Positions 1 to 64,000 of a stretch of 64,000 nt of DNA are shown here, in pieces (within the stretch, counting starts at the first letter, position 1; every line of letters begins with the position of its first letter). The stretch comes from Paenibacillus taichungensis (GTDB lineage Bacteria; Bacillota; Bacilli; Paenibacillales; Paenibacillaceae), in assembly GCF_003287275.1 (NCBI RefSeq), contig NZ_QEVW01000005.1, positions 62,001 to 126,000 on the forward strand. Reading direction: 5' to 3'. The notes under the pieces were generated by a model that saw only the letters and a program-made list of their open reading frames with translations, did no database searches and had not been told where the DNA came from. The position numbers were made by a program, and so were the translations under genes.

Positions 1-734
1 GGTCCCTGTTCCACCATCTCGCCCAAATACATCACACCAATGCGATCTGCAATATGGCGTACAACGCTAAGGTCATGTGCAATGAATAAATAAGAAATGC
101 CGAGCTCCTCCTGAACCTCTTCCAGCAAATTAATGACCTGGGATTGAATCGACACGTCCAGCGCTGACACGGGTTCATCACATATAATGAGCTTCGGTCC
201 AAGGGCCAACGCTTTGGCGATGCCCAGCCTTTGACGCTGACCACCTGAGAATTCATGGGGAAACCGCTCGTAATGTTCTTCACTGAATCCAACTTTGCGC
301 AGCAACGACATGGCTGTTTCCATTCTGTCCCGTTTGTTGCCCTTGTTGTGGATTAATAGCGGTTCTTCAATGGAATAACCGATGCGTTTGCGAGGGTCCA
401 GCGAGGTGTATGGGTCCTGAAATACCATCTGCATATGCTGCCTGTAGCTTCGCAGTTCTTTTTTACTTAACCCCAGGATATCCGTGCCCTCATAAAATGC
501 TTCCCCTGACGTTGGCTCAACAAGTCTGAGAATCGACCGACCGAGTGTGCTTTTACCGCAGCCGGATTCGCCAACCAGGCCAAAGGTTTGTCCTGTGTGG
601 ATGTCGAAGGATACACCATTAACTGCCTTGACTTGCCCTCTGGTTCTGCCAAAAGAAGATCGAACAGGGAAATGTTTGTTCAGATTGCTAACCTGTAGCA
701 GCGGCTTCGACTCAACCAATGATTTCGAGTTCAT
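1..734 (-). CDS. Oligopeptide/dipeptide ABC transporter ATP-binding protein, DppF/OppF-like (partial)
   Basis: The second ATPase of a peptide/nickel-type importer, which would power uptake through the two permeases encoded upstream. The minus-strand frame opens with ATG at 734 behind an AGGAGG-type site (739-746) and runs off the left edge, so the C-terminus is missing. Visible motifs are Walker A GESGCGKS, Q-loop VFQDPYTSLDPR, signature FSGGQRQR, Walker B LIICDEP and switch IAHDLSVV, which are all intact. The start overlaps the end of the preceding ATPase gene by 23 bp, which indicates translational coupling as the last visible gene of the operon. Peptide versus nickel specificity cannot be read from the ATPase. 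Confidence 0.93.
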   Translation of the reverse strand, partial: MNSKSLVESKPLLQVSNLNKHFPVRSSFGRTRGQVKAVNGVSFDIHTGQTFGLVGESGCGKSTLGRSILRLVEPTSGEAFYEGTDILGLSKKELRSYRQHMQMVFQDPYTSLDPRKRIGYSIEEPLLIHNKGNKRDRMETAMSLLRKVGFSEEHYERFPHEFSGGQRQRLGIAKALALGPKLIICDEPVSALDVSIQSQVINLLEEVQEELGISYLFIAHDLSVVRHIADRIGVMYLGEMVEQG

Positions 735-1728
735 GTGTCTCCTCCTGAATCGTTGCTATTCCGGGATACCAGCAGCGTACCGAATGGTTCTCGTCCACCT
801 GTTTCAAAGAAGGCGCTGCTCGCAGGCATTGTTCATCCGCATAAGCACATCTTGGAGCGAATCGGCAGCCTGCTGGAACCTGATGCAGCGCGGGTACCGT
901 TCCCTCAATGACATGGAGCCTGCTGTGCTGCTCGCCATCAATACGGGGAATGGATTTCATTAAGCCTGACGTATATGGATGCTGGGGATTGAAAAATAAA
1001 TCGTCCACGCTCGCCTCCTCCACGACCTGTCCAAGATACATGACCGCCACTCTTGTACATGTCTCTGCGACTACACCAAGGTCATGTGTAATCAGGATGA
1101 CACCAAGTCCCGTCTTCGCTTGCAGACTTTCGATAAGCTCCAGTATTTGCGCCTGAATCGTCACATCCAGTGCCGTTGTCGGTTCGTCTGCGATAAGCAG
1201 TTTTGGATTACAGGCAAGTGCCATGGCAATCATGACCCGCTGTCTCATCCCTCCCGAGATTTCATGCGGATGCTCATCTACCCTCTTTTCAGGTGAGGGG
1301 ATACCTGTCATACGCAGCAGATCCACGGCAGCCCGACGCGCCTGTCTGCCATTCATGCCTTGATGCAGCTTCAAGCTCTCGGCAATTTGTTTGCCAATCG
1401 TCTGAACCGGATTCAGGGAAGACATAGGGTCTTGAAAGATCATGGAGAGTTCATTGCCACGAATGCGTTCCATTTGTCTTTTGGACAAAGTTAAGAGATC
1501 GGTACCTTCGTAGAGGACTTCACCCGAATAATCCACGTAATCTTCATCAAACAGTCTGAGAATGGATTCGGCGGTTACGCTTTTCCCGCAGCCGGACTCA
1601 CCTACGATGCCCAGCGTCTCCCCGGCAAGGACGTGGAAGGATACGCCTTCCACCGGGTGGATGGTTCCTTTTTCGGTTGAGATGGATACTTTCAGGTCCT
1701 TCACCTCAAGCAGCGGTTGTTTTCCCAC
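712..1728 (-). CDS. Oligopeptide/dipeptide ABC transporter ATP-binding protein, DppD/OppD-like
   Basis: First ATPase of the peptide-type importer, 338 residues, the usual length for DppD/OppD. It has Walker A GESGCGKSV near residue 40, signature ISGGMRQR, Walker B LLIADEPT and switch ITHDLGVV. The C-terminus carries the oligopeptide/dipeptide extension, with a Cys-rich stretch (CRFAPRCAYADEQC and a later RCWYPG) typical of the 4Fe-4S-like tail of this subfamily. The start is GTG at 1728 with a GGGGGAG site upstream, and it overlaps the end of the permease C gene by 23 bp. The downstream ATPase overlaps its own end in the same way. Confidence 0.95.
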   Translation of the reverse strand: MGKQPLLEVKDLKVSISTEKGTIHPVEGVSFHVLAGETLGIVGESGCGKSVTAESILRLFDEDYVDYSGEVLYEGTDLLTLSKRQMERIRGNELSMIFQDPMSSLNPVQTIGKQIAESLKLHQGMNGRQARRAAVDLLRMTGIPSPEKRVDEHPHEISGGMRQRVMIAMALACNPKLLIADEPTTALDVTIQAQILELIESLQAKTGLGVILITHDLGVVAETCTRVAVMYLGQVVEEASVDDLFFNPQHPYTSGLMKSIPRIDGEQHSRLHVIEGTVPALHQVPAGCRFAPRCAYADEQCLRAAPSLKQVDENHSVRCWYPGIATIQEETHELEIIG

Positions 1729-2629
1729 GACGTCTCCCCCTTTTCACCTTATTTGCCTGCGGGTCGAGTAGATCTCTAAGGCCATCGCCGAACAGGTTCA
1801 GACCCAGTACAACGAGCACCAGGAAAATGCCCGGGAAGACAGTCATCCACCAAGCGTTGTAGATCACCGTTTTTCCGTCAAAAAGCATATTCCCGAGACT
1901 TGGGGACGGGGAAGGAATACCCGCTCCAAGAAAACTTAGAGAAGCTTCCGTCAGGATCGATACGGCAAAAATGAAGCTGGATTGGATAATGAGCGGAGAC
2001 AGCGTATTGGGCGCCATATGAATCCAAATGATGCGCCAGCTGCTTGCTCCCTGCGCATGCAACGCTTCAATATAAGTTAACTCCCGAATGACCAGCGCCT
2101 TGGAACGAATAATCCGGGCCATCGATGGAATGAAGATAATACTTAGGGCGATAATGACATTGCCCGCATTCGGGCCAAGAGCCGCCATAATGGAGATAGC
2201 TAGCAAAATGGACGGAAAAGCGAACAAACCATCACAGATGCGCATAAAGATATGATCCAGTACCGAATAACTTGCGGATAATAACCCCACAATCATTCCG
2301 ATCAAAGAAGATACAACCGTAACAGCGAAACCAACCGCAACCGAAATACGCAAACCATATACGGCGCGAGTGAATACATCACGTCCAAAGTTATCTGTGC
2401 CAAATATGTGCTGCCCGTTGGGCCCTTTAAGTCGATTCACCGGATCAATCTGTAACGGCCCGTATGGTGTAAGCATCGGCCCTATGATTACCAGAAGCAC
2501 AACAACAAGCAGAATTCCCGCCCCTGTGCTTAACAACTGATTATGCATAAAGCGCCTGAATGCGCTGCGTCTGCTCTTCCCTTTTTGATATGCTGACGCA
2601 GCAATGGTGGTATCCGGGTTGGTTATCAA
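1706..2629 (-). CDS. Peptide/nickel ABC transporter permease, DppC-like
   Basis: Inner-membrane permease of the importer, 307 residues, with a cytoplasmic N-terminus, one early membrane segment (about residues 32-55) and the BPD_transp_1 core. The EAA-like loop is visible as EALHAQGASSWRIIWIHMAPN, split here by its conserved Gly-Ala-Ser. The N-terminal region has the GTDNFGRDVF motif characteristic of DppC/OppC. The start is TTG at 2629 with GGTGGAG upstream. It lies 16 bp after the DppB-like permease and overlaps the next ATPase gene, as expected for an operon. Confidence 0.94.
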   Translation of the reverse strand: MITNPDTTIAASAYQKGKSRRSAFRRFMHNQLLSTGAGILLVVVLLVIIGPMLTPYGPLQIDPVNRLKGPNGQHIFGTDNFGRDVFTRAVYGLRISVAVGFAVTVVSSLIGMIVGLLSASYSVLDHIFMRICDGLFAFPSILLAISIMAALGPNAGNVIIALSIIFIPSMARIIRSKALVIRELTYIEALHAQGASSWRIIWIHMAPNTLSPLIIQSSFIFAVSILTEASLSFLGAGIPSPSPSLGNMLFDGKTVIYNAWWMTVFPGIFLVLVVLGLNLFGDGLRDLLDPQANKVKRGRRRGKTTAA

Positions 2630-2645
2630 GTTGTCTCCACCCCCT

Positions 2646-3596
2646 TCATTTCTTGCTTAATCGAACTCGTGGATCGACCAAACCATACAACAAATCAACG
2701 ATTAGATTTACGAATACATAAGCCACCGTAACCAGCAGCACTGAACCCTGAATAACCGAGTAATCCCTTCTGCTGATCGAATTGACGATGAGCTGCCCCA
2801 CTCCCGGAATATTGAATAGCGTTTCTATAACCGCAGCACCAGTAACCAGCCCACCGAACGATTCCCCAATAACTGTGAGAATAGGGATGAATGCAACGCG
2901 TAATGCGTGTGTATACACGATCGTTTTTTCTTTCACACCCTTGGCTTTGGCGGTTTTGATAAAATTGCCGGACATCACATCCAGGATGGAGGATCTTGTC
3001 ATTCGGGTAATGAGCGCTGCCTGAATGATGCCAAGCACGATGCCAGGGAGCAACAGATACTTGATATGCTGCCACAGACCCTCTGTGAGCGGCTGATACC
3101 CTGCAACGGGAAGCCAGCGCAGCTTCACGCTAAAGAACATGACCAGCAGTGATCCCAACAGAAAACTCGGAATGGAGATGCCCAGCATGGAAAAACCCAT
3201 CACCGATTGGTCCACGATGGTTCCTCTTCGCTTAACCGCTGTAATGCCAAGGAACAAGGCAAGGAACACACCAATCACCTGGGCAATGATCGCTAGGGAC
3301 AATGTAGGCGCCAGTCGTTCAAAAAAAGCCTCTGTCACAGGTTTGTCCAGAAAGATGGACTCCCCCAAATTCCCGGATAACAGCCCCAGCAACCAAATAC
3401 CGAATTGCTCATAGATCGGTCTGTCCAACCCCAGCTTGCTTCTTAGCTCATCGATATCGGCTTTGCTCGCCTCTTCACCCAGCAGAATCGCAGCGGGATC
3501 CCCCGGTGTAACATGAATGATGGAGAACACCACGATTGCCACCACAAAAAGGACAGGTATCAAGGACAATAACCGACGAACAATATATCCACCCAT
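2646..3596 (-). CDS. Peptide/nickel ABC transporter permease, DppB-like
   Basis: Partner permease, 316 residues. It begins with the classic DppB/OppB N-terminus (YIVRRLLSLIPVLFVV), has the HVTPGDPAAILLG motif in the extracytoplasmic loop, and six predicted membrane segments. The EAA loop is near AKAKGVKEKTIVYTHALR. Start ATG at 3596 with GAGGTGG upstream. It is preceded by the solute-binding lipoprotein gene, with a stem-loop in the 93-bp gap that probably sets the expression ratio between the binding protein and the membrane genes. Confidence 0.95.
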   Translation of the reverse strand: MGGYIVRRLLSLIPVLFVVAIVVFSIIHVTPGDPAAILLGEEASKADIDELRSKLGLDRPIYEQFGIWLLGLLSGNLGESIFLDKPVTEAFFERLAPTLSLAIIAQVIGVFLALFLGITAVKRRGTIVDQSVMGFSMLGISIPSFLLGSLLVMFFSVKLRWLPVAGYQPLTEGLWQHIKYLLLPGIVLGIIQAALITRMTRSSILDVMSGNFIKTAKAKGVKEKTIVYTHALRVAFIPILTVIGESFGGLVTGAAVIETLFNIPGVGQLIVNSISRRDYSVIQGSVLLVTVAYVFVNLIVDLLYGLVDPRVRLSKK

Positions 3597-3625
3597 ATGA
3601 GGGCCACCTCACTTTCCAATGGCAA

Positions 3626-3673
3626 GCGGAAAGGCGTATTCCCGTGGAAGCGATGCTACGCCTTTTCATCCGC
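3626..3673 (-). promoter_or_regulatory. Intercistronic stem-loop after the binding-protein gene
   Basis: Inverted arms AAAGGCGTA (3630-3638) and TACGCCTTT (3657-3665), extended by GCGGA and TCCGC flanks across a small internal loop. There is no U-run after it in the direction of transcription, so it is more likely an mRNA-stabilising or partial-attenuation hairpin than a full terminator. Such hairpins commonly let ABC binding proteins outnumber their permeases. Confidence 0.6.
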
Positions 3674-3689
3674 TGTCCTTTCCTTTTAA

Positions 3690-5297
3690 CTATTTGTTAT
3701 TGGTTGTATTCCAGAAGATCGGGCCCAAAATGTTCTGGAAACCACTGATATTTTTCGATAGCGCTGTAACCTGTTTGGTGTGCCCAATCTGAGAGAATGG
3801 AACTTCGGTCCATACAAATTGCTGCAATTCATCAATGAGCGGCCTTGCGGCCTCTACTGAATCTGACGTCCGGATTCCTTGAAGCAGCTCGCTCATTTTC
3901 TCACTCTTCAGCAGCCCTGCTCCGCCTCCCCAGAACGCATACTGGTAGAACGTAGGCCGGAACGCATAACTCATGGGGTAAATATCCCACTCTGTACCTG
4001 TCCCGAGTTTTTCCTGCAAAGTAGGCCAATCATAGACATCCAGCTTGACCCTGATACCAATCGACTCCAGCTCCTGCTGCAAAACAACGGCTACGTTATA
4101 TTGATCCACATAATCTCTTGTTGTGAAAATTTTGATTTCTTCGCCGTTATAGCCTGCTTCCTGAAGCAATTGCTTTGCTTTATCCGCGTTCGCCTGGCTG
4201 TACGATTCCTTGCCCGCTTCTGAATACCAATTTGGATATTCCGGCAAGACCAGAGAGGATGTCTTCACATAAAATTGTGGATCACGGAATGCCGATGTCA
4301 GGATGTCATCCACGTTCTGAATGGCATTGACAGCCTGACGAAGTTTGACGTTCTTGAACAAGCCGTCATTACTGTTATAGAAATATCCAATCATGCCTCC
4401 CGGACTGAGGAAGGTTTGCAAATCAGGATTGTCCGCAATCTGCTGTTCATTATCCACAGAGATATTCAGCGCAATGTCGTATTCCCCGGAAGTAATCCCG
4501 GCAAGACGGGTCGACTCGTCCGTTACAAAGCGGAAGTACAGGTCATCAACCAGCGCTTCCTTTTTACCGCCTGCTCCATCACTCGGCTCGGTACGGGCGG
4601 AGTAATCGTCATACTTTTTCAAATGAATATACTGATCCTGCTTCCACTCCTCCAATTGAAACGGACCTGTACCGATGAATGATTTGATCCCTTTATCATC
4701 TGCTTCATCAACCACTTCTTTCGGGTAGATCGCCGCTGCGGGAATCGGATCAGCAAGAAGTTGCAGTGTTAGCAGAAATGGTGTTTTCAATTGAAGTACC
4801 ACGGTATAGGGGTCTGTTTCTTTGGCCTCTGCACCCACAAAGTTTGCTTTACCATGACTCGACAGTTTGATCCAACGGTTAAGGGAAGCGACAACATCCT
4901 CCGCCTGAAGTTCTTTGCCATTATGGAACTTCACATCTTGACGCAGATGGAACGTATAGGATAACTTGTCGTCGCTGATCTCATAGGATTCTGCAAGCAG
5001 CGGAATGACCTGTGCATCTTTATCTAACGTTACCAGCTGCTCATAGATCTCGCGTGAAATATCCTTGACCGCTGTATTGGAAGACACATGTGCATCCAGT
5101 GTGACCGGTTGTGTTGGATAGCCAATGTTCAGTGTCCCGCCTGTCTTGCCTTCTGCCGATGTCTGCTGTGACGAGCTTTCTCCGGTTGATGAAGAGGCCT
5201 GTGTACTCTGCTGGCCTTCTCCACTTGAAGCGCAACCTGCCAGAAGCAGGAATGCCAGAATCATCATTAAAGCAGGCTTGGTATGTTTTCTCATCAT
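3690..5297 (-). CDS. Peptide/nickel-type ABC transporter substrate-binding lipoprotein (SBP family 5)
   Basis: Extracytoplasmic receptor of the importer, about 535 residues. The N-terminus has a charged start (MMRKHTK), a hydrophobic segment and lipobox LLLAGC, so it is lipid-anchored, followed by a Ser/Thr/Gln-rich linker. The SBP_bac_5 body is recognisable by TLDAHVSSNTAVKD, the LRQDVKFHNGKELQAEDV motif and the GTGPFQLEEWK motif. I start it at 5297 because GAGGGG lies just upstream; an in-frame ATG at 5321 has no ribosome binding site. It is the first gene of the operon, divergent from an M32 carboxypeptidase, which favours peptides over nickel as ligand (inference). Confidence 0.94.
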   Translation of the reverse strand: MMRKHTKPALMMILAFLLLAGCASSGEGQQSTQASSSTGESSSQQTSAEGKTGGTLNIGYPTQPVTLDAHVSSNTAVKDISREIYEQLVTLDKDAQVIPLLAESYEISDDKLSYTFHLRQDVKFHNGKELQAEDVVASLNRWIKLSSHGKANFVGAEAKETDPYTVVLQLKTPFLLTLQLLADPIPAAAIYPKEVVDEADDKGIKSFIGTGPFQLEEWKQDQYIHLKKYDDYSARTEPSDGAGGKKEALVDDLYFRFVTDESTRLAGITSGEYDIALNISVDNEQQIADNPDLQTFLSPGGMIGYFYNSNDGLFKNVKLRQAVNAIQNVDDILTSAFRDPQFYVKTSSLVLPEYPNWYSEAGKESYSQANADKAKQLLQEAGYNGEEIKIFTTRDYVDQYNVAVVLQQELESIGIRVKLDVYDWPTLQEKLGTGTEWDIYPMSYAFRPTFYQYAFWGGGAGLLKSEKMSELLQGIRTSDSVEAARPLIDELQQFVWTEVPFSQIGHTKQVTALSKNISGFQNILGPIFWNTTNNK

Positions 5298-5324
5298 GTA
5301 ACCCCTCTCGCTCTCATGCATAAT

Positions 5325-5341
5325 GTTAAATCCGATTTAAC
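5325..5341. promoter_or_regulatory. Perfect 17-bp palindrome, candidate operator of the peptide importer operon
   Basis: GTTAAATC-C-GATTTAAC is a perfect 8-1-8 palindrome placed 28 bp upstream of the lipoprotein start, in the leader/promoter zone between the divergent importer and carboxypeptidase genes. It does not match CodY, Fur, Zur or CcpA consensus sequences that I know. The regulator is unknown. Confidence 0.5.
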
Positions 5342-5553
5342 TGTCCTGAATGATATACAAGTGTTCATGTCGGATTAGTGAAAATTGGTATTTTCAGGCT
5401 AAGGGAACAGAGGTCTTTTGTAAAATAAGCAATCCTAATGGGTTGATTCATTTTTTGTAATCTACGAAAAAAGCGTGATTCTATGTACTTCCAACTATTC
5501 CGATGGTAATATACAACTTAAATTTCATCCTTTATCTGGAAGGAGACACGAAC

Positions 5554-7056
5554 ATGACAACGATACAACGTTTGGATGCTGCACTTGCGGCACATATCGA
5601 GAAGGTTGAGCATTATAAACAGGTACAAACCCTGCTTGCCTGGGATGCTCGCACAGGTGCACCTCGAAAGGGCGCACCCTACGCCGCACGAGCCAAAGCA
5701 ACATTGGCTGGAGAACTTTTCAAGTTACAGACCGATGCTGAATTCGGTTCGCGATTAGAGGAAACAGCACAACAAGAGGACCTTGATGAGCTATCCAAGC
5801 GAATTATTGCAGAGCATTGGAAAACGTATAAACGCTGGAGTGCCATTCCGTTAGAGGAATATCAGGCATTTGTACAGCAGCAAGGTTTTGCAAACGCCGC
5901 TTGGCTGGAAGCCAGAGCTGCCAATGATTTTTCCATTTTCGCCCCGCATTTGAAACAGATCTTTGATGCAAGCTTGAAGTTTGCCGGATACTGGGGATAC
6001 GAGCAGCATGCATACGATCCACTCGTGCAGCAGTTTGATCCTGATCTGGATAAGGTCACGTTGGATCGCATTTTCAGTGAACTCAAATCCGCTCTAATAC
6101 CGTTAATCCGTCGTGTCACATCTGCCGCTAAACAACCGGATACATCCATATTCACTCATCCCTTCCCACTTGAACAGCAGTGGCAGCTAGGGATCGAGCT
6201 GTTACAAGCCATTCGCTACGACTTTGATGCCGGGCAATTCGGCGCAACCGTGCACCCATTCAGTTCTGCCATCAATCCTTACGATGCACGGCTCGCAGCC
6301 AAATTTGTTGAAAATGACGTTCGCGTTTCCCTTTGGAGTGCTTTACATGAAGGAGGCCACTCACTCTATACACAGAATATTGACCCCAACCTGATACATA
6401 CCGGCCTTGGGATCTTCACTTCGTACGGCATTCATGAATCCCAGTCGATCTTTTTCGAGAAATTTATTGGCAGACACAAGGGCTTCTGGGAAAACAACTA
6501 TTTTATTTTGCAAAAAATCAAACCTGAAACGTTTGGCCATGTGAGTTTGGATGACTTTTATTTTGCTTTAAATGCAGTAAAACCAACGTTTAACCGTTTT
6601 GAGGCCGATGAGCTTACCTACAACCTGCATCTCATTATTCGGTATGAGCTGGAGCAAGCCATTATTGCCGGAGAAGTGGATTACGAGGGATTGCCTGAAG
6701 CATGGAATGATAAATATGAGGAATACCTGGGCATTCGTCCCCCGACTCATCTGGAGGGCATTTTACAGGATGGACACTGGAGCGCCGGATTTGGACTATT
6801 CCCTTCCTATACACTCGGGTTTGTCTATGCAGCACAAATACACAAAGTCATTCGCCGCGAACTTCCCGATTATGATCATTTAATTGAATCAGATAACATT
6901 GAGACGATTACCGGATGGCTAACAACTCATATTCATCAATTTGGCAAATCAAGATCGGCGGACGAGCTAATCAAGTCCATCACCGGAAAAAGCATTGATA
7001 CCGCTCCATTAATTCATTACTTAACGGATAAATATGAACAGCTCTACGAGTTGTAA
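5554..7056 (+). CDS. Metallocarboxypeptidase, M32 family (thermostable carboxypeptidase 1 type)
   Basis: Cytoplasmic zinc or cobalt carboxypeptidase that removes C-terminal residues from peptides; 500 residues, the usual M32 length. The metal site is the HEGGH motif at residues 265-269, followed by the HESQS glutamate about 30 residues on, as M32 requires. Other family blocks are NPYDARLAAKF before the motif, and GIRPPTHLEGILQDGHWSAG and YTLGFVYAAQ after it. Start ATG at 5554 with GGAAGGAG upstream; longer frames to 5503 lack a site. It is divergent from the peptide importer, so together they suit peptide scavenging. A strong terminator follows. Confidence 0.95.
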   Translation: MTTIQRLDAALAAHIEKVEHYKQVQTLLAWDARTGAPRKGAPYAARAKATLAGELFKLQTDAEFGSRLEETAQQEDLDELSKRIIAEHWKTYKRWSAIPLEEYQAFVQQQGFANAAWLEARAANDFSIFAPHLKQIFDASLKFAGYWGYEQHAYDPLVQQFDPDLDKVTLDRIFSELKSALIPLIRRVTSAAKQPDTSIFTHPFPLEQQWQLGIELLQAIRYDFDAGQFGATVHPFSSAINPYDARLAAKFVENDVRVSLWSALHEGGHSLYTQNIDPNLIHTGLGIFTSYGIHESQSIFFEKFIGRHKGFWENNYFILQKIKPETFGHVSLDDFYFALNAVKPTFNRFEADELTYNLHLIIRYELEQAIIAGEVDYEGLPEAWNDKYEEYLGIRPPTHLEGILQDGHWSAGFGLFPSYTLGFVYAAQIHKVIRRELPDYDHLIESDNIETITGWLTTHIHQFGKSRSADELIKSITGKSIDTAPLIHYLTDKYEQLYEL

Positions 7057-7070
7057 TGATTGTGCAAATA

Positions 7071-7100
7071 AAAAAAGCGAGGATTGATCCTCGCTTTTTT
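7071..7100. terminator. Bidirectional Rho-independent terminator
   Basis: AGCGAGGA-TTGA-TCCTCGCT stem flanked by A6 and T6. It serves the M32 peptidase (+) and the convergent MFS gene (-). Confidence 0.9.
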
Positions 7101-7153
7101 GTGTATCATTCTTTTAATGGAATGTTATATGGCTTGTTATACCCCTGCCAGCT

Positions 7154-8371
7154 CTACCCATTTAGAATCCTCTTTTTCAAAATACGATTCACTTGCTCTG
7201 AGCTAGCCAACATCAAGATAAGGAAAACAAGTACAACCAGCGGGAAAAAGCCGATATTGGTTTGCGCAGCAAGAACGCCAAAAAGTGGAGGAAGCAATGT
7301 AGTTCCTGTGTATGCCAGTGCCATCTGGTAGCCCATTAATCGGGCAGAATTCGCTTTGCCGAATCGAGCTGGAGTTTCATGAAGAAGTCCGGGATAGATG
7401 GGTGCAAGCCCCAATCCAATCAGCATAAATCCAGCCAAGGCAAACGAAATGGATAATGGAAGCAATAAAATGACTCCACCCACAATGGCGGTCACTTGAC
7501 CAGCCAGAATTAACACCCGATTTTTTATTTTTAACGTGATAAAGCCTGTAATCAACCTACCTATCGTAATACCACCGTAGTATAAGGAGATCCATCCTGC
7601 AGCCGTTTCTGCCGAGATATTTCTTGCTCCTACCAGATAGCTGGCTCCCCATAAACCAACCGTCGTCTCCACGCCACAATAAAATAGGAATGCGATCAGT
7701 GAGTTTTTGACTCCCTTAATCTTCAATACATTCCGTTCGGGTCTGTCCTCACGCTGTACTAACGTGTTGTCTACTTGCACATGATCTGAATCCTTGTTCA
7801 TACTTGCTCTCTCTCGACTTGCAGCAACACGCTTCCACAACGGCAACGTGGCAAACAAAATCAGAACGAGACAGCACTGGACCACGGCTACAGCTGTATA
7901 CCCACTTCTCCAGGAATGATGTTCCGTAATGTAATACGACATAATGATCGGCCCTGTCGTCGCGCCCACGCCCCAGAAACAGTGCAGCCAGTTCATATGG
8001 TGTGCCTTGTAATGCTCTGCTACATAATTATTCAGCGCAGCATCAACGGCGCCGGCCCCTAGACCGAGCGGAATGGCAAGAATGACGAGCCATGCCAATG
8101 AAGGTGCGAAGGAAAATCCAAGGAGTGCTCCGGCAGTCAGACAACAGCTAATTAACGTAACCTTTCCTGTTCCCCACTTCTGAATCACCGTACCGCTGGC
8201 CAAGCTTGAAACGATAGTTCCCCCTGCAACGACCATGGACAATATTCCTGCTGACCCAAACGAAGCGCCAAGTTCAGGCCACATGACTGGCCATGCTGAA
8301 CCAAGCAAGGAGTCCGGAATTCCCAAACTGATAAACGCAAGGTAGATAATGATAAGAAACCAAGTTGCCAT
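7154..8371 (-). CDS. MFS transporter, fucose-permease-like (FHS-type)
   Basis: Twelve-helix major facilitator, 405 residues. The N-terminus (LAFISLGIPDSLLGSAWP) and the segment GLGAGAVDAALNNYVAEHY, with the following HCFWGVGATTGP, are characteristic of the FHS/fucose-permease-like subgroup found in Firmicutes. A charged cytoplasmic loop of about 45 residues separates the two six-helix halves. I chose ATG 8371 with GGGAAGGGA upstream over an earlier in-frame start at 8416 that lacks a site and adds non-membrane residues. The substrate is not predictable: sugars in some relatives, unknown in most. Monocistronic. Confidence 0.87.
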   Translation of the reverse strand: MATWFLIIIYLAFISLGIPDSLLGSAWPVMWPELGASFGSAGILSMVVAGGTIVSSLASGTVIQKWGTGKVTLISCCLTAGALLGFSFAPSLAWLVILAIPLGLGAGAVDAALNNYVAEHYKAHHMNWLHCFWGVGATTGPIIMSYYITEHHSWRSGYTAVAVVQCCLVLILFATLPLWKRVAASRERASMNKDSDHVQVDNTLVQREDRPERNVLKIKGVKNSLIAFLFYCGVETTVGLWGASYLVGARNISAETAAGWISLYYGGITIGRLITGFITLKIKNRVLILAGQVTAIVGGVILLLPLSISFALAGFMLIGLGLAPIYPGLLHETPARFGKANSARLMGYQMALAYTGTTLLPPLFGVLAAQTNIGFFPLVVLVFLILMLASSEQVNRILKKRILNG

Positions 8372-8516
8372 AAATAGATCCCTTCCCTGCATATAAATTA
8401 AAAGTAAATGAAACACAATAATACTGGTTAACTACTTTATTTATATACTTTATAAAGTTCATTTATTATATTGCTTTAAAAATTCATCTTTGTCAATAGA
8501 TCGTATCAGCCAAATT

Positions 8517-8566
8517 AAAACAGCCCGTGATCTGGATGAAAACTCCAGATCACGGGCTGTTTTTCG
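8517..8566 (-). terminator. Rho-independent terminator downstream of the P450 fusion
   Basis: Long perfect stem AACAGCCCGTGATCTGGA paired with its complement across a 7-nt loop, flanked by A-rich and T5 ends. It lies 36 bp past the P450 fusion stop and would work in both directions. Confidence 0.9.
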
Positions 8567-8601
8567 ACATAAGAAAAAGGCGGCTTATCGCCGCCTCCTT
8601 C

Positions 8602-11600
8602 TTAAAGTGTCTCAACATACAGGGGCTTAGACAATTCAGCAGTTCGTTTACCTGCCCACACGTCCTGAACGTAACGGCCTTCCGACTGAAGCTGATTGAG
8701 CCAATCTTTCGCTTCCTGGCGAGTTGCCCCCTTCGCCTTCTGATATGCTTGCAGCAAAGTCTCTTCCACAGCGGGAGCCATATGGCTTCCATCCCCGCAT
8801 ACGTAAATTCTTCCTTTGGCATCAAGTAAATGAAGCAAATGTTCCGCTTCCTGCAACATCAGATGCTGCACATACGTTTTGGGTTTACCCTCAACACGTG
8901 AAAAAGCCAAATGCAGCTTGACAATGCCTGCCTGTTCGTATTGTTCAAGTTCTTGACGATATATGAAATCCGAATCATTCCTGCAACCAAAAAACAAATG
9001 TGCTTCACTCAGTCGCAATCCTCTCTCTTTCAGGGCAGATCTAGCCTGAAGAAAACCTCTGAACGGTGCAACCCCCGTCCCTGGACCGACCATAATAATT
9101 GGAACATCCGGCCCTTCTGACAGCTCAAATCCGGATTCTGGCGTACGTACAAACATCAGAACACTCTCTCCCGTCTGGCAGTCGGCCAAATAAGATGAAG
9201 CCACACCACGGAATTCACCGTTGCCGCTCCATGCAGGCTCTCTCACCACAGACACTGTGATACTCGCTCGCTTGTCATTGAAGTGTGGAGAGCTGGAGAT
9301 GGAGTAATACCTGGGCTTGAGTGGAGGCAGCAGTTCAAGGAACCTTTCGAACGGCAGCTCACAGGCCTCATACTTTTCAAGTAGTTCCAGCATGGTAGTT
9401 CTATTTTGAAGTATATGTTCTCTATAGTTGCTCTCTTCCATCATCAGCTCCAGTTCGCGCTTATGAGGCGGGCACACCGTATGGTTCGCCAGCTCCTGCA
9501 ACTGAGCTCTAGTAACAGGTGCTTGCAGCTCAACACAGGAACGGAGCAATTCATTCACTTTGACTGGACGGTTCAGCGGAAGATGTGTCAACAGTGTTTC
9601 GTTCGAAGTTAATTGGATCTGAACGTCTCCTTTTAATCGGAAACGATGAAGAATGCGATTTGCGATTTCATTGGCATTTAGCGGCAGTACGCCAAGATGA
9701 TCGCCTTCTTTATAGGTCATGCCTTCAGGCAGCAGCATCTCAATGTGACGTGTACTCCGTTCACTATCCATTGCCTGAAGTTCTTCATTTACCACTATAG
9801 TCGCACAGCTGGCATGGTAGGCTTGTGCAAGTGGAAGATCGGCTTTCTCGTGAACAAATTCCATTTGAAGTGTATTTCGTGAGGAGTGCTCCATCGATTC
9901 CTTGCTAATCCCCAACGTGTTGAATATCTGAGTCCACAACACCCGCTGCCACTCTTCCACTTGTTTCTCCATATCCCCGCCAGCATCGACTTCTCCCCGA
10001 GATATCAGCCTGTTGCCCCCCAAGCTCGCTAGCTTCTCATCGACCAATCGAGGAATGCTCTGGTAGGTACCGGACCAACTCCGATCCCCGCAGCCCAGAA
10101 CTGTATAGGTCACACCATGCACCTTCTCTGACTCCGCTTCCTTTAACCATTCGATAAATGCCGCTGCATTTTGCGGAGGTTTACCATTGTACGAAGATGT
10201 CACGATGAGAACGATCCCCTCTTTAGGCAAACGGCCCATCCATTCATTCAATGTTGCTGCTTCGCTTGGAATTCCATAGGTACGGGCTTTTTCTGCAATC
10301 GCTCTGGCAATGCCTTCTGCCGTCCCCAGATTGGAGCCGTACAGTACCAGTAATGTTGGATTGGTATTCGCCGGAGTCGAAGTCGTCATCGATACCGTAA
10401 TAGGGCTGTGACCAGCTACACTTGTATGAAGTTCCTGATTATGCTTTTCATTTAAGGGTGTAACAGACGCACTCAGTTTCGGTGATACAGTACGTGTTCT
10501 CACCTGTATTCGAAAATCGCCTGGTTTTAACGTTAACGTTTGTTTCACGTCCAACTGATAGTTACTATAGTCTACCAATTCAAAATGTTTAAGTACCATA
10601 CCCAGCACAAGCGTAGCTTCATATAGAGCAAACTGCATGCCGATACATGCTCTCTCCCCATTGCCAAACGGTTTATACGCATGATGAGGTACTTGAGTCG
10701 TATCTTCAAAACGTTCCGGGCGAAATAGCTCTGCATCCTCTCCCCAGGCGCCTTTGTCACGGTGAAGCTGAGGTAGAAGAATACTGCAGCTCTCCCCTTT
10801 TTTCAGTGGAAATTTGCCACCTATGACGGTGTCTTCTTTGGCATAGACGTCAAATCCGGGAGCGGTCGGCCATAGACGCAGCGATTCACTGAGAATCATG
10901 CGAATATAAGGGAGTTGAAGGATTTCCTCGTACTGTGGAGAGTCACTTACCAACACCCGGTCCACCTCATCATAGGCCTTTTGGAGTGCTTCGGGATTGT
11001 TTAACAAAAAATAAAGGGCAAAAGATAACAAACCACTCGTCGTTTCATGTCCGGCAATGAGGAACGTGATAATCTGATACCGAATGTTCTCATCGTCCAG
11101 CGTTTCTCCGGTTTCCGGATCTTTGCCATTCAGCATACGAGCAAGCAAGTCAACCTCTTCAGGAGCAGCACTTGCTTTACGTTCTTCAATAATCTGATCA
11201 ACCAATGAGAACATCGTTTGGATGTCTTCCTCGAACTGTCGTTTGGTTTTCACCATCAGTAGATTTTGGATTTTCAAGCGCGAGCTTTTCTGCATAGCTT
11301 CATTTAATGCACGGACCATACTTTCGATAAAAGGACTGTGGTCCTGTCTGTAAAAGCTGTTAAATCGATAATTGAACCCGCACAGTCCAATGGTATCCAG
11401 TGTAAGACGTGTCATGTCATCTGCTACATCAATGGTGTCGTTGGAATTCAAACGTGCCCATTTGTTTATCAATTGTTCCGCAATGTCGACCATCATCGGA
11501 TGATAACCCTTCATCGCCTGTTTACTAAAGGTCGGAAGCAAAATATTATGGGCCTTTTTCCAGTTCGGTTCGGATGTTCTGCTTGTAAATAAACCATCAC

Positions 11601-11853
11601 CTCCAAAGGCGCGTACATTTTCGAGTTCATTGTATACAAATTTATCAAAACGAGACACGTCACATAATTCAGCCACCAGATCTGGACCAGATACAATCAA
11701 TCCAGAATAACCAGGAACGGTCAATCGATATATCGGTCCATACTCCTCTGCTAATTTCCCAAGGGACAATGTTGGTTTTTCTTTATCAATCAAGGGCAGA
11801 TTCCCGAGTGGTCCATACATCTTGGGCTGTGGAACATTAGTTGCAATACTCAT
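8602..11853 (-). CDS. Bifunctional cytochrome P450/NADPH-P450 reductase, CYP102 (BM3) type
   Basis: Self-sufficient fatty-acid hydroxylase, 1083 residues against about 1050 for P450 BM3. Order: P450 heme domain (1 to about 465) with I-helix AGHETTS, K-helix ESLR and heme-ligand loop [10 protein letters not shown] (Cys403); FMN flavodoxin domain from about 490 ([14 protein letters not shown]); FAD/NADPH reductase domain with [21 protein letters not shown] and [10 protein letters not shown]. All cofactor motifs are intact. Start ATG 11853 with GGGAGAGGG upstream. Relatives are repressed by TetR-type proteins sensing fatty acids; no such regulator is adjacent here, but the promoter overlaps inverted repeats. 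Cytosolic and probably monocistronic. Confidence 0.97.
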
Positions 11854-11880
11854 TTTAAACACCCTCTCCCAGAGTTTAAA

Positions 11881-11909
11881 ATGATAGTATCATCTATCAT
11901 TTGATACAA
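11881..11909 (-). promoter_or_regulatory. Promoter with overlapping operator-like inverted repeats, P450 fusion
   Basis: Minus-strand -35 TTGTAT (11904-11909), 17-bp spacer, -10 TATCAT (11881-11886). The same bases hold two inverted repeats: ATGATAG-N6-CTATCAT (11881-11900, perfect arms) and GTATCA-N9-TGATAC (11887-11907, perfect arms). Binding there would block the promoter, so repression is the simplest reading. Confidence 0.6.
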
Positions 11910-12015
11910 TAATAAACCGTAAACGAATGAAAATCAAATATTGATTTTATGTCAAAAACGGTCGGAATTAATCCACTTATCGATGGAGAAGATCTACTAA
12001 ATGATCGATTAAACA

Positions 12016-12048
12016 CAAAAAGGGAATTGCGTTTGCAATCCCCTTTTT
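12016..12048 (-). terminator. Rho-independent terminator of the thioredoxin-reductase-like gene
   Basis: AAAAAGGGAATTGC-GTTT-GCAATCCCCTTTTT, about 70 bp after the flavoprotein stop on the minus strand; symmetric enough to act both ways. Confidence 0.85.
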
Positions 12049-12115
12049 GATCAGATCTATTTTGTTGACTTTTTGTTTGTGCAAAGTACTGAACAAGAAA
12101 TTGTACAACGCTACT

Positions 12116-13045
12116 CTACGGGTTTAAATGTTTACCGCGCTCATCCCAGGCTTCCTGATTAAGTTCACTGTTAATTGTTACAGCGGTTAATGCACCAAGG
12201 GACGCCGCAGTAATGGCTTGGTACAACTCCGATGCTGCATCTCCAGCGCTGAACAGACCCGGCACGGTTGTTTTGCCGAAATCATCTACAACGACTGTAC
12301 CCGCATCCGTAACCTCACAGCCTATTGTCTGCGGAAGTTCTGATCCAGCCGTAAGTTTCGGTCCAAAGAAAATCCCCGTGCACGAAATTTCGGTACCATC
12401 TTCTAACACAACCTGCTGCACCATACCATTGCTTGATTCAATAGATTGAATTGGAGAGTCCCATATCGGGACACCATGCTGCTTCAATTCATCCCGCTGC
12501 TCATCCGTCAATTCATCCGGTCCATTTGTGCAAATGGTAAACTGACTTGTCCAGCCGGAAATGGTCTTGGCCATATGAAATGCCTTGGCTCCATTCACAA
12601 TGATGACAAGCCGTTGATCTCTTAATTCCCATCCATCGCAATAAGGGCATACAAAAGCACTCTTGCCATATACCTCTTTCAACCCGCTAATATCCAGTGG
12701 AAGATCTTTTTTCCCCACTGCAAACAAAATTTTCTTCGTGCGATAGACGACTCCATGGGCCGTTGTAACTTGGAAATCACCATCTGTTCCTGTCACTGAA
12801 GTCGCTGTGTCCCCTACAAAATGAACGGACGGATAAGCGCTAATCTGTTCTTTTGCAACCTTCCGAAATTCACGTGGACTTGCACCATCTCGCGTCAGGA
12901 AACCGTGTGTTTCACGCGTGACCCAATTACGTGGGCGTTCATCATCTATGACCACAACATGTTTGCGAGCTCGTCCTAGTACAAGTGCGGCATTAAGACC
13001 CGCCGGTCCTCCGCCTATAATTAATACATCCATCTTTTGATCCAT
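12116..13045 (-). CDS. Thioredoxin-reductase-like FAD/NAD(P)-dependent disulfide oxidoreductase
   Basis: Cytosolic flavoprotein of 309 residues. N-terminal FAD-binding GGGPAGLNAALVLGRA, a redox pair in CPYCDGWE near residue 140, and the C-terminal FAD motif GLFSAGDAASE. The redox motif differs from the CATC of housekeeping thioredoxin reductase and resembles the CPYC-type motif of TrxR-like dithiol oxidases, so thioredoxin need not be its substrate. Start ATG 13045 with GAAAGGG upstream; a GTG three codons earlier lies within the site. Its promoter layout mirrors that of the neighbouring P450 fusion, which suggests co-regulation. The physiological partner is unknown. Confidence 0.88.
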   Translation of the reverse strand: MDQKMDVLIIGGGPAGLNAALVLGRARKHVVVIDDERPRNWVTRETHGFLTRDGASPREFRKVAKEQISAYPSVHFVGDTATSVTGTDGDFQVTTAHGVVYRTKKILFAVGKKDLPLDISGLKEVYGKSAFVCPYCDGWELRDQRLVIIVNGAKAFHMAKTISGWTSQFTICTNGPDELTDEQRDELKQHGVPIWDSPIQSIESSNGMVQQVVLEDGTEISCTGIFFGPKLTAGSELPQTIGCEVTDAGTVVVDDFGKTTVPGLFSAGDAASELYQAITAASLGALTAVTINSELNQEAWDERGKHLNP

Positions 13046-13062
13046 ATTTAACACCCTTTCCA

Positions 13063-13089
13063 GATATTTAATATCCTTTATTGATACAA
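13063..13089 (-). promoter_or_regulatory. Candidate promoter and palindrome of the flavoprotein gene
   Basis: Minus-strand TTGTAT (-35, up to 13089), 17-bp spacer, TATCTG (-10), the same arrangement as the P450 promoter, including the shared 9-mer TTGATACAA. The palindrome GATATT-T-AATATC (13063-13075) sits at the -10. The rest of the 13046-13432 gap is AT-rich with nothing else I can name, apart from the ctaB promoter. Confidence 0.45.
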
Positions 13090-13382
13090 AAAAAGGTCTA
13101 TCCTGATTACATCTTGCCGCTTACAGCTGTTCTCTAATAGAAACAATGCAAGAAGAAATCAATCATACCATTAAAGACCTCTTATATCTACATTAAACAA
13201 ATAAAATTCATTATGCAAGAAAAATTTTCTTTTCTCGTTATTGCTGCTGCTCAACTTCAATGACCTGTATCACAGAAAATCATTTTTAACAATTAAAAAA
13301 AACCTTGTTTTTAAATTGTTCACAATCAAATGACATTATTTTAAATACTAAATCGTTAATTTATTCACATAGTGTATTGAAT

Positions 13383-13391
13383 GCTATAATA
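13383..13391 (+). promoter_or_regulatory. Extended -10 promoter element of ctaB
   Basis: TG-C-TATAAT about 45 bp upstream of the TTG start, with only a weak -35 (TTCACA-like). It fits an extended -10 sigma-A promoter. Confidence 0.5.
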
Positions 13392-13432
13392 AAAACACGA
13401 GATATATAAGTATAGATATAGGAAGTGAGTTC

Positions 13433-14365
13433 TTGAAAACATTGAATAAAGGGGCACGGCCCGAAATCAGCCTGGAGTATACTAGCTCGATTCCGAAAGT
13501 ATTTTTTGATACGATCAAGATCGGAATTATCAAATCCAATCTGATCGCCATGTTTGCCGGTTTAAGTTTGGCTTTGTATGTATTTGATGCATCTATCTTA
13601 GCTAATATTGTACCCATTATCCTCTCTGTCATCGGGTCTTCCCTGATTATCGGAGCGGCGGGGGTGTTTAACAATTTGTATGATCGGGATATCGATGCGA
13701 TCATGGAGCGCACCAAAACACGTCCAACGGTAACGGGTCGTGTTGATACCAAAACAGGTTTGATCCTCGGTATTGCCATTACGATTATCGGGGGCATCAT
13801 GTTGTATATCGCTTCCCCTTCGGCTGCCGTATTCGGCATATTGGGACTGTTGTTGTACGTGTTCCCTTATACGATGTGGACCAAGCGGACAACGGTATAC
13901 AATACGGAAGTAGGGAGTCTTTCAGGCGCTGTTCCTCCACTCATTGGTTGGGCAGCCATTTCGCCAGAACTGGGTCATTATGAAATTTGGGCTTTGGTTG
14001 TTACCATGCTGTTGTGGCAGATGCCTCACTTCTATGGCATTGCCATCCGGAGATTTGATGAGTACAAAGCGGCTGGCGTTCCCATGCTTCCTGTTGTAAA
14101 AGGAATCAGACGAACATACATCCAGACAAATGTTTATCTGGTATTGTTGTTATTCTCCAGCTTCTTGTTCTGGCCGATGAGTCCGTTCATTGCCATTGTT
14201 GCGTTTCTGGTAAGTTTGGCATGGCTTATCCTTAGTGTGGCAACCTTCGATAAGAAAGAAACGAAGAAATGGTCACATAAAATGTTTATTTTCTCCATAA
14301 ACCACATTACGATCATCTTCCTGGTCATTATTGCGTATTCATTAATTGCGCCGCTGATCAAATAA
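13433..14365 (+). CDS. ctaB: Protoheme IX farnesyltransferase (heme O synthase), CtaB/CtaO
   Basis: Transfers a farnesyl group to heme B to make heme O for terminal oxidases; integral membrane UbiA-family enzyme of 310 residues with 8-9 helices. The first Asp-rich motif NNLYDRDIDAIMERTKTRP is intact, and the second loop has FYGIAIRRFDEYKAAGVPMLP. Start TTG at 13433 with GGAAGTGAG upstream. No oxidase or ctaA genes adjoin it, so it is a solitary copy; a second ctaB inside a cta operon elsewhere would be usual in this group. A bidirectional terminator follows. Confidence 0.95.
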   Translation: MKTLNKGARPEISLEYTSSIPKVFFDTIKIGIIKSNLIAMFAGLSLALYVFDASILANIVPIILSVIGSSLIIGAAGVFNNLYDRDIDAIMERTKTRPTVTGRVDTKTGLILGIAITIIGGIMLYIASPSAAVFGILGLLLYVFPYTMWTKRTTVYNTEVGSLSGAVPPLIGWAAISPELGHYEIWALVVTMLLWQMPHFYGIAIRRFDEYKAAGVPMLPVVKGIRRTYIQTNVYLVLLLFSSFLFWPMSPFIAIVAFLVSLAWLILSVATFDKKETKKWSHKMFIFSINHITIIFLVIIAYSLIAPLIK

Positions 14366-14382
14366 AGATTGACCAAATGAGC

Positions 14383-14448
14383 AATAATAAAAGCCGTACA
14401 GATCTTAACTCTTTCAAAAGAAGAGTTGTCTGTACGGCTTTTATTATT
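14383..14448. terminator. Bidirectional terminator between ctaB and the ABC exporter
   Basis: Twenty-base arm AATAATAAAAGCCGTACAGA (14383-14402) matched by its complement ending at 14448, with a secondary AACTCTT/AAGAGTT helix inside. Confidence 0.92.
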
Positions 14449-14471
14449 TGTTATATATCGTATACCTTATT

Positions 14472-16241
14472 CTATCCCACTTTAACCGGTGTTTGCTCAC
14501 CTTGCCAAAGCAGCTGCATCTCTTCATTAGTAGCAAGCAAATCTGATAAGCTGCCTTCGGCCTCAATTCGTCCATCCTTCATGACGATGATATGATCTGC
14601 CTTCGCAAGTGCTGCTCTGCGGTGAGACACCGCAATACATGTGACATCTGGTTCTTGGAACAGGCCTTCCCAGACCTGTTGCTCGGTTTCCACATCCAAC
14701 GCACTGGACAGATCATCGAAGATGAACAGATCTGCTTCCGTCATCAGCATACGTCCGGTAGCCGCACGTTGAATCTGACCACCAGACAACATCACACCTC
14801 TTGGACCTACGGACGTTTCGAGACCTTGATCCAGGTTTTGAATATCCTTATCCATAACAGCCAAACGAATGGCTTTTGCAAGCGTGACTTCCGTACGGCC
14901 CTGTTTACCCTGAACAATATTCTCTTTCAGCGTATCACTGAACAGTCGGGGTACTTGCGGCGTATATGCTGCTCTGGGCGGCATCAGGAAGGTAGCGGGG
15001 TCTACATCTTTACCATTCCAACGAATCGTGCCCTCCTGTTTGGGCAGCAGTCCCAGAAGTGTGCGGACCAGAGTCGACTTGCCAGAACCGATCCGTCCAG
15101 TAATGACCAGAAACTGTCCCCGCTTCACACGGAAGCTGATATCCTTTATTCCATTTGCAGAATGAGGGTATTGGTACGCCAGATTGCTGATCTCCAGCTC
15201 TCTTAGCTTCTCTTTGGGATCTCTCTGTTCATTGGGAAGCTCAGGCGGATCTTCATTCAGATACGTCTCTCTGAAATCCATGATCCGGTCTTCCTCCCCA
15301 GGACGAAACAAGGTTCGCATCCGGTCAAAAGATACTTTGAGCCGTTTATGTTGAAATACCATATAGCCAAACAATGAAATACTAAAACCAATATTGGCAA
15401 GATAACTGGTGAACAAAGCAAAATTACCTACGGTGAAATTGCCGGATTTCATCTCGGCTGCACACATCAGGAGAATGAGACCTGTACAGATACTGAGCAC
15501 ATGTTGATTAAGTGATCTCATCCACTGTTTGAACAGATTATCCCGGAGTGCGGCTTGACGACGTTCTTCATTCAGTTTGTTAAAACGAGCAGAGACATGC
15601 TCTTCTGCCTGCCCAAGTTTCAGTGCCTGCACCGCTCCAAATGTTTCAGCAATGAAACTGGTGATTCGTCCTGTCGACTCACGATTAACCTGTGCATATC
15701 GACGAGCCCGATTACCAGACAAGTTATTTAGTAACGTTACGATTACCAGCGGCAATACCGCAACGAGAGTGATTTTCCAGTTAATGTTCGCCATGATGAC
15801 GATGGATACGATGGCGAACACGAGCCGTCCCCAGAAATCCACCCAGGATTCTATATACTCAACCACTTCATCCACATCATCTCGAAAGCGGCTCATCGCC
15901 TCCCCCGGTGAAGCCGGCAGATTACGTCCTGGCCAGCGCATAATCCCAGCGAGCATATTGGTACGCAGAATGGCCTGAATATGGTAGATATACGTGATCC
16001 ATGCATAGAATGCGGCAAAAAACGTTCCTACTCTTACCGCTCTGACCAAAGCAATGAAGATCAGCGGAGCTGCCAGCCACATATAATCACTGGAACCCGC
16101 CGTTGCCCGGTCAAAAAACCACTGCATCCCAATCCCTATTGCCAGCGGTAAAGAATGAAATATGCACCACGACAATCCGTTGATCAAAAATAGAAAAGGC
16201 CTGAATCGAAACAAACGGCCTATAAATCCGGTTACATTCAC
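14472..16241 (-). CDS. ABC exporter half-transporter B (fused membrane and ATPase), degenerate catalytic site
   Basis: One half of a heterodimeric multidrug-type exporter, 589 residues: six-helix membrane domain (to about 320), then ATPase with Walker [10 protein letters not shown], signature LSGGQIQR, Walker B LFIFDD and switch VSHRR. The residue after the Walker B Asp is Asp, not the catalytic Glu, so its own site should hydrolyse ATP poorly. Its consensus signature would complete the partner's active site. ATG at 16241 overlaps the partner's TGA in ATGA, which implies coupled synthesis and 1:1 stoichiometry. Resembles BmrC/D and LmrC/D-type pairs; substrate unknown. Confidence 0.93.
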
Positions 16242-17983
16242 GCCAATTCCTCCTCTCGCCCTGTAATCAGCAATCTGGCATAATGTGAGGCTGGATCGCT
16301 TGCGAGTACTTCTCTGGCTCCGAATTCCAGTACCTTGCCATCACCCAGAACCATAATCTGATCGACCTTCTCCAAAGTAGCCAGGCGATGTGCAATAATA
16401 ATTCCCGTACATTGCTTCATCAACTGATCGATGGCAGACTGAAGCATACTCTCCGTAGCGGCATCCAGCCGTGAGGAAGGCTCATCGAGAATAACCAGGC
16501 TAGGTTCAGTCAGAAATACTCGCGTCAGGGCAAACAATTGAGCTTCCCCAGCGGATAATGAAGAACCGCCTGCTTTTAGATGTGTGTCCAACCCTGCGGG
16601 CTGTGATTCAATCCAGTGACTTAATCCAAGTCGATCCGTTGTCTCCTTGATGATCTGATCCGAGACGTCCTGGTTGAACAGCGTTAAATTGTCTCGCAAC
16701 GTACCATCGAACAGCTGTACATCCTGCGTAACCATACCAACCCTGCGGTAAAGTGCAGGCAAGGTAAGCTCTGTAATATCTTTGCCACCCACACGGATTG
16801 TTCCGCTATCCAGATTGTACAGGCGCAGAAGTACCCGACTGAGACTTGATTTTCCACTACCCGTACGACCGATGATACCAAGCCGCTCGCCAGGTTTAAT
16901 GGCAAAGTTAATATTCTGCAATACAGGTTTAGCATCGTTATAACTGAAGTTCACCTGTCTGAATTCCAGACCAAGCGGCCCTTCTGGCAGCTCATCTTCT
17001 CTTCCGTTTTCGATCTCGCTGCGTAAAGACAACAGTTCTCTCGAACGAAGCATACCTGATTTCGCCTTCTGAAACTCTTGAACCTGATCACCCAACATCT
17101 CAATCGGATCATTAAGCATCTGAGTGTATTGATATATCAGAAACAGAGTTCCGATGCTGATGATACCTTGCATGTAGTAATGAACACCGAGCAGAAGTAC
17201 CGCCGTGACTGCAAGTGCGAACAGAATGACTGTTGTATTCCATGGAATCACCCGAAGCAGCCAGGCTTTCCTTCCTTTTTGAAATACAACACGCATCGTG
17301 CGATAAAAACGATTCATTACATACGGGACATGCCCGTTCGCTTGAACATCTTCAATTCCCGCAATACGCTCTTCAATTAATCCGAACAAAGATGCACTCG
17401 CTTCCCGCTCATTTTTGGAAGAGTTTACTCCCAGATTCCGAATGAACACCATAAACAGAATCGATAATAATGTAAACACCGTCATGACGATCGCAATCGG
17501 TACGTTGACAGTGAACATAAATCCAAGAATTCCGGCAAGCAAGACAAAGCTCCCCACCACCTGCACAATGAACATCGCGAAGAAGTTGGAGATACTCGTC
17601 ACATCACCATCCACCCGTTCGATCATCTCTCCCGGCGTCTTTACATTATGAAACCGCATATCGAGACGCAGACAATGCTTCAGGAGATCTCCCCGTAATC
17701 GGTTCGTTGCTCGCCAGGCCACGTCATTCCCCAGATAACTGACAGCTACAGTAATCAATTGATTGACGATGGCAACAATCAGAAACAATCCCGCAAGCTG
17801 GATCAGGTTAGAAAGGATTCCCCCACTTGCCGCTGTATCGATGAATCGTTTGATAATCTGTGGATTTAGGAGCTGCAGTCCTGTTGAAGTTAGCAACATC
17901 ACCATAAGTATGGCCAATCGGCCTTTGACTGGTTTTAGATATTGCAGCAGCCAGGACATGGAGCGTTTCTCTGTTTTGGGCAT
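16238..17983 (-). CDS. ABC exporter half-transporter A (fused membrane and ATPase)
   Basis: Partner of the downstream half-transporter, 581 residues. N-terminal six-helix domain beginning [19 protein letters not shown], then ATPase with Walker [10 protein letters not shown], signature LSAGEAQ, Walker [10 protein letters not shown] and switch IAHRLAT. It keeps the catalytic Glu but has a non-consensus signature, exactly complementary to the partner: one competent and one degenerate ATP site in the heterodimer. Start ATG 17983 with GGGGTGAGGGG upstream; first gene of a two-gene operon. Likely exports a hydrophobic drug, lipid or peptide. Confidence 0.93.
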
Positions 17984-18120
17984 AGCCCCTCACCCCTTCG
18001 TATAACATTTCTATTTGATTTTGGTGATTCAAAGCATTTTGCTTCCTCACTAAGATGAATCATACATAATAACAATAAATGCAACATTTCCTACCCGTGG
18101 ATGAATCTTACCAAGTGTGT

Positions 18121-18852
18121 TTACCATTTAACATTCTCCCAATCCCTCTGGCATTCTTCCCGAAATCTTTGCACCCATTGTTCAGAAATCTCGTCTGCAA
18201 TCTGGTCAAAGAACGGGGGCGATACGATTACACCGTCAGTTTGAACATCCAAAAACGCTAGCACTTTCATGACGGTCCCTTCGTAATCTTGTATAAAATC
18301 CTCATAAACAATTGTCAACGACACAATACCTGACTCGGACAGAAAATCTTCAATGGCAGCTTCGCACATATTACTCTCCACAAGCAGGTGTTTAATCGCA
18401 TCAAAGTTATATTGATCTGCAATATCTTGTAACTGGGGGCTGTCTCCGTGCTTGCGGTGCCATTCACCCGAGACAATGGCTCTCCACCATGACACAGCCA
18501 ATCTGACTTTGTTGCGACGCGTCATGTAAATATGCTTTGTGCAATTTGGAAAGCCCGTACTCCATACCTCAGCACGCGATAACGCTGTTGGTAGACTATA
18601 GAGACTGCGGAATGCGTCTATCCATCGTTGTTCAAAATTAATTTTGATTCCGAATACTCCGTTCGATGTTGTACCCTGATCCCAGATCTGCTCCAGATCT
18701 TCACGCTTTAATGTGTCTGGACTCTTATGCTGATAATGCAGCCACTCACTCGGATATCCTGCGACACCCGTAGAACTTAAGGCTTCACCCAGCAGAGTAC
18801 TGCCGGTTCGTTGAGAAAACCATATGGTATAACTTTGAGTAGGTCGTTTCAT
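18121..18852 (-). CDS. Stf0-family sulfotransferase
   Basis: Predicted PAPS-dependent sulfotransferase of 243 residues. The 5'-phosphosulfate loop is FSQRTGSTLLGEAL at the N-terminus, followed by the GYPSEWLHY segment and a 3'-phosphate-binding region near RRNKVRLAVSWWRAIVSGEWHR, split here by its WW pair. These are features of the Stf0 family, whose founding member sulfates trehalose in mycobacteria. The C-terminus (IVYEDFIQDYEGTVMKVLAFL) is also typical. Start ATG 18852 with GAGAGG upstream. It is preceded by a promoter, a structured leader and a terminator hairpin, so expression may be riboregulated. The acceptor substrate here is unknown. Confidence 0.82.
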   Translation of the reverse strand: MKRPTQSYTIWFSQRTGSTLLGEALSSTGVAGYPSEWLHYQHKSPDTLKREDLEQIWDQGTTSNGVFGIKINFEQRWIDAFRSLYSLPTALSRAEVWSTGFPNCTKHIYMTRRNKVRLAVSWWRAIVSGEWHRKHGDSPQLQDIADQYNFDAIKHLLVESNMCEAAIEDFLSESGIVSLTIVYEDFIQDYEGTVMKVLAFLDVQTDGVIVSPPFFDQIADEISEQWVQRFREECQRDWENVKW

Positions 18853-18948
18853 ATTGCTGCCTCTCTTTCTCCCCTTAGGGGTGATTCCCCACCAAAAAGC
18901 ACTACAAAATCTCCCTTCCATGTGCAACAAATTGGGTGGAATGCATGC

Positions 18949-18984
18949 AAAAAAGCCATAGATGAACTAATGTTCATCTACAGC
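18949..18984 (-). terminator. Intrinsic terminator in the leader of the sulfotransferase gene
   Basis: Read on the minus strand: GC, then TAGATGAAC-ATTA-GTTCATCTA, GC and T6. It is about 100 nt upstream of the sulfotransferase start and 350 bp after the preceding MFS gene, with a promoter between them, so it ends a separate transcript or acts as an attenuator. Confidence 0.85.
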
Positions 18985-19204
18985 TTGTAACAATAAGAGA
19001 ACCATATGAAATAAGAAGCGTTTCCGGATTTCTCCTCTGCACGCAATAATGATGAGCGTCCACGACAGGGGTGCACAAACATGACTGTCCAAACGCCAAC
19101 ACAAAAAAATTGGTTAAGTCACTTGCTCATGCGTATTCAGTTATCGATTCAGAATGCGCCCTGTCTGGAACATGTTCATCTTAACCACCCGTCACACATA
19201 TTTG
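18985..19204 (-). ncRNA. Candidate structured leader RNA or small RNA ahead of the sulfotransferase
   Basis: A sigma-A-like promoter starts a minus-strand transcript near 19204, and an intrinsic terminator ends it at about 18949. In between I see paired segments: CTTAACC (19180-19186) with GGTTAAG (19112-19118), enclosing GCGTATTC (19131-19138) with GAATGCGC (19152-19159); and GCGT+GACAG (19056-19068) with CTGTC+ACGC (19085-19096). It lacks the T-box, S-box and RAT signatures that I know. It could be a riboswitch or attenuator for the sulfotransferase, or an independent small RNA. No convincing protein frame fills it. Confidence 0.45.
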
Positions 19205-19210
19205 TTGTTT

Positions 19211-19239
19211 ATTGTATTCGCTCCACTGTAATCCGTCAA
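19211..19239 (-). promoter_or_regulatory. Sigma-A promoter driving the leader RNA
   Basis: Minus-strand TTGACG (19234-19239), 17-bp spacer, TACAAT (19211-19216); five of six consensus bases at each hexamer. Confidence 0.75.
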
Positions 19240-19334
19240 GATAATATTAACTTAATTGTTATTTCCTTCATGACACTGAACATCATATGCAGCGATTTCA
19301 ACGATCATAACCCAGATAGGGAATTTCTCTGAGA

Positions 19335-20555
19335 TTAAACATTAACTTCCCTCTCCCTGACGACAAGGCGCTTATGCGCTACGATAAGAAAAGGCAGTCC
19401 AAGTGCAGTGGTCAGTGCCAGCGGTACAAAAACGAACAGACCATTCCCCGTCCCAAATTGGGTTAATAGGAGCCCTCCAAGAATCGGTGCCATGACGCTC
19501 CCCAAGTTATTGAATCCAATCGTGCCAAAGTAGGTCCCTTTCCATTCAGGTTTGGCAATACGGTCAATCAGCATATCCATCATGGTGAACATGAGCACTT
19601 CCCCAATGGTGAACAGAATGACACTGATCATCAGCAGCATAACACCTTCAGCTATGCCAAATAGGAACAGACTTGTTGCGACCAGCACGTTTCCAAGTAT
19701 GAGGGGTACAACTGGCGGGAATTTGCTGGCCACTCGCACAATCGGGAATTGGATTACAAGCACAGTCAACGCATTGAGTGAAAGCATATAGGAAAACACT
19801 TGACTTCCATGTTCAAAGAGAGGATTCTGGGCCACATACTGAGCCAAGGTCGAGCTAAAGTGCCCATACCCGAGTACGCAAAACGTAGTTCCGATAAGTA
19901 CTGGCAAAAATACACGGTCGCGTCCCGTAGTAGCCAGTGCATCTCGTAAACGAGGTGCTGCGACCTGAACATGTTCCGGCAGATTTGCACGCTGCAATCG
20001 AAATTGCAGGAACAAAACCAAGCCGTAAACGATATATACCAACCCGGAGATCATGAACGGAAATGTAGACTCCGCTGATCCAAGCTGAAGACCGATAATC
20101 GGTCCAAACACGACACCCAGATTAATGGCCGCATATCTGAGATTGAAGACAAGCAGTTTATTTTGCGATGGAGTAATATCCGATAGAAGTGCACGTGAAG
20201 TGGGCTCAAACACGGCGCGGCATAAACCGTTTAACGTATTGGCTACAAAAAATACCCACAGATGCTCAGCTGCTGAAAAGATAAAGAAAACACAGGCCCA
20301 GCCAAATACAGAGATCATCATGACCACTTTACGGCCGATCCGATCGGAAATATAACCTCCATAAAAGCTGACCATAACCCCCGCCAGAGAACTGACCGCG
20401 ACGGTAATTCCAGTCTGTGTGGGTGTAGCTCCCAGTACCTGAGTCAGATAAATGGATAAAAACGGGATGCTCATGGACGTAACGAGACGTCCAAACATCG
20501 TTCCAACAATGATTGTCCAGGCTAAAGGGTGAATTTGACGTAAATGCTGCTTCAT
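19335..20555 (-). CDS. MFS transporter, drug-efflux type (DHA1/MdtH-like)
   Basis: Twelve-helix facilitator of 406 residues. The motif-A loop between helices 2 and 3 is GGYISDRIGRKVVM, and a motif-C-like stretch follows in helix 5 (NLGVVFGPIIGLQLG), both typical of proton-driven exporters. Start ATG 20555 with AGGAG upstream. It is divergent from an SgrR-like regulator only 148 bp away, which probably controls it. In the known SgrR/SetA pair the MFS protein exports sugars or sugar phosphates; that parallel is suggestive but not proof. Confidence 0.87.
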   Translation of the reverse strand: MKQHLRQIHPLAWTIIVGTMFGRLVTSMSIPFLSIYLTQVLGATPTQTGITVAVSSLAGVMVSFYGGYISDRIGRKVVMMISVFGWACVFFIFSAAEHLWVFFVANTLNGLCRAVFEPTSRALLSDITPSQNKLLVFNLRYAAINLGVVFGPIIGLQLGSAESTFPFMISGLVYIVYGLVLFLQFRLQRANLPEHVQVAAPRLRDALATTGRDRVFLPVLIGTTFCVLGYGHFSSTLAQYVAQNPLFEHGSQVFSYMLSLNALTVLVIQFPIVRVASKFPPVVPLILGNVLVATSLFLFGIAEGVMLLMISVILFTIGEVLMFTMMDMLIDRIAKPEWKGTYFGTIGFNNLGSVMAPILGGLLLTQFGTGNGLFVFVPLALTTALGLPFLIVAHKRLVVREREVNV

Positions 20556-20618
20556 GCGTATGGTTCTCCTGTTCTAGATGTTTTTGTCTCAGATGGGCTA
20601 CCTTTGCCCTATCCCTTT

Positions 20619-20626
20619 ATGTATAA
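20619..20626 (+). promoter_or_regulatory. -10 element of the SgrR-like regulator gene
   Basis: TATAAT preceded by TG at 20619-20626, about 80 bp before the ATG. An inverted repeat GGGC-N7-GCCC lies immediately upstream and could be an autoregulatory site. Confidence 0.4.
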
Positions 20627-20703
20627 TTGTATGGATCAAAGGGGGAAATAAAAGTGTAAGAAAACGCGAGCACATTTCACCTTTTATGAAGGAGCACATT
20701 CAT

Positions 20704-22470
20704 ATGGATACAGCAACAACTCACTATCTGCGTCTCGCCACAGCAAAAGAACTTTCTCTTCAATTGCATGAAGCGGTTCCGGTAACGATCGAAAGTCTTT
20801 CCGCCGCCCTATGCTGCACTCCACGAAACGTGAAGTTTATTCTGCGCAAGCTGGAAGAACAAAGCTTTATTCACTGGCAGCCTGGGCGAGGCCGCGGACA
20901 TCATTCTGAGATGACATTGCTGCGCAGTGTGAATGAGGCGCTCGAGGAGAGCTTTTTGGAACTCATGGGCAGAGGTAAAATGAAGGAAGCGATCGAGTTG
21001 ATTGGCAGCACAGAGAAGAACGACGCTCTCCGGGAACGGCTGCTGAATTCATTAAATAAACAGATGGGATTCCACAGTCATGCCGAGAGCTCTTCCGGTC
21101 AGGACGTGCTTCGCATGGTAAGGTCACGAAGATTGTCAGAGCTGGACCCTGCCTTTGTGTACACTGCTTTTGAAACCTACCTGCTTGGGCAGGTATGCAG
21201 CACGCTAATTACCTATGACGCCAAAACAGGAACCTTCCTGCCGGATCTGGCGCATATGTGGGAGTACAACGAGGATCAAAGAGTTTGGATTTTCTATCTT
21301 CGCAAAGGTGTGCGATTCCACCATGGTCGGGTAATGACATCCCTAGATGTCCAAGCTACATTGCAACGCTTGTGCACTGTAGACAGTCCATTCATTTGGC
21401 TATACCGTGATATTGAGCGTACCGAAGTTGTCGGGGATTACTGCATTCGTTTTTATCTAAGTCGGCCTAATCGTTTTTTCCTGAACTTGCTTAGTTGTGT
21501 CTCAATGACGATTCTCCCCTATGATGTCGATGTATCCCAACAATTGATCGGTACCGGACCTTTTCGGATCAATGAAATAAATGAAACGGTGCTGACAATA
21601 AGCGCATTCGATGCCTATTATGGAATCCGCCCTCATCTGGATCGAGTAGATATTTGGTTTGTCCCGAATCTGGGTCCATATGAACGTCATTATGAATTGC
21701 CGGGAACAGACCGACTGAAATTGGCTGCAGACGAGACGGGGAGTAACAGTGTTGATTATCCAGCAACAGGATGCCGATACATGCTGATTAATTTTCGTAA
21801 AATCGGTATTCATCATCAACTGGAATTTCGGCAAGCCATGCGAATGGTTTTCGATCCAGTCGCTTTGGTGAGAGAACTGGGCAGCAATCGAATTACACCG
21901 GCAAACAGCTTTCTTCCCTGGAAAAGCGCGGAGCACGCTTGGCGCGAGTCTTCTCTTGAGGATGCACGTGACCTCCTGCACAGCAGCGGATACCGGGGAG
22001 AAAAAATCATCCTTGCGTATACTGTAGCTAAAGACCAAAAAGAAGCAGAATGGCTTAAACAACGCGGAGCAAGCATTGGTTTATGTATTGAGTTGCAACC
22101 CTTCGTTGAATTTCCCAATGTGAGGGAAACAAGCGAAGCCGACCTAATTATCGCAGAAGAAGTTTTGGAAGATGACTGGCAATTTGGCATGATTAATTTC
22201 TTCATCAACAAACGTAACTATTTTCATATCTGTTTATCACCTGATTTACAGTCCGTATTCTATCGAAAAATGGAGAATTTCCTACAGCAGAATGAAGAAC
22301 AAAGGTCATCGCTGCTTAACGAAGCTGAGGATTTGCTCCGTGATAACTGCTGGATATTGTATGGCTGCCACATGAATAAAAAAGCATTGCTTAATCAAAG
22401 TCTGTTTGGTCTTCATACCGCTGAGTTTGGGTTCATGGATATCTCCAAACTATGGATCAAAAACCAGTAG
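20704..22470 (+). CDS. SgrR-family transcriptional regulator (HTH plus solute-binding-protein domain)
   Basis: 588 residues. The N-terminal winged HTH (about 1-110) has VTIESLSAALCCTPRNVKFI and the following GRGRGH wing. From about residue 150 an SBP_bac_5 domain follows, with LRKGVRFHHGRVMTSLDV and the GTGPFRI block, here used as a cytoplasmic ligand sensor because there is no signal peptide. This is the architecture of SgrR, which senses sugar-phosphate stress in enterobacteria; the Gram-positive members are uncharacterised. I start it at ATG 20704 with AAGGAG nine bases upstream rather than at the earlier in-frame start. The divergent MFS gene is the probable target. Confidence 0.86.
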   Translation: MDTATTHYLRLATAKELSLQLHEAVPVTIESLSAALCCTPRNVKFILRKLEEQSFIHWQPGRGRGHHSEMTLLRSVNEALEESFLELMGRGKMKEAIELIGSTEKNDALRERLLNSLNKQMGFHSHAESSSGQDVLRMVRSRRLSELDPAFVYTAFETYLLGQVCSTLITYDAKTGTFLPDLAHMWEYNEDQRVWIFYLRKGVRFHHGRVMTSLDVQATLQRLCTVDSPFIWLYRDIERTEVVGDYCIRFYLSRPNRFFLNLLSCVSMTILPYDVDVSQQLIGTGPFRINEINETVLTISAFDAYYGIRPHLDRVDIWFVPNLGPYERHYELPGTDRLKLAADETGSNSVDYPATGCRYMLINFRKIGIHHQLEFRQAMRMVFDPVALVRELGSNRITPANSFLPWKSAEHAWRESSLEDARDLLHSSGYRGEKIILAYTVAKDQKEAEWLKQRGASIGLCIELQPFVEFPNVRETSEADLIIAEEVLEDDWQFGMINFFINKRNYFHICLSPDLQSVFYRKMENFLQQNEEQRSSLLNEAEDLLRDNCWILYGCHMNKKALLNQSLFGLHTAEFGFMDISKLWIKNQ

Positions 22471-22496
22471 TTTAGCATTCCGCAAAATGAACATGC

Positions 22497-22535
22497 AAAA
22501 AAAGCCGCTCCTTTATCCATTGATAAAAGAGCGGC
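22497..22535 (-). terminator. Rho-independent terminator of the hybrid kinase gene
   Basis: GCCGCTC-CTTTATC-N4-GATAAAAG-AGCGGC stem; in minus-strand reading it is followed by T7, so it ends the kinase transcript, 40 bp past its stop. Confidence 0.9.
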
Positions 22536-22574
22536 CATTGCCAATCAAGAATCCGTTCCTACGGAATGTTGATT

Positions 22575-25214
22575 TCAATTGTATGCAGTGGGATATTTCT
22601 TTATTTTGTAAAACTCCTCCATCACTTGCATAATGGATTCACTTTTAATTGGTTTGCTTACATAAGCATCCATTCCAGCCTTCAGACATTTGTCCATATC
22701 CCCTCGAACTGCGTTTGCGGTAACCGCAACAATATAAGGGCATGCCTCTGGCCGCATCAATTCCTTAATCGCTTTGGTCGCTTCGAATCCGTTCAGCCTA
22801 GGCATGTGCACATCCATGAACACAATATCGTACGCACTTCGTTTGACAGCTTCCACTGCCTCGATTCCATTTACTACATAATCGACAAGATGCCCTTTCT
22901 TCTCAATCATCCGGCGCAGAACAAGTTGGTTCACCTCATTGTCCTCGGCAATCAGAATTCGAAGTTGATCTGTTTTATTCTTTTTCTGTTGTAGATCGTA
23001 TCTGTTGAAATCCTCCATGTTGCTGGCTTTAAACGACGCTGTAAACATAAATGTGGTCCCCGTAGCGTCCGAATCCTCAATCCAGATATCCCCCTGCATA
23101 AGCTCTACAAGCTTTTTGCTGATAGCTAGTCCAAGTCCGGTACCTTGAGGCTTGCGTGTCATGAAATTCTCCAATTGGTAGAAGGCTTCGAATAAATGCT
23201 CTCTTTTCTCCACTGGAATTCCAATCCCTGTATCCTTCACCTTGAACTGAAATTGAACGTCATTATATTCTTGTCCAATAACCTTCACTTCGATCTCAAT
23301 ACTACCTTCCGGGGTGAACTTTACTGCATTACCAATGATGTTGGTTAGGACTTGTTTTAGACGGTAAGCATCCCCAAACAAGGGAACAGGAATGGCGTCA
23401 TCCAGGCTTAAACGAAGATCCAACTGTTTCTCCCGAATCATTGGTGTTACGATCTTAACCGTCTCTGTCACAATCTCTTTCAGATCAAAGGGCTCATCCA
23501 CCAGATCGGTTTTACCTGACTCTATTTTGGAAAAGTCCAGAATATCATTGATAATCGCAAGCAGTGAATCCCCGCTCTTTTGAATGATCTCAATGTATTC
23601 CTTTTGTTCTCCGCTAAGTCCAGGCGTATCCAGAAGCAAATCCGTCATCCCAATCACGCCGTTCATGGGTGTACGGATCTCATGACTCATCATCGCCAAA
23701 AACTCACTTTTGGCCTTATTCATTCGTTCAGCAGTCTCTTTGGCTACAAGAAGCTTTTTCTGTTCCGTAATATCCTTGGCAATCAGGTAGAATCCTACGT
23801 TTTTCTCATTAATAATGATAGGCGCAAGCGTTGCCAAAACTTCTGTCTCAGAACCATTTACGTGCTGAACAGCATTGATTTCTTTTTCAGCCATCTCATA
23901 CTGGCTATTGAGAATAAGTCCAAGATGATACGGTCCGATAAATCGACATATACTTGTCCCAATCATTTCCGCAACCGGGCATCCAGTCATTTTCATAGCT
24001 ACCGGGTTGGCATTTATAATATTGCCGTCCATATCAAAAGAAATGATGGCATCATGATTATATTTTTTGAGTGAAGTATAACGTTCCACCGATTCCTGAA
24101 GTTTGAATTCGACGAGTTTACGCTCTGTAATATCCTGCAAAGTTCCGTTTAACTGTATCGGTTGTTGATCTTCATCAAATGTAATTAATCCTCGCAGATG
24201 AAGATACTTTTCTTTACCATTTGAGCCCAGATGCCGGTATTCAAAATCAAGCGGTTGACCCGTTTTCACCCATTCAATACACTCCTTCAACCGCTGCTCC
24301 TCCGCTTGTTCCATGAATGCAAAGATATCGCTGCCCTTATACAGTTTGTTGTTGTCTATTTCGAAAATCTCGAATATCTGCTCAGACATGGAAACATGGT
24401 CATTGAGCATGTTCCACTCCCAACTGCCGATCATGGCTATCCGTTCAGCTTCTGCACTAATTTCCTCATGTTTCTTTCTCTCCGATATATCCCGACCAAT
24501 GGCAAGAATTTGTTGTTCCTGTCCAGAGTCCCCAATAACCTTATAAGTGGTTTCAAACCAAAGACTATGTCCATCTTTATGCTGAACCTGCATATTCAAC
24601 ATATGACCTGTGCTCAAATCGATCTGCGAGACACGATCCAGGTCCTGCGGGTGAAAAATGGCGGTATTATTATTGCCCACCACTTCCTCTGGAGTGTAAC
24701 CAAGCAACTTATAAATGGAAGGAGAACAATAACGACAAATGCCATCAAAAGTTGCAATATAGATGATTTCCTGTGCATTATCGGAAATGAGTTTGAACAT
24801 TTCTTCCGTTTGAAGCAACTTTAGTTCGGTTGTTTTATGATCCGTAATATCTACAACATGGCAGATAAAATACAACGGTTCACCGCTGACTTCGTTTCGA
24901 GCCAATGATATATGCATTGATATCCATAAAATGTCTCCGTTTTTCTGAATATAACGCTTTTCGTACCTGTACTCTTGTGATTTTCCTTCACACAGTTCAC
25001 GTTCGTACTTCAGATCCTGTGCAAAATCATCCGCATGGGTGATCTCCTTGTAATGAAGAAGGATTAATTCTTGAGCTGTATAACCCAGCATACTGCAAAA
25101 AGCAGGATTCACTTTCATCCACTGTCCTGTTGGAGCAACAAGTGCAATCCCAATAGGTGCTTGATTATAAATCTGCTCAAACAATTCGTGATGATCGACC
25201 TTTTGAACCTGCAT
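22575..25214 (-). CDS. Soluble hybrid sensor histidine kinase with four PAS domains and a receiver
   Basis: 879 residues with no signal peptide or membrane helix. Domain order: PAS1 (FEQIYNQAPIGIALV), PAS2, PAS3 (IAMIGSWEWN) and PAS4 (HDAIISFDMDGNIINANP) with PAC segments; HisKA with FLAMMSHEIRTPMNG (His511); HATPase_c with GTGLGLAISKKLVELM; C-terminal receiver with FMDVHMPRLNG (Asp801). It is a BarA/TorS-like phosphorelay arrangement but lacks a terminal Hpt, so a separate Hpt or response regulator is needed; none is adjacent. Start ATG 25214 with AAAGGAG upstream. The PAS domains suggest intracellular redox, oxygen or ligand sensing. Confidence 0.93.
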   Translation of the reverse strand: MQVQKVDHHELFEQIYNQAPIGIALVAPTGQWMKVNPAFCSMLGYTAQELILLHYKEITHADDFAQDLKYERELCEGKSQEYRYEKRYIQKNGDILWISMHISLARNEVSGEPLYFICHVVDITDHKTTELKLLQTEEMFKLISDNAQEIIYIATFDGICRYCSPSIYKLLGYTPEEVVGNNNTAIFHPQDLDRVSQIDLSTGHMLNMQVQHKDGHSLWFETTYKVIGDSGQEQQILAIGRDISERKKHEEISAEAERIAMIGSWEWNMLNDHVSMSEQIFEIFEIDNNKLYKGSDIFAFMEQAEEQRLKECIEWVKTGQPLDFEYRHLGSNGKEKYLHLRGLITFDEDQQPIQLNGTLQDITERKLVEFKLQESVERYTSLKKYNHDAIISFDMDGNIINANPVAMKMTGCPVAEMIGTSICRFIGPYHLGLILNSQYEMAEKEINAVQHVNGSETEVLATLAPIIINEKNVGFYLIAKDITEQKKLLVAKETAERMNKAKSEFLAMMSHEIRTPMNGVIGMTDLLLDTPGLSGEQKEYIEIIQKSGDSLLAIINDILDFSKIESGKTDLVDEPFDLKEIVTETVKIVTPMIREKQLDLRLSLDDAIPVPLFGDAYRLKQVLTNIIGNAVKFTPEGSIEIEVKVIGQEYNDVQFQFKVKDTGIGIPVEKREHLFEAFYQLENFMTRKPQGTGLGLAISKKLVELMQGDIWIEDSDATGTTFMFTASFKASNMEDFNRYDLQQKKNKTDQLRILIAEDNEVNQLVLRRMIEKKGHLVDYVVNGIEAVEAVKRSAYDIVFMDVHMPRLNGFEATKAIKELMRPEACPYIVAVTANAVRGDMDKCLKAGMDAYVSKPIKSESIMQVMEEFYKIKKYPTAYN

Positions 25215-25321
25215 CTTTAGCTCTCCTTTTGGTGTATAAACACAATATTTGCTTAATACCCGATTTTTCCATTGTTGAAACATCTCATTTTCTAAAAGTT
25301 TGTGTCAATAAAGCAAAACAA

Positions 25322-25366
25322 GGCCTGGATTCTATTCGTATGGAATCCAGGCAACTTTTTTTTGAT
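25322..25366. terminator. Terminator downstream of the isoprenoid synthase fusion
   Basis: GCCTGGATTC-N10-GAATCCAGGC, with T8 on the plus side and a T-rich run on the minus side. It lies about 50 bp past the stop of the minus-strand synthase. Confidence 0.8.
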
Positions 25367-25416
25367 TTCATATAAACCTTGCTGAACATGGAAATGGGAT
25401 TTAGTCAAGAACGATT

Positions 25417-27801
25417 TTACCGCTCCCGTCCAATGATGTAATCCAACAGATGTCTTAAAAAAGAAATCGGCTTTGGCATTTCGTTCAGCGCATCGGTTGC
25501 CAGACAATAGTGCTCCCACATCTCTTTCTTCGCACCATCTTCACCCAGAATGGATACAAAGGTTGAACTGTTGTTCCTAACGTCCTGACCTGCCGGCTTA
25601 CCGAGTATCCGATGATCCCCTTCCAGATCCAGCAGGTCATCCTTAATTTGAAAGGCAATACCTGCATGATACGCAAACTTTTTTAAGGCTTCAATCTCTA
25701 CGTCCTTCACCTGAGCCAGAATGGCGGGCATCACAAGTGCAGCCTCGAAAGCAATACCTGTTTTGTAGAAACAGATCATGTTCAATTGTTCCAGGGTCAG
25801 CGTTTTTCCTTTGGCATTCAGATCCATCGCCTGTCCCATACACATATCCTCTGCTTTTTCAGCGGAATATTGAATCAGGGTAAGCACGGTTGCGGCATCA
25901 AATTGATTGAGGGAAGATTGCTCGCCAATGGCCTTTTGGATGAGAAATAATCCTGTTAATTCCGCAGTTGCGCTATTATGCACCTGATGTAAGGTGGAAC
26001 GGCCTCGCCGGGTCGAAGCATTATCCTGGGTCGGCAGATCATCAAAGATCAGTGATGCGGTATGCATGTATTCCAGTGATCTCAGAAGAGGAATGATTGA
26101 CGATTCATGCAGTCCATATTCACGTACACCCATCACCCAGGTCAGGATCGGCCTAAGCCGTTTTCCATCTCCCTGCAGACTGTAATTCGCTGCATCAATA
26201 AGCGTTCCTTTCATCTCTGGAAGTCCACCCGGCTTGGAAATCTGTAATTCAATATTAATCTGTTCACGAACCGTACGAATCGTATCCAGAAAATCCTGTT
26301 TTTCGCGCTTGTCATTTTGCAATTGGAGGATGACCTGATCCCGCAGCAATTTATCCAGAAAATCAACATCATCGGCTTTTCGTACCATTTGCTGAATGAG
26401 ACGATTGAATTCCGGTTGTCCGGAGGCAAAGATATTCATCACTTCGTTGTATTGTTCTTGACCCAAACGCGCTCTACAACGCTTTAGACCATTAATAGCC
26501 CGATCCAGTATGACCTCCCGGGTCTTCGCATCCGAATGGTATACTTCATGAATCAGATAGGAAATAACCGCCCAGTATAGCTCATACGGATTGATCAGAT
26601 CAGGCCGCAGGTCACGATACTTCAGATAGTAGGTATACGGAGTCACTGCCCCATCCTCCATATCGTCAAACATATCAGCGAAATCGTCCGCGAGCTGATT
26701 ATATATGCCATAGTAGAACGTCCGCAGATCAAACCCTTCATCCGCAGATGCACTGAGCACGGAGCGAACAATGAGTCTGGAGGATGAGGATTTAATAATA
26801 ATCGGAATATAAAGTTCTTCATTGGAATAATTCGCGTTGGACAGTTTTTTGGCACGGTCTATTTCCTGAGACTGAAAGAATACATAAGATTGCTCGAAGA
26901 ACGTACGCTGCGTCTCAGGGCGCTGGTAGTTCTTAATATACTCAAACGCATCACGAAGCTCGGAGTGAACATATTGAATGACTTGGAGATTGGCTCCCTT
27001 CCATTCGCCGATATCGGGCACGATCCCGGTGAGAAGCGCATTGCGAATCAAGAGAGAATATTGCTCCTTCTCTTGTGCAGTCAACGCCTGCGAATCGAGC
27101 AGGTCATCAATAAATGGATAGGTCAGTCCGTAAGAATAACCAAGCCGAATCGCAGCATCTAGCCTCTCTGAACGTTCTGCCTGTGGAGTCTCATCATTCA
27201 TATCATCGTTCACATGCAGAACAACGCCCAGAATAATCTTGAGCAGTTTGCGCTGTGCCTGTTCTGCGTCCAGTTCTTTGGGGATATTGGAAGCGACATT
27301 TTTTAATTTGCTGATGACCCAGATAACGGCTGTTTCCACGTTCTCCTTCTGAGCCCAGCGATACAAGGCGGCCAGACTGATATAATCCGGACTTTCCTTG
27401 TGATGGGTTGTATTTGAACGCATAAAATACGCTTTGGTATCCTGAGCAACACGCTGTATGCGTGCTTGCGTGTCCGAGGAATCCAGTGCTTTGCCCAGAT
27501 CTCTCATATAAATGTAAGAAATACTGCGGTCCAGGTAATCATCCAGTTTGCCTGTAACATTCAGCCAATGGATATATCTATGAGCATCCCGGGAATCCGG
27601 TTTTTTTCGACTTGGTGATAAAAAAGATAACCAGGAAAAAGATTGAATATGTTTCTTTTGCCACAAGTGAATATCTTGCGTAAGCGCAGTTGTATACGTG
27701 TTATTCAGAAGTTGTTCATGAAGAGAAGTAAAATACTGAGCTGCCTTCTGCTCAGCCAGCCGATATCCTGCATCAGCCTGATCTGTAAGTACGTTATTCA
27801 T
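25417..27801 (-). CDS. Two-domain isoprenoid synthase: N-terminal class-I-like domain fused to a polyprenyl diphosphate synthase
   Basis: 794 residues, far longer than the usual 290-350 of a prenyl diphosphate synthase. The C-terminal part (about 500-794) is complete: GKRLRP at 546-551, first Asp motif DDLPTQD at 587-593 with RRG at 598-600, and second motif DDLLD at 721-725. The N-terminal 480 residues are all-helical and carry DDLLD at 232-236 and QLADDFAD at 369-376. The 140-residue gap between those Asp motifs nearly equals the 134 in the C-terminal enzyme, so I infer a second class I isoprenoid fold. It lacks the RRG and GKR IPP-binding motifs, so it may be a terpene cyclase-like domain. 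Start ATG 27801 after TTGAGG. Product unknown. Confidence 0.8.
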   Translation of the reverse strand: MNNVLTDQADAGYRLAEQKAAQYFTSLHEQLLNNTYTTALTQDIHLWQKKHIQSFSWLSFLSPSRKKPDSRDAHRYIHWLNVTGKLDDYLDRSISYIYMRDLGKALDSSDTQARIQRVAQDTKAYFMRSNTTHHKESPDYISLAALYRWAQKENVETAVIWVISKLKNVASNIPKELDAEQAQRKLLKIILGVVLHVNDDMNDETPQAERSERLDAAIRLGYSYGLTYPFIDDLLDSQALTAQEKEQYSLLIRNALLTGIVPDIGEWKGANLQVIQYVHSELRDAFEYIKNYQRPETQRTFFEQSYVFFQSQEIDRAKKLSNANYSNEELYIPIIIKSSSSRLIVRSVLSASADEGFDLRTFYYGIYNQLADDFADMFDDMEDGAVTPYTYYLKYRDLRPDLINPYELYWAVISYLIHEVYHSDAKTREVILDRAINGLKRCRARLGQEQYNEVMNIFASGQPEFNRLIQQMVRKADDVDFLDKLLRDQVILQLQNDKREKQDFLDTIRTVREQINIELQISKPGGLPEMKGTLIDAANYSLQGDGKRLRPILTWVMGVREYGLHESSIIPLLRSLEYMHTASLIFDDLPTQDNASTRRGRSTLHQVHNSATAELTGLFLIQKAIGEQSSLNQFDAATVLTLIQYSAEKAEDMCMGQAMDLNAKGKTLTLEQLNMICFYKTGIAFEAALVMPAILAQVKDVEIEALKKFAYHAGIAFQIKDDLLDLEGDHRILGKPAGQDVRNNSSTFVSILGEDGAKKEMWEHYCLATDALNEMPKPISFLRHLLDYIIGRER

Positions 27802-27990
27802 AGGATGGATACCTCAACTTCTCAGAATGTTAAACATGTATCCATGAAAGGAGTTTGAGGGTGCTCCATGGACGAAAACTGATGTGAATTCATGCAACAA
27901 CAAATTCGCCACCTCATGTTCATAACCTTTATACGGCATTCCATCCGTTTGGTTACGAAATCGTCATGGTCGCTTCAATCCTATGTGGTT

Positions 27991-28788
27991 TTACAATATC
28001 GAAGACCATACCTTTACCGCTGTAATGGCAATAAGAACCATCAGTCCATACCGAAGCAGTCTCACATTAATCATTGAGCTTACTTTGGAACCGAGTGAAG
28101 CACCAAGCAGACTCCCAATAACCGTATAAATAATCGGCTCCAGCGGAATGTCTCCACCCATAATCTTTCCCACCACCCCACCAATGGCGGAGATGAACAC
28201 GATCGCAAGTGAAGAAGCAATGGTTGTCCGGGTAGGGATCTTAAGCACGGTGAGCATGATCGGAATCAATATAAAAGCACCACCCGCACCAACAATTCCT
28301 GAAACGATCCCCACGGCAAGAGCCGATCCTGCCGCAACATATGTGTTGAATGTCAGCTGTCCAGCCGAGCCTTCTGTTCCCTTACCGGGAATCAGCATAA
28401 GTACAATCGCAATAATGGCCAGAATGCCATAGATCAGATTGATGACTTCTCCATTCAAATGACCGGATATGAAACCTCCAATTAGACTGCCGACAAGAAT
28501 ACTGGAGCCCATATAAGCTACCAGACCTTTATGAATAAGAGCTTCGCTCTTCTCCCCTTTCCTTGTTCTCCTAATGTAGGCAACCACACCAGCGAGTGAG
28601 GCAAAAAACACCTGAAACATGCTGATCGACGACACCTCATGTGCCGAGAATGGTTCCAGTCCCATGAGAGAAGGTACATACAGCAGCAGCGGGTAATTAA
28701 TTATGGCTCCACCAATACCCAATAAACCGGAGAAGAAGGAACCGACCAGACCCAGTATAAACATGATGACAAAAAGCAGAGTATCCAT
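27991..28788 (-). CDS. Sulfite exporter TauE/SafE family permease
   Basis: 265-residue membrane protein with about eight helices arranged as two homologous halves. Each half contains the family's glycine motif: SGLLGIGGAIINYPLL near the N-terminus and VSGIVGAGGAFILIPIM in the middle. Family members move organosulfonates, sulfite or other small anions; the direction and substrate are not predictable here. Start ATG 28788 with AAAGGAAG upstream. It is divergent from the small zinc-ribbon gene and follows the isoprenoid synthase with no obvious functional link. Confidence 0.88.
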   Translation of the reverse strand: MDTLLFVIMFILGLVGSFFSGLLGIGGAIINYPLLLYVPSLMGLEPFSAHEVSSISMFQVFFASLAGVVAYIRRTRKGEKSEALIHKGLVAYMGSSILVGSLIGGFISGHLNGEVINLIYGILAIIAIVLMLIPGKGTEGSAGQLTFNTYVAAGSALAVGIVSGIVGAGGAFILIPIMLTVLKIPTRTTIASSLAIVFISAIGGVVGKIMGGDIPLEPIIYTVIGSLLGASLGSKVSSMINVRLLRYGLMVLIAITAVKVWSSIL

Positions 28789-28901
28789 CGGTTTTTCTTC
28801 CTTTCTTGCGGTATAAAAAAGATGCAAAAAACAGTATACGCAGTTAAAATAATCGGCTATAATAAAAACCAAGTAAATTAATCCGAAATGAGTGATTAAG
28901 C

Positions 28902-29072
28902 ATGTTTAACGTGTTGAAGACTCTTTTTGAAAATAAATGCCCGCTGTGTAACGAAAAATTACAAGTTCACAGTGATGCGTTATGTGCTACAAAAACATGC
29001 TCCGAATGTCACTACAAAGAAGAGAGCTATGGCTCTCTCGGTGTGCGTATTGTCTATGACACCACAAAATGA
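28902..29072 (+). CDS. Small zinc-ribbon protein, 56 residues
   Basis: Short reading frame MFNVLKTLFENKCPLCNEKL..., ending DTTK. It has two CxxC knuckles, CPLC (residues 13-16) and CSEC (33-36), spaced as in a treble-clef or zinc-ribbon fold. I found no homologous name. The start is supported by the protein pattern rather than by a strong ribosome binding site (only GAGTG nearby). A -10 TATAAT lies about 40 bp upstream and a strong terminator follows, so it is a self-contained transcription unit. It probably binds zinc and nucleic acid or protein; function unknown. Confidence 0.7.
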   Translation: MFNVLKTLFENKCPLCNEKLQVHSDALCATKTCSECHYKEESYGSLGVRIVYDTTK

Positions 29073-29172
29073 TAAAAGACGCATGCCTGCTTATTGTATC
29101 ATGATCTCTGAACTACTGGGATGACTATATAGAATTATTTTCATAATAAATACTCTTCTTATTATGGGATAC

Positions 29173-29220
29173 AAAAAAACGGTGTAGAACGATTTATTCG
29201 TTCTGCACCGTTTTTCTTTT
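29173..29220. terminator. Bidirectional terminator between the zinc-ribbon gene and the SDR gene
   Basis: ACGGTGTAGAACGA-TTTAT-TCGTTCTGCACCGT with A7 and T5 flanks. Confidence 0.9.
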
Positions 29221-29259
29221 ATTTTTCAGATACGGAGTGGCAAACTTACAACTCAAATC

Positions 29260-30015
29260 TTATTTTGTTTTGAAGCTGAGGAATCCATCATCTACTGCAA
29301 CCGTTGTACCATTCACTGCACTTGCAGCGTCACTGAACAGGAAGGCTACAACACTCGCAACTTTCTCCGGTTGAATGAGCTCTCCGCGCATATGTTGCGT
29401 GGCAAGCGCATCCTTCATCGCTTTGTCATCACCCAGAATCGGTGTTTCAATGAAGCCTGGCGCTACACCAACCACACGAATGCCATGTTCGGCAAGTTCC
29501 AAGGCACCGGATTTGGACATCATCACGACAGCTGCCTTGGCTGCATTGTAGTTAAAGCTTCCCACCGCAGCAATACTGCCATAGATCGAAGCTGTATTTA
29601 CAATGGTACCCTGTACATTCAGTTCAACCATTTTTTTTGCGCCATAATACATGCCGTAATACACACTGTGTTGGTCAACATCGATTACTCTGTGATAGGA
29701 TTCCGGGTCCATCTCCAGAAATGGCTTCACAAGTCCAATGCCCGCATTGTTGAAAATACCACTCAATGTTCCGTATTTCTCTACGGTCCAGTCGATCAGA
29801 GCTTTGATCTCGTCTCCTTTGGACACGTCCACTTTGTATGCCCCGGCTGTGCCACCACCTGCTTCAATCTCAGTTGCAAGCTTTCTCGCACCCTCTTCGT
29901 TAAAGTCTGCTATGACAATCGTTGCACCCAGATCCGAAAGCTGAAGCGCTGTTTCTTTACCAATACCACTCGCTCCGCCAGTGATAATGATTACTTTTCC
30001 ATTTTGTTCAGACAT
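29260..30015 (-). CDS. Short-chain dehydrogenase/reductase (SDR)
   Basis: Cytosolic NAD(P)-dependent oxidoreductase of 251 residues, classical SDR length. Cofactor loop TGGASGIG, structural NNAG, catalytic NTAS...YNAAK (Ser and the Tyr-x-x-x-Lys), and the PG motif VAPGFIETP. Start ATG 30015 with AAAGGAG upstream; the upstream in-frame start at 30069 lacks a site. It is the last gene of a UvrA-like/MFS/SDR run downstream of a MarR-controlled promoter, so it may detoxify the same compound that the MFS protein exports. Substrate unknown. Confidence 0.92.
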   Translation of the reverse strand: MSEQNGKVIIITGGASGIGKETALQLSDLGATIVIADFNEEGARKLATEIEAGGGTAGAYKVDVSKGDEIKALIDWTVEKYGTLSGIFNNAGIGLVKPFLEMDPESYHRVIDVDQHSVYYGMYYGAKKMVELNVQGTIVNTASIYGSIAAVGSFNYNAAKAAVVMMSKSGALELAEHGIRVVGVAPGFIETPILGDDKAMKDALATQHMRGELIQPEKVASVVAFLFSDAASAVNGTTVAVDDGFLSFKTK

Positions 30016-30081
30016 AACGTAGGTCTCCTTTGATAAGAACAAATTGTCATATCGAGCATACAAATCCATTACATAGTCTTG

Positions 30082-31611
30082 CTAGTGTGAAGCAAAATAT
30101 TCATCTGACTCAGAAGCAGGGTCGAATTTTTCCTTACTCATAAACCACGCAGCCAATAGGGCAATAACGGCCGGAATGATGGCCCAGGCAAACGTATGAA
30201 CGATGGATGAGGACAATGCTTCTGTAATCTTATCCAACATTGGCGCAGGAATATCAGCACGAGTGTCCGGTTTTAGGACTAAGCTAGGATCACTCAGATT
30301 CACGCCACCACCCTGCTCACTACCATTACTATTTCCAAAGAAGGAGACCAATTTACTCGTAAATACGTGACTTTGTACGATACCAAATACCGTGATTCCC
30401 AACGTCATACCGAGTTCCCTATTGAAGTTAAGTGTTGAACTGGCCGAACCACGCTGTCTTGCCGAGAAACCGTGAATGGCTGCATTGCTCAATACAGAGA
30501 ACGAAGACCCAATGCCCAGACCAACCAGAATCATGAAGATAGTCACCATAAATCGGGAGGAATCTGTCGTTAACGTTGTCAGCAAGGCAATACCAATAAC
30601 CAGCAGCGCGAGTGTAGGTAACATGATGGAGCGGTATCTGAGCTTGGTAAGCATGGCTCCTCCACCCGCAGCTGTCACAACCGATCCAAGCATCATCGGC
30701 AGAAGAACAAGACCGGAATTGGTGGCCGATCCACCAAGTACACCCTGAATATAAATGGGGATATAGATGGAAGCTGTAATAAAGGCTGCACCGCTAAATA
30801 TGGCCATCAGATTGCTGGTGGAATACAGTCGATTTTTGAACATGCTAAATGTAATAATCGGTTCTGCCACTCGGCGCTCTATGAACACAAATGCAGTCAT
30901 CAGCACGGCGAACGCAGCAAACAAACCCACGATCATGCTGGAATTCCAGGCGTATTCCTTGCCTCCAAGTTCAAGTGCAAACATGAGGCATACGATGGAA
31001 GCTACCAGTGTGAATGCGCCAAAATAGTCAATTTTCTGTTTGGAATGCTCTACGGATTCTTTATAGAAGAATGCAATCATGACAAAGGCGATCAGACCAA
31101 GTGGCAGGTTGATATAGAAAATCCAGGACCAATGAATGTAATCGGTAAGATAGGCTCCGAGAAGAGGTCCGAAAATACTGGATAAACCAAAGACTGCACC
31201 GAATAGTCCCCCCACTTTACCCCGTTTGTCTGCGGGAACGACATCAAACATAATGGTAAATGCGATCGGCATCAACGCCCCGCCGCCGATTCCCTGAATC
31301 GCACGATAAATACTGAGCTGAATGATGGAATCCGCCGTCCCGCACAATGCAGAACCAATCATAAATACAATGATTCCAAAAATGAAAAATCGCTTGCGCC
31401 CATACATATCCGATAGTTTACCGAAGATCGGCATACCCGCCATCTCTGCAACCATATAGGCAGAGGTGACCCACATTAATTTATCAAATCCACCAAGATC
31501 ACCTACGATGGTACCAATTGCAGTGGCAACGATGGTGTTATCCATCGAAGCCATAAGAATGGCAAGCAGCAAGCCTGCAAGAATAACGCCTAATTTATTG
31601 CTTTTTACCAT
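30082..31611 (-). CDS. MFS multidrug efflux transporter, DHA2 (EmrB/QacA) type
   Basis: Fourteen-helix exporter, 509 residues. N-terminal segment LAILMASMDNTIVATAIGTIVGDLGG holds the DHA2 Asp in helix 1 (split mentally at MDNTIV). Motif A is GKLSDMYGRKRFF, and motif C is FGLSSIFGPLLGAYLTD in helix 5. Start ATG 31611 with AAGGGG upstream. It is 27 bp downstream of the UvrA-like gene and 66 bp upstream of the SDR gene. The divergent MarR gene makes antimicrobial or phenolic efflux the most likely role. Confidence 0.93.
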   Translation of the reverse strand: MVKSNKLGVILAGLLLAILMASMDNTIVATAIGTIVGDLGGFDKLMWVTSAYMVAEMAGMPIFGKLSDMYGRKRFFIFGIIVFMIGSALCGTADSIIQLSIYRAIQGIGGGALMPIAFTIMFDVVPADKRGKVGGLFGAVFGLSSIFGPLLGAYLTDYIHWSWIFYINLPLGLIAFVMIAFFYKESVEHSKQKIDYFGAFTLVASIVCLMFALELGGKEYAWNSSMIVGLFAAFAVLMTAFVFIERRVAEPIITFSMFKNRLYSTSNLMAIFSGAAFITASIYIPIYIQGVLGGSATNSGLVLLPMMLGSVVTAAGGGAMLTKLRYRSIMLPTLALLVIGIALLTTLTTDSSRFMVTIFMILVGLGIGSSFSVLSNAAIHGFSARQRGSASSTLNFNRELGMTLGITVFGIVQSHVFTSKLVSFFGNSNGSEQGGGVNLSDPSLVLKPDTRADIPAPMLDKITEALSSSIVHTFAWAIIPAVIALLAAWFMSKEKFDPASESDEYFASH

Positions 31612-31638
31612 GATTATTTTTCCCCTTATCCATTCTGA

Positions 31639-34143
31639 TTAAAGCCCTTCGGCTAATATACGCTTCAAAAATTGTCCTGTATGGGAGGCTCTGATCTCCG
31701 CCACCTGCTCCGGCGTACCTTCGGCTACCAGCTCGCCACCCGCTGCGCCACCTTCTGGGCCAATGTCAATAACCCAATCGGATTCCCGAATCAATTCCAG
31801 ACTGTGCTCTACAACGAGAACGGTATTCCCCGATTCAACCAGCTTATCCAGCAAAATATGGAGTTGCTTGATGTCTGACGGATGAAGGCCGGTTGTTGGC
31901 TCATCCAACAGATAGAGCGTGTGTTTTTTGGTCTTTTTACTCAGCTCTTTTGCCAGCCTGATCCGCTGTCCCTCACCGCCTGACAATGTTTTAACTGATT
32001 GACCCCACTGGAGGTAACCAAGTCCAACTTCACACAACATCTCGACAAGATCGGCGATTTTGGTCTGACTTTTCAAGACAGGCAGACTTTCGGCAACCGA
32101 CATATTTAGGACATCGGATATCGAGAAGCCTTCGTATTGAACCTGTAACACTTCATCCACGAACCGTCTGCCCTTGCAGTCATGACAAGTTACCTCCAGA
32201 TCAGGCAGGAAGTTCATGTCTACAGACAATACCCCAAGACCTTGACAGGTTTCACAACGCCCTCCGGGTGTATTGAACGAGAAGTGCTTCGCAGTTAGCT
32301 TTCGTGCTTTGGCATCTGGCAAACCAGCGAATAGCTGACGCAGATGCGTAAATACATCGGTGTAGGTGGCAACATTCGACCGTTGCATTCTGCCCATCGG
32401 AGTTTGGTCAAAAATAACGATATCACCTACGTGCTCCAAGCCTGTTATCTCTTCACAACCTGTTGGTTTCAGACCTGACTCCAAACCCTGTGCGAGGATA
32501 TCAAATACAAGCGTGGATTTGCCGGACCCCGAAACACCCGTTACGGAGATCAGTGTTCCTAATGGAAAAGATACAACCGGAATATCGATGTTGCGCAAAT
32601 GCGCTCCCCGGATGGCAAGATGCTGCCCCGTACCTGTTCTTCGGTTATAAGAAGGACTAGCCAAAGATTCATTTCTCAGATAAGCTCCCGTAACCGAAAG
32701 TTCACTTGCCATTAAATCCTCCAGACTCCCTTCACCAACAACTATCCCTCCATTGACTCCAGCACCAGGTCCAATGTCGATCACATGATCGGCAGCACGC
32801 ATCATCTCAATATCGTGTTCAATGACGAGGATCGTATTGCCCAGATCACGAAGCTCCTGAAGTACACGAATCAGGCCAATGGTATCTTTCGGATGAAGCC
32901 CTGTTGTCGGTTCGTCCAGAATATACAATACACCCGTTAAACCAGAGCCCAGAAGCGATGCAAGTCGTAATCGCTGAGCTTCACCACCAGATAAAGTTAC
33001 GGTCTGACGATCCATGGAGAGATAGCCAAGTCCAACATCCATAATGCGCTTCAATTTGGTGGGCAGATCATGAAGGATTGGATCAAGCAGATGATGTGCC
33101 TCGGGTAAGATCACTTCTTGAAGTCCTGCCGTCCATTCCAGCACTTTACTGAATGACCAGTTGGTAACCTCGGAGATAGATGCGCCAGCTACGTTTACCA
33201 ATAGAATTTCTTTTTTCAAACGGTCCCCCTGACATTCAGGACACTGCTGTTGATGAAAAAAACGTCCGTCTTTTTCCGTTCCACCACCTTCTCCTTCCTT
33301 TTCCTTATAGCGTCGCCACAATCCGGGGATTACACCTTCGAACTTGGTTCCCTGGATCGGCTTGATATTAGGGTAATGCTGCTTGAATTCTTCGCTATCG
33401 ACGCCGTAGTACAGCAAGTCACGGTCGATTTCACCAAGGTCCTTCAATGGCCGATCCGGATCGAATCCGAATCCAAAATGCTCTCCAGCTGCAACCAGAA
33501 TTCGGATCTGAATATCCCGATGCACACCATTTAACGAAGCTACACCTCCATCCCGCACACTAAGCTCAGGATTGAATACAGCGGCTTCGTTGATTGATGC
33601 CACATGCCCCAGTCCACTACATACATCACAAGCACCCTCCGGTTTGTTGAACGAAAAGTGTGACATACCCAATTTCTCCAGCTCGACATTGCAATGCGGG
33701 CAATGCATAATCTGATGACCCATGTATTCGTCTTCCTCGGTTAGATGACCAGCCGCTTCCCACGATGGCGAAATGTTGCCGTTACAGAATGGACATGTAC
33801 GCTCCCCAAGTCTGGAAAAAATGAAACGAACGTAAGTGTAAATGTCTGTCACTGTTCCTACCGTTGAGCGTGGATTCCGGTTAGTAATGTGCTGTCCTAC
33901 GCTGATGGAAGGAGAAAGACCTGTGATCGACTCCACTTTTGGTTTGCTGATCGAATCCGATGTTAACCCCATCGATTCCATGTATTGTCTCTGGCATTCT
34001 CGCTGAAGGGTATCCATTGCCAGCGTGGATTTGCCGGAGCCGGACGGACCCGTTAAAACAACCAATTTATACTTCGGAATCGAAAGTGAAATATTCTTCA
34101 GGTTGTTCTCCCGTGCACCTTTAATCATCATTGTGTCTCTCAA
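31639..34143 (-). CDS. UvrA-like excinuclease ATPase (UvrA2 class)
   Basis: Tandem ABC ATPase with zinc modules, about 834 residues against 940-960 for housekeeping UvrA. N-terminal IKGARENNLKNISLSIP, Walker A GPSGSGKST and GVSGSGKST, two signatures LSGGEAQR and LSGGEGQR, and Walker B ILDEPTTGLH and LLDEPTTGLH. CxxC zinc pairs include CPFC/CPHC, CDVC, CPEC, CETC and CHDC. The shortness fits the UvrA2 class, which lacks the UvrB-binding region and is often linked to resistance to DNA-binding drugs. The best start is TTG 34143 behind AAGGGG; ATG 34131 is the alternative. First gene of the operon, divergent from marR. Confidence 0.9.
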   Translation of the reverse strand: MRDTMMIKGARENNLKNISLSIPKYKLVVLTGPSGSGKSTLAMDTLQRECQRQYMESMGLTSDSISKPKVESITGLSPSISVGQHITNRNPRSTVGTVTDIYTYVRFIFSRLGERTCPFCNGNISPSWEAAGHLTEEDEYMGHQIMHCPHCNVELEKLGMSHFSFNKPEGACDVCSGLGHVASINEAAVFNPELSVRDGGVASLNGVHRDIQIRILVAAGEHFGFGFDPDRPLKDLGEIDRDLLYYGVDSEEFKQHYPNIKPIQGTKFEGVIPGLWRRYKEKEGEGGGTEKDGRFFHQQQCPECQGDRLKKEILLVNVAGASISEVTNWSFSKVLEWTAGLQEVILPEAHHLLDPILHDLPTKLKRIMDVGLGYLSMDRQTVTLSGGEAQRLRLASLLGSGLTGVLYILDEPTTGLHPKDTIGLIRVLQELRDLGNTILVIEHDIEMMRAADHVIDIGPGAGVNGGIVVGEGSLEDLMASELSVTGAYLRNESLASPSYNRRTGTGQHLAIRGAHLRNIDIPVVSFPLGTLISVTGVSGSGKSTLVFDILAQGLESGLKPTGCEEITGLEHVGDIVIFDQTPMGRMQRSNVATYTDVFTHLRQLFAGLPDAKARKLTAKHFSFNTPGGRCETCQGLGVLSVDMNFLPDLEVTCHDCKGRRFVDEVLQVQYEGFSISDVLNMSVAESLPVLKSQTKIADLVEMLCEVGLGYLQWGQSVKTLSGGEGQRIRLAKELSKKTKKHTLYLLDEPTTGLHPSDIKQLHILLDKLVESGNTVLVVEHSLELIRESDWVIDIGPEGGAAGGELVAEGTPEQVAEIRASHTGQFLKRILAEGL

Positions 34144-34233
34144 AATCGATCGTCCCCTTTGCAAATAAGTACAGAGTTCGTTAAAATAAGTTGAAATTAT
34201 TCATACGTCAATCTAGTATCTCCAAAATTTATT

Positions 34234-34266
34234 ATCTCGTTAATCTAATATCTCGATAATCAAGAT
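34234..34266. promoter_or_regulatory. Candidate MarR operator between the divergent genes
   Basis: ATCTCGATAATCAAGAT (34250-34266) is a 17-bp palindrome with one mismatched pair, and a related copy ATCTCGTTAATC starts 16 bp earlier (34234). Both lie between the UvrA-like operon and the MarR gene, where a dual operator would be expected. Confidence 0.65.
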
Positions 34267-34295
34267 ATATGTCATCTTAAGAGGAGGGTTATCTT

Positions 34296-34790
34296 TTGTC
34301 AAGAGAACATCAACAACAACCTACCGAATTACAGGAGAATTTTACGTTACGCATGCGAAGCCTGGGTACACGAACCGTTTTATATCAGCAGCATGTGGCT
34401 GCCTCTTTGGGCTTGTACAATAACGATTTCATATCCGTGGATATCCTGCGCGAGAAAGGTCCAATCACTGCAGGTGAGCTGTCAAAACTTACCGGTCTGG
34501 CCACAGGGAGTGTCACGACATTAATTGACAGGCTTGAGAAGAACGGCTTTGTTCGCCGGGAAAATGACCCCAATGACCGCCGTAAAGTCATCATTGTGCC
34601 TTTGTACGAAAACAAGGAAGAGGTCAGCAGCACATACCTCACCCTTCACGCAGCTATGGTTAAACTGGCTTCCACTTACACTGAGGAAGAACTGGAGCTT
34701 ATTACAGGGTTTCTAAGCAAAGCAGGAAATGTACTGGATGAACAGATTGATGATCTAAGTTCCAAAATTCGTGGCAAATCAACATCTTGA
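34296..34790 (+). CDS. MarR-family transcriptional regulator
   Basis: 164-residue dimeric winged-helix regulator. The HTH is GPITAGELSKLTGLATGSVTTL, split at its Leu-Ala turn, and the wing is RRENDPNDRRKVIIVPL. Start TTG 34296 with GAGGAGGG upstream. It is divergent from the UvrA-like/MFS/SDR operon, with operator-like repeats in the 152-bp gap, so it most likely represses both itself and the operon until a ligand binds. Ligand unknown. A strong terminator follows. Confidence 0.93.
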   Translation: MSREHQQQPTELQENFTLRMRSLGTRTVLYQQHVAASLGLYNNDFISVDILREKGPITAGELSKLTGLATGSVTTLIDRLEKNGFVRRENDPNDRRKVIIVPLYENKEEVSSTYLTLHAAMVKLASTYTEEELELITGFLSKAGNVLDEQIDDLSSKIRGKSTS

Positions 34791-34802
34791 TATTAGAAAA
34801 AT

Positions 34803-34857
34803 AAAAAGGACGATATCCGCATGTGATCAAAATCACTCCGGTATATCGTCCTTTTTA
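34803..34857. terminator. Terminator between marR-like gene and lipoprotein gene
   Basis: AAAAAGGACGATAT arm (34803-34816) paired with ATATCGTCCTTTTT, with an internal GTGAT/ATCAC helix. Bidirectional. Confidence 0.9.
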
Positions 34858-34907
34858 CATGAGATTAAATTAACTTGCTATTGGTCAAAGCCTAGCCTGT
34901 TTAAAAC

Positions 34908-35381
34908 TTAATTGGATTCGTTGCCAAGCCCGCTTAACGGATCTTTTAAACCATTAATATTATTAATCAATTCGGGAATTCCTGTCTTCTCCCAGTTTTC
35001 TGCAGTAAAGCCCTGCTCTGCAAGCGTATTCTCAAATTGACCCACCACTTCAGTTAATTGATTGTTGTAACTGACCAGATTTTCATGAATACTTTCTCCT
35101 ATCACTGGTGCTGTCAGCTGAGAGAATTCACTGGCTTCCGCCTGAATCTGATCTATTTTCTCCTGTACCTGAGTTGTTATTTCCGGGTTACTCACCGCTC
35201 CAGATGCGAGTTCTTGCAGATCGGCTCCGGCGTTCGATACTTGTTCTATATAATCAGTAGCCCCACTAACGTAATTCAAACTTTGATTCGCTTGTTCTAC
35301 AACCGAACAGGCGGATATCACAAGAATACTTGATGCAATGAGGCCTGCCATCATCAATGTATGCTTTCTTTTCCGTTTAAT
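34908..35381 (-). CDS. Small lipoprotein of unknown function (DUF6376-like)
   Basis: Lipid-anchored extracytoplasmic protein of about 157 residues with lipobox VISAC, then a helical, Gln/Glu/Asn-rich body. I associate it with the DUF6376 group from length and pattern only. The start is odd. The frame open from TTG 35357 gives a signal peptide with no positive charges, whereas eight codons earlier ATT at 35381 follows GGGGAGAGGG at a 5-nt spacing and would give a KRKRKH n-region, a textbook lipoprotein signal. No ATG or GTG exists upstream. I therefore place the start at ATT, with TTG 35357 as the alternative. Monocistronic. Confidence 0.68.
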   Translation of the reverse strand: MKRKRKHTLMMAGLIASSILVISACSVVEQANQSLNYVSGATDYIEQVSNAGADLQELASGAVSNPEITTQVQEKIDQIQAEASEFSQLTAPVIGESIHENLVSYNNQLTEVVGQFENTLAEQGFTAENWEKTGIPELINNINGLKDPLSGLGNESN

Positions 35382-35519
35382 TATGACCCTCTCCCCTTAT
35401 TCAAATTAAAGTGTTTCTTCCAGATTTATGATAACTGCTCCGTATACTACATTGCAAATGGGTCTGCACTCGGCGTTATTAACATGTATAATAAAGGAAT
35501 CATACGGTAAAGGGATGTC

Positions 35520-36494
35520 ATGAATATGCTTCAGGCCTTAAATGTACGCTTGAACCGCATCATGCCACTGATTACCCCAATCAGCATTATTATTGGCGTT
35601 CTTTGCGGGAGTCTTCTTTCTTCTTATACTTTTTTGTCGCCATGGCTTTTTGCTTTCATGACGTTTGCCGGAAGCATCAGTCTCGGGATACGGGATTTTG
35701 TGAACGTGCTGAAGAAGCCTTTCCCACTGTTTGTTTGTCTGTTTATTTTGCATCTGGCGATGCCTCTCATTGCTCTGGGCATGGGTCACCTGGTCTTCCC
35801 AACGGATGCCTACACGATAACGGGCCTTGTTCTGGCTGCCGTTATTCCAACAGGTGTGAGCAGTTTTATCTGGGTCAGCATCTATCGGGGCAATATCGCG
35901 CTGACACTGTCGATTATCCTGATTGACACCATGCTTGCTCCTTTCGTGGTACCCGGTGTGTTATCCTTGCTGATTGGCACTAGTGTATCGTTGGATATTG
36001 CAGCCATGATGAGCAGTCTTTTCTGGATGATCGTTGTCCCCTCCTTGCTCGGAATGCTTTTGAATGAATGGACCAAAGGGGCCATTGTTCCGGTCTGGGG
36101 GCCCAGACTGAATCCGTTCTCCAAATTGTTCATGGCAGCGGTTGTCGCGATTAATGGTTCTGTTGTTGCCCCCTATTTGGCTGACTTTAACTGGCAGCTC
36201 GCTGGTCTGGCAGCCATCATTATTTTTCTGGCCTCATTTGGCTATGCTCTAAGCTACTTCGTTGCCCGATTACTCGGTTGGAATGAAGCCGATCAGGTTG
36301 CACTTGTGTTCAACGGAGGCATGCGCAATATTAGTGCGGGAGCGGTGCTTGCCGTATCTTATTTCCCTCCACCAGTTGCCGTCCCGGTTGTACTAGGCAT
36401 GGTATTCCAGCAGATGTTGGCCTCGCTTGCAGGATATCTGCTTGGGCGTCGTTCGCAGACTCTTCACAATACTGATAAGACGTCTGCAGCCTAG
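35520..36494 (+). CDS. Bile acid:sodium symporter (BASS) family transporter
   Basis: 324-residue membrane protein with about ten helices. Family landmarks are GSISLGIRDF in the first half, the AAVIPTGVSSFIWVSIYRGN crossing motif (shown within its limits), and FNGGMRNISAGAVLAVSYFP in the second half. Members carry organic anions with sodium; bacterial substrates include keto-pantoate, pyruvate and unknown acids. Start ATG 35520 with AAGGGATG upstream. Monocistronic, with its own promoter region and a strong terminator. Confidence 0.87.
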   Translation: MNMLQALNVRLNRIMPLITPISIIIGVLCGSLLSSYTFLSPWLFAFMTFAGSISLGIRDFVNVLKKPFPLFVCLFILHLAMPLIALGMGHLVFPTDAYTITGLVLAAVIPTGVSSFIWVSIYRGNIALTLSIILIDTMLAPFVVPGVLSLLIGTSVSLDIAAMMSSLFWMIVVPSLLGMLLNEWTKGAIVPVWGPRLNPFSKLFMAAVVAINGSVVAPYLADFNWQLAGLAAIIIFLASFGYALSYFVARLLGWNEADQVALVFNGGMRNISAGAVLAVSYFPPPVAVPVVLGMVFQQMLASLAGYLLGRRSQTLHNTDKTSAA

Positions 36495-36512
36495 TACAAA
36501 ATAAGCAATTCA

Positions 36513-36544
36513 AAAACGCCGACAATATTGTCGGCGTTTTTTTG
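36513..36544. terminator. Rho-independent terminator after the BASS transporter
   Basis: AAAAACGCCGACA-ATAT-TGTCGGCGTTTTTTT. Confidence 0.93.
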
Positions 36545-36576
36545 GTTAAACTTTATTAAGCTACGTACTCTTAAAC

Positions 36577-36837
36577 CTAGTAATCTGAGAGTGAAATTCC
36601 AGCTCCAATGATAAGTACGAACACAAGAATATACACAACAATTCCGATGGCTGCCCACAGCAATGATGCTTTGGCATAATTTGCTTTCGAAGGATTCGAA
36701 TCTCCAAATGCCCAAACAAACAACATAATAATGTTTACAAGCGGAATCATCATAAGGAACAATGTGAGCATCCAACTACCGAAACTTACTGGTGGTGGTC
36801 CTGGCTTATGTACTCTTTGACTAGCAACTTCTGACAT
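36577..36837 (-). CDS. Small two-helix membrane protein of unknown function
   Basis: 86 residues: a Pro-rich cytoplasmic N-terminus (HKPGPPPVSFGSW), helix 1 (LTLFLMMIPLVNIIMLFVWAF), a polar turn with DSNPSKANYAKA, and helix 2 (LLWAAIGIVVYILVFVLII). The start is clear: AGGAGG eight bases before ATG 36837. It resembles many unannotated small Bacillales membrane proteins. No functional clue in neighbours. Confidence 0.8.
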   Translation of the reverse strand: MSEVASQRVHKPGPPPVSFGSWMLTLFLMMIPLVNIIMLFVWAFGDSNPSKANYAKASLLWAAIGIVVYILVFVLIIGAGISLSDY

Positions 36838-37213
36838 ACTATTTTTCCTCCTTTCTCCTTCACTTCAATTGCTACCTGCTAAGACAATCTACTTCTACTT
36901 TATAGAGGAAAAGTTTGCCGTTAATAAAAATACCGGAATTCTCATGAATTTACAATGTAATATTTACCATATTAGTTTTGCCCTTCATAGAATGATAATT
37001 GTAACGACATGAGCAGATCCCTTCTTCCCTTGTAACAGATATGTATAGTAACGATGTCATCCAAATACCGTAGCAAAACGGTTTGGATTTAAAAATACCC
37101 CTTTGTTCAACAAAAATAAATTCATCTTCTCAGATGCTCATACTCTTGTCTACTAAAAGGGGTACCTGTCAGTGATATTCTATTACTGCTATTCCCATCT
37201 CCACAATGCCTGT
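36838..37213. other. Intergenic region between asd and the small membrane protein gene
   Basis: 376 bp without a convincing gene. It holds the leader of the small membrane protein gene and one hairpin, ATCCAAA-TA-CCGT...ACGG-TTTGGAT (37059-37088), followed by TTTAAAAAT on the plus strand. This could be the asd transcript end, although the U-run in the asd direction is poor. Confidence 0.5.
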
Positions 37214-38299
37214 TTATTTCGGCTGAATATATCCTTCAGCTTTGAGCAATTCAGCGATCAGAACTGCACCACCTGCTGCTCCGCGCAGCGTGTTGTGAGA
37301 CAGTCCTACAAACTTGTAATCATACAGGGAGTCTTCGCGCAGTCTGCCCGTTGAAACGCCCATGCCGCGCTCGATGTCACGATCCAGCTTCGTTTGTGGT
37401 CTGTTCTCTTCTTCAAAATACGTAATGAACTGTTTCGGTGCGCTTGGCAGACCCAGTTCTTGCGGGCGACCTTTGAATTGCAACCAACGATCCAGAATTT
37501 CTTCTTTGGATGGTTTTTTCTCAAAGGATACAAATACTGTCGCCAGGTGACCATCTGTTACTGGAACACGAATACATTGTGTTGTAATTAATGGTGAGGA
37601 CGCTTTTACAATCTCATTATTTTGAATGCTTCCCCAGATGCGCAGCGGCTCCTGTTCACTTTTTTCTTCCTCGCCACCGATGTATGGAATCACGTTATCC
37701 AGCATTTCCGGCCAGTCGGTAAAGTTTTTGCCTGCTCCAGAGATTGCTTGATAAGTGGAAGCCACCACTTGAGTTGGGTTGAACTCGCGCAACGCGTGAA
37801 GTGCAGGTACATAGCTCTGAATCGAGCAGTTTGGTTTAACTGCAATGAATCCGGTTTTCGTTCCTAGACGTTTGCGTTGAGCTTCAATCACGTCCAGATG
37901 TCCCGGGTTAATTTCAGGAATGACCATAGGTACATCCGCTGTCCAGCGGTGAGCCGAGTTGTTGGAAACAACCGGAGTTCCCGTTTTGGCATAAGCCTCC
38001 TCGAGCGCTTGAATTTCATTCTTTTTCATATCTACAGCACAGAATATAAAATCAACCTGGCTCGCAAAAGCTTCCACTTGGGAAGCATCCTGCACAACGA
38101 TGTTTTTCACTGCTTCCGGGATCGGAACGGCGAGTTTCCATCTGCCATGTACGGATTCTTCGTATGTTTTGCCTGCCGAGTTGGCACTTGCTGAAATAGC
38201 CGTTACTTCAAACCATGGGTGTCCATTGAGCAGATCCACAAATCGTTGACCCACCATCCCCGTTCCTCCGACGATACCGACTTTCAATTTTGCTGACAT
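37214..38299 (-). CDS. asd: Aspartate-semialdehyde dehydrogenase
   Basis: Reduces aspartyl phosphate to aspartate semialdehyde, the branch to lysine, diaminopimelate, threonine and methionine. 361 residues. N-terminal NADP-binding GIVGGTGMVGQRFVDLL, active-site Cys in KPNCSIQSY, SNNSAHRW motif, and C-terminal LSHNTLRGAAGGAVL. The motif set fits the archaeal/fungal-type Asd rather than the shorter bacterial type. Start ATG 38299 with AAAGGAA upstream. It is preceded by a T-box leader, so transcription depends on the charging of one tRNA. Monocistronic. Confidence 0.95.
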   Translation of the reverse strand: MSAKLKVGIVGGTGMVGQRFVDLLNGHPWFEVTAISASANSAGKTYEESVHGRWKLAVPIPEAVKNIVVQDASQVEAFASQVDFIFCAVDMKKNEIQALEEAYAKTGTPVVSNNSAHRWTADVPMVIPEINPGHLDVIEAQRKRLGTKTGFIAVKPNCSIQSYVPALHALREFNPTQVVASTYQAISGAGKNFTDWPEMLDNVIPYIGGEEEKSEQEPLRIWGSIQNNEIVKASSPLITTQCIRVPVTDGHLATVFVSFEKKPSKEEILDRWLQFKGRPQELGLPSAPKQFITYFEEENRPQTKLDRDIERGMGVSTGRLREDSLYDYKFVGLSHNTLRGAAGGAVLIAELLKAEGYIQPK

Positions 38300-38384
38300 A
38301 GAATCATCATTTCCTTTCAGTGTGAGTTTCCTCTTATTAAACACTATTCAGGCGTTTCCAAAGCGTGTAGCCAACATCCCGGAA

Positions 38385-38695
38385 AAACCAAAAAATCCCA
38401 TCCCCAAGACAAAAGTCTCAGGGACGAGATTGTTACACTCGTGGTACCACCCAGATTCGCCAATATGTCGCCATACCAGCCTCTTCGAGTTAAGGATACT
38501 GCATAAAATCATGCCCATCCGTATATACTCTCGCTCTGTAACAGGAGCTCCTGTCACACCATCCCTCAATCCTTCAAGTTCCGATGTGCTGCTCTGAGTC
38601 TTTATTCAATAAAAAATTCTTTACCCCTTTTCAGCTACCGGAGCTCTCTGTGAAAGAAAACCTTTTATCTACTCATCTCTTCGTCGCATTTGATA
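38385..38695 (-). promoter_or_regulatory. T-box leader of asd
   Basis: On the minus strand: stem I with the AGTA S-turn motif and distal AGAGAGCTC followed by GGTAGCTGAAAAGG, then the T-box sequence GGGTGGTACCACG (complement at 38439-38452), then a terminator whose AGAC-TTTT-GTCT hairpin ends in GGGATTTTTTGG. The specifier side of stem I reads GAATAAAGACTC; AAA (Lys), GAC (Asp) and ACT (Thr) are possible triplets, and I cannot settle the register by eye. Lys would suit the pathway. Confidence 0.88.
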
Positions 38696-38700
38696 TTGCG

Positions 38701-38706
38701 ATTATA
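38701..38706 (-). promoter_or_regulatory. -10 element of the asd T-box transcript
   Basis: TATAAT on the minus strand at 38701-38706, about 10 bp before the first T-box helix; the -35 is weak (CTTCAC at 17 bp). The remaining gap to 38883 holds AGCTGAA/TTCAGCT and ACGTC/GACGT inverted repeats but no gene. Confidence 0.5.
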
Positions 38707-38883
38707 ATATCAAAATTACCATCGTGAAGTAAACACATTTTTTTAGATAACGGAATTAATACGTTTTCAGCGGAGCTGAACAATTCAATTATCGCAAGAA
38801 AAACTTCAGCTAAACGCGGTCTGTCTTCTGTGAAAGTACGTCGATAGACGTTTTTTTATAAATTGCTGCAAATAGCTATTTCT

Positions 38884-39729
38884 TTACTGCTTTTTGGCAA
38901 CAATTGCATACGTTCCCAGTGGACTCCCAGGCCCAGAAACATGATGTGTTCTAAGTAATTTCAGTTCGGAAATTAGAAGTGTTTTTACTTTGTCCGGAAT
39001 CGGAAGCATCTGCAGTTCCACTGGCGCTTCTGCCAGTGTCATTTCCGTTTCCCAGCGACCGTCCTGCAGCTCGGGAGAATGGATCGAAGCCTCTTCCTTA
39101 ATCGTCCAGCCTGCCGCAGAGACAAGCTCTCGGATATCCTCCGGTGTAAAGAGCGTGCGCACATTGGAGAAGCTGTTCTCCTTATAGCATTCAACCTGCG
39201 ACTGAATCAGAACGGATAACCAATGTGAGAGCTGGCTCACATCTGTAACTCGTGTGTCCCATTCGGCGAAACATAGCTGATGTCCCCACGTCCTAACCTT
39301 TTTAAGAATCTCCGCGAGTTCTTCAAACGATTTCAGGTACCATGAACAATGGGAAAGTACAATCACATCAAACTCATTTTCAGCGAATTGAGCCTGTCCA
39401 CTTAGGATGTCAAACTCATAATCCATTCGAATTCGGCCACCTAGCGGAGATTTCCGCAGCTTGGCTGCCGCTTCCCCTACGGTCAGTGGTGCACCATAAT
39501 CCTCAGGTGCAATGTCTACACCATGAACGTAACCGTGTTCCCCCACCAGATGTGCAAGTACGGCAGTGGTATCTCCCTGACCACAACCAATTTCCAGAAC
39601 GCGGCTGCCTTCCCGGATTTCCCAAAAGTGACCCAGTTTCAACCGATGCTCGGTCTGAATGTATTGAATAGCCGCGTTGTCCTCCACGTCCATATACTGA
39701 ATAAGATCCCTGATGATAGACTCATTCAT
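38884..39729 (-). CDS. Class I SAM-dependent methyltransferase
   Basis: 281 residues with a Rossmann methyltransferase core: motif I RVLEIGCGQGDTT (about residues 43-55), motif II acidic GVDIAP, and motif IV VIVLSHCSWYL. No substrate-specific domain is recognisable. Start ATG 39729 with GGAGTGAGG upstream. It follows galU by about 150 bp on the same strand and may be read through from the sugar cassette, but the gap and a separate site leave that open. Confidence 0.85.
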   Translation of the reverse strand: MNESIIRDLIQYMDVEDNAAIQYIQTEHRLKLGHFWEIREGSRVLEIGCGQGDTTAVLAHLVGEHGYVHGVDIAPEDYGAPLTVGEAAAKLRKSPLGGRIRMDYEFDILSGQAQFAENEFDVIVLSHCSWYLKSFEELAEILKKVRTWGHQLCFAEWDTRVTDVSQLSHWLSVLIQSQVECYKENSFSNVRTLFTPEDIRELVSAAGWTIKEEASIHSPELQDGRWETEMTLAEAPVELQMLPIPDKVKTLLISELKLLRTHHVSGPGSPLGTYAIVAKKQ

Positions 39730-39877
39730 GATTCCTCACTCCTCAAAGAGCAACTTGAACTTCTTGCTCATTGTATCGTGACAGGCTCCATTGTACAATG
39801 CTGGAGTCTATGCCAGAACCATGGCAATGAGCAGCCCCCGTCCTACAGCAGATTTAAACCTCAGCTACATATCAATC

Positions 39878-40750
39878 CTACGCCCACTGCGTAGCGAGCT
39901 TCTGAAGATATGGTGTAAGCATGGGCTGTAGTTCCTTACGCATCAGTCCAATCTCCAGGATCGCCTGAATATATCCGAACTGATCACCAATATCGTAGCG
40001 ACGTCCTTCCAGTTCAAGAGCCAGCAGTTCTTCCACCTGACTTACTTCTTTTAGCGCATCCGTTAGCTGATATTCTCCTCCAGCACCTCTCTCGATTCGA
40101 TCCAGAATGGGAAAGATGGAAGGCTTCAGAATGTAACGTCCCATCACGGCTGTTCGGGAGGGCGCTTCTGTAATTGAAGGTTTTTCTACCAGATTGGTGA
40201 TTCGGTGAACCCGATCCTCTGCCCCTTGTGAATCGATAATGCCGTATTTACTCACGTCAGCAGGTTGCACCTGCCGCACGCCAACAATCTGGCTGCCTGT
40301 CTTTTCATATAAATGAATCATCTGTGCGAGCGCTGGTGGATCTGACACCATAATATCATCTCCAAGCAGTACGGCGAACGGATCATCTCCCACGAACTGG
40401 CGAGCACATCCAATCGCATGGCCCAATCCAAGCGGCTCTTTTTGCCGGATAAAATGAATACTTGCCATTTCGCTGATCGCTTGCACCTCTTCCAGTAGCG
40501 CTTGTTTGCCCTTGGCGTACAGGGAATGTTCCAATTCAACCGATTTGTCAAAATGATCTTCAATCGATTTTTTATTCCGTCCGGTTACGATGATGATATT
40601 TTCAATGCCAGATTGTACCGCTTCTTCCACAATGTATTGAATAGCCGGTTTGTCCACTATTGGCAGCATTTCTTTCGGTTGTGCCTTGGTTGCCGGCAAA
40701 AATCGGGTGCCAAGCCCGGCTGCCGGAATGACTGCTTTTTTAATTCTCAT
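39878..40750 (-). CDS. galU: UTP-glucose-1-phosphate uridylyltransferase
   Basis: Makes UDP-glucose from UTP and glucose-1-phosphate; cytosolic, 290 residues, typical for GalU/GtaB. Nucleotidyltransferase signature IPAAGLGTRFLPATKAQPKE begins at residue 8, followed by DKPAIQYIVEEA and the substrate block QKEPLGLGHAI. Start ATG 40750 with AAAGGAG upstream; earlier in-frame starts overlap gtrA and lack a site. It closes the four-gene sugar cassette, supplying the donor for the GT2 enzyme. Confidence 0.95.
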   Translation of the reverse strand: MRIKKAVIPAAGLGTRFLPATKAQPKEMLPIVDKPAIQYIVEEAVQSGIENIIIVTGRNKKSIEDHFDKSVELEHSLYAKGKQALLEEVQAISEMASIHFIRQKEPLGLGHAIGCARQFVGDDPFAVLLGDDIMVSDPPALAQMIHLYEKTGSQIVGVRQVQPADVSKYGIIDSQGAEDRVHRITNLVEKPSITEAPSRTAVMGRYILKPSIFPILDRIERGAGGEYQLTDALKEVSQVEELLALELEGRRYDIGDQFGYIQAILEIGLMRKELQPMLTPYLQKLATQWA

Positions 40751-40751
40751 A

Positions 40752-41189
40752 TCATGAAACACTCCTTTCATTCGCATCAGATGAAGGGTCAGATCCTTGA
40801 ACGGGCTCTGCCCGGAACACCCAATGCCGACTCGCAATATAATTTATAACCATGCCCGAGAGAGTTGCCAGTATTTTACTCATTACCACGCTCCAACCTA
40901 ATATGCTGTTGCAGATGTACAGAATCAGAGAAGATAACGCAAGAACCACTAGATTGGTAATTACAAAACGCATGATTTCGTTTTTTTTGCCCTGTCTTCC
41001 CGAATCCTGGAAGGTCCATCTGCCGTTCCACCAGTAACTGTTTACGACCCCACAGCTATACGAGATTACCTGGGCAATTAGAGCAGGTGCGCCTGCGGTA
41101 GCGAGCAACGTGAATACCAATGCATCCACTGCCGTATTCAGGACACCCACAATGCCGAACTTAAATATAGTGACCAACCGGTTAGTCAT
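40752..41189 (-). CDS. GtrA-family membrane protein (lipid-linked sugar flippase)
   Basis: 145 residues with four membrane helices, matching GtrA: FKFGIVGVLNTAVDALVF at the start and SYWWNGRWTF in the loop after helix 2. GtrA proteins are thought to flip undecaprenyl-phosphate-linked glucose across the membrane. ATG 41189 overlaps the TAA of the upstream GT2 gene (ATGACTAA), so the two are translationally coupled. A TTG at 41198 is a less likely start. Confidence 0.9.
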   Translation of the reverse strand: MTNRLVTIFKFGIVGVLNTAVDALVFTLLATAGAPALIAQVISYSCGVVNSYWWNGRWTFQDSGRQGKKNEIMRFVITNLVVLALSSLILYICNSILGWSVVMSKILATLSGMVINYIASRHWVFRAEPVQGSDPSSDANERSVS

Positions 41190-42168
41190 GATGAGCAACT
41201 CTGCCCGTTAACCGTGACTGACTTGACTGACTCTCCATCTGATACACATCTCTTACGATATAGAGGGGGCGCGCCTTCGTTTCATCATAGATTCGGCCGA
41301 CATACTCGCCAAGAATGCCCAGCATGATCAATATAAAGCCGTTAAATATCAGCATGATACTGACCATCGAAGGCCATCCTTTGATCGTAGAATCTGTGAA
41401 TATCGCTGAAGCAATGACACTAAGCATATAGATGAAACCGCCGATGGATAGAATAGCTCCTACGTAACCTGCAAGCTTGAGCGGTTTGTATGAGAATGAG
41501 GTAATGCCGTCCAAACTCAGCTTCAACATGCGTTTCAGCGGGTATTTTGTCTCCCCTGCCAAACGCTCATCCCGTTCATACTCAATGGCCGTCTGACGGA
41601 ACCCCACCCAACTGACCAGTCCGCGAACAAATCGATTTTTTTCCGGAAGACGTTTCATCTCATCACACACCTTGCGATCAATCAGTCGGAAATCCCCCGT
41701 ATCCACTGGAATATCCGTATCCGTCGACGCACGCAGTACGCGGTAGAACATGCTTGCTGACCATTTCTTGAAGCGTGTCTCACCGCTTCGTCGGGTTCGA
41801 CGGGCATAGACAACCTCATAGCCCTCTTTCCACTTGGCGATCATGTCCAATATCAGCTCGGGAGGGTCCTGAAGATCCGCATCAATAATGACGACGGCAT
41901 CGCCTGCTGCATAATCCATCCCTGCCGTAATTGCGATCTGGTGACCGAAGTTGCGTGCGAAATCTATCAGCTTCACACTTTCGTCCCAACGGGCGTAGTC
42001 ACGGATCATCTGTGCACTTTGGTCCACGCTACCGTCGTTGACAAAAAGAAGTTCGTAACTCTCTCCTGTACTGCCCATGACTTTTTTCAGACGCCGATAG
42101 GTCTCCTCAATCACCGCTTCTTCGTTATACATCGGAATGATAATGCTGTAACGGCACTTTTGAGCCAT
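41182..42168 (-). CDS. Family 2 glycosyltransferase, polyprenyl-phosphate sugar synthase (GtrB/YkcC-like)
   Basis: 328 residues. Catalytic GT-A domain with YSIIIPMYNEE at the N-terminus, metal-binding DADLQDPPE and a QTAIEYERDERLAGETKYPL block, followed by two C-terminal membrane helices. This is the layout of GtrB and dolichol-phosphate mannose synthase-like enzymes, which load a sugar onto undecaprenyl phosphate. Start ATG 42168 with AAAGGAGGG upstream. It sits between the GT39-like and GtrA genes in one operon. Confidence 0.93.
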   Translation of the reverse strand: MAQKCRYSIIIPMYNEEAVIEETYRRLKKVMGSTGESYELLFVNDGSVDQSAQMIRDYARWDESVKLIDFARNFGHQIAITAGMDYAAGDAVVIIDADLQDPPELILDMIAKWKEGYEVVYARRTRRSGETRFKKWSASMFYRVLRASTDTDIPVDTGDFRLIDRKVCDEMKRLPEKNRFVRGLVSWVGFRQTAIEYERDERLAGETKYPLKRMLKLSLDGITSFSYKPLKLAGYVGAILSIGGFIYMLSVIASAIFTDSTIKGWPSMVSIMLIFNGFILIMLGILGEYVGRIYDETKARPLYIVRDVYQMESQSSQSRLTGRVAHHD

Positions 42169-42200
42169 GTTCGTTCCCTCCTTTAACCATTCGATCAAGT

Positions 42201-44459
42201 TTATAATTTCACTTCATATAGAGTGGTTTGACCGCCGAAACCTGAACCGCTGTCCGTACCCGTCTTCCACTCTGACGTTGGAATTTCGGTACCATGCTCC
42301 TTGATCCAGTCGCCGATATCAGAACTGCCACCTCGGCCGCCCATGCCACCTACCATGAAGTATTTCACTTGCCCACTCTTCACGAGTTGTTCCAATTTTT
42401 CCGTGCTATACACCGGATCTGAACCCGAGAACCCGCCAAGCGTAATGACTGCTTCATTTTCATCGATGATATATGGAGCTGCCTGGTTATAGTCCGTCGT
42501 TGCAAAGAGATAGGTTTCACCTGTGTTATGCTCTCTCAGATAATTCAGTGTTGTGGTGTCCACTTCTTCGTTGCGGTTTCCCGCACCACCTCGGCCACCT
42601 GTCGTCGGCATGCCTCCTCCGCCATTCATGTTTCCGCCTGAATTCGGAATTGTTCCCATGCCCGCATTGTTAGGGTCAGCTTCATCGGACGATGGGAAAG
42701 CCTGATCGGTGTCGGTGTCATTTGATGTATTCGGCTGAGCCATACCCATTCCGCCACCATTGCGATCACCTTGTCTATCTCCCATTGCCATGCCCATTCC
42801 GCCAAACATCCCATTGGAACCTGTCGGCCCGGCCGCCGGAATCATGCTGTTGCCTCCATACGTAATAGGGGTAAATGCCCAATAGGTTGGTCCAATCAGC
42901 ATGACCATGAAGCCTGCGATAATCAAACCCTGTTTCCATGGATGTGAACGATTAAGCATCACAATCAGGATAACCGTGATCAGAATGCCTGCAATTAACT
43001 CACCTATGGACCAACCTGCTCCGATAGTTTCGTTATACACCTGCATGATATACCAGCCGAAGATGGTCGTAAGCAGTACGGATAACGGAAGCAGCCAGGC
43101 TTGCCAGCCATTGCGTTCACGATATGCCGACCACATGGCTGCAAACCCTGCTCCGGTTAATGCCGCTACCGGAGGTGCGAGCATAATCAGATAATATTGA
43201 TGAAAGAAACCAGCCACACTGAAGAATGCAGCTACCGGAAGCAGCCAGGCCAGCCAGAACAGGGCTTCCTTATGCTTATCGGTTATATTTCTCCGTCTTA
43301 ACCCGGCAAATATGGCGATGCAGCCAAGTAATACAATAGGCAAAAACCAACTGGCCTGACCGGACAGTTCGGTCTGGAATAACCGCAGAGGACCTTTCTC
43401 CCCGGTACCAAACATGCCACCCATGCCTCCGCCGCCATTACCACCTCCAAAATTTCTTCCATTAGGCATCTCGCCACCGTTTGGCATCTGACCGCCTGGG
43501 AAAGTCATTCCGTTCATGCCACCCATTTCACCATTCCCCGGTGCATTGCCTGTTGGAGCCGAGCCGCTGCCCGATTGACCGGATGCTGAGGTCTGGGAAG
43601 CTGCGTTGCCACGGGCCTTGCCTTCATCAGAGGCGTTTGGCATGCCTGCATTCGCTGATCTGTTCTGTTGTCCCGTGAGACGGGATAAGCCGTTATATCC
43701 AAAAGCCAGCTCCAGCACCGAATTGGTTTCACTGCTGCCGATATAAGGCCGTTCATCTGTCGGTATAGAATCCACGGTGACTGCCCAGGATAAGGAAACA
43801 ACTGCCAGCACCGCCGTACTTCCGATCAGCAGAATGATTTTTCTTCTCCACTTTGCGTTGAATGCAAGCAGATAGAACAAGTAGAAAGCCGGAAGAATCA
43901 TGTAGGCTTGCAGCATTTTCATATTAAAAGCAAGTCCGATGAGTGCAAAGGCAACCAGAATACGCCACGTACTGCCTTGCTTGCTTCCCTTGAACAAAAA
44001 CCATGAACCCAGCAGCAACGTGAATACCAGCATGCTATCAATATTGTTGGTACGGCTGACCGCTGCCACGACAGGAACAGTCGCCATCGCAAGTGCCGAG
44101 ATTCGCGCCGCGGCAAGACCAAATGTAGGCTTGACCATGAAATATATCAGCAGCACCGAACCGATCCCCGCTAACGCTTGCGGTAAAATAACACTCCATC
44201 CATGCAATCCAAAAACGTAAGCAAAAGCGGTTTGAATCCAGAAGACAACCGGTGGTTTGTCTACGGTTACCGAACCAGCCGAGTCGAGCGATGCATAGAA
44301 AAAGTTATGGAAATTCCTCAGCATGCTCCCGACGGCGGTCGTATAATAGGAATTGGCATATTGGTCGTTCCAGATGCCATACCCGTTCAGAAATGCCGCC
44401 AGTAAAACAATCGGCAGAAGGACAAGGTCAATCCTTCGTTTGGCGTTATTCAATCTCAA
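42201..44459 (-). CDS. GT39/ArnT-like membrane glycosyltransferase with Gly/Met-rich inserts (YkcB-like)
   Basis: 752-residue integral membrane protein. N-terminal PMT-like region: LLAAFLNGYGIWNDQYANSY, then DKPPVVFWIQT with the catalytic-type Asp of the first outer loop, and about a dozen helices. Two low-complexity, Gly/Met/Asn-rich segments interrupt outer loops: about residues 275-350 and about 550-630 (repeats such as GGMGGMFG, GGGMGMA). The C-terminal soluble domain ends with TTLYEVKL. It would transfer a sugar from the lipid carrier to an external acceptor such as teichoic acid, protein or lipid. Start ATG 44459 with GAAGGAG upstream; first gene of the operon, divergent from a two-component system. 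Confidence 0.88.
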   Translation of the reverse strand: MRLNNAKRRIDLVLLPIVLLAAFLNGYGIWNDQYANSYYTTAVGSMLRNFHNFFYASLDSAGSVTVDKPPVVFWIQTAFAYVFGLHGWSVILPQALAGIGSVLLIYFMVKPTFGLAAARISALAMATVPVVAAVSRTNNIDSMLVFTLLLGSWFLFKGSKQGSTWRILVAFALIGLAFNMKMLQAYMILPAFYLFYLLAFNAKWRRKIILLIGSTAVLAVVSLSWAVTVDSIPTDERPYIGSSETNSVLELAFGYNGLSRLTGQQNRSANAGMPNASDEGKARGNAASQTSASGQSGSGSAPTGNAPGNGEMGGMNGMTFPGGQMPNGGEMPNGRNFGGGNGGGGMGGMFGTGEKGPLRLFQTELSGQASWFLPIVLLGCIAIFAGLRRRNITDKHKEALFWLAWLLPVAAFFSVAGFFHQYYLIMLAPPVAALTGAGFAAMWSAYRERNGWQAWLLPLSVLLTTIFGWYIMQVYNETIGAGWSIGELIAGILITVILIVMLNRSHPWKQGLIIAGFMVMLIGPTYWAFTPITYGGNSMIPAAGPTGSNGMFGGMGMAMGDRQGDRNGGGMGMAQPNTSNDTDTDQAFPSSDEADPNNAGMGTIPNSGGNMNGGGGMPTTGGRGGAGNRNEEVDTTTLNYLREHNTGETYLFATTDYNQAAPYIIDENEAVITLGGFSGSDPVYSTEKLEQLVKSGQVKYFMVGGMGGRGGSSDIGDWIKEHGTEIPTSEWKTGTDSGSGFGGQTTLYEVKL

Positions 44460-44555
44460 TCACTCCTTCAAGTTCTTCATATCAACTATTGTGACAGGCC
44501 AAAGTAAAACTGGGATGAGTGCCCGCTGAATGTTGCCTGAGGATAACTTGCAAAC

Positions 44556-44601
44556 TTTTCAGCTAATTTTCAGTTTGGCGAGCGATAATACAGCATATAG
44601 A
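44556..44601 (+). promoter_or_regulatory. Candidate response-regulator binding site and promoter of the two-component operon
   Basis: Two direct TTTTCAG copies (44556-44562 and 44567-44573) with 11-bp periodicity, as OmpR/PhoB-type regulators bind, directly before the -35 zone of a promoter with -10 TATAGA (44596-44601). Confidence 0.5.
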
Positions 44602-44656
44602 CCTCTAGAATTGAGGGTATGTAATCGATGGATTTAACGGGAGGGAACGCCTGCTT

Positions 44657-45340
44657 ATGAAGCTAAGTACTGGCATTAAAATACTATTGGCCGATGATGA
44701 ACCACATATTTTGCAATTTCTGGAGCTTGGACTAAGCAACGAAGGCTTTGATGTACGTACAGCCCCGGATGGAGCTGCTGCGCTTGAATTGGCACTCGAC
44801 TTTCGTCCACATATGGCCATTCTGGATGTCATGATGCCCGAGATGGATGGGTTTGAAGTTGTTGAGCGTCTGCGCAAGAGCGGAGCTCAGGTCGGAGTGA
44901 TCATGCTGACAGCCAAAGATGAAGTTGAAAATCGGGTAAAAGGCCTATGGCTTGGTGCTGACGATTATATGATTAAGCCTTTTGCGTTCGATGAACTGCT
45001 TGCACGGATTCAGGCAAGGCTTCGAAATCAGTTTCCTTTATTAATAGGGGCAGTGACTCATGGTCCATTCCGAATTGATGATCAACGCAAAGAGATTACC
45101 TATCACGATCAGATTCTGGAGTTATCTCCAACCGAATATGAACTATTAAAATTCATCGTGCTCAATCATGGTATTGTCCTGAGTAAAGCGACCATTCTGA
45201 ACCGCGTGTGGGGATACGATTTTGGTGGAGAAGAGAATATTGTGGAGGTGTACGTCCGCTCCTTGCGTGACAAACTGGGGGATAAAGAGCATAAACTCAT
45301 TCGTACACTTCGAGGTGTCGGATACAGGGTGGATCTCTGA
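44657..45340 (+). CDS. OmpR/PhoB-family response regulator
   Basis: 227 residues: receiver domain with acidic pocket ADDEP, phosphoacceptor Asp57 in AILDVMMPEMDG, and Lys in MIKPF; C-terminal winged helix with ELSPTEYELLKFIVLN and GEENIVEVYVRSLRDKLGD. Start ATG 44657 with GGGAGGG upstream. The stop overlaps the kinase start in TGATG, so they are co-translated. Likely autoregulates and controls the divergent sugar cassette. Confidence 0.95.
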   Translation: MKLSTGIKILLADDEPHILQFLELGLSNEGFDVRTAPDGAAALELALDFRPHMAILDVMMPEMDGFEVVERLRKSGAQVGVIMLTAKDEVENRVKGLWLGADDYMIKPFAFDELLARIQARLRNQFPLLIGAVTHGPFRIDDQRKEITYHDQILELSPTEYELLKFIVLNHGIVLSKATILNRVWGYDFGGEENIVEVYVRSLRDKLGDKEHKLIRTLRGVGYRVDL

Positions 45341-46866
45341 TGGTCTCTTTATTAAAGAAGGACAAACATCTTTGGACATGGCTGCATCAATGGATATCGC
45401 CACGTTCGCTTCGCTCTCAATTACTCGCACGCTCCCTGTTCATTATGGCAGCTCTGTTATTATTAATTGGCATTCTTCAATTCTGGATTATGGAAAGTTT
45501 TCTGTATCGCAACCAGGCGAAAACCATGGAAGAGCAGCTCATGTCCATGCCTCCTGTGTGGCTCGGATCGTCTTCACGAAGTGGTGCGACAAGCAATCCT
45601 TTTGGTGGGCAATCTGGATCAGATCCAAGAGGATCAGGCAATCGTTTCTTATACATTCCCGATCGTTCACTCGCCTTATTCGATAATCAAAGTGGCTTCG
45701 AGGATATTTTTGGTGAAGACGGTCTGACCGCTCCTCGCTTGACATCCGTTGAATATCAGAACATCACAGATCGGATCAACGATAAACAACATGTTCCGTA
45801 CCGGATTGTAACGGATAATCAAGGCAATGAGCAGTTAATCGTCTTCTCTTCGCCTGGACCACGTAATCGCGGCTTACCCATGGTGCAGATGGGCACTGCT
45901 ACGAAACCGCTAAAAGACCTGATCGTAAAACAGCTTCTGATCTTCTTGATGTTATCTCTGCTGGCTATGGTGGCCGGACTCGTTCTATACGCTAAAGCAC
46001 TTCGCCGGACACTGATTCCCTTGTCCAGTATGGTAGATACTGTGCAACGAATTGATGCAGGCAGCCTGGCCGAACGACTTCCTTCTGTCCAGGGACAACA
46101 GGAAGTGGATCAGCTGGCGCTTTCATTTAACGGTATGCTTGAGAGACTTGAAGACTCGTTTGAAGCAGAGCGGGAATCGAAGGAGCAGATGCAGCGTTTT
46201 TTGTCCGATGCTTCCCATGAATTGCGTACCCCTCTTACCTCCATTCACGGATTCATTGAGGTGCTCAAACGCGGCGCAGCCTCCAACAGCGAGCAATTAT
46301 ATAGTGCTTTGAACAGCATGTATGGTGAATCGATGCGGATTAACAAACTTGTAGAGGATCTGCTGATGCTGACCAAGCTGGATCAGGCGCCTCAGCAGGA
46401 GCAGGAAGTCATTCAACTCGACAGTCTGCTGCTCGAAATGCAGCCACAGCTGATCATGATGGCTCAGGAAAGACAGGTTCATCTCGACCTGACCGCTGAA
46501 GTTCATGTAATGGCCGATGCTCACAAATTGAAACAGGTTGTACTTAATCTGTTCCACAATGCAGTACAGCACACCGATTCAGATCGGGGAGCCATCAGCA
46601 TGACGTTATATGCCGCTCAGCATAAAGCCGAGTTAACTGTCAAAGATAACGGCTCCGGGATTGAACCGGAACATCTCCCTCATATCTTTGAACGCTTCTA
46701 TCGCACAAGCTCTTCCCGTTCAAGAAAACAAGGGGGCGCGGGTCTAGGCCTTGCCATTACACTTTCGATTGTGGAATCGTATGGCGGGAAAATTACAGTA
46801 CGCAGCCAAATAGGTGCAGGAACGGAATTTACGATTTTGCTGCCATTGGTCAAGAGTGAATCCTAA
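45340..46866 (+). CDS. Membrane sensor histidine kinase
   Basis: 508 residues. Helix 1 at about 29-51, an extracytoplasmic sensor of about 140 residues, helix 2 at about 192-214, HAMP linker, HisKA with FLSDASHELRTPL (His293), and HATPase_c with N-box LNLFHNAVQH and G-boxes FERFYR...GGAGLGLAI. The sensor region is not a recognised named domain; it is Ser/Gly/Asn-rich near the start. It partners the overlapping response regulator. Confidence 0.94.
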   Translation: MVSLLKKDKHLWTWLHQWISPRSLRSQLLARSLFIMAALLLLIGILQFWIMESFLYRNQAKTMEEQLMSMPPVWLGSSSRSGATSNPFGGQSGSDPRGSGNRFLYIPDRSLALFDNQSGFEDIFGEDGLTAPRLTSVEYQNITDRINDKQHVPYRIVTDNQGNEQLIVFSSPGPRNRGLPMVQMGTATKPLKDLIVKQLLIFLMLSLLAMVAGLVLYAKALRRTLIPLSSMVDTVQRIDAGSLAERLPSVQGQQEVDQLALSFNGMLERLEDSFEAERESKEQMQRFLSDASHELRTPLTSIHGFIEVLKRGAASNSEQLYSALNSMYGESMRINKLVEDLLMLTKLDQAPQQEQEVIQLDSLLLEMQPQLIMMAQERQVHLDLTAEVHVMADAHKLKQVVLNLFHNAVQHTDSDRGAISMTLYAAQHKAELTVKDNGSGIEPEHLPHIFERFYRTSSSRSRKQGGAGLGLAITLSIVESYGGKITVRSQIGAGTEFTILLPLVKSES

Positions 46867-46920
46867 GCTGAACGAAAGCGTGAGATGCGGATTTTCGTTT
46901 ATTGCGGCTCTTATCATATG

Positions 46921-46968
46921 ACAAATACCCGTATCATTTCTACAGAGAAATGATATGGGTATTTGTTT
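46921..46968. terminator. Bidirectional terminator after the two-component operon
   Basis: ACAAATACCCGTATCATTTCT arm (46921-46941, shown by its ends ACAAATACCC and ATCATTTCT) paired with AGAAATGATATGGGTATTTGT, followed by T-rich sequence; also suits the convergent HAD gene. Confidence 0.88.
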
Positions 46969-47025
46969 AGTATCGAATTGGTGGATAGGTGGATTTGTAT
47001 GTAGTGGCATCTGTATCGCTAATTA

Positions 47026-47613
47026 TCATTGGTCTGCGAGCCATCCGTCAATTTCAGCAATCCATTGATGCTGTTCATCCGCAAGTAATGTTTCCCATCC
47101 CAGCTCAGCAGCAGGCTTCAAATTTTTAGCCTGATCATCCACATATATAATAGGTGCATCCTTGGCTAAATGAGATTGTACAAGTTCATATATTTCTGTA
47201 TTTGGCTTGCAATATCCCACCTGATTGGATATCGTTATGCTCTTGCAATATGGTTGGATCAACGGCAAAATCGGTTGAATCCATTCTTGACAATGATTGC
47301 TCAAGAGATGAAGTTCTGCCTGCTTGCTCCATCGTTCAAGACGATGCATGGCAGGTAGCAACTCTGTTGTTTTTTCAAGTAATTCATATGCATACATCTT
47401 TTCCATATTGGGATATTGTGTTTGCATCCAGATCCAGAACTGTTCCTCTGTCATCCTTCCTGTCCACAAGTCCTTGCGTATACCACTTAATTGCTCGATT
47501 AATACAGGAAAAGGAGTACCTGCATAGCTAGCAAGCTCCTGCCAGAATGAGGAGGAAAGATTGGTGATCAGCACACCGGCCAGATCTAAAACAAGCTGAG
47601 GTTTGGAATCTAT
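47026..47613 (-). CDS. HAD-superfamily hydrolase with apparent ATA start
   Basis: Predicted phosphatase-like HAD protein of about 195 residues. Motif I is VLDLAGVLI (nucleophile Asp, then Ala-Gly as in the YihX-like DLGxV group); motif II is in LLSNH; the motif III Lys is in YCKPNTEIY; and motif IV is IIYVDDQAKN. The first canonical codon in frame, GTG 47574, lies after the nucleophile and would remove it. Upstream, an ideal AGGAG sits 7 nt before ATA (47611-47613), giving a start MDSKPQLVLDLAG. So either AUA initiates translation here, or the start codon has mutated and the gene is failing. Confidence 0.75.
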   Translation of the reverse strand: MDSKPQLVLDLAGVLITNLSSSFWQELASYAGTPFPVLIEQLSGIRKDLWTGRMTEEQFWIWMQTQYPNMEKMYAYELLEKTTELLPAMHRLERWSKQAELHLLSNHCQEWIQPILPLIQPYCKSITISNQVGYCKPNTEIYELVQSHLAKDAPIIYVDDQAKNLKPAAELGWETLLADEQHQWIAEIDGWLADQ

Positions 47614-47656
47614 GGTATCACTCCTGTGCAGTCTTCTTGAGCCAATTACAGTAGGG

Positions 47657-48232
47657 TTATTGTTGGTGCTTCAACAATTGGTAATGGTTGTACGGTTCAT
47701 TTTCGATTTCAATCATATTCAGATATTCAAAATTGCATTTCTGTATTACCTTGTTGGATGCCTGATTCGTTAATAAAGCAATGGCATTCAATACTTCAAC
47801 GTTTGTATTTTCAAATAAATACTGTGTTATTCCTTTTACTGCCTGCGTTGTATAGCCACGGTTCCGGAAGTGTTTCGAAATGCCGTACATAATCTCCCGA
47901 TTGGGCGCTGGCAGTTCATCCTTGATCCCCGAACAGCACCATCCAATAAACTCATCATTTTCTTTGAGCACGATAGCCAACCGTAAACAGAGGTCTCCGA
48001 TGTCTCCTCCCGCCAAAACAGCTTGTTTAAAATTCCGATTCTCAGGGATTTCGTATTGAGTCAGCCAAAGTACTCTCTCTTCAACCGCAGCATTCCATCC
48101 TGGCAAAAATTCGTATACCTCAGGTTGCCAGGTGATTTCCTGCAATTTCTCCAAATCCTCAAGTCGATACTCGCGCAAATATATATCTTTGCAATCAATG
48201 ATTAATTCATCACTTTGGTTGGTTTGTTTCAT
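47657..48232 (-). CDS. GNAT-family N-acetyltransferase (RimJ-like)
   Basis: 191 residues. The acetyl-CoA fold is recognisable from the N-terminal IYLREYRLEDLEKLQEI, the FIGWCCSGIKDEL strand, and the cofactor loop GISKHFRNRGYTTQAVKGI. This resembles the RimJ/RimL branch (N-terminal or antibiotic acetylation). Start ATG 48232 with AGGAGG upstream. Substrate unknown. It lies in a run of small minus-strand genes with individual ribosome binding sites, not obviously one operon. Confidence 0.88.
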   Translation of the reverse strand: MKQTNQSDELIIDCKDIYLREYRLEDLEKLQEITWQPEVYEFLPGWNAAVEERVLWLTQYEIPENRNFKQAVLAGGDIGDLCLRLAIVLKENDEFIGWCCSGIKDELPAPNREIMYGISKHFRNRGYTTQAVKGITQYLFENTNVEVLNAIALLTNQASNKVIQKCNFEYLNMIEIENEPYNHYQLLKHQQ

Positions 48233-48297
48233 AAAGCCTCCTGGTGTACATCTTATCTACCTTGTTGCGTTTCACTTTAAAGCTCGATAACCAAAAA

Positions 48298-48846
48298 TCA
48301 ATTCAAATTATAAGCTCTTATTACGTTGTTCTCTTCATCAAGAGCATACACATTCGTGAACGTTGTCATTAACATCATTTTGTCTTCACTCTGGTAAGCT
48401 TCCGGCATTTTCATGATAAACGTATTATTACTTGACTCAACCTCCTGAGTCTCACCGTTTGTGTATTCAATCTTAAACTTGTGTACAGGCATATTGGAAT
48501 ATAAAGCGCCCCATATAAAATTTCCTTTGTTGTTCTTCGGTTCCGCTTGTACCAAAAAGGCGGGCCCCACATCTGAACTCGCTGTCCAACCTGATTCACT
48601 ATCGGTATCATAGTGATATCTCCCATTCTTATGTTCATAAGCAGCGAAAACATATTGTGTTTGGTCCAGTGACAAAACCAGTTCATTTTGCTGATCTACA
48701 TTAACCACTTGAAGAGGGTATTTCCAAGTAGACTGAACAGCCTTCTCTAACGTTTTATATCCAAAAATATCATTCCAGAAGAATGCAGTAACACTAACCA
48801 ATACACATACAACAACGCACGAACTTATCCATAACAGCTTCCTCAT
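48298..48846 (-). CDS. Membrane-anchored extracytoplasmic protein of unknown function
   Basis: 182 residues: one N-terminal helix (LLWISSCVVVCVLVSVTAFFW), then a soluble beta-rich domain. No Cys lipobox fits, so it is a single-pass or signal-anchored protein. Start ATG 48846 with AAGGGGTG upstream. I do not recognise the family; similar one-helix proteins in Bacillales are plain hypotheticals. Confidence 0.78.
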   Translation of the reverse strand: MRKLLWISSCVVVCVLVSVTAFFWNDIFGYKTLEKAVQSTWKYPLQVVNVDQQNELVLSLDQTQYVFAAYEHKNGRYHYDTDSESGWTASSDVGPAFLVQAEPKNNKGNFIWGALYSNMPVHKFKIEYTNGETQEVESSNNTFIMKMPEAYQSEDKMMLMTTFTNVYALDEENNVIRAYNLN

Positions 48847-48928
48847 ATTTCACCCCTTGCACATTGTCAGTTACCGAACTAACATTGGCAGATCATAAAC
48901 ATCGGGCCGCTCTGATTTAAAATGGGAC

Positions 48929-49504
48929 TCACACGAGTCCTTCCTTATCAATAAACTCGTCTTTGGTTAATCCGAACAGGATCAGATCCTGATATTTCCC
49001 ATCGGTATAAATCACCTGACGACGCACGCCCTCCTGCACACATCCAAGCTTTCTCATCATGGCTGCAGAAGGTTCATTGCCTTCCAGAACATAATCATTG
49101 AATTTATTAAGCCTGCGCTCGAAAAAGGCATATTTGAGCAAAATACGAATGGCTCTCGTCCCGTATCCTTTTCCGCGATGGTCCCTGTCAATTTGAATTC
49201 CAATGCTAAAGGTACCATTCCGCTCATCAATGCTGTTCAGGTTCACTCCCCCAACATTCTCACCATCCATATTCTCAATCGTGAACATGATTCGTCCTCT
49301 GTCTAAAGAGAACTCGGAGAAGGCTTCCGTAAATTTCTTCGCATCAGCATTCGTAGGTGGCAGTTCTACTGCACATTCCAGTAAACGACGAGCGGGTGAA
49401 TCAAACCGGTTATAATAATGATCCTCCCAATCTTCCTCACGCAAAGCACGTAATCTGACCTTATCATCCTGCCAAAAATAATTGCTATAGTTAATCTCTC
49501 TCAT
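48929..49504 (-). CDS. GNAT-family N-acetyltransferase
   Basis: 191 residues. Conserved pieces: KVRLRALREEDWEDHYY at the start, GGVNLNSIDERNGTFSIGI for the central strands, and the acetyl-CoA loop IDRDHRGKGYGTRAIRILLKY (cut at its RGKGYGT core). The RimL-type ending LNDYVLEGNEPSAAMMRKLG-like is present. Start ATG 49504 with GGGGGG upstream rather than the earlier 49519. Acceptor unknown. Confidence 0.9.
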   Translation of the reverse strand: MREINYSNYFWQDDKVRLRALREEDWEDHYYNRFDSPARRLLECAVELPPTNADAKKFTEAFSEFSLDRGRIMFTIENMDGENVGGVNLNSIDERNGTFSIGIQIDRDHRGKGYGTRAIRILLKYAFFERRLNKFNDYVLEGNEPSAAMMRKLGCVQEGVRRQVIYTDGKYQDLILFGLTKDEFIDKEGLV

Positions 49505-49604
49505 TCTGATACCCCCCAATTTATAAGTATGTCTTCAAACCTACTGAACGCCGAAATGGAACTGAGCATGCTCGGTAGCAGAAGGTGGAGCGAGCGCTAA
49601 CAAA

Positions 49605-49790
49605 TCTGAGACGTCTTATTCATGGATTTGAGGTGAACGCAGAAATCTAAGGAACCTGAGGCGCGCTATATTAGAATAAACAGACGTTTGTAGCGTTTTT
49701 ATCAGAGATTTCTGCAAATAGCGTCTCTGAAGTTCCTTACTTTTTTAAAAGAGGACTTGAAGGCGAAATAAGACGTCCTGAGTTCCTTAG
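49605..49790. repeat. Nested inverted repeats, possible non-coding repeat element
   Basis: Outer arms GACGTCTTATT (from 49610) and AATAAGACGTC (to 49777). Inner arms CTAAGGAACCTGAGG...CGCTAT (49647-49669) and ATAGCGTCTCTGAAGTTCCTTA (49718-49739, core GTTCCTTA), plus a third GTTCCTTAG at 49782. A weaker resemblance to 38845-38880 (GCAAATAGC context) hints at a dispersed family. No transposase is present. Confidence 0.55.
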
Positions 49791-49798
49791 AAATTCTT

Positions 49799-49900
49799 CT
49801 ACCCACTCGCCACAATAAGCCGACTTGGAAGATACTCTCCATCATCGGTAATCTTTCCTGAATTGAAAGACGCACCTAGTTTCCCGCTTTCCAAATTCAT
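49799..49900 (-). other. Possible 33-residue reading frame or gene remnant
   Basis: ATG 49900 with GAGGAA upstream reads MNLESGKLGASFNSGKI..., ending IVASG at TAG (49799-49801). An in-frame stop lies just upstream. It could be a real tiny gene or the tail of a decayed one; I recognise no family. The rest of the gap up to 50092 shows nothing else. Confidence 0.3.
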
Positions 49901-50092
49901 CTTCTTTGTTCCTCAAATCAACTTCATCCCACAAATGACCGCATATACTGAATATAGTCCTGATCCATGGTTATCTCCTTATATTGTTAGAAATGATATA
50001 CCACAAACATTCCTTATACGAAGTACACCTATGATAACCCATATTGTGGAATTTGAGGAGAATTGTTTTCATAAGCGATACAACTAAAAATA

Positions 50093-50128
50093 GCCCCCGG
50101 ACAGGAGGAACCTGCCGAAGGCTATCAT
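50093..50128 (-). terminator. Terminator of the acidic hypothetical gene
   Basis: Minus-strand ATAGCC-TT-CGGCAGG-loop-CCTGTCC-GGG-GGCTAT followed by T5, directly after the stop at 50149. Confidence 0.85.
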
Positions 50129-50148
50129 CTATTTTATATAGTACGTGA

Positions 50149-50454
50149 TTACAAATCTTCTTCTTCCGGGTATTGAGGCTTGGTTACATTATCGGGGACC
50201 GTTTCATCGTAGACATCCTGGCCGGGGTAATCCCGAACCTCCCCTTCGTGCAGCTCATGATTTTCATAATCGAAACGGTGCGCGGTCCTTTGATCCACTC
50301 GCCACGGCGAGCTTTTGCCAAGAGATTCAGACATTAGAGATGAGCCGTAAGGACCTTCAGGGAACTCTTCGAGTGTGATATCATTTCGCTGCGACTCCAC
50401 CGTGGACACATCGGTATATTCTTGCCTTTCTTCTTGCAGAAATTTATCCTTCAT
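50149..50454 (-). CDS. Small acidic protein of unknown function
   Basis: 101 residues, hydrophilic, rich in Glu, Asp, Tyr and Pro, with no helix-forming membrane segment and little predicted order; it ends YPEEEDL. Start ATG 50454 with GGAGGGACG upstream; that site overlaps an earlier in-frame ATG at 50469, which makes 50454 the better choice. No family recognised. It has its own terminator. Confidence 0.7.
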   Translation of the reverse strand: MKDKFLQEERQEYTDVSTVESQRNDITLEEFPEGPYGSSLMSESLGKSSPWRVDQRTAHRFDYENHELHEGEVRDYPGQDVYDETVPDNVTKPQYPEEEDL

Positions 50455-50551
50455 CGTTCGTCCCTCCATATCTGCTTCGTGGTGATCAAAGCATGTTTAT
50501 TTTGAACGGAAATGAAAGGATTTATGCATGATGCATGGCAAACAATGCGTT

Positions 50552-52318
50552 TCAGTCTCTGATCCAGATATAAAATACAAAAACAATAAGTCCAATCATG
50601 CAAATCCATGTATCTCGTTTGGTCCATACCAATAAGGAGGAGCGTGCTCCGAGCAAGGAATTCTCCCTAACTTTCCGCATTTCCATCGCAATCGTCATAT
50701 CTTCTGCACGCTGAAACAGCGCCATTAGCAAGGGAATGACCATTGGACCAAGATCACGTATACGTACCGTATTCGGTCTTAATGCAGCTTTGCCGCGTGC
50801 CCGGACGATTAGCGAGAATCGCTGCCATTCACTCCAGATCATCGGGATAAAACGAAAGATTAAGGACACGGCGAGTGCAAACGACGACACGGGCAGTTTA
50901 ATTTTTTTGCCAACACCAAGCACCCAATTCAGTCCCTCAACCATGCGCCCATATGGCGTAGTCAGTGAAAACCAAAGGCTTGCCAACGTAACGATAAACA
51001 AACGGTATACATTCAGTAACGTCGCCTCCGCCTGCATCAGGGAAAATCCAAACTGTAGGCCGCCACCTTCTGTAGAAAGAGTCGTGCCCGACAACGCGGT
51101 AGATACGAGAAAGAACAGTACGAGCGGCTTCATTAATTTCAAGCATCCCATCAGAGCCTGCCGTGGCAACACAACAAGCGCCAAGATGACCGGCACCAAC
51201 GTAAGAGAGAGACCTAACCAGTGGCGCTGAAGCATCGCAGCGGTCACGAGCAAAATGTATAAAACCCATTTCAGACGCGGGTCCATGGCACCGTACAATC
51301 CTCTGCTTGATCCTGATTCAGCGTGGGCGTATATGGACTCCTGTGTGCCTTCTCCTCCCGAAGTGTCGGAGCTTGAAAAGGCAAGCTTTGCTTCATCTAC
51401 TCTGAATTCTACTCTGAATGGTTCCTCATTACCAATAACATTAACCTTCTGCTCTAAAGGCTCATTGACGAACTGAACAATAGCTTCAGCCATTTCCTCC
51501 GGGGTCAACACAGTAGAAGGAAAATGAATGCCCGACGCCGCAAATTGTTGTGCCAGTTGCATGGATGGTGGCAGCCCAATTCCCGCAAGTTCCAGCAGAT
51601 CTGGTCTTGTATGAAGTTCTCGTGGCGTGAGATCAGCAACCAGACGCCCATCCTTCAACAAAAGAACCCGATCCGCATGTGGTAAAAATGAGTCCAGGTC
51701 GTGTGTAGCCACAATGGCTCCCTCACCTGCAGTTCGATGCTGATTCAATACATCCAGCAGCATGATCACACTTTGTGCTTCCAATCCGGCGCTGGGTTCA
51801 TCAAGCAATAGCCATGAAGGCTGCGTAGCAGTTCCCAGGGCAAGCCCCAGTCTTCTCCGTTCTCCCCCACTTAGTGCAAAAGGTGATCTGTCCGAATGGA
51901 ACCGTTCTTCTTCTCCCTGACCCGCTGGGGAGTCCCAGTGCTCCAGTGCTTCGGAAATCTGCTTTTTCTTTTGCTCATCCGGTAGCCGATATGGACGCAG
52001 GGAATAAGCAAATTCTCGACCAATGCTTCGGGCGAACAACTGTTGCTCCGGGAATTGAAAGACCAAGCCCATTTGCAGCAAAATGGACTGCGGCACTTTA
52101 CCGTTCTGCCAGAAAAACTCTCCATCCAGCTTGAGGCTGCCCACATCTGGAGGCTTTAGACCGGCGATTGTTTGCAGCAGTGTTGTTTTGCCTGATCCTG
52201 TGCAGCCTAACAATAAAGTGACTTCGCCACGGTTCAGTTGGACTGTGATATCTTGAAGCAGCGCTCTTTTGTCAGGTTGTGACGAAGCTACACCTACATG
52301 TTCTAATTCGATTGCCAA
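50552..52318 (-). CDS. ECF transporter fusion: EcfA ATPase joined to EcfT membrane component
   Basis: 588 residues combining two subunits normally encoded separately. N-terminal ATPase (1 to about 275): Walker A GCTGSGKTT, signature ALSGGERRRLG, Walker B LLLDEPSAG and switch ATHDLDS. A Ser/Glu-rich linker (about 275-335) leads to EcfT (about 335-588) with five or six helices and the coupling motifs RARGKA and AMEMRKV. Start TTG 52318 with AGGAGG upstream, overlapping the end of the other ATPase gene by 16 bp. With that ATPase and the divergent BioY it makes a complete biotin importer with all energy-coupling parts on one operon. Confidence 0.92.
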   Translation of the reverse strand: MAIELEHVGVASSQPDKRALLQDITVQLNRGEVTLLLGCTGSGKTTLLQTIAGLKPPDVGSLKLDGEFFWQNGKVPQSILLQMGLVFQFPEQQLFARSIGREFAYSLRPYRLPDEQKKKQISEALEHWDSPAGQGEEERFHSDRSPFALSGGERRRLGLALGTATQPSWLLLDEPSAGLEAQSVIMLLDVLNQHRTAGEGAIVATHDLDSFLPHADRVLLLKDGRLVADLTPRELHTRPDLLELAGIGLPPSMQLAQQFAASGIHFPSTVLTPEEMAEAIVQFVNEPLEQKVNVIGNEEPFRVEFRVDEAKLAFSSSDTSGGEGTQESIYAHAESGSSRGLYGAMDPRLKWVLYILLVTAAMLQRHWLGLSLTLVPVILALVVLPRQALMGCLKLMKPLVLFFLVSTALSGTTLSTEGGGLQFGFSLMQAEATLLNVYRLFIVTLASLWFSLTTPYGRMVEGLNWVLGVGKKIKLPVSSFALAVSLIFRFIPMIWSEWQRFSLIVRARGKAALRPNTVRIRDLGPMVIPLLMALFQRAEDMTIAMEMRKVRENSLLGARSSLLVWTKRDTWICMIGLIVFVFYIWIRD

Positions 52319-53166
52319 AGGGCTACCTCCTTAACCAACTGCTCTGGTCGCAGAGGTGTCGCATGATGGAGCAGACCTTTCCGTTTCAGAAGTAGAGCCG
52401 TCTGCACCGTAAAAGGTGGAGCAAGCCCCAGCTGTTCGCAGGGTGATGGTGGTTGTGCTTCTTTTCCAGCCTCAGCAGTCGTCTCTTCCTTATCTTTTCC
52501 ATAGAAGAAAGCTGCAGGAGCTCCATCGTAAACACAGCGTCCCTGTTCCATGGCAATAATTCGATCGCAAAGGGTCGCTTCCTCCAAATGATGCGTAATC
52601 CAGATTACCGCCGTCCCTTGCTGGACAATAGTTTGAACTACAGCTTCCATTCGATCTCTGGCTCCTGGATCAAGCATGGCCGTAGGTTCGTCCAGAATGA
52701 GCACATCTGGCTTAGCCGCCAGCGCTACCGCGATATTAAGCAGCTGCTTCTGTCCTCCAGACAGCATCGATATTGACGCCTCTGGCGGGTGTTCAAGTCC
52801 AACCGTATGTAATGCGTGCTCTCTCCGGCGTAATTGTTCATCAGGAGATTCCAGCAGAGAGGATAAAGCAAAATGGAACTCCTCCTCAATGGTATCTCCC
52901 AGTACCTGTGCATCAGGCTGCTGGAGGACTCCACGAACAACCAGTTCTGGAGTAGCCTTTCTTTCTCCGCCGGATAACGGAGTGAATCCAATCAGTAGTC
53001 CAGCCAGCGTGCTCTTGCCACTACCATTGGCTCCCACAATACTTATCCACTCTCCCGGAGCTAATTCCAGCGTAACCCCATCCACTGCCTTACGAATACG
53101 TCCTGACTCGGAGGCATAATGAACACGGACTTGATCTAGTGTAATCAAAGGTGTAACGTCTTGCAT
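52303..53166 (-). CDS. ECF transporter ATP-binding protein (EcfA)
   Basis: 287-residue ATPase of the energy-coupling module. Walker A GANGSGKST, Q-loop LQQPDAQVLG, signature LSGGQKQL, Walker B LILDEPTAM and switch ITHHLEEA; the QQPD-type Q-loop is typical of ECF ATPases. A C-terminal extension of about 60 residues follows. Start ATG 53166 with AAAGGA upstream; the earlier start at 53226 would run into the BirA site. It forms a heterodimer with the ATPase half of the fusion protein. Confidence 0.93.
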   Translation of the reverse strand: MQDVTPLITLDQVRVHYASESGRIRKAVDGVTLELAPGEWISIVGANGSGKSTLAGLLIGFTPLSGGERKATPELVVRGVLQQPDAQVLGDTIEEEFHFALSSLLESPDEQLRRREHALHTVGLEHPPEASISMLSGGQKQLLNIAVALAAKPDVLILDEPTAMLDPGARDRMEAVVQTIVQQGTAVIWITHHLEEATLCDRIIAMEQGRCVYDGAPAAFFYGKDKEETTAEAGKEAQPPSPCEQLGLAPPFTVQTALLLKRKGLLHHATPLRPEQLVKEVALWQSN

Positions 53167-53215
53167 CGCAAATTGGTCCTTTCCCTTTTGAATCTTTTGT
53201 GGTACGATCCAAATC

Positions 53216-53245
53216 GTTAACCACATCCGTTTGATCGGTTAACAA
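53216..53245. promoter_or_regulatory. BirA operator between bioY and the ECF ATPase gene
   Basis: GTTAACC, 14-bp spacer, GGTTAACAA: the two-arm biotin operator bound by biotinyl-AMP-BirA in Firmicutes. It lies between the divergent starts (53166 and 53279), so one site can shut off both units when biotin is ample. Confidence 0.88.
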
Positions 53246-53278
53246 TAAGATTACCAAAATTGAAAGGAATGTTCAAAC

Positions 53279-53869
53279 ATGAAATTATCTTTGCGAGGTA
53301 TTGTATTCAGCGCACTGATGGCAGCCATACTGGTTCTTTTTGGTTACATAAGTATTCCCATTGGTTTCTCTCCTGTGCCGATTACATTGCAAACTCTTGC
53401 GGTTATGCTGGCAGGCGGACTGCTTGGTCCCTTATATGGTTTTCTAAGTGTCGCTTTAGTCGTAGTCCTGACTGCAGTTGGCTTCCCGCTTCTGCATGGC
53501 GCAGGCGGACTTGCAGTACTCCTTGGTCCTACAGGGGGATATGTCATGATGTGGCCCTTCTCCGCATTGCTTATTGGGTTATTACTCAGCAGAATCAAAC
53601 TGAACGGATTCGTTGGTTATTTCCTGGCCTTTATCGTATTTGAGGTATTTGGTTCAATGTTGATTTATGTTTCGGGCGTGCCCTGGTTGGCCTATGCTTA
53701 CAAAATGTCATTACCCGAAGCCATGATACAAGGGTTCTATCCCTACATTATCGGTGATCTGATCAAAGCCTTGTTCGCTGCGATCATCATCGCACCTGTG
53801 CGCATGGTCTTCCCTCCGCAACGACTGACAGGCAATATGAACTCAACGGTTGTGCGAGCAGATTCTTAG
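53279..53869 (+). CDS. bioY: Biotin transporter substrate-binding component BioY
   Basis: 196-residue membrane S-component with six helices. Family signature near the N-terminus, SIPIGFSPVPITLQTLAVML, then LAGGLLGPLYG and the glycine block GPTGGYVMMWP. Start ATG 53279 with GAAAGGA upstream. It works alone at low efficiency or with the ECF module encoded divergently. Repressed through the BirA site. Terminator follows. Confidence 0.96.
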   Translation: MKLSLRGIVFSALMAAILVLFGYISIPIGFSPVPITLQTLAVMLAGGLLGPLYGFLSVALVVVLTAVGFPLLHGAGGLAVLLGPTGGYVMMWPFSALLIGLLLSRIKLNGFVGYFLAFIVFEVFGSMLIYVSGVPWLAYAYKMSLPEAMIQGFYPYIIGDLIKALFAAIIIAPVRMVFPPQRLTGNMNSTVVRADS

Positions 53870-53901
53870 GACATCAATGGGTCGTAAATAAAACGAAACA
53901 A

Positions 53902-53940
53902 ATGCCTCCAAAATTAATTTTTGGAGGTATTTTCTTTTGC
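53902..53940 (+). terminator. Rho-independent terminator of bioY
   Basis: ATGCCTCCAAAA-ATTAAT-TTTTGGAGGTAT, then T4CT4. Confidence 0.88.
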
Positions 53941-54021
53941 GCCAGAATGTCATGTCCATATTTTCCATGCTTCAAGTCCATATTCAACATGTTCTTCAAA
54001 AGAACTCTTGACTATAATAAT

Positions 54022-54036
54022 TGATAATGATTATCA
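54022..54036. promoter_or_regulatory. Fur box upstream of the siderophore-binding lipoprotein gene
   Basis: TGATAAT-G-ATTATCA, a perfect 7-1-7 Fur box, 30 bp before the ATG region. It implies iron repression. Confidence 0.92.
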
Positions 54037-54066
54037 TTATAAAAGAAAAAAGGGGATTTCATTATT

Positions 54067-55074
54067 ATGTTGCGTCATCCAAATAAACTCCAGCTTTCAT
54101 GCATCATTCTTGTGCTAACCTTGCTTCTCTCTGCTTGCGGTCAAGGGGAACAAACATCATTATCTTCTAATGGGGGGAACTCTGCTCAGCAGTCAGAAAC
54201 GTCAACCGATACTGCCGGAGAATCGGCAACTCGTGTATATAAAGATGCTCTTGGCCGTGAGGTAACGATTCCATCCCATCCCCAACGTATTCTAACTACA
54301 CAGTATTTACCGGAAATGCTGGCAGCAGGACTTAAACCAGCTGGGGCAGCATCACATCTGCTTAACAACTATGTCTCGATTAAAGATCAATTGGAAGGGA
54401 TCGAAGATATCGGGGTATCCAATAAGCTGAATTTGGAAAAGGCACTCGAACTGCAGCCGGACCTCATCATTGCAGCAGAGTGGAATGAGGACCAATTGGA
54501 ACAATTGTCCAAGATTGCCCCTACGGTTGTTGTCCAATGGGAAGGTGTCGATGCATTCCAACACTTCGAGTCAGTGGCTGACGTAATTGGCAGAAGCGAA
54601 CAAGCAGAGGAATGGGTTCAGGCATTCAATCAGAAATCCGAAGAGGCACGCACCAAGCTTTCTTCCTTCGTTTCACCAGATGAGACATTCGGCGTAGTGG
54701 TTATTGGCGGATTTGAAAAAGGTCAACTCAGAGTATACGGGAACGCTAATGTAGGATATACCTTATATGACGTGCTGAAGTTCAACATGACAGATACCGT
54801 CAAAGAGGAATGGGCCAAAGGGGATCATGAACTCGGCATCAACATCTCTCTTGAGAAGCTGCCAGAATATGCCTCAGCAGATCGACTGTTTGTGGTCAGA
54901 TTCGATAATGATCCTGATTTCCTCAAAGAAGTGGATGATAGCAAGTTGTGGCACTCACTGCCTGCCGTCAAAAATAATAAAGTTTACGTGGTTGATGAGA
55001 GCCTATGGTTCTCTTACGACGTGATGTCTCTCAATGCTCAATTGGATGATGCAGTTCAATTACTTACCAAATAA
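54067..55074 (+). CDS. Iron-siderophore ABC transporter substrate-binding lipoprotein
   Basis: 335 residues. Signal peptide with lipobox LLLSAC, then a class III periplasmic-binding fold: KDALGREVTIPSHPQRIL, LNLEKALELQPDLIIAAE and IAPTVVVQWEGVD. These match FecB/FhuD-type receptors for ferric siderophores. Start ATG 54067, with AAGGGG about 12 nt upstream. The Fur box gives iron control. No FecCD permease or ATPase adjoins it, so it must use a transporter encoded elsewhere; the next gene is a Btr-like regulator with a related ligand domain. Confidence 0.92.
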   Translation: MLRHPNKLQLSCIILVLTLLLSACGQGEQTSLSSNGGNSAQQSETSTDTAGESATRVYKDALGREVTIPSHPQRILTTQYLPEMLAAGLKPAGAASHLLNNYVSIKDQLEGIEDIGVSNKLNLEKALELQPDLIIAAEWNEDQLEQLSKIAPTVVVQWEGVDAFQHFESVADVIGRSEQAEEWVQAFNQKSEEARTKLSSFVSPDETFGVVVIGGFEKGQLRVYGNANVGYTLYDVLKFNMTDTVKEEWAKGDHELGINISLEKLPEYASADRLFVVRFDNDPDFLKEVDDSKLWHSLPAVKNNKVYVVDESLWFSYDVMSLNAQLDDAVQLLTK

Positions 55075-55102
55075 AAAATATTCATCACATCATATACATT
55101 AG

Positions 55103-55141
55103 AGAAGTTCTTCAGCGATCCTGCCTGATGAGCTTCTTTTC
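55103..55141 (+). terminator. Weak terminator or attenuator between the binding protein and the regulator
   Basis: AGAAGTTC...GAGCTTCT stem with one G-U pair, followed by TTTT. Moderate strength; partial read-through into the AraC-type gene is likely. Confidence 0.5.
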
Positions 55142-55161
55142 AGCTTTTGAGGAGGGTTACC

Positions 55162-56709
55162 ATGATTTCGCTGGTCTATATACATACAGGTACATACTGC
55201 GATGCGATATCCGGTTCGTCAACAAAATCAATACAACGTCATACGTTGATGATCATCACCGAAGGGCGCGGCAACGTCCATTGCATGGATAAACTAACTG
55301 AGGTTTTAGCAGGAAGCTGTTTTCTATTTCATCCCGGAATGGAAGTGCAGCTTGAGAACCACTCTGATCTTCCTCTGCAAGTATACTGGATTGAATTCGA
55401 ACCTCTACCCGTGTCTGTTCAGGGTACGCCTCGCACAGCTGTATTAGCGCAAGGTCAAGTATACCCAGAGCATGTTTCCCGCATGATTCAATTGGTTCAC
55501 TTGCTGCACCCCGTGGAGGATCTTTGCGACGAGAAAGAAAACTACAGCAAACATGTACTGTTTCAGGAATTGATTTTACTCGTCATGAAAGCAGACACGG
55601 TGGATAAAGAATATCGCAGCATACAGGCTGTAGATACACTCCTTAAACGGTTGGAACAATCCGTTACACTTGACTATACTTTGGATCAACTTGCCGCAGA
55701 GACCGGGCTATCCTCACGCCATTTTTCGCGTCTTTTTCGTGAGCATACCGGACAGAGCCCTATCCAATATTTGAATGCCTTACGAATGAATCGTGCCAAA
55801 AAACGTCTGCTGGAATCAAATGATTCGATTCAGGAAATTGCAGGACATATCGGGTTCCGTGATCCTTTTCATTTCAGTCGCAGCTTCAAGCAGCACACCG
55901 GTGTATCGCCGCGTTTATATATTCATCTAAGAAAGCACACGATGCGTGTTGCCTCGTTTCAGTTCCTGGGTGAGCTGCTGGCGCTCGGCATAACACCTAT
56001 TGGCGCGCCTTACCAATTGCTGGAATGCCGTTATTACCAGGGTCATGTGCGAGGTGTTCCTTCGATTGGGAATTCTGTGGTAACACCATATATGGATAAG
56101 ATATCGGAATTGAAACCCGATCTCATCGTGACTTTTAACGGGCATCATTATGCGGAATATTCCAAGATTGCTCCTACACTGGATGTTCCCTGGTCCCTGC
56201 CTTTCTTTGAGCGCTTTCGTCTAATTGCGGATTTGACTGGAAGAACGCCTGTGGCAGAAGCCTGGTTGGAGAGCTATATGAACAAGATTAGGGAAACCAA
56301 AGGACTCTTGTCTCCTCTTCATGATGATGACCAAACGGTCTCATTCTTCTGGATGAGAGGGCTCCCTGCTACCTTCCAGGTTTACTACGACGTAGGTGTG
56401 TTATATCGTGATTTGCAATTAAAACCTCCTGCTCCGGTGCTGGCAGCCCAGCAAAACAAATCTCATCCGTTCAAAGAAGATATTCCACTAGATCAATTGC
56501 ATAAATATGCGGGTGATCATCTCTTTATCGTTGTGTCCGGCGATCCGGAATCCATCCGACAGTTTGAACAGCTTGAACGCAGCATGTATTGGCAGCAACT
56601 TCCGGCAGTACAAAAGGGGCAGGTTTACCGTATGACGGAAGACTGGCTTCGGGAAGATCCAATCTCCATGATGGGGCAGGTTCAGGACCTGGTGAATTTG
56701 ATTGGGTAA
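55162..56709 (+). CDS. AraC-family activator fused to a siderophore-binding-protein domain (Btr-like)
   Basis: 515 residues: N-terminal cupin-like region (HTLMIITEGRGNVHC, GSCFLFHPG), AraC double HTH at about 160-260 (LDQLAAETGLSSRHFSRLF; IQEIAGHIGFRDPFHFSRSF), and a C-terminal class III binding domain (LLALGITPIGAP, KPDLIVTFNG, APTLDVPW). This is the build of Btr in Bacillus subtilis, which binds Fe-bacillibactin and activates its uptake genes. Start ATG 55162 with GAGGAGGG upstream. It probably activates the preceding lipoprotein gene and an unlinked permease. Confidence 0.92.
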   Translation: MISLVYIHTGTYCDAISGSSTKSIQRHTLMIITEGRGNVHCMDKLTEVLAGSCFLFHPGMEVQLENHSDLPLQVYWIEFEPLPVSVQGTPRTAVLAQGQVYPEHVSRMIQLVHLLHPVEDLCDEKENYSKHVLFQELILLVMKADTVDKEYRSIQAVDTLLKRLEQSVTLDYTLDQLAAETGLSSRHFSRLFREHTGQSPIQYLNALRMNRAKKRLLESNDSIQEIAGHIGFRDPFHFSRSFKQHTGVSPRLYIHLRKHTMRVASFQFLGELLALGITPIGAPYQLLECRYYQGHVRGVPSIGNSVVTPYMDKISELKPDLIVTFNGHHYAEYSKIAPTLDVPWSLPFFERFRLIADLTGRTPVAEAWLESYMNKIRETKGLLSPLHDDDQTVSFFWMRGLPATFQVYYDVGVLYRDLQLKPPAPVLAAQQNKSHPFKEDIPLDQLHKYAGDHLFIVVSGDPESIRQFEQLERSMYWQQLPAVQKGQVYRMTEDWLREDPISMMGQVQDLVNLIG

Positions 56710-56712
56710 CAG

Positions 56713-56771
56713 TGAAAAAGCCGCATCCACGTAAACAGAAAACATTCTGTTACACGTCGGACACGGCTTTT
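56713..56771. terminator. Bidirectional terminator between the Btr-like gene and bglP
   Basis: AAAAGCCG...CGGCTTTT outer helix with ACGT and CAGAA/TTCTG inner helices; serves both convergent genes. Confidence 0.88.
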
Positions 56772-56786
56772 AGTTCAGTACTACTC

Positions 56787-58782
<1,996 letters not shown>

Positions 58783-58786
<4 letters not shown>

Positions 58787-58812
58787 TTGCCTGCATAACC
58801 AGTAACAATCCC
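58783..58812 (-). promoter_or_regulatory. RAT antiterminator upstream of bglP
   Basis: Minus-strand GGGATTGTTACTGG...AGGCAAAACC, which agrees with the LicT/BglG-type ribonucleic antiterminator. Confidence 0.93.
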
Positions 58813-58843
58813 AGTTAAATCGTATTCAATTCCTGTTAATCTC

Positions 58844-58873
58844 ATATTATTATAATTTAAACAAATTTGTCAA
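58844..58873 (-). promoter_or_regulatory. Promoter of bglP
   Basis: TTGACA (58868-58873), 18-bp spacer, TAATAT (58844-58849), just after the licT stop. Confidence 0.65.
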
Positions 58874-58884
58874 CATTTTAATTA

Positions 58885-59715
58885 TTATCGATTAACGACC
58901 CGTTCAATGTGGACGGTCAGATACAATTTCTCTTCGTTGGTAAGCTGATGGTTATATTCCTTGTTGACGAACATTTCGATTTTCTCCGTACATGCCGCCG
59001 CTTCCGGGTGCTTCTCTTTTATCATGTCGTAAAAGTGGTCATAATTATTGTCATAATGCGTGCCGCTTAATACCCTCTGGGAGAAGAACTTCAGATGCGT
59101 AATGAAGCGAAAATAACTGAGAGACTCCTCGTCGAATTCCATCTTGAAGTGATATTTCGCTATATTAATAATCTGCTGAATAAACTTCGTGATGTTCATC
59201 GTTGTAATAACTTCTTCATTCATCTCCGCGTTGACAATATGCAGGGCAATATACGCTGCTTCATCCGGAGGAAGCTCGATATGAAGTCTAGACTTGATCT
59301 GCTCCAGCGTTTTCAGACCTAGTCCGAACTCAGCCTTGTATAGCTGTTTGATTTCCCACATCAGTGCATTCTTGATCTCTACCCCTTCACGATATCGTTC
59401 AATCGCAAAGTTAATATGATCCGTCAGGGAAACATAAATATTTTCATTCAAGTTACGGCCCAGATTCTCTCTGGCGTAGGTAATAATTTCTTCCACAATT
59501 TCGATTAGTTCCATGGGCACTTCACGCAGAAGCATTTTGAAATTGTCGGATGTCTGCTTGTTTTTAAGCGCAAAAACTTTCTGGATGCGGGTCTCGTCTA
59601 CTTTATCCCCCGGCTTCTTCTTAAAGGCAATCCCACGCCCCATCACGACAAGCTCTGCTCCATCCGCCTGATAGATGCTAATGACGTTATTGTTGATAAC
59701 CTTTGCTATTTTCAC
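58885..59715 (-). CDS. licT: BglG-family transcription antiterminator LicT
   Basis: 276 residues: N-terminal RNA-binding CAT domain (KIAKVINNNVISIY, GRGIAFKKKPGD), then two PRD regulatory domains (about 65-165 and 170-276) with the conserved phosphorylatable histidines in SLTDHINFAI and ALHIVNAE of PRD1 and in THLKFF and TVHIERV of PRD2. The start is GTG 59715 with GGGGGG six bases upstream; no good ATG exists. It binds the RAT hairpins and is gated by BglP and HPr phosphorylation. Its own leader also has a RAT, so it is autoregulated. Confidence 0.94.
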   Translation of the reverse strand: MKIAKVINNNVISIYQADGAELVVMGRGIAFKKKPGDKVDETRIQKVFALKNKQTSDNFKMLLREVPMELIEIVEEIITYARENLGRNLNENIYVSLTDHINFAIERYREGVEIKNALMWEIKQLYKAEFGLGLKTLEQIKSRLHIELPPDEAAYIALHIVNAEMNEEVITTMNITKFIQQIINIAKYHFKMEFDEESLSYFRFITHLKFFSQRVLSGTHYDNNYDHFYDMIKEKHPEAAACTEKIEMFVNKEYNHQLTNEEKLYLTVHIERVVNR

Positions 59716-59774
59716 TTCAATCCCCCCGTCACGATCCACTCTCTTGGCAGTCATATATCGCCTTTTGGGCATAC

Positions 59775-59839
59775 AAAAAAAACCTGAAGCATCACAAAAT
59801 AAACAAGACAAGTACGTCTGTTTTTTTGGTGCTTAGGTT
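59775..59839 (-). terminator. Leader terminator of licT
   Basis: Minus-strand AACCTAAGCAC...GTGATGCTTCAGGTT then T6; overlaps the RAT 3' arm. Confidence 0.8.
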
Positions 59840-59866
59840 TTGCCTACTTCAAGTAGTAACAATCCC
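59836..59866 (-). promoter_or_regulatory. RAT antiterminator upstream of licT
   Basis: Minus-strand GGGATTGTTACTACTTG...TAGGCAAAACC; same conserved ends as the bglP RAT. Confidence 0.92.
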
Positions 59867-59887
59867 AAAAACGATATAATTGCGTCA

Positions 59888-59924
59888 AGTATAGCGCGAT
59901 GAGACACAGATGTCAACGCTTTCA
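59888..59924 (-). promoter_or_regulatory. licT promoter overlapped by a CcpA (cre) site
   Basis: TTGACA (59911-59916), 17-bp spacer, TATACT (59888-59893). TGAAAGCGTTGACA on the minus strand (59911-59924) fits the cre pattern TGNAANCGNTNNCA at every fixed position and covers the -35, so glucose repression of the locus is likely. Confidence 0.82.
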
Positions 59925-60002
59925 GCAAGGGAACAATCGGAAGTCCCATGAAGAGTGGTCCTTCCGATATGATCATGGAGAATGGCCCTGATTTTGCCCT
60001 GC

Positions 60003-61499
<1,497 letters not shown>

Positions 61500-61616
61500 T
61501 TAGAAAGACAAAATATTCATGTTGAACTACACATCAGAAAATCTGGGGATAACAGCGATCAGAAGATTGTTCTGGCAGCGCAGTGTCCAATGTAAAATCG
61601 TTCGTTCAACATAAAT

Positions 61617-61676
61617 ACAAAAAACCCGAACCAGCTCGGATACACGTTGCAGTGTATACAAGCCAGCTCAGGTTAT
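61617..61676 (-). terminator. Leader terminator of the GH1 gene
   Basis: Minus-strand AACCTGAGCT ... GTATACAC-loop-GTGTATCC...AGCTGGTTCGGGTT then T5; competes with the RAT. Confidence 0.82.
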
Positions 61677-61697
61677 GCCCATATCGGTAACATTCCC
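61671..61697 (-). promoter_or_regulatory. Diverged RAT antiterminator upstream of the GH1 gene
   Basis: Minus-strand GGGAATGTTACCGATATG...GGCATAACC; same plan as the other two RATs, but A for T in the 5' arm and TAACC for AAACC in the 3' arm. Confidence 0.75.
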
Positions 61698-61724
61698 AGA
61701 TCACAATTATGCGGATTGGATAAA

Positions 61725-61753
61725 ACTCTAGCAAGAATTAGGGAAACTGTCAA
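61725..61753 (-). promoter_or_regulatory. Promoter of the GH1 gene
   Basis: TTGACA (61748-61753), 17-bp spacer, TAGAGT (61725-61730). Confidence 0.6.
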
Positions 61754-61789
61754 CATCGTTAAGCCTAGATCTGCTGTAGAATGCGATCA

Positions 61790-62617
61790 CTATAACTGAT
61801 AAAAGGTAGCGCAGGTGCCGCCGAATATCATCTGCTTCTCTACCTCAGACATGCAAAAAGTATGTTTCCTGATAATTTCAAGCACTTGAGCATATGTACC
61901 AGCCACCGTGCAAACAGGCCAATCCGAGCCAAACATCACCCGATCCGGACCAAACGCTTCTAGGGCGATATTCAAATAAGGTGCAAAGTCCTCCTGTTTC
62001 CAGTTTGTCCAATCTGCTTCCGTTATCATTCCAGATAATTTGCAGTACACATTCGGTTGTTCTGACAAAGAGTATAGCGCTTCCTTCCAAGGGGAGACCG
62101 TTCCTGCCTTAATATCGGGCTTCGCCAAATGGTCAAGTACAAATCGCTGTTCAGGAAACATCTTTACTAGCTCTACAGCATAAGGGAGTTGCTCCTTGGA
62201 CACAAGCAGATCGTAGGCCAGATTATATTGCTGTAGCAAAGCAATTCCGCGCTGAAAATCGTCACGCAATACAAACTGTACATCCGGTTCATCCTGTATT
62301 ACATGACGCACTCCCTTCAGCCAAGGGCTTGATGCATATTTCTCAAGCTGATGTTCAGCTTCTAAAGAACACAGATCTACCCAACCCACAATACCCTTGA
62401 TGAACTCATGCCGCTGCGCCATGTCTAGAAGCCATTCGGTTTCCTCCAACGATTGTCTAGCCTGTATCGCCATGCAACCCGATATTCCTGCACCGGTTAA
62501 CAGACTCTCCAAATCTTCTGGAAGAAACGATCGTCGAATGACGCTCATGTGTTCCTCGATCCAACCATATTCACGAATATTATAATTCCAGAAATGCTGA
62601 TGCGCATCCAGTCTCAT
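61790..62617 (-). CDS. Amidohydrolase-2 family metal-dependent hydrolase (lactonase-like)
   Basis: 275-residue TIM-barrel enzyme. DAHQHFW at the N-terminus is the metal-binding start, DHLAKPDI in the middle and MFGSDWPVC near the C-terminus complete the set typical of L-fucono-lactonase and L-rhamnono-lactonase relatives (amidohydrolase_2). It would open sugar lactones. Start ATG 62617 with AGGAGGGG upstream. No fucose or rhamnose genes adjoin it, so the substrate is a guess. Divergent from the cellulase. Confidence 0.85.
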   Translation of the reverse strand: MRLDAHQHFWNYNIREYGWIEEHMSVIRRSFLPEDLESLLTGAGISGCMAIQARQSLEETEWLLDMAQRHEFIKGIVGWVDLCSLEAEHQLEKYASSPWLKGVRHVIQDEPDVQFVLRDDFQRGIALLQQYNLAYDLLVSKEQLPYAVELVKMFPEQRFVLDHLAKPDIKAGTVSPWKEALYSLSEQPNVYCKLSGMITEADWTNWKQEDFAPYLNIALEAFGPDRVMFGSDWPVCTVAGTYAQVLEIIRKHTFCMSEVEKQMIFGGTCATFYQL

Positions 62618-62786
62618 TCGATATCCCCTCCTGAGATTTATTTAACTTCAACCACGGATGTAATGCAACGCTATTTATTCGAATGAATTTATAATAAAAT
62701 AATCCATTAATCACTAATTATTACATGGATTTTGTACTAATTAAGAGGGTGTTTACTTTCAATGGATCATGATATATTTGCACTTC

Positions 62787-62800
62787 AGAAAACGTTTTCA
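62787..62800. promoter_or_regulatory. Candidate CcpA (cre) site upstream of the cellulase gene
   Basis: AGAAAACGTTTTCA, 13 of 14 bases of the palindromic cre TGAAAACGTTTTCA; a poorer TGTAAACGCT copy lies at 62874. The rest of the 308-bp gap between the amidohydrolase and cellulase genes is AT-rich promoter DNA. Confidence 0.6.
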
Positions 62801-62925
62801 ATACTTAATTTGGTGGTGATTCCATTTAAATCAATACTCGGTATCGTCTATGCTGAGCTTAATTCTTCATTTTTGTAAACGCTCTATTTTAGTTCAACGA
62901 AATCATTACAAAGGAGATTATGTTA

Positions 62926-64000
62926 ATGAACAAAAATCGCAGATCGTTCCTCTCACTCACTATCGTAACGACAATGATCCTGTCCCTGTTCTCATCCGCC
63001 ATCGCTTCTGCTGCTACAGATGACTCGATTCAGGCAAGTGCGGCCGCTGCCCCAACCAATATTCAGTCCTATGTTACTGCGATGGAGCCGGGCTGGAATC
63101 TGGGCAACTCCCTTGATGCTGTTGGCGCAGACGAAACGGCCTGGGGTAACCCGCTGATTAATCAGCAACTGATTCAAAATATCGCCAATCAAGGCTACAA
63201 GAGCATTCGTATTCCAGTGACCTGGCAAGCTCATATGGGTGGAGCACCCAACTATACTATTGATACCGCTTACATGAATCGTGTTCAACAGGTTGTAAAC
63301 TGGGCGCTTGATGCCAATCTGTATGTCATGATCAATATCCATCACGATTCATGGCAGTGGATCAGCTATATGGAGAATGACCATGCCAATGTTCTTGCTC
63401 GTTACAACTCCGCCTGGACTCAAATTGCAAACAAATTCAAAAACTCATCCACTAAACTGATGTTCGAAAGTGTGAATGAACCACGCTTCACTGAAGGTGG
63501 CACAACGAATACCGCTACTGCTTACGCTTTGCTGGATGAGCTCAATGTATCTTTTCATAACATCGTGAGAGCATCCGGTGGAAACAATGCAACACGTCCA
63601 TTGGTTCTGCCAACGATGCATACGTCTTCCGCTCAAGCAGATCTCGATGCTTTATCCCAGACGATTGCAAAATTAAATGATCCTAATATTATCGCTACGG
63701 TTCACTACTATGGATTCTGGCCATTCAGCGTAAATATCGCAGGTTACACCAAATATAATGCTGAAGTACAGCAGGATATTACCGCTACATTTGATCGGGT
63801 ATACAATGCATTTACAGCCAAAGGCATTCCGGTTATCGTCGGTGAGTATGGCTTGCTCGGCTTTGATCAGCACACGGGCGTCATTGAGCAAGGCGAGAAA
63901 TTGAAATTCTTTGAATTCATTGGCCAGTACCTGCGTCAGAAACAGATGACCACCATGTTATGGGATAATGGGCAGCATTTCGGTCGTACCACCTTTACCT
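62926..64000 (+). CDS. Secreted GH5 endoglucanase (cellulase), partial
   Basis: Begins with ATG 62926 behind AAGGAG (62911-62916) and is cut by the right edge after 358 residues. A Sec signal peptide (MNKNRRSFLS..., cleavage near AIASAA) leads to a GH5 catalytic barrel: GWNLGNSLDA, IRIPVTWQ, INIHHD, acid/base Glu185 in SVNEP, HYYGFWPFS and nucleophile Glu307 in VGEYG. Carbohydrate-binding modules may follow beyond the edge. Likely cleaves cellulose or mixed beta-glucans, with the products entering through the beta-glucoside PTS. Candidate cre sites suggest glucose repression. Confidence 0.95.
   Translation, partial: MNKNRRSFLSLTIVTTMILSLFSSAIASAATDDSIQASAAAAPTNIQSYVTAMEPGWNLGNSLDAVGADETAWGNPLINQQLIQNIANQGYKSIRIPVTWQAHMGGAPNYTIDTAYMNRVQQVVNWALDANLYVMINIHHDSWQWISYMENDHANVLARYNSAWTQIANKFKNSSTKLMFESVNEPRFTEGGTTNTATAYALLDELNVSFHNIVRASGGNNATRPLVLPTMHTSSAQADLDALSQTIAKLNDPNIIATVHYYGFWPFSVNIAGYTKYNAEVQQDITATFDRVYNAFTAKGIPVIVGEYGLLGFDQHTGVIEQGEKLKFFEFIGQYLRQKQMTTMLWDNGQHFGRTTFT

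Follow-up and report, generated by a model that had tools for sequence, protein, structure and literature searches.

What does a protein do that joins a prenyl diphosphate synthase to a second domain of no recognised family? This question is raised by a gene on the reverse strand of the 64,000-nucleotide stretch of Paenibacillus taichungensis DNA analysed here (the window). The reading that we favour, and that we regard as fairly probable, is that its product is a self-feeding bifunctional isoprenoid synthase, in which the C domain would make a prenyl diphosphate for the N domain to ionise. The gene and its two domains are the following:

25417..27801 (-), gene of the putative two-domain isoprenoid synthase, with an ATG start and 794 aa
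26332..27801 (-), N-terminal domain (residues 1-490), with a predicted class I isoprenoid-synthase fold and no recognised family
25420..26307 (-), C-terminal domain (residues 499-794), a complete trans prenyl diphosphate synthase with GDGKRLRP, DDLPTQD...RR, KT, FQIKDDLLD and GKP

From 158 fetched loci we recovered 157 proteins, of which 155 have at least 700 aa and are encoded by one unbroken frame; the interrupted copies L019 and L100 were excluded, and some loci carry the same gene twice. Removal of exact duplicates left 133 non-identical full-length relatives, whose identity in residues 1-480 goes down to 35%, and conservation is given below for this set. Interrupted copies of the fusion gene were seen in L019 (the same as G059), L100, G007, G030 and G057, and may reflect either assembly error or gene decay.

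The C-terminal domain

The view of a first-pass annotation that the C-terminal part is a complete polyprenyl diphosphate synthase is borne out by both sequence and structure. Firstly, the C domain matches PF00348 with an E-value of 4.7e-49 and 167.3 bits against a cut-off of 27 (best stretch 534-755), and it matches the sequence of the S. aureus geranyltranstransferase 1rtr in the PDB (4.6e-44). The top NCBIfam profile is that of farnesyl diphosphate (FPP) synthase, under its cut-off (211.5 of 275 bits). Secondly, structural alignment by VIA-align of the model of residues 499-794 with the E. coli FPP synthase 1rqi gave a Z of 36.3. Thirdly, the prenyl-synthase motifs GKRxR, DDxxxxD..RR, KT, QxxDDxxD and GK are all present and conserved: K547, R550, D587, D588, D593, R598, R599, K680, T681, Q718, D721, D722, D725, K735 and D740 are each kept in all 133 relatives, and no catalytic residue listed for this domain falls below 132 of 133. 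In the AlphaFold2 model of the whole protein, the Asp motifs of this domain terminate helices 566-588 and 700-727.

In prenyl synthases, a bulky residue five positions before the first Asp (FARM -5) ends growth at C15, and a small one allows passage. The C domain has Ala at this position in 132 of 133 relatives. Two further prenyl-synthase matches are present in the genome (L002 and L003), which from reading we take to be IspA-like and HepT-like, respectively, and the IspA-like protein has Tyr at FARM -5 (HTYSLIHDDLPAMD). Because FARM -5 is Ala in the C domain, as against Tyr in the genome's own FPP synthase, the chain-length rule would predict a product of C20 or more; judging from these residues, the product probably exceeds FPP in length, C20 being our best guess.

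Fold, motifs and possible function of the N-terminal domain

Sequence searches place the N domain in no family. Residues 1-489 had no match in Pfam at E <= 10, PF10776 (YtpB/DUF2600) included, and none in NCBIfam, and no credible sequence match was found in the PDB with either the single sequence or the profile, the top profile rows (E 0.013) being a receptor kinase. In the distant N domain of locus L171, the second Asp motif matches PF00348 below threshold (13.5 bits). Comparison of the N- and C-domain profiles was not significant (P about 0.1); the best local alignment sets the second N motif onto the SARM of the C domain. Likewise, the N profile had no significant match (P 0.05-0.5) to the genome's own IspA, HepT-like, YtpB, squalene-hopene-cyclase (SHC) and squalene/phytoene-synthase (PSY) type proteins. 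In the alignment with IspA, the first N motif lands on the IspA SARM, and IspA (21.7) and the HepT-like protein (21.2) score above their reversed or shuffled versions (12.2-18.8), a rise not seen for YtpB, SHC and PSY. As none of these profile comparisons was significant, we dropped the idea that the N domain is related in sequence to the C domain or any of the five proteins.

The AlphaFold2 model of the whole protein, built from 72 aligned sequences, is confident and all-helical (pLDDT 86.9, pTM 0.85), and residues 1-493 alone gave a pLDDT of 86.9 and a pTM of 0.88. The N-domain model consists of a class I core of about residues 149-490 and an additional helical extension (1-148), which is less conserved than residues 149-480 (mean identity 54% versus 71%) and contains the invariant residues R92, Y96, R100 and D101 (133/133). 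Helix 482-518 connects the N and C domains in the whole-protein model.

When the N-domain model was compared with the PDB by Foldseek, the best 50 of 590 matches were 49 prenyl synthases, among which we count Rv2173 by assumption, and one terpene synthase. The best match is 3oyr (E 2.0e-3, prob 1.00); these matches are modest, none of the 590 reaching E <= 0.001 and the TM-score by query being 0.22-0.31 among the matches listed. With VIA-align 2 (998 chains), the best 50 rows are terpene synthases, judging by their titles, and families missing from these 50 rows stay possible. They include 5-epi-aristolochene synthase 5eat (Z 14.2, rmsd 4.7 A, 263 aligned residues, model residues 149-493) and the ent-kaurene synthase BjKS 4xlx (Z 13.9), with the program's own caveat that helical models can reach a Z of 14 through a common arrangement. 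Membership of the N domain in the class I isoprenoid-synthase superfamily is thus well supported at the level of predicted structure. The first-pass annotation had read the N-terminal half as a second class I fold, and the predicted model, Foldseek and VIA-align all agree with it; it had also named structure prediction followed by structural search as the way to check this, and these matched isoprenoid enzymes and did not yield a non-isoprenoid fold.

Foldseek also matched the N domain to two giant-virus proteins in BFVD, from Pithovirus LCPAC403 (A0A481ZCB8, E 2.5e-5) and Cedratvirus kamchatka (A0A6G8MX44, E 2.6e-4), with a TMt of 0.64. Of all Foldseek matches to the N domain across the two libraries used, these have the best E-values, better than that of any PDB chain. 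The two proteins differ from the N domain in their size of about 300 aa, share 13-16% identity with it and are uncharacterised; judging by this structural likeness, they may represent class I isoprenoid enzymes not yet described.

Within the class I core, three motifs are strictly conserved:

27238..27252 (-), R184-K185-x-x-K188, near the start of helix 179-200, each residue invariant (133/133)
27094..27108 (-), first Asp motif DDLLD, residues 232-236, closing helix 207-236, with D232, D233 and D236 invariant (133/133)
26662..26700 (-), second Asp motif NQLADDFADMFDD, residues 368-380, closing helix 357-375 and running past it

In the 794-aa frame, DDLLD (232-236) and QLADDFAD (369-376) lie exactly where they had been placed initially, and the reported gap of 140 residues, against 134 in the C-terminal enzyme, is correct when counted from first Asp to first Asp (232 to 372 and 587 to 721). 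Loss of the Asp motifs in homologues, which would have spoken against the original reading, was not found: they are strictly kept in all 133 relatives. In the second motif, N368, Q369, D372, D373, D376 and D380 are invariant (133/133), and its spacing, DDxxDxxxD, is the same as that of the C-domain motif 721-729. The canonical NSE/DTE motif is absent from the N domain, DDFADMFDD standing in its place. Considering the predicted fold and the helix ends, at which both Asp motifs lie, the two motifs would be expected to face a common cavity. Further invariant residues are R342, R346, R434, N437 and R441 (133/133), and K337-S338 is invariant in 72 sequences, hhalign pairing K337 with the C-domain residue K680. 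The helix carrying R184-K185-x-x-K188 precedes that of the first Asp motif, and the place of this motif is approximately that of K547-R548-x-R550 in the C domain. Thus, the earlier statement that the N half lacks the IPP-binding Lys/Arg motifs holds for the literal GKRxR and RRG motifs, which are absent on reading of the sequence, and does not hold for basic residues as such, since R184, K185 and K188 are present and invariant.

In the mechanism that we propose, the C domain would build an all-trans prenyl diphosphate by condensing allylic diphosphates and IPP. Mg2+ and the diphosphate group would be bound by the DDLLD and DDFADxxxD motifs of the N domain, and this domain would ionise the prenyl diphosphate, leading to release of a terpene hydrocarbon or alcohol. 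The fusion would hold both steps on one chain, and transcription would start at the ECF-sigma-type promoter described below. What the analysis itself establishes is the two folds, that of the N domain by prediction, the conservation of the residues and of the promoter pattern, and the distribution of the fusion; metal binding, ionisation, chain length, transcription start and the role in envelope stress are what we infer.

The N domain could instead be a second prenyltransferase, joining the C-domain product to another prenyl diphosphate or acceptor, either head-to-head or by elongation, without cyclisation. We consider this unlikely, and yet it is the main rival of the bifunctional reading because of the form of the second motif, the invariant basic residues, which lie approximately at the IPP-binding place of the C domain, and the scores of IspA and the HepT-like protein, which rise slightly over those of shuffled versions, unlike those of YtpB, SHC and PSY. 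Indeed, the second motif has the prenyl-synthase form (QLADDFADMFDD, compared with QIKDDLLDLEGD in the C domain), R184-K185-x-x-K188 would also fit a prenyl-transfer site, as might the invariant K337-S338 with K337 aligned to K680, and prenyl synthases fill all but one of the best 50 Foldseek rows. On the other hand, no RRG follows the first motif and no literal GKRxR is present, VIA-align lists terpene synthases, and none of the profile comparisons reaches significance.

Some prenyl synthases are known to be regulated by subunits, and the N domain, which matches no catalytic family, might be a dead or regulatory partner that shapes the chain length or assembly of the C domain, in the manner of the small subunits of heteromeric prenyl synthases. 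This is decidedly improbable: a dead regulatory domain is hard to square with the invariance of the motif Asp and of many Arg/Lys residues in all 133 relatives, and the stand-alone relatives discussed below keep DxxxD and DDxxDxxxD. Finally, an inactive C domain next to an N domain that works alone, fed by the IspA-like and HepT-like synthases of the cell, is very improbable, given the retention of the catalytic residues listed above.

Distribution and relation to known systems

The fusion is present in 59 of 60 genomes of the genus of the window (its own included) and in 9 of 39 others of the order. The order-level scan had reported 69 of 99 genomes, from which G083 was then removed, its match (E 1.1e-4) lying in an S-layer-like frame without the motifs. 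At the level of the class, the fusion was found in 43 of 398 genomes and 11 of 145 genera; as the frame that holds the N domain has at least 776 aa in all 43, no split form was seen in the class sample. In the phylum sample there were matches in 9 of 398 genomes: in eight the frame has 797 aa or more, and the ninth (G821) has a distant relative. The closest named locus is from P. taichungensis (97%), and the best 80 of 339 named loci are all from Paenibacillus except those of Brevibacillus invocatus, Fontibacillus panacisegetis and Neobacillus soli. A pattern scan found no relatives in viral contigs, and tblastn at E <= 1e-3 found none on plasmids.

Stand-alone relatives of the N domain occur in another family of the phylum, outside the class (f188; G780 and G821). 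One has 419 aa (L186, 8302-9561 (+)), and the other (L178, 3-1193 (-)) at least 397 aa. The L178 protein had no Pfam or NCBIfam match, and that of L186 no credible PDB sequence match. When aligned with the N-domain profile by hhalign, the stand-alone relatives gave a P of 6.2e-8 over window residues 148-390, with both Asp motifs, DxxxD and DDxxDxxxD, retained and in register, which indicates that the N domain can exist alone. Across the 133 fusion proteins, the distances of the N domain correlate with those of the C domain (rho 0.85), which is what a fusion of long standing would lead one to expect.

The obvious comparison is with the chimeric prenyltransferase-terpene synthases (PTTS), which PMC8307374 describes as unique to fungi and as single chains of about 700 aa, with the TS domain N-terminal and the prenyl synthase C-terminal. 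The protein of the window resembles them in having an N domain of predicted class I TS type and a C-terminal trans prenyl synthase on one chain. It differs from them in several respects: it is bacterial; no sequence relation to known TS families was found in Pfam or the PDB; its second motif is DDxxDxxxD and not NSE (as the motif is defined in PMC8307374); it has an extra 148-residue N-terminal helical part; helix 482-518 links its domains, compared with the 70-residue flexible linker of the fusicoccadiene synthase PaFS (PMC8190136); and the fusion is spread through nearly all sampled genomes of one genus, with no constant neighbours. Because no sequence relation was detected and no canonical NSE triad is present, we do not class the protein as a member of the PTTS. 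The original comparison with fungal bifunctional terpene synthases stands for the domain order, and fails for the NSE form and for sequence relation; the fusion protein may nevertheless work like a PTTS enzyme.

Compared with bacterial FPP and GGPP synthases (PF00348), the C domain is a full member that differs by Ala at FARM -5 and by its fusion to another domain. The tetraprenyl-beta-curcumene synthase YtpB (DUF2600) of Bacillus, which we take to be a class I terpenoid enzyme, is likewise found in Bacilli. Its operon is under an ECF sigma factor (PMC11708026 and PMC8144471). Unlike YtpB, the N domain lacks a PF10776 match, and the genome encodes a separate PF10776 protein. Replacement of YtpB by the fusion was rejected on the grounds that the genome has both PF10776 and SHC-type genes; as a PSY-type gene is also present, the fusion gene is an addition to the genome's own terpenoid genes.

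A literature search covering titles and abstract openings, with subscription journals mostly outside its scope, found no report of a bacterial PTTS-like fusion, and the words 'bifunctional' and 'two domain' are absent from the accessible text of a survey of terpene genes in spore-forming bacteria (PMC12654598). We put forward, tentatively and with somewhat less than even confidence, a broader proposal: Bacilli may own an independently evolved counterpart of the fungal PTTS, a near-core-genome single-gene terpenoid pathway whose N domain would found a new class I family standing between prenyl synthases and terpene cyclases, and whose terpenoid product would act in the ECF-sigma envelope-stress response. 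If this is true, common soil bacteria would possess a self-contained terpenoid route under a conserved stress-type promoter pattern, the new class I family would lie beyond recognition by Pfam and NCBIfam, and the route would hint at a membrane or signalling lipid as yet uncharted.

Promoter pattern and gene neighbourhood

Upstream of the fusion gene lies a candidate promoter:

27931..27957 (-), putative ECF-sigma-type promoter CGTAACC-N15-CGTAT (CGTAACCAAACGGATGGAATGCCGTAT), its first base lying at -156 relative to the start codon, between this gene and the upstream permease gene

We take the pairing of AAC and CGT at a spacing of 15-18 to be the ECF-sigma form, of the sigma-W/M type of B. 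subtilis. The pattern [TC]G[TAC]AAC-N15..18-CGTAT is found upstream of the gene in 78 of 95 loci, which include many close relatives and are thus not independent cases, and in which spacer sequence and distance (-65 to -170) vary; it is found in none of 95 control stretches 1.5 kb further upstream. In 100 shuffled sets, which preserve dinucleotides only approximately, it occurred in a mean of 0.2 and a maximum of 2 of 95. The 78 loci divide into 73 of 81 (the window and 80 named loci) and 5 of 14 distant ones, the strict promoter being absent from the other 9. Promoters of sporulation and other sigma factors showed no clear excess in the 95 loci (sigE 1 versus 0.1 expected, sigK 9 versus 8.0, sigF 2 versus 1.3).

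Elsewhere in the genome, the strict pattern was upstream of none of the 30 sigma-region-2 genes examined (of 32), the sigma gene L214 being preceded by a variant, TGCAAC with a CGTC -10, and no ECF-type pattern lies upstream of the genome's own YtpB, SHC and PSY genes. GTAACC-N14..16-CGTAT occurs 12 times genome-wide, compared with 15 times for the reversed pattern, and all but two of the 12 fall within open frames of more than 150 aa; since the count is no higher than that of the reversed pattern and few copies are intergenic, the pattern alone defines no regulon. The other copy outside a frame (L202, C57 113938-113963 (-)) precedes a 359-aa coiled-coil frame, presumably EnvC-like, and the same sigma factor may also act on this gene.

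In B. subtilis, ytpAB is transcribed by sigma-M under stress and by sigma-E in sporulation, and the YtpB product is the C35 tetraprenyl curcumene (PMC11708026 and PMC8144471). Because the promoter of the fusion gene is of ECF-sigma type, as with YtpB under sigma-M, its product is likely made under cell-envelope stress; judging from the promoter pattern, the gene is probably induced by such stress.

The genes next to the fusion gene in the window are, by our reading of their frames, presumably those of a TauE-type permease (upstream) and a PAS-containing hybrid histidine kinase. As the first-pass annotation had noted, these offer no known cluster, and the wider comparison agrees, with no constant neighbour across 16 divergent loci and no constant context in the 95 loci, where a loose SDR family is the commonest neighbour within 7 kb (28 loci), followed by a permease (23), a membrane-type protein of 322 aa (22) and the kinase (15). 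A SelO-like gene, which we take to be YdiU, lies on the same strand within about 5 kb in four of the 16 divergent loci (L126, L167, L169 and L170), and the stand-alone relative in L178 likewise has one nearby; the genes in between differ. Elsewhere in the window, an 841-aa UvrA-like frame (31639-34164 (-)) lies beside a transporter-like frame (30082-31611) and resembles a transporter-linked UvrA paralogue.
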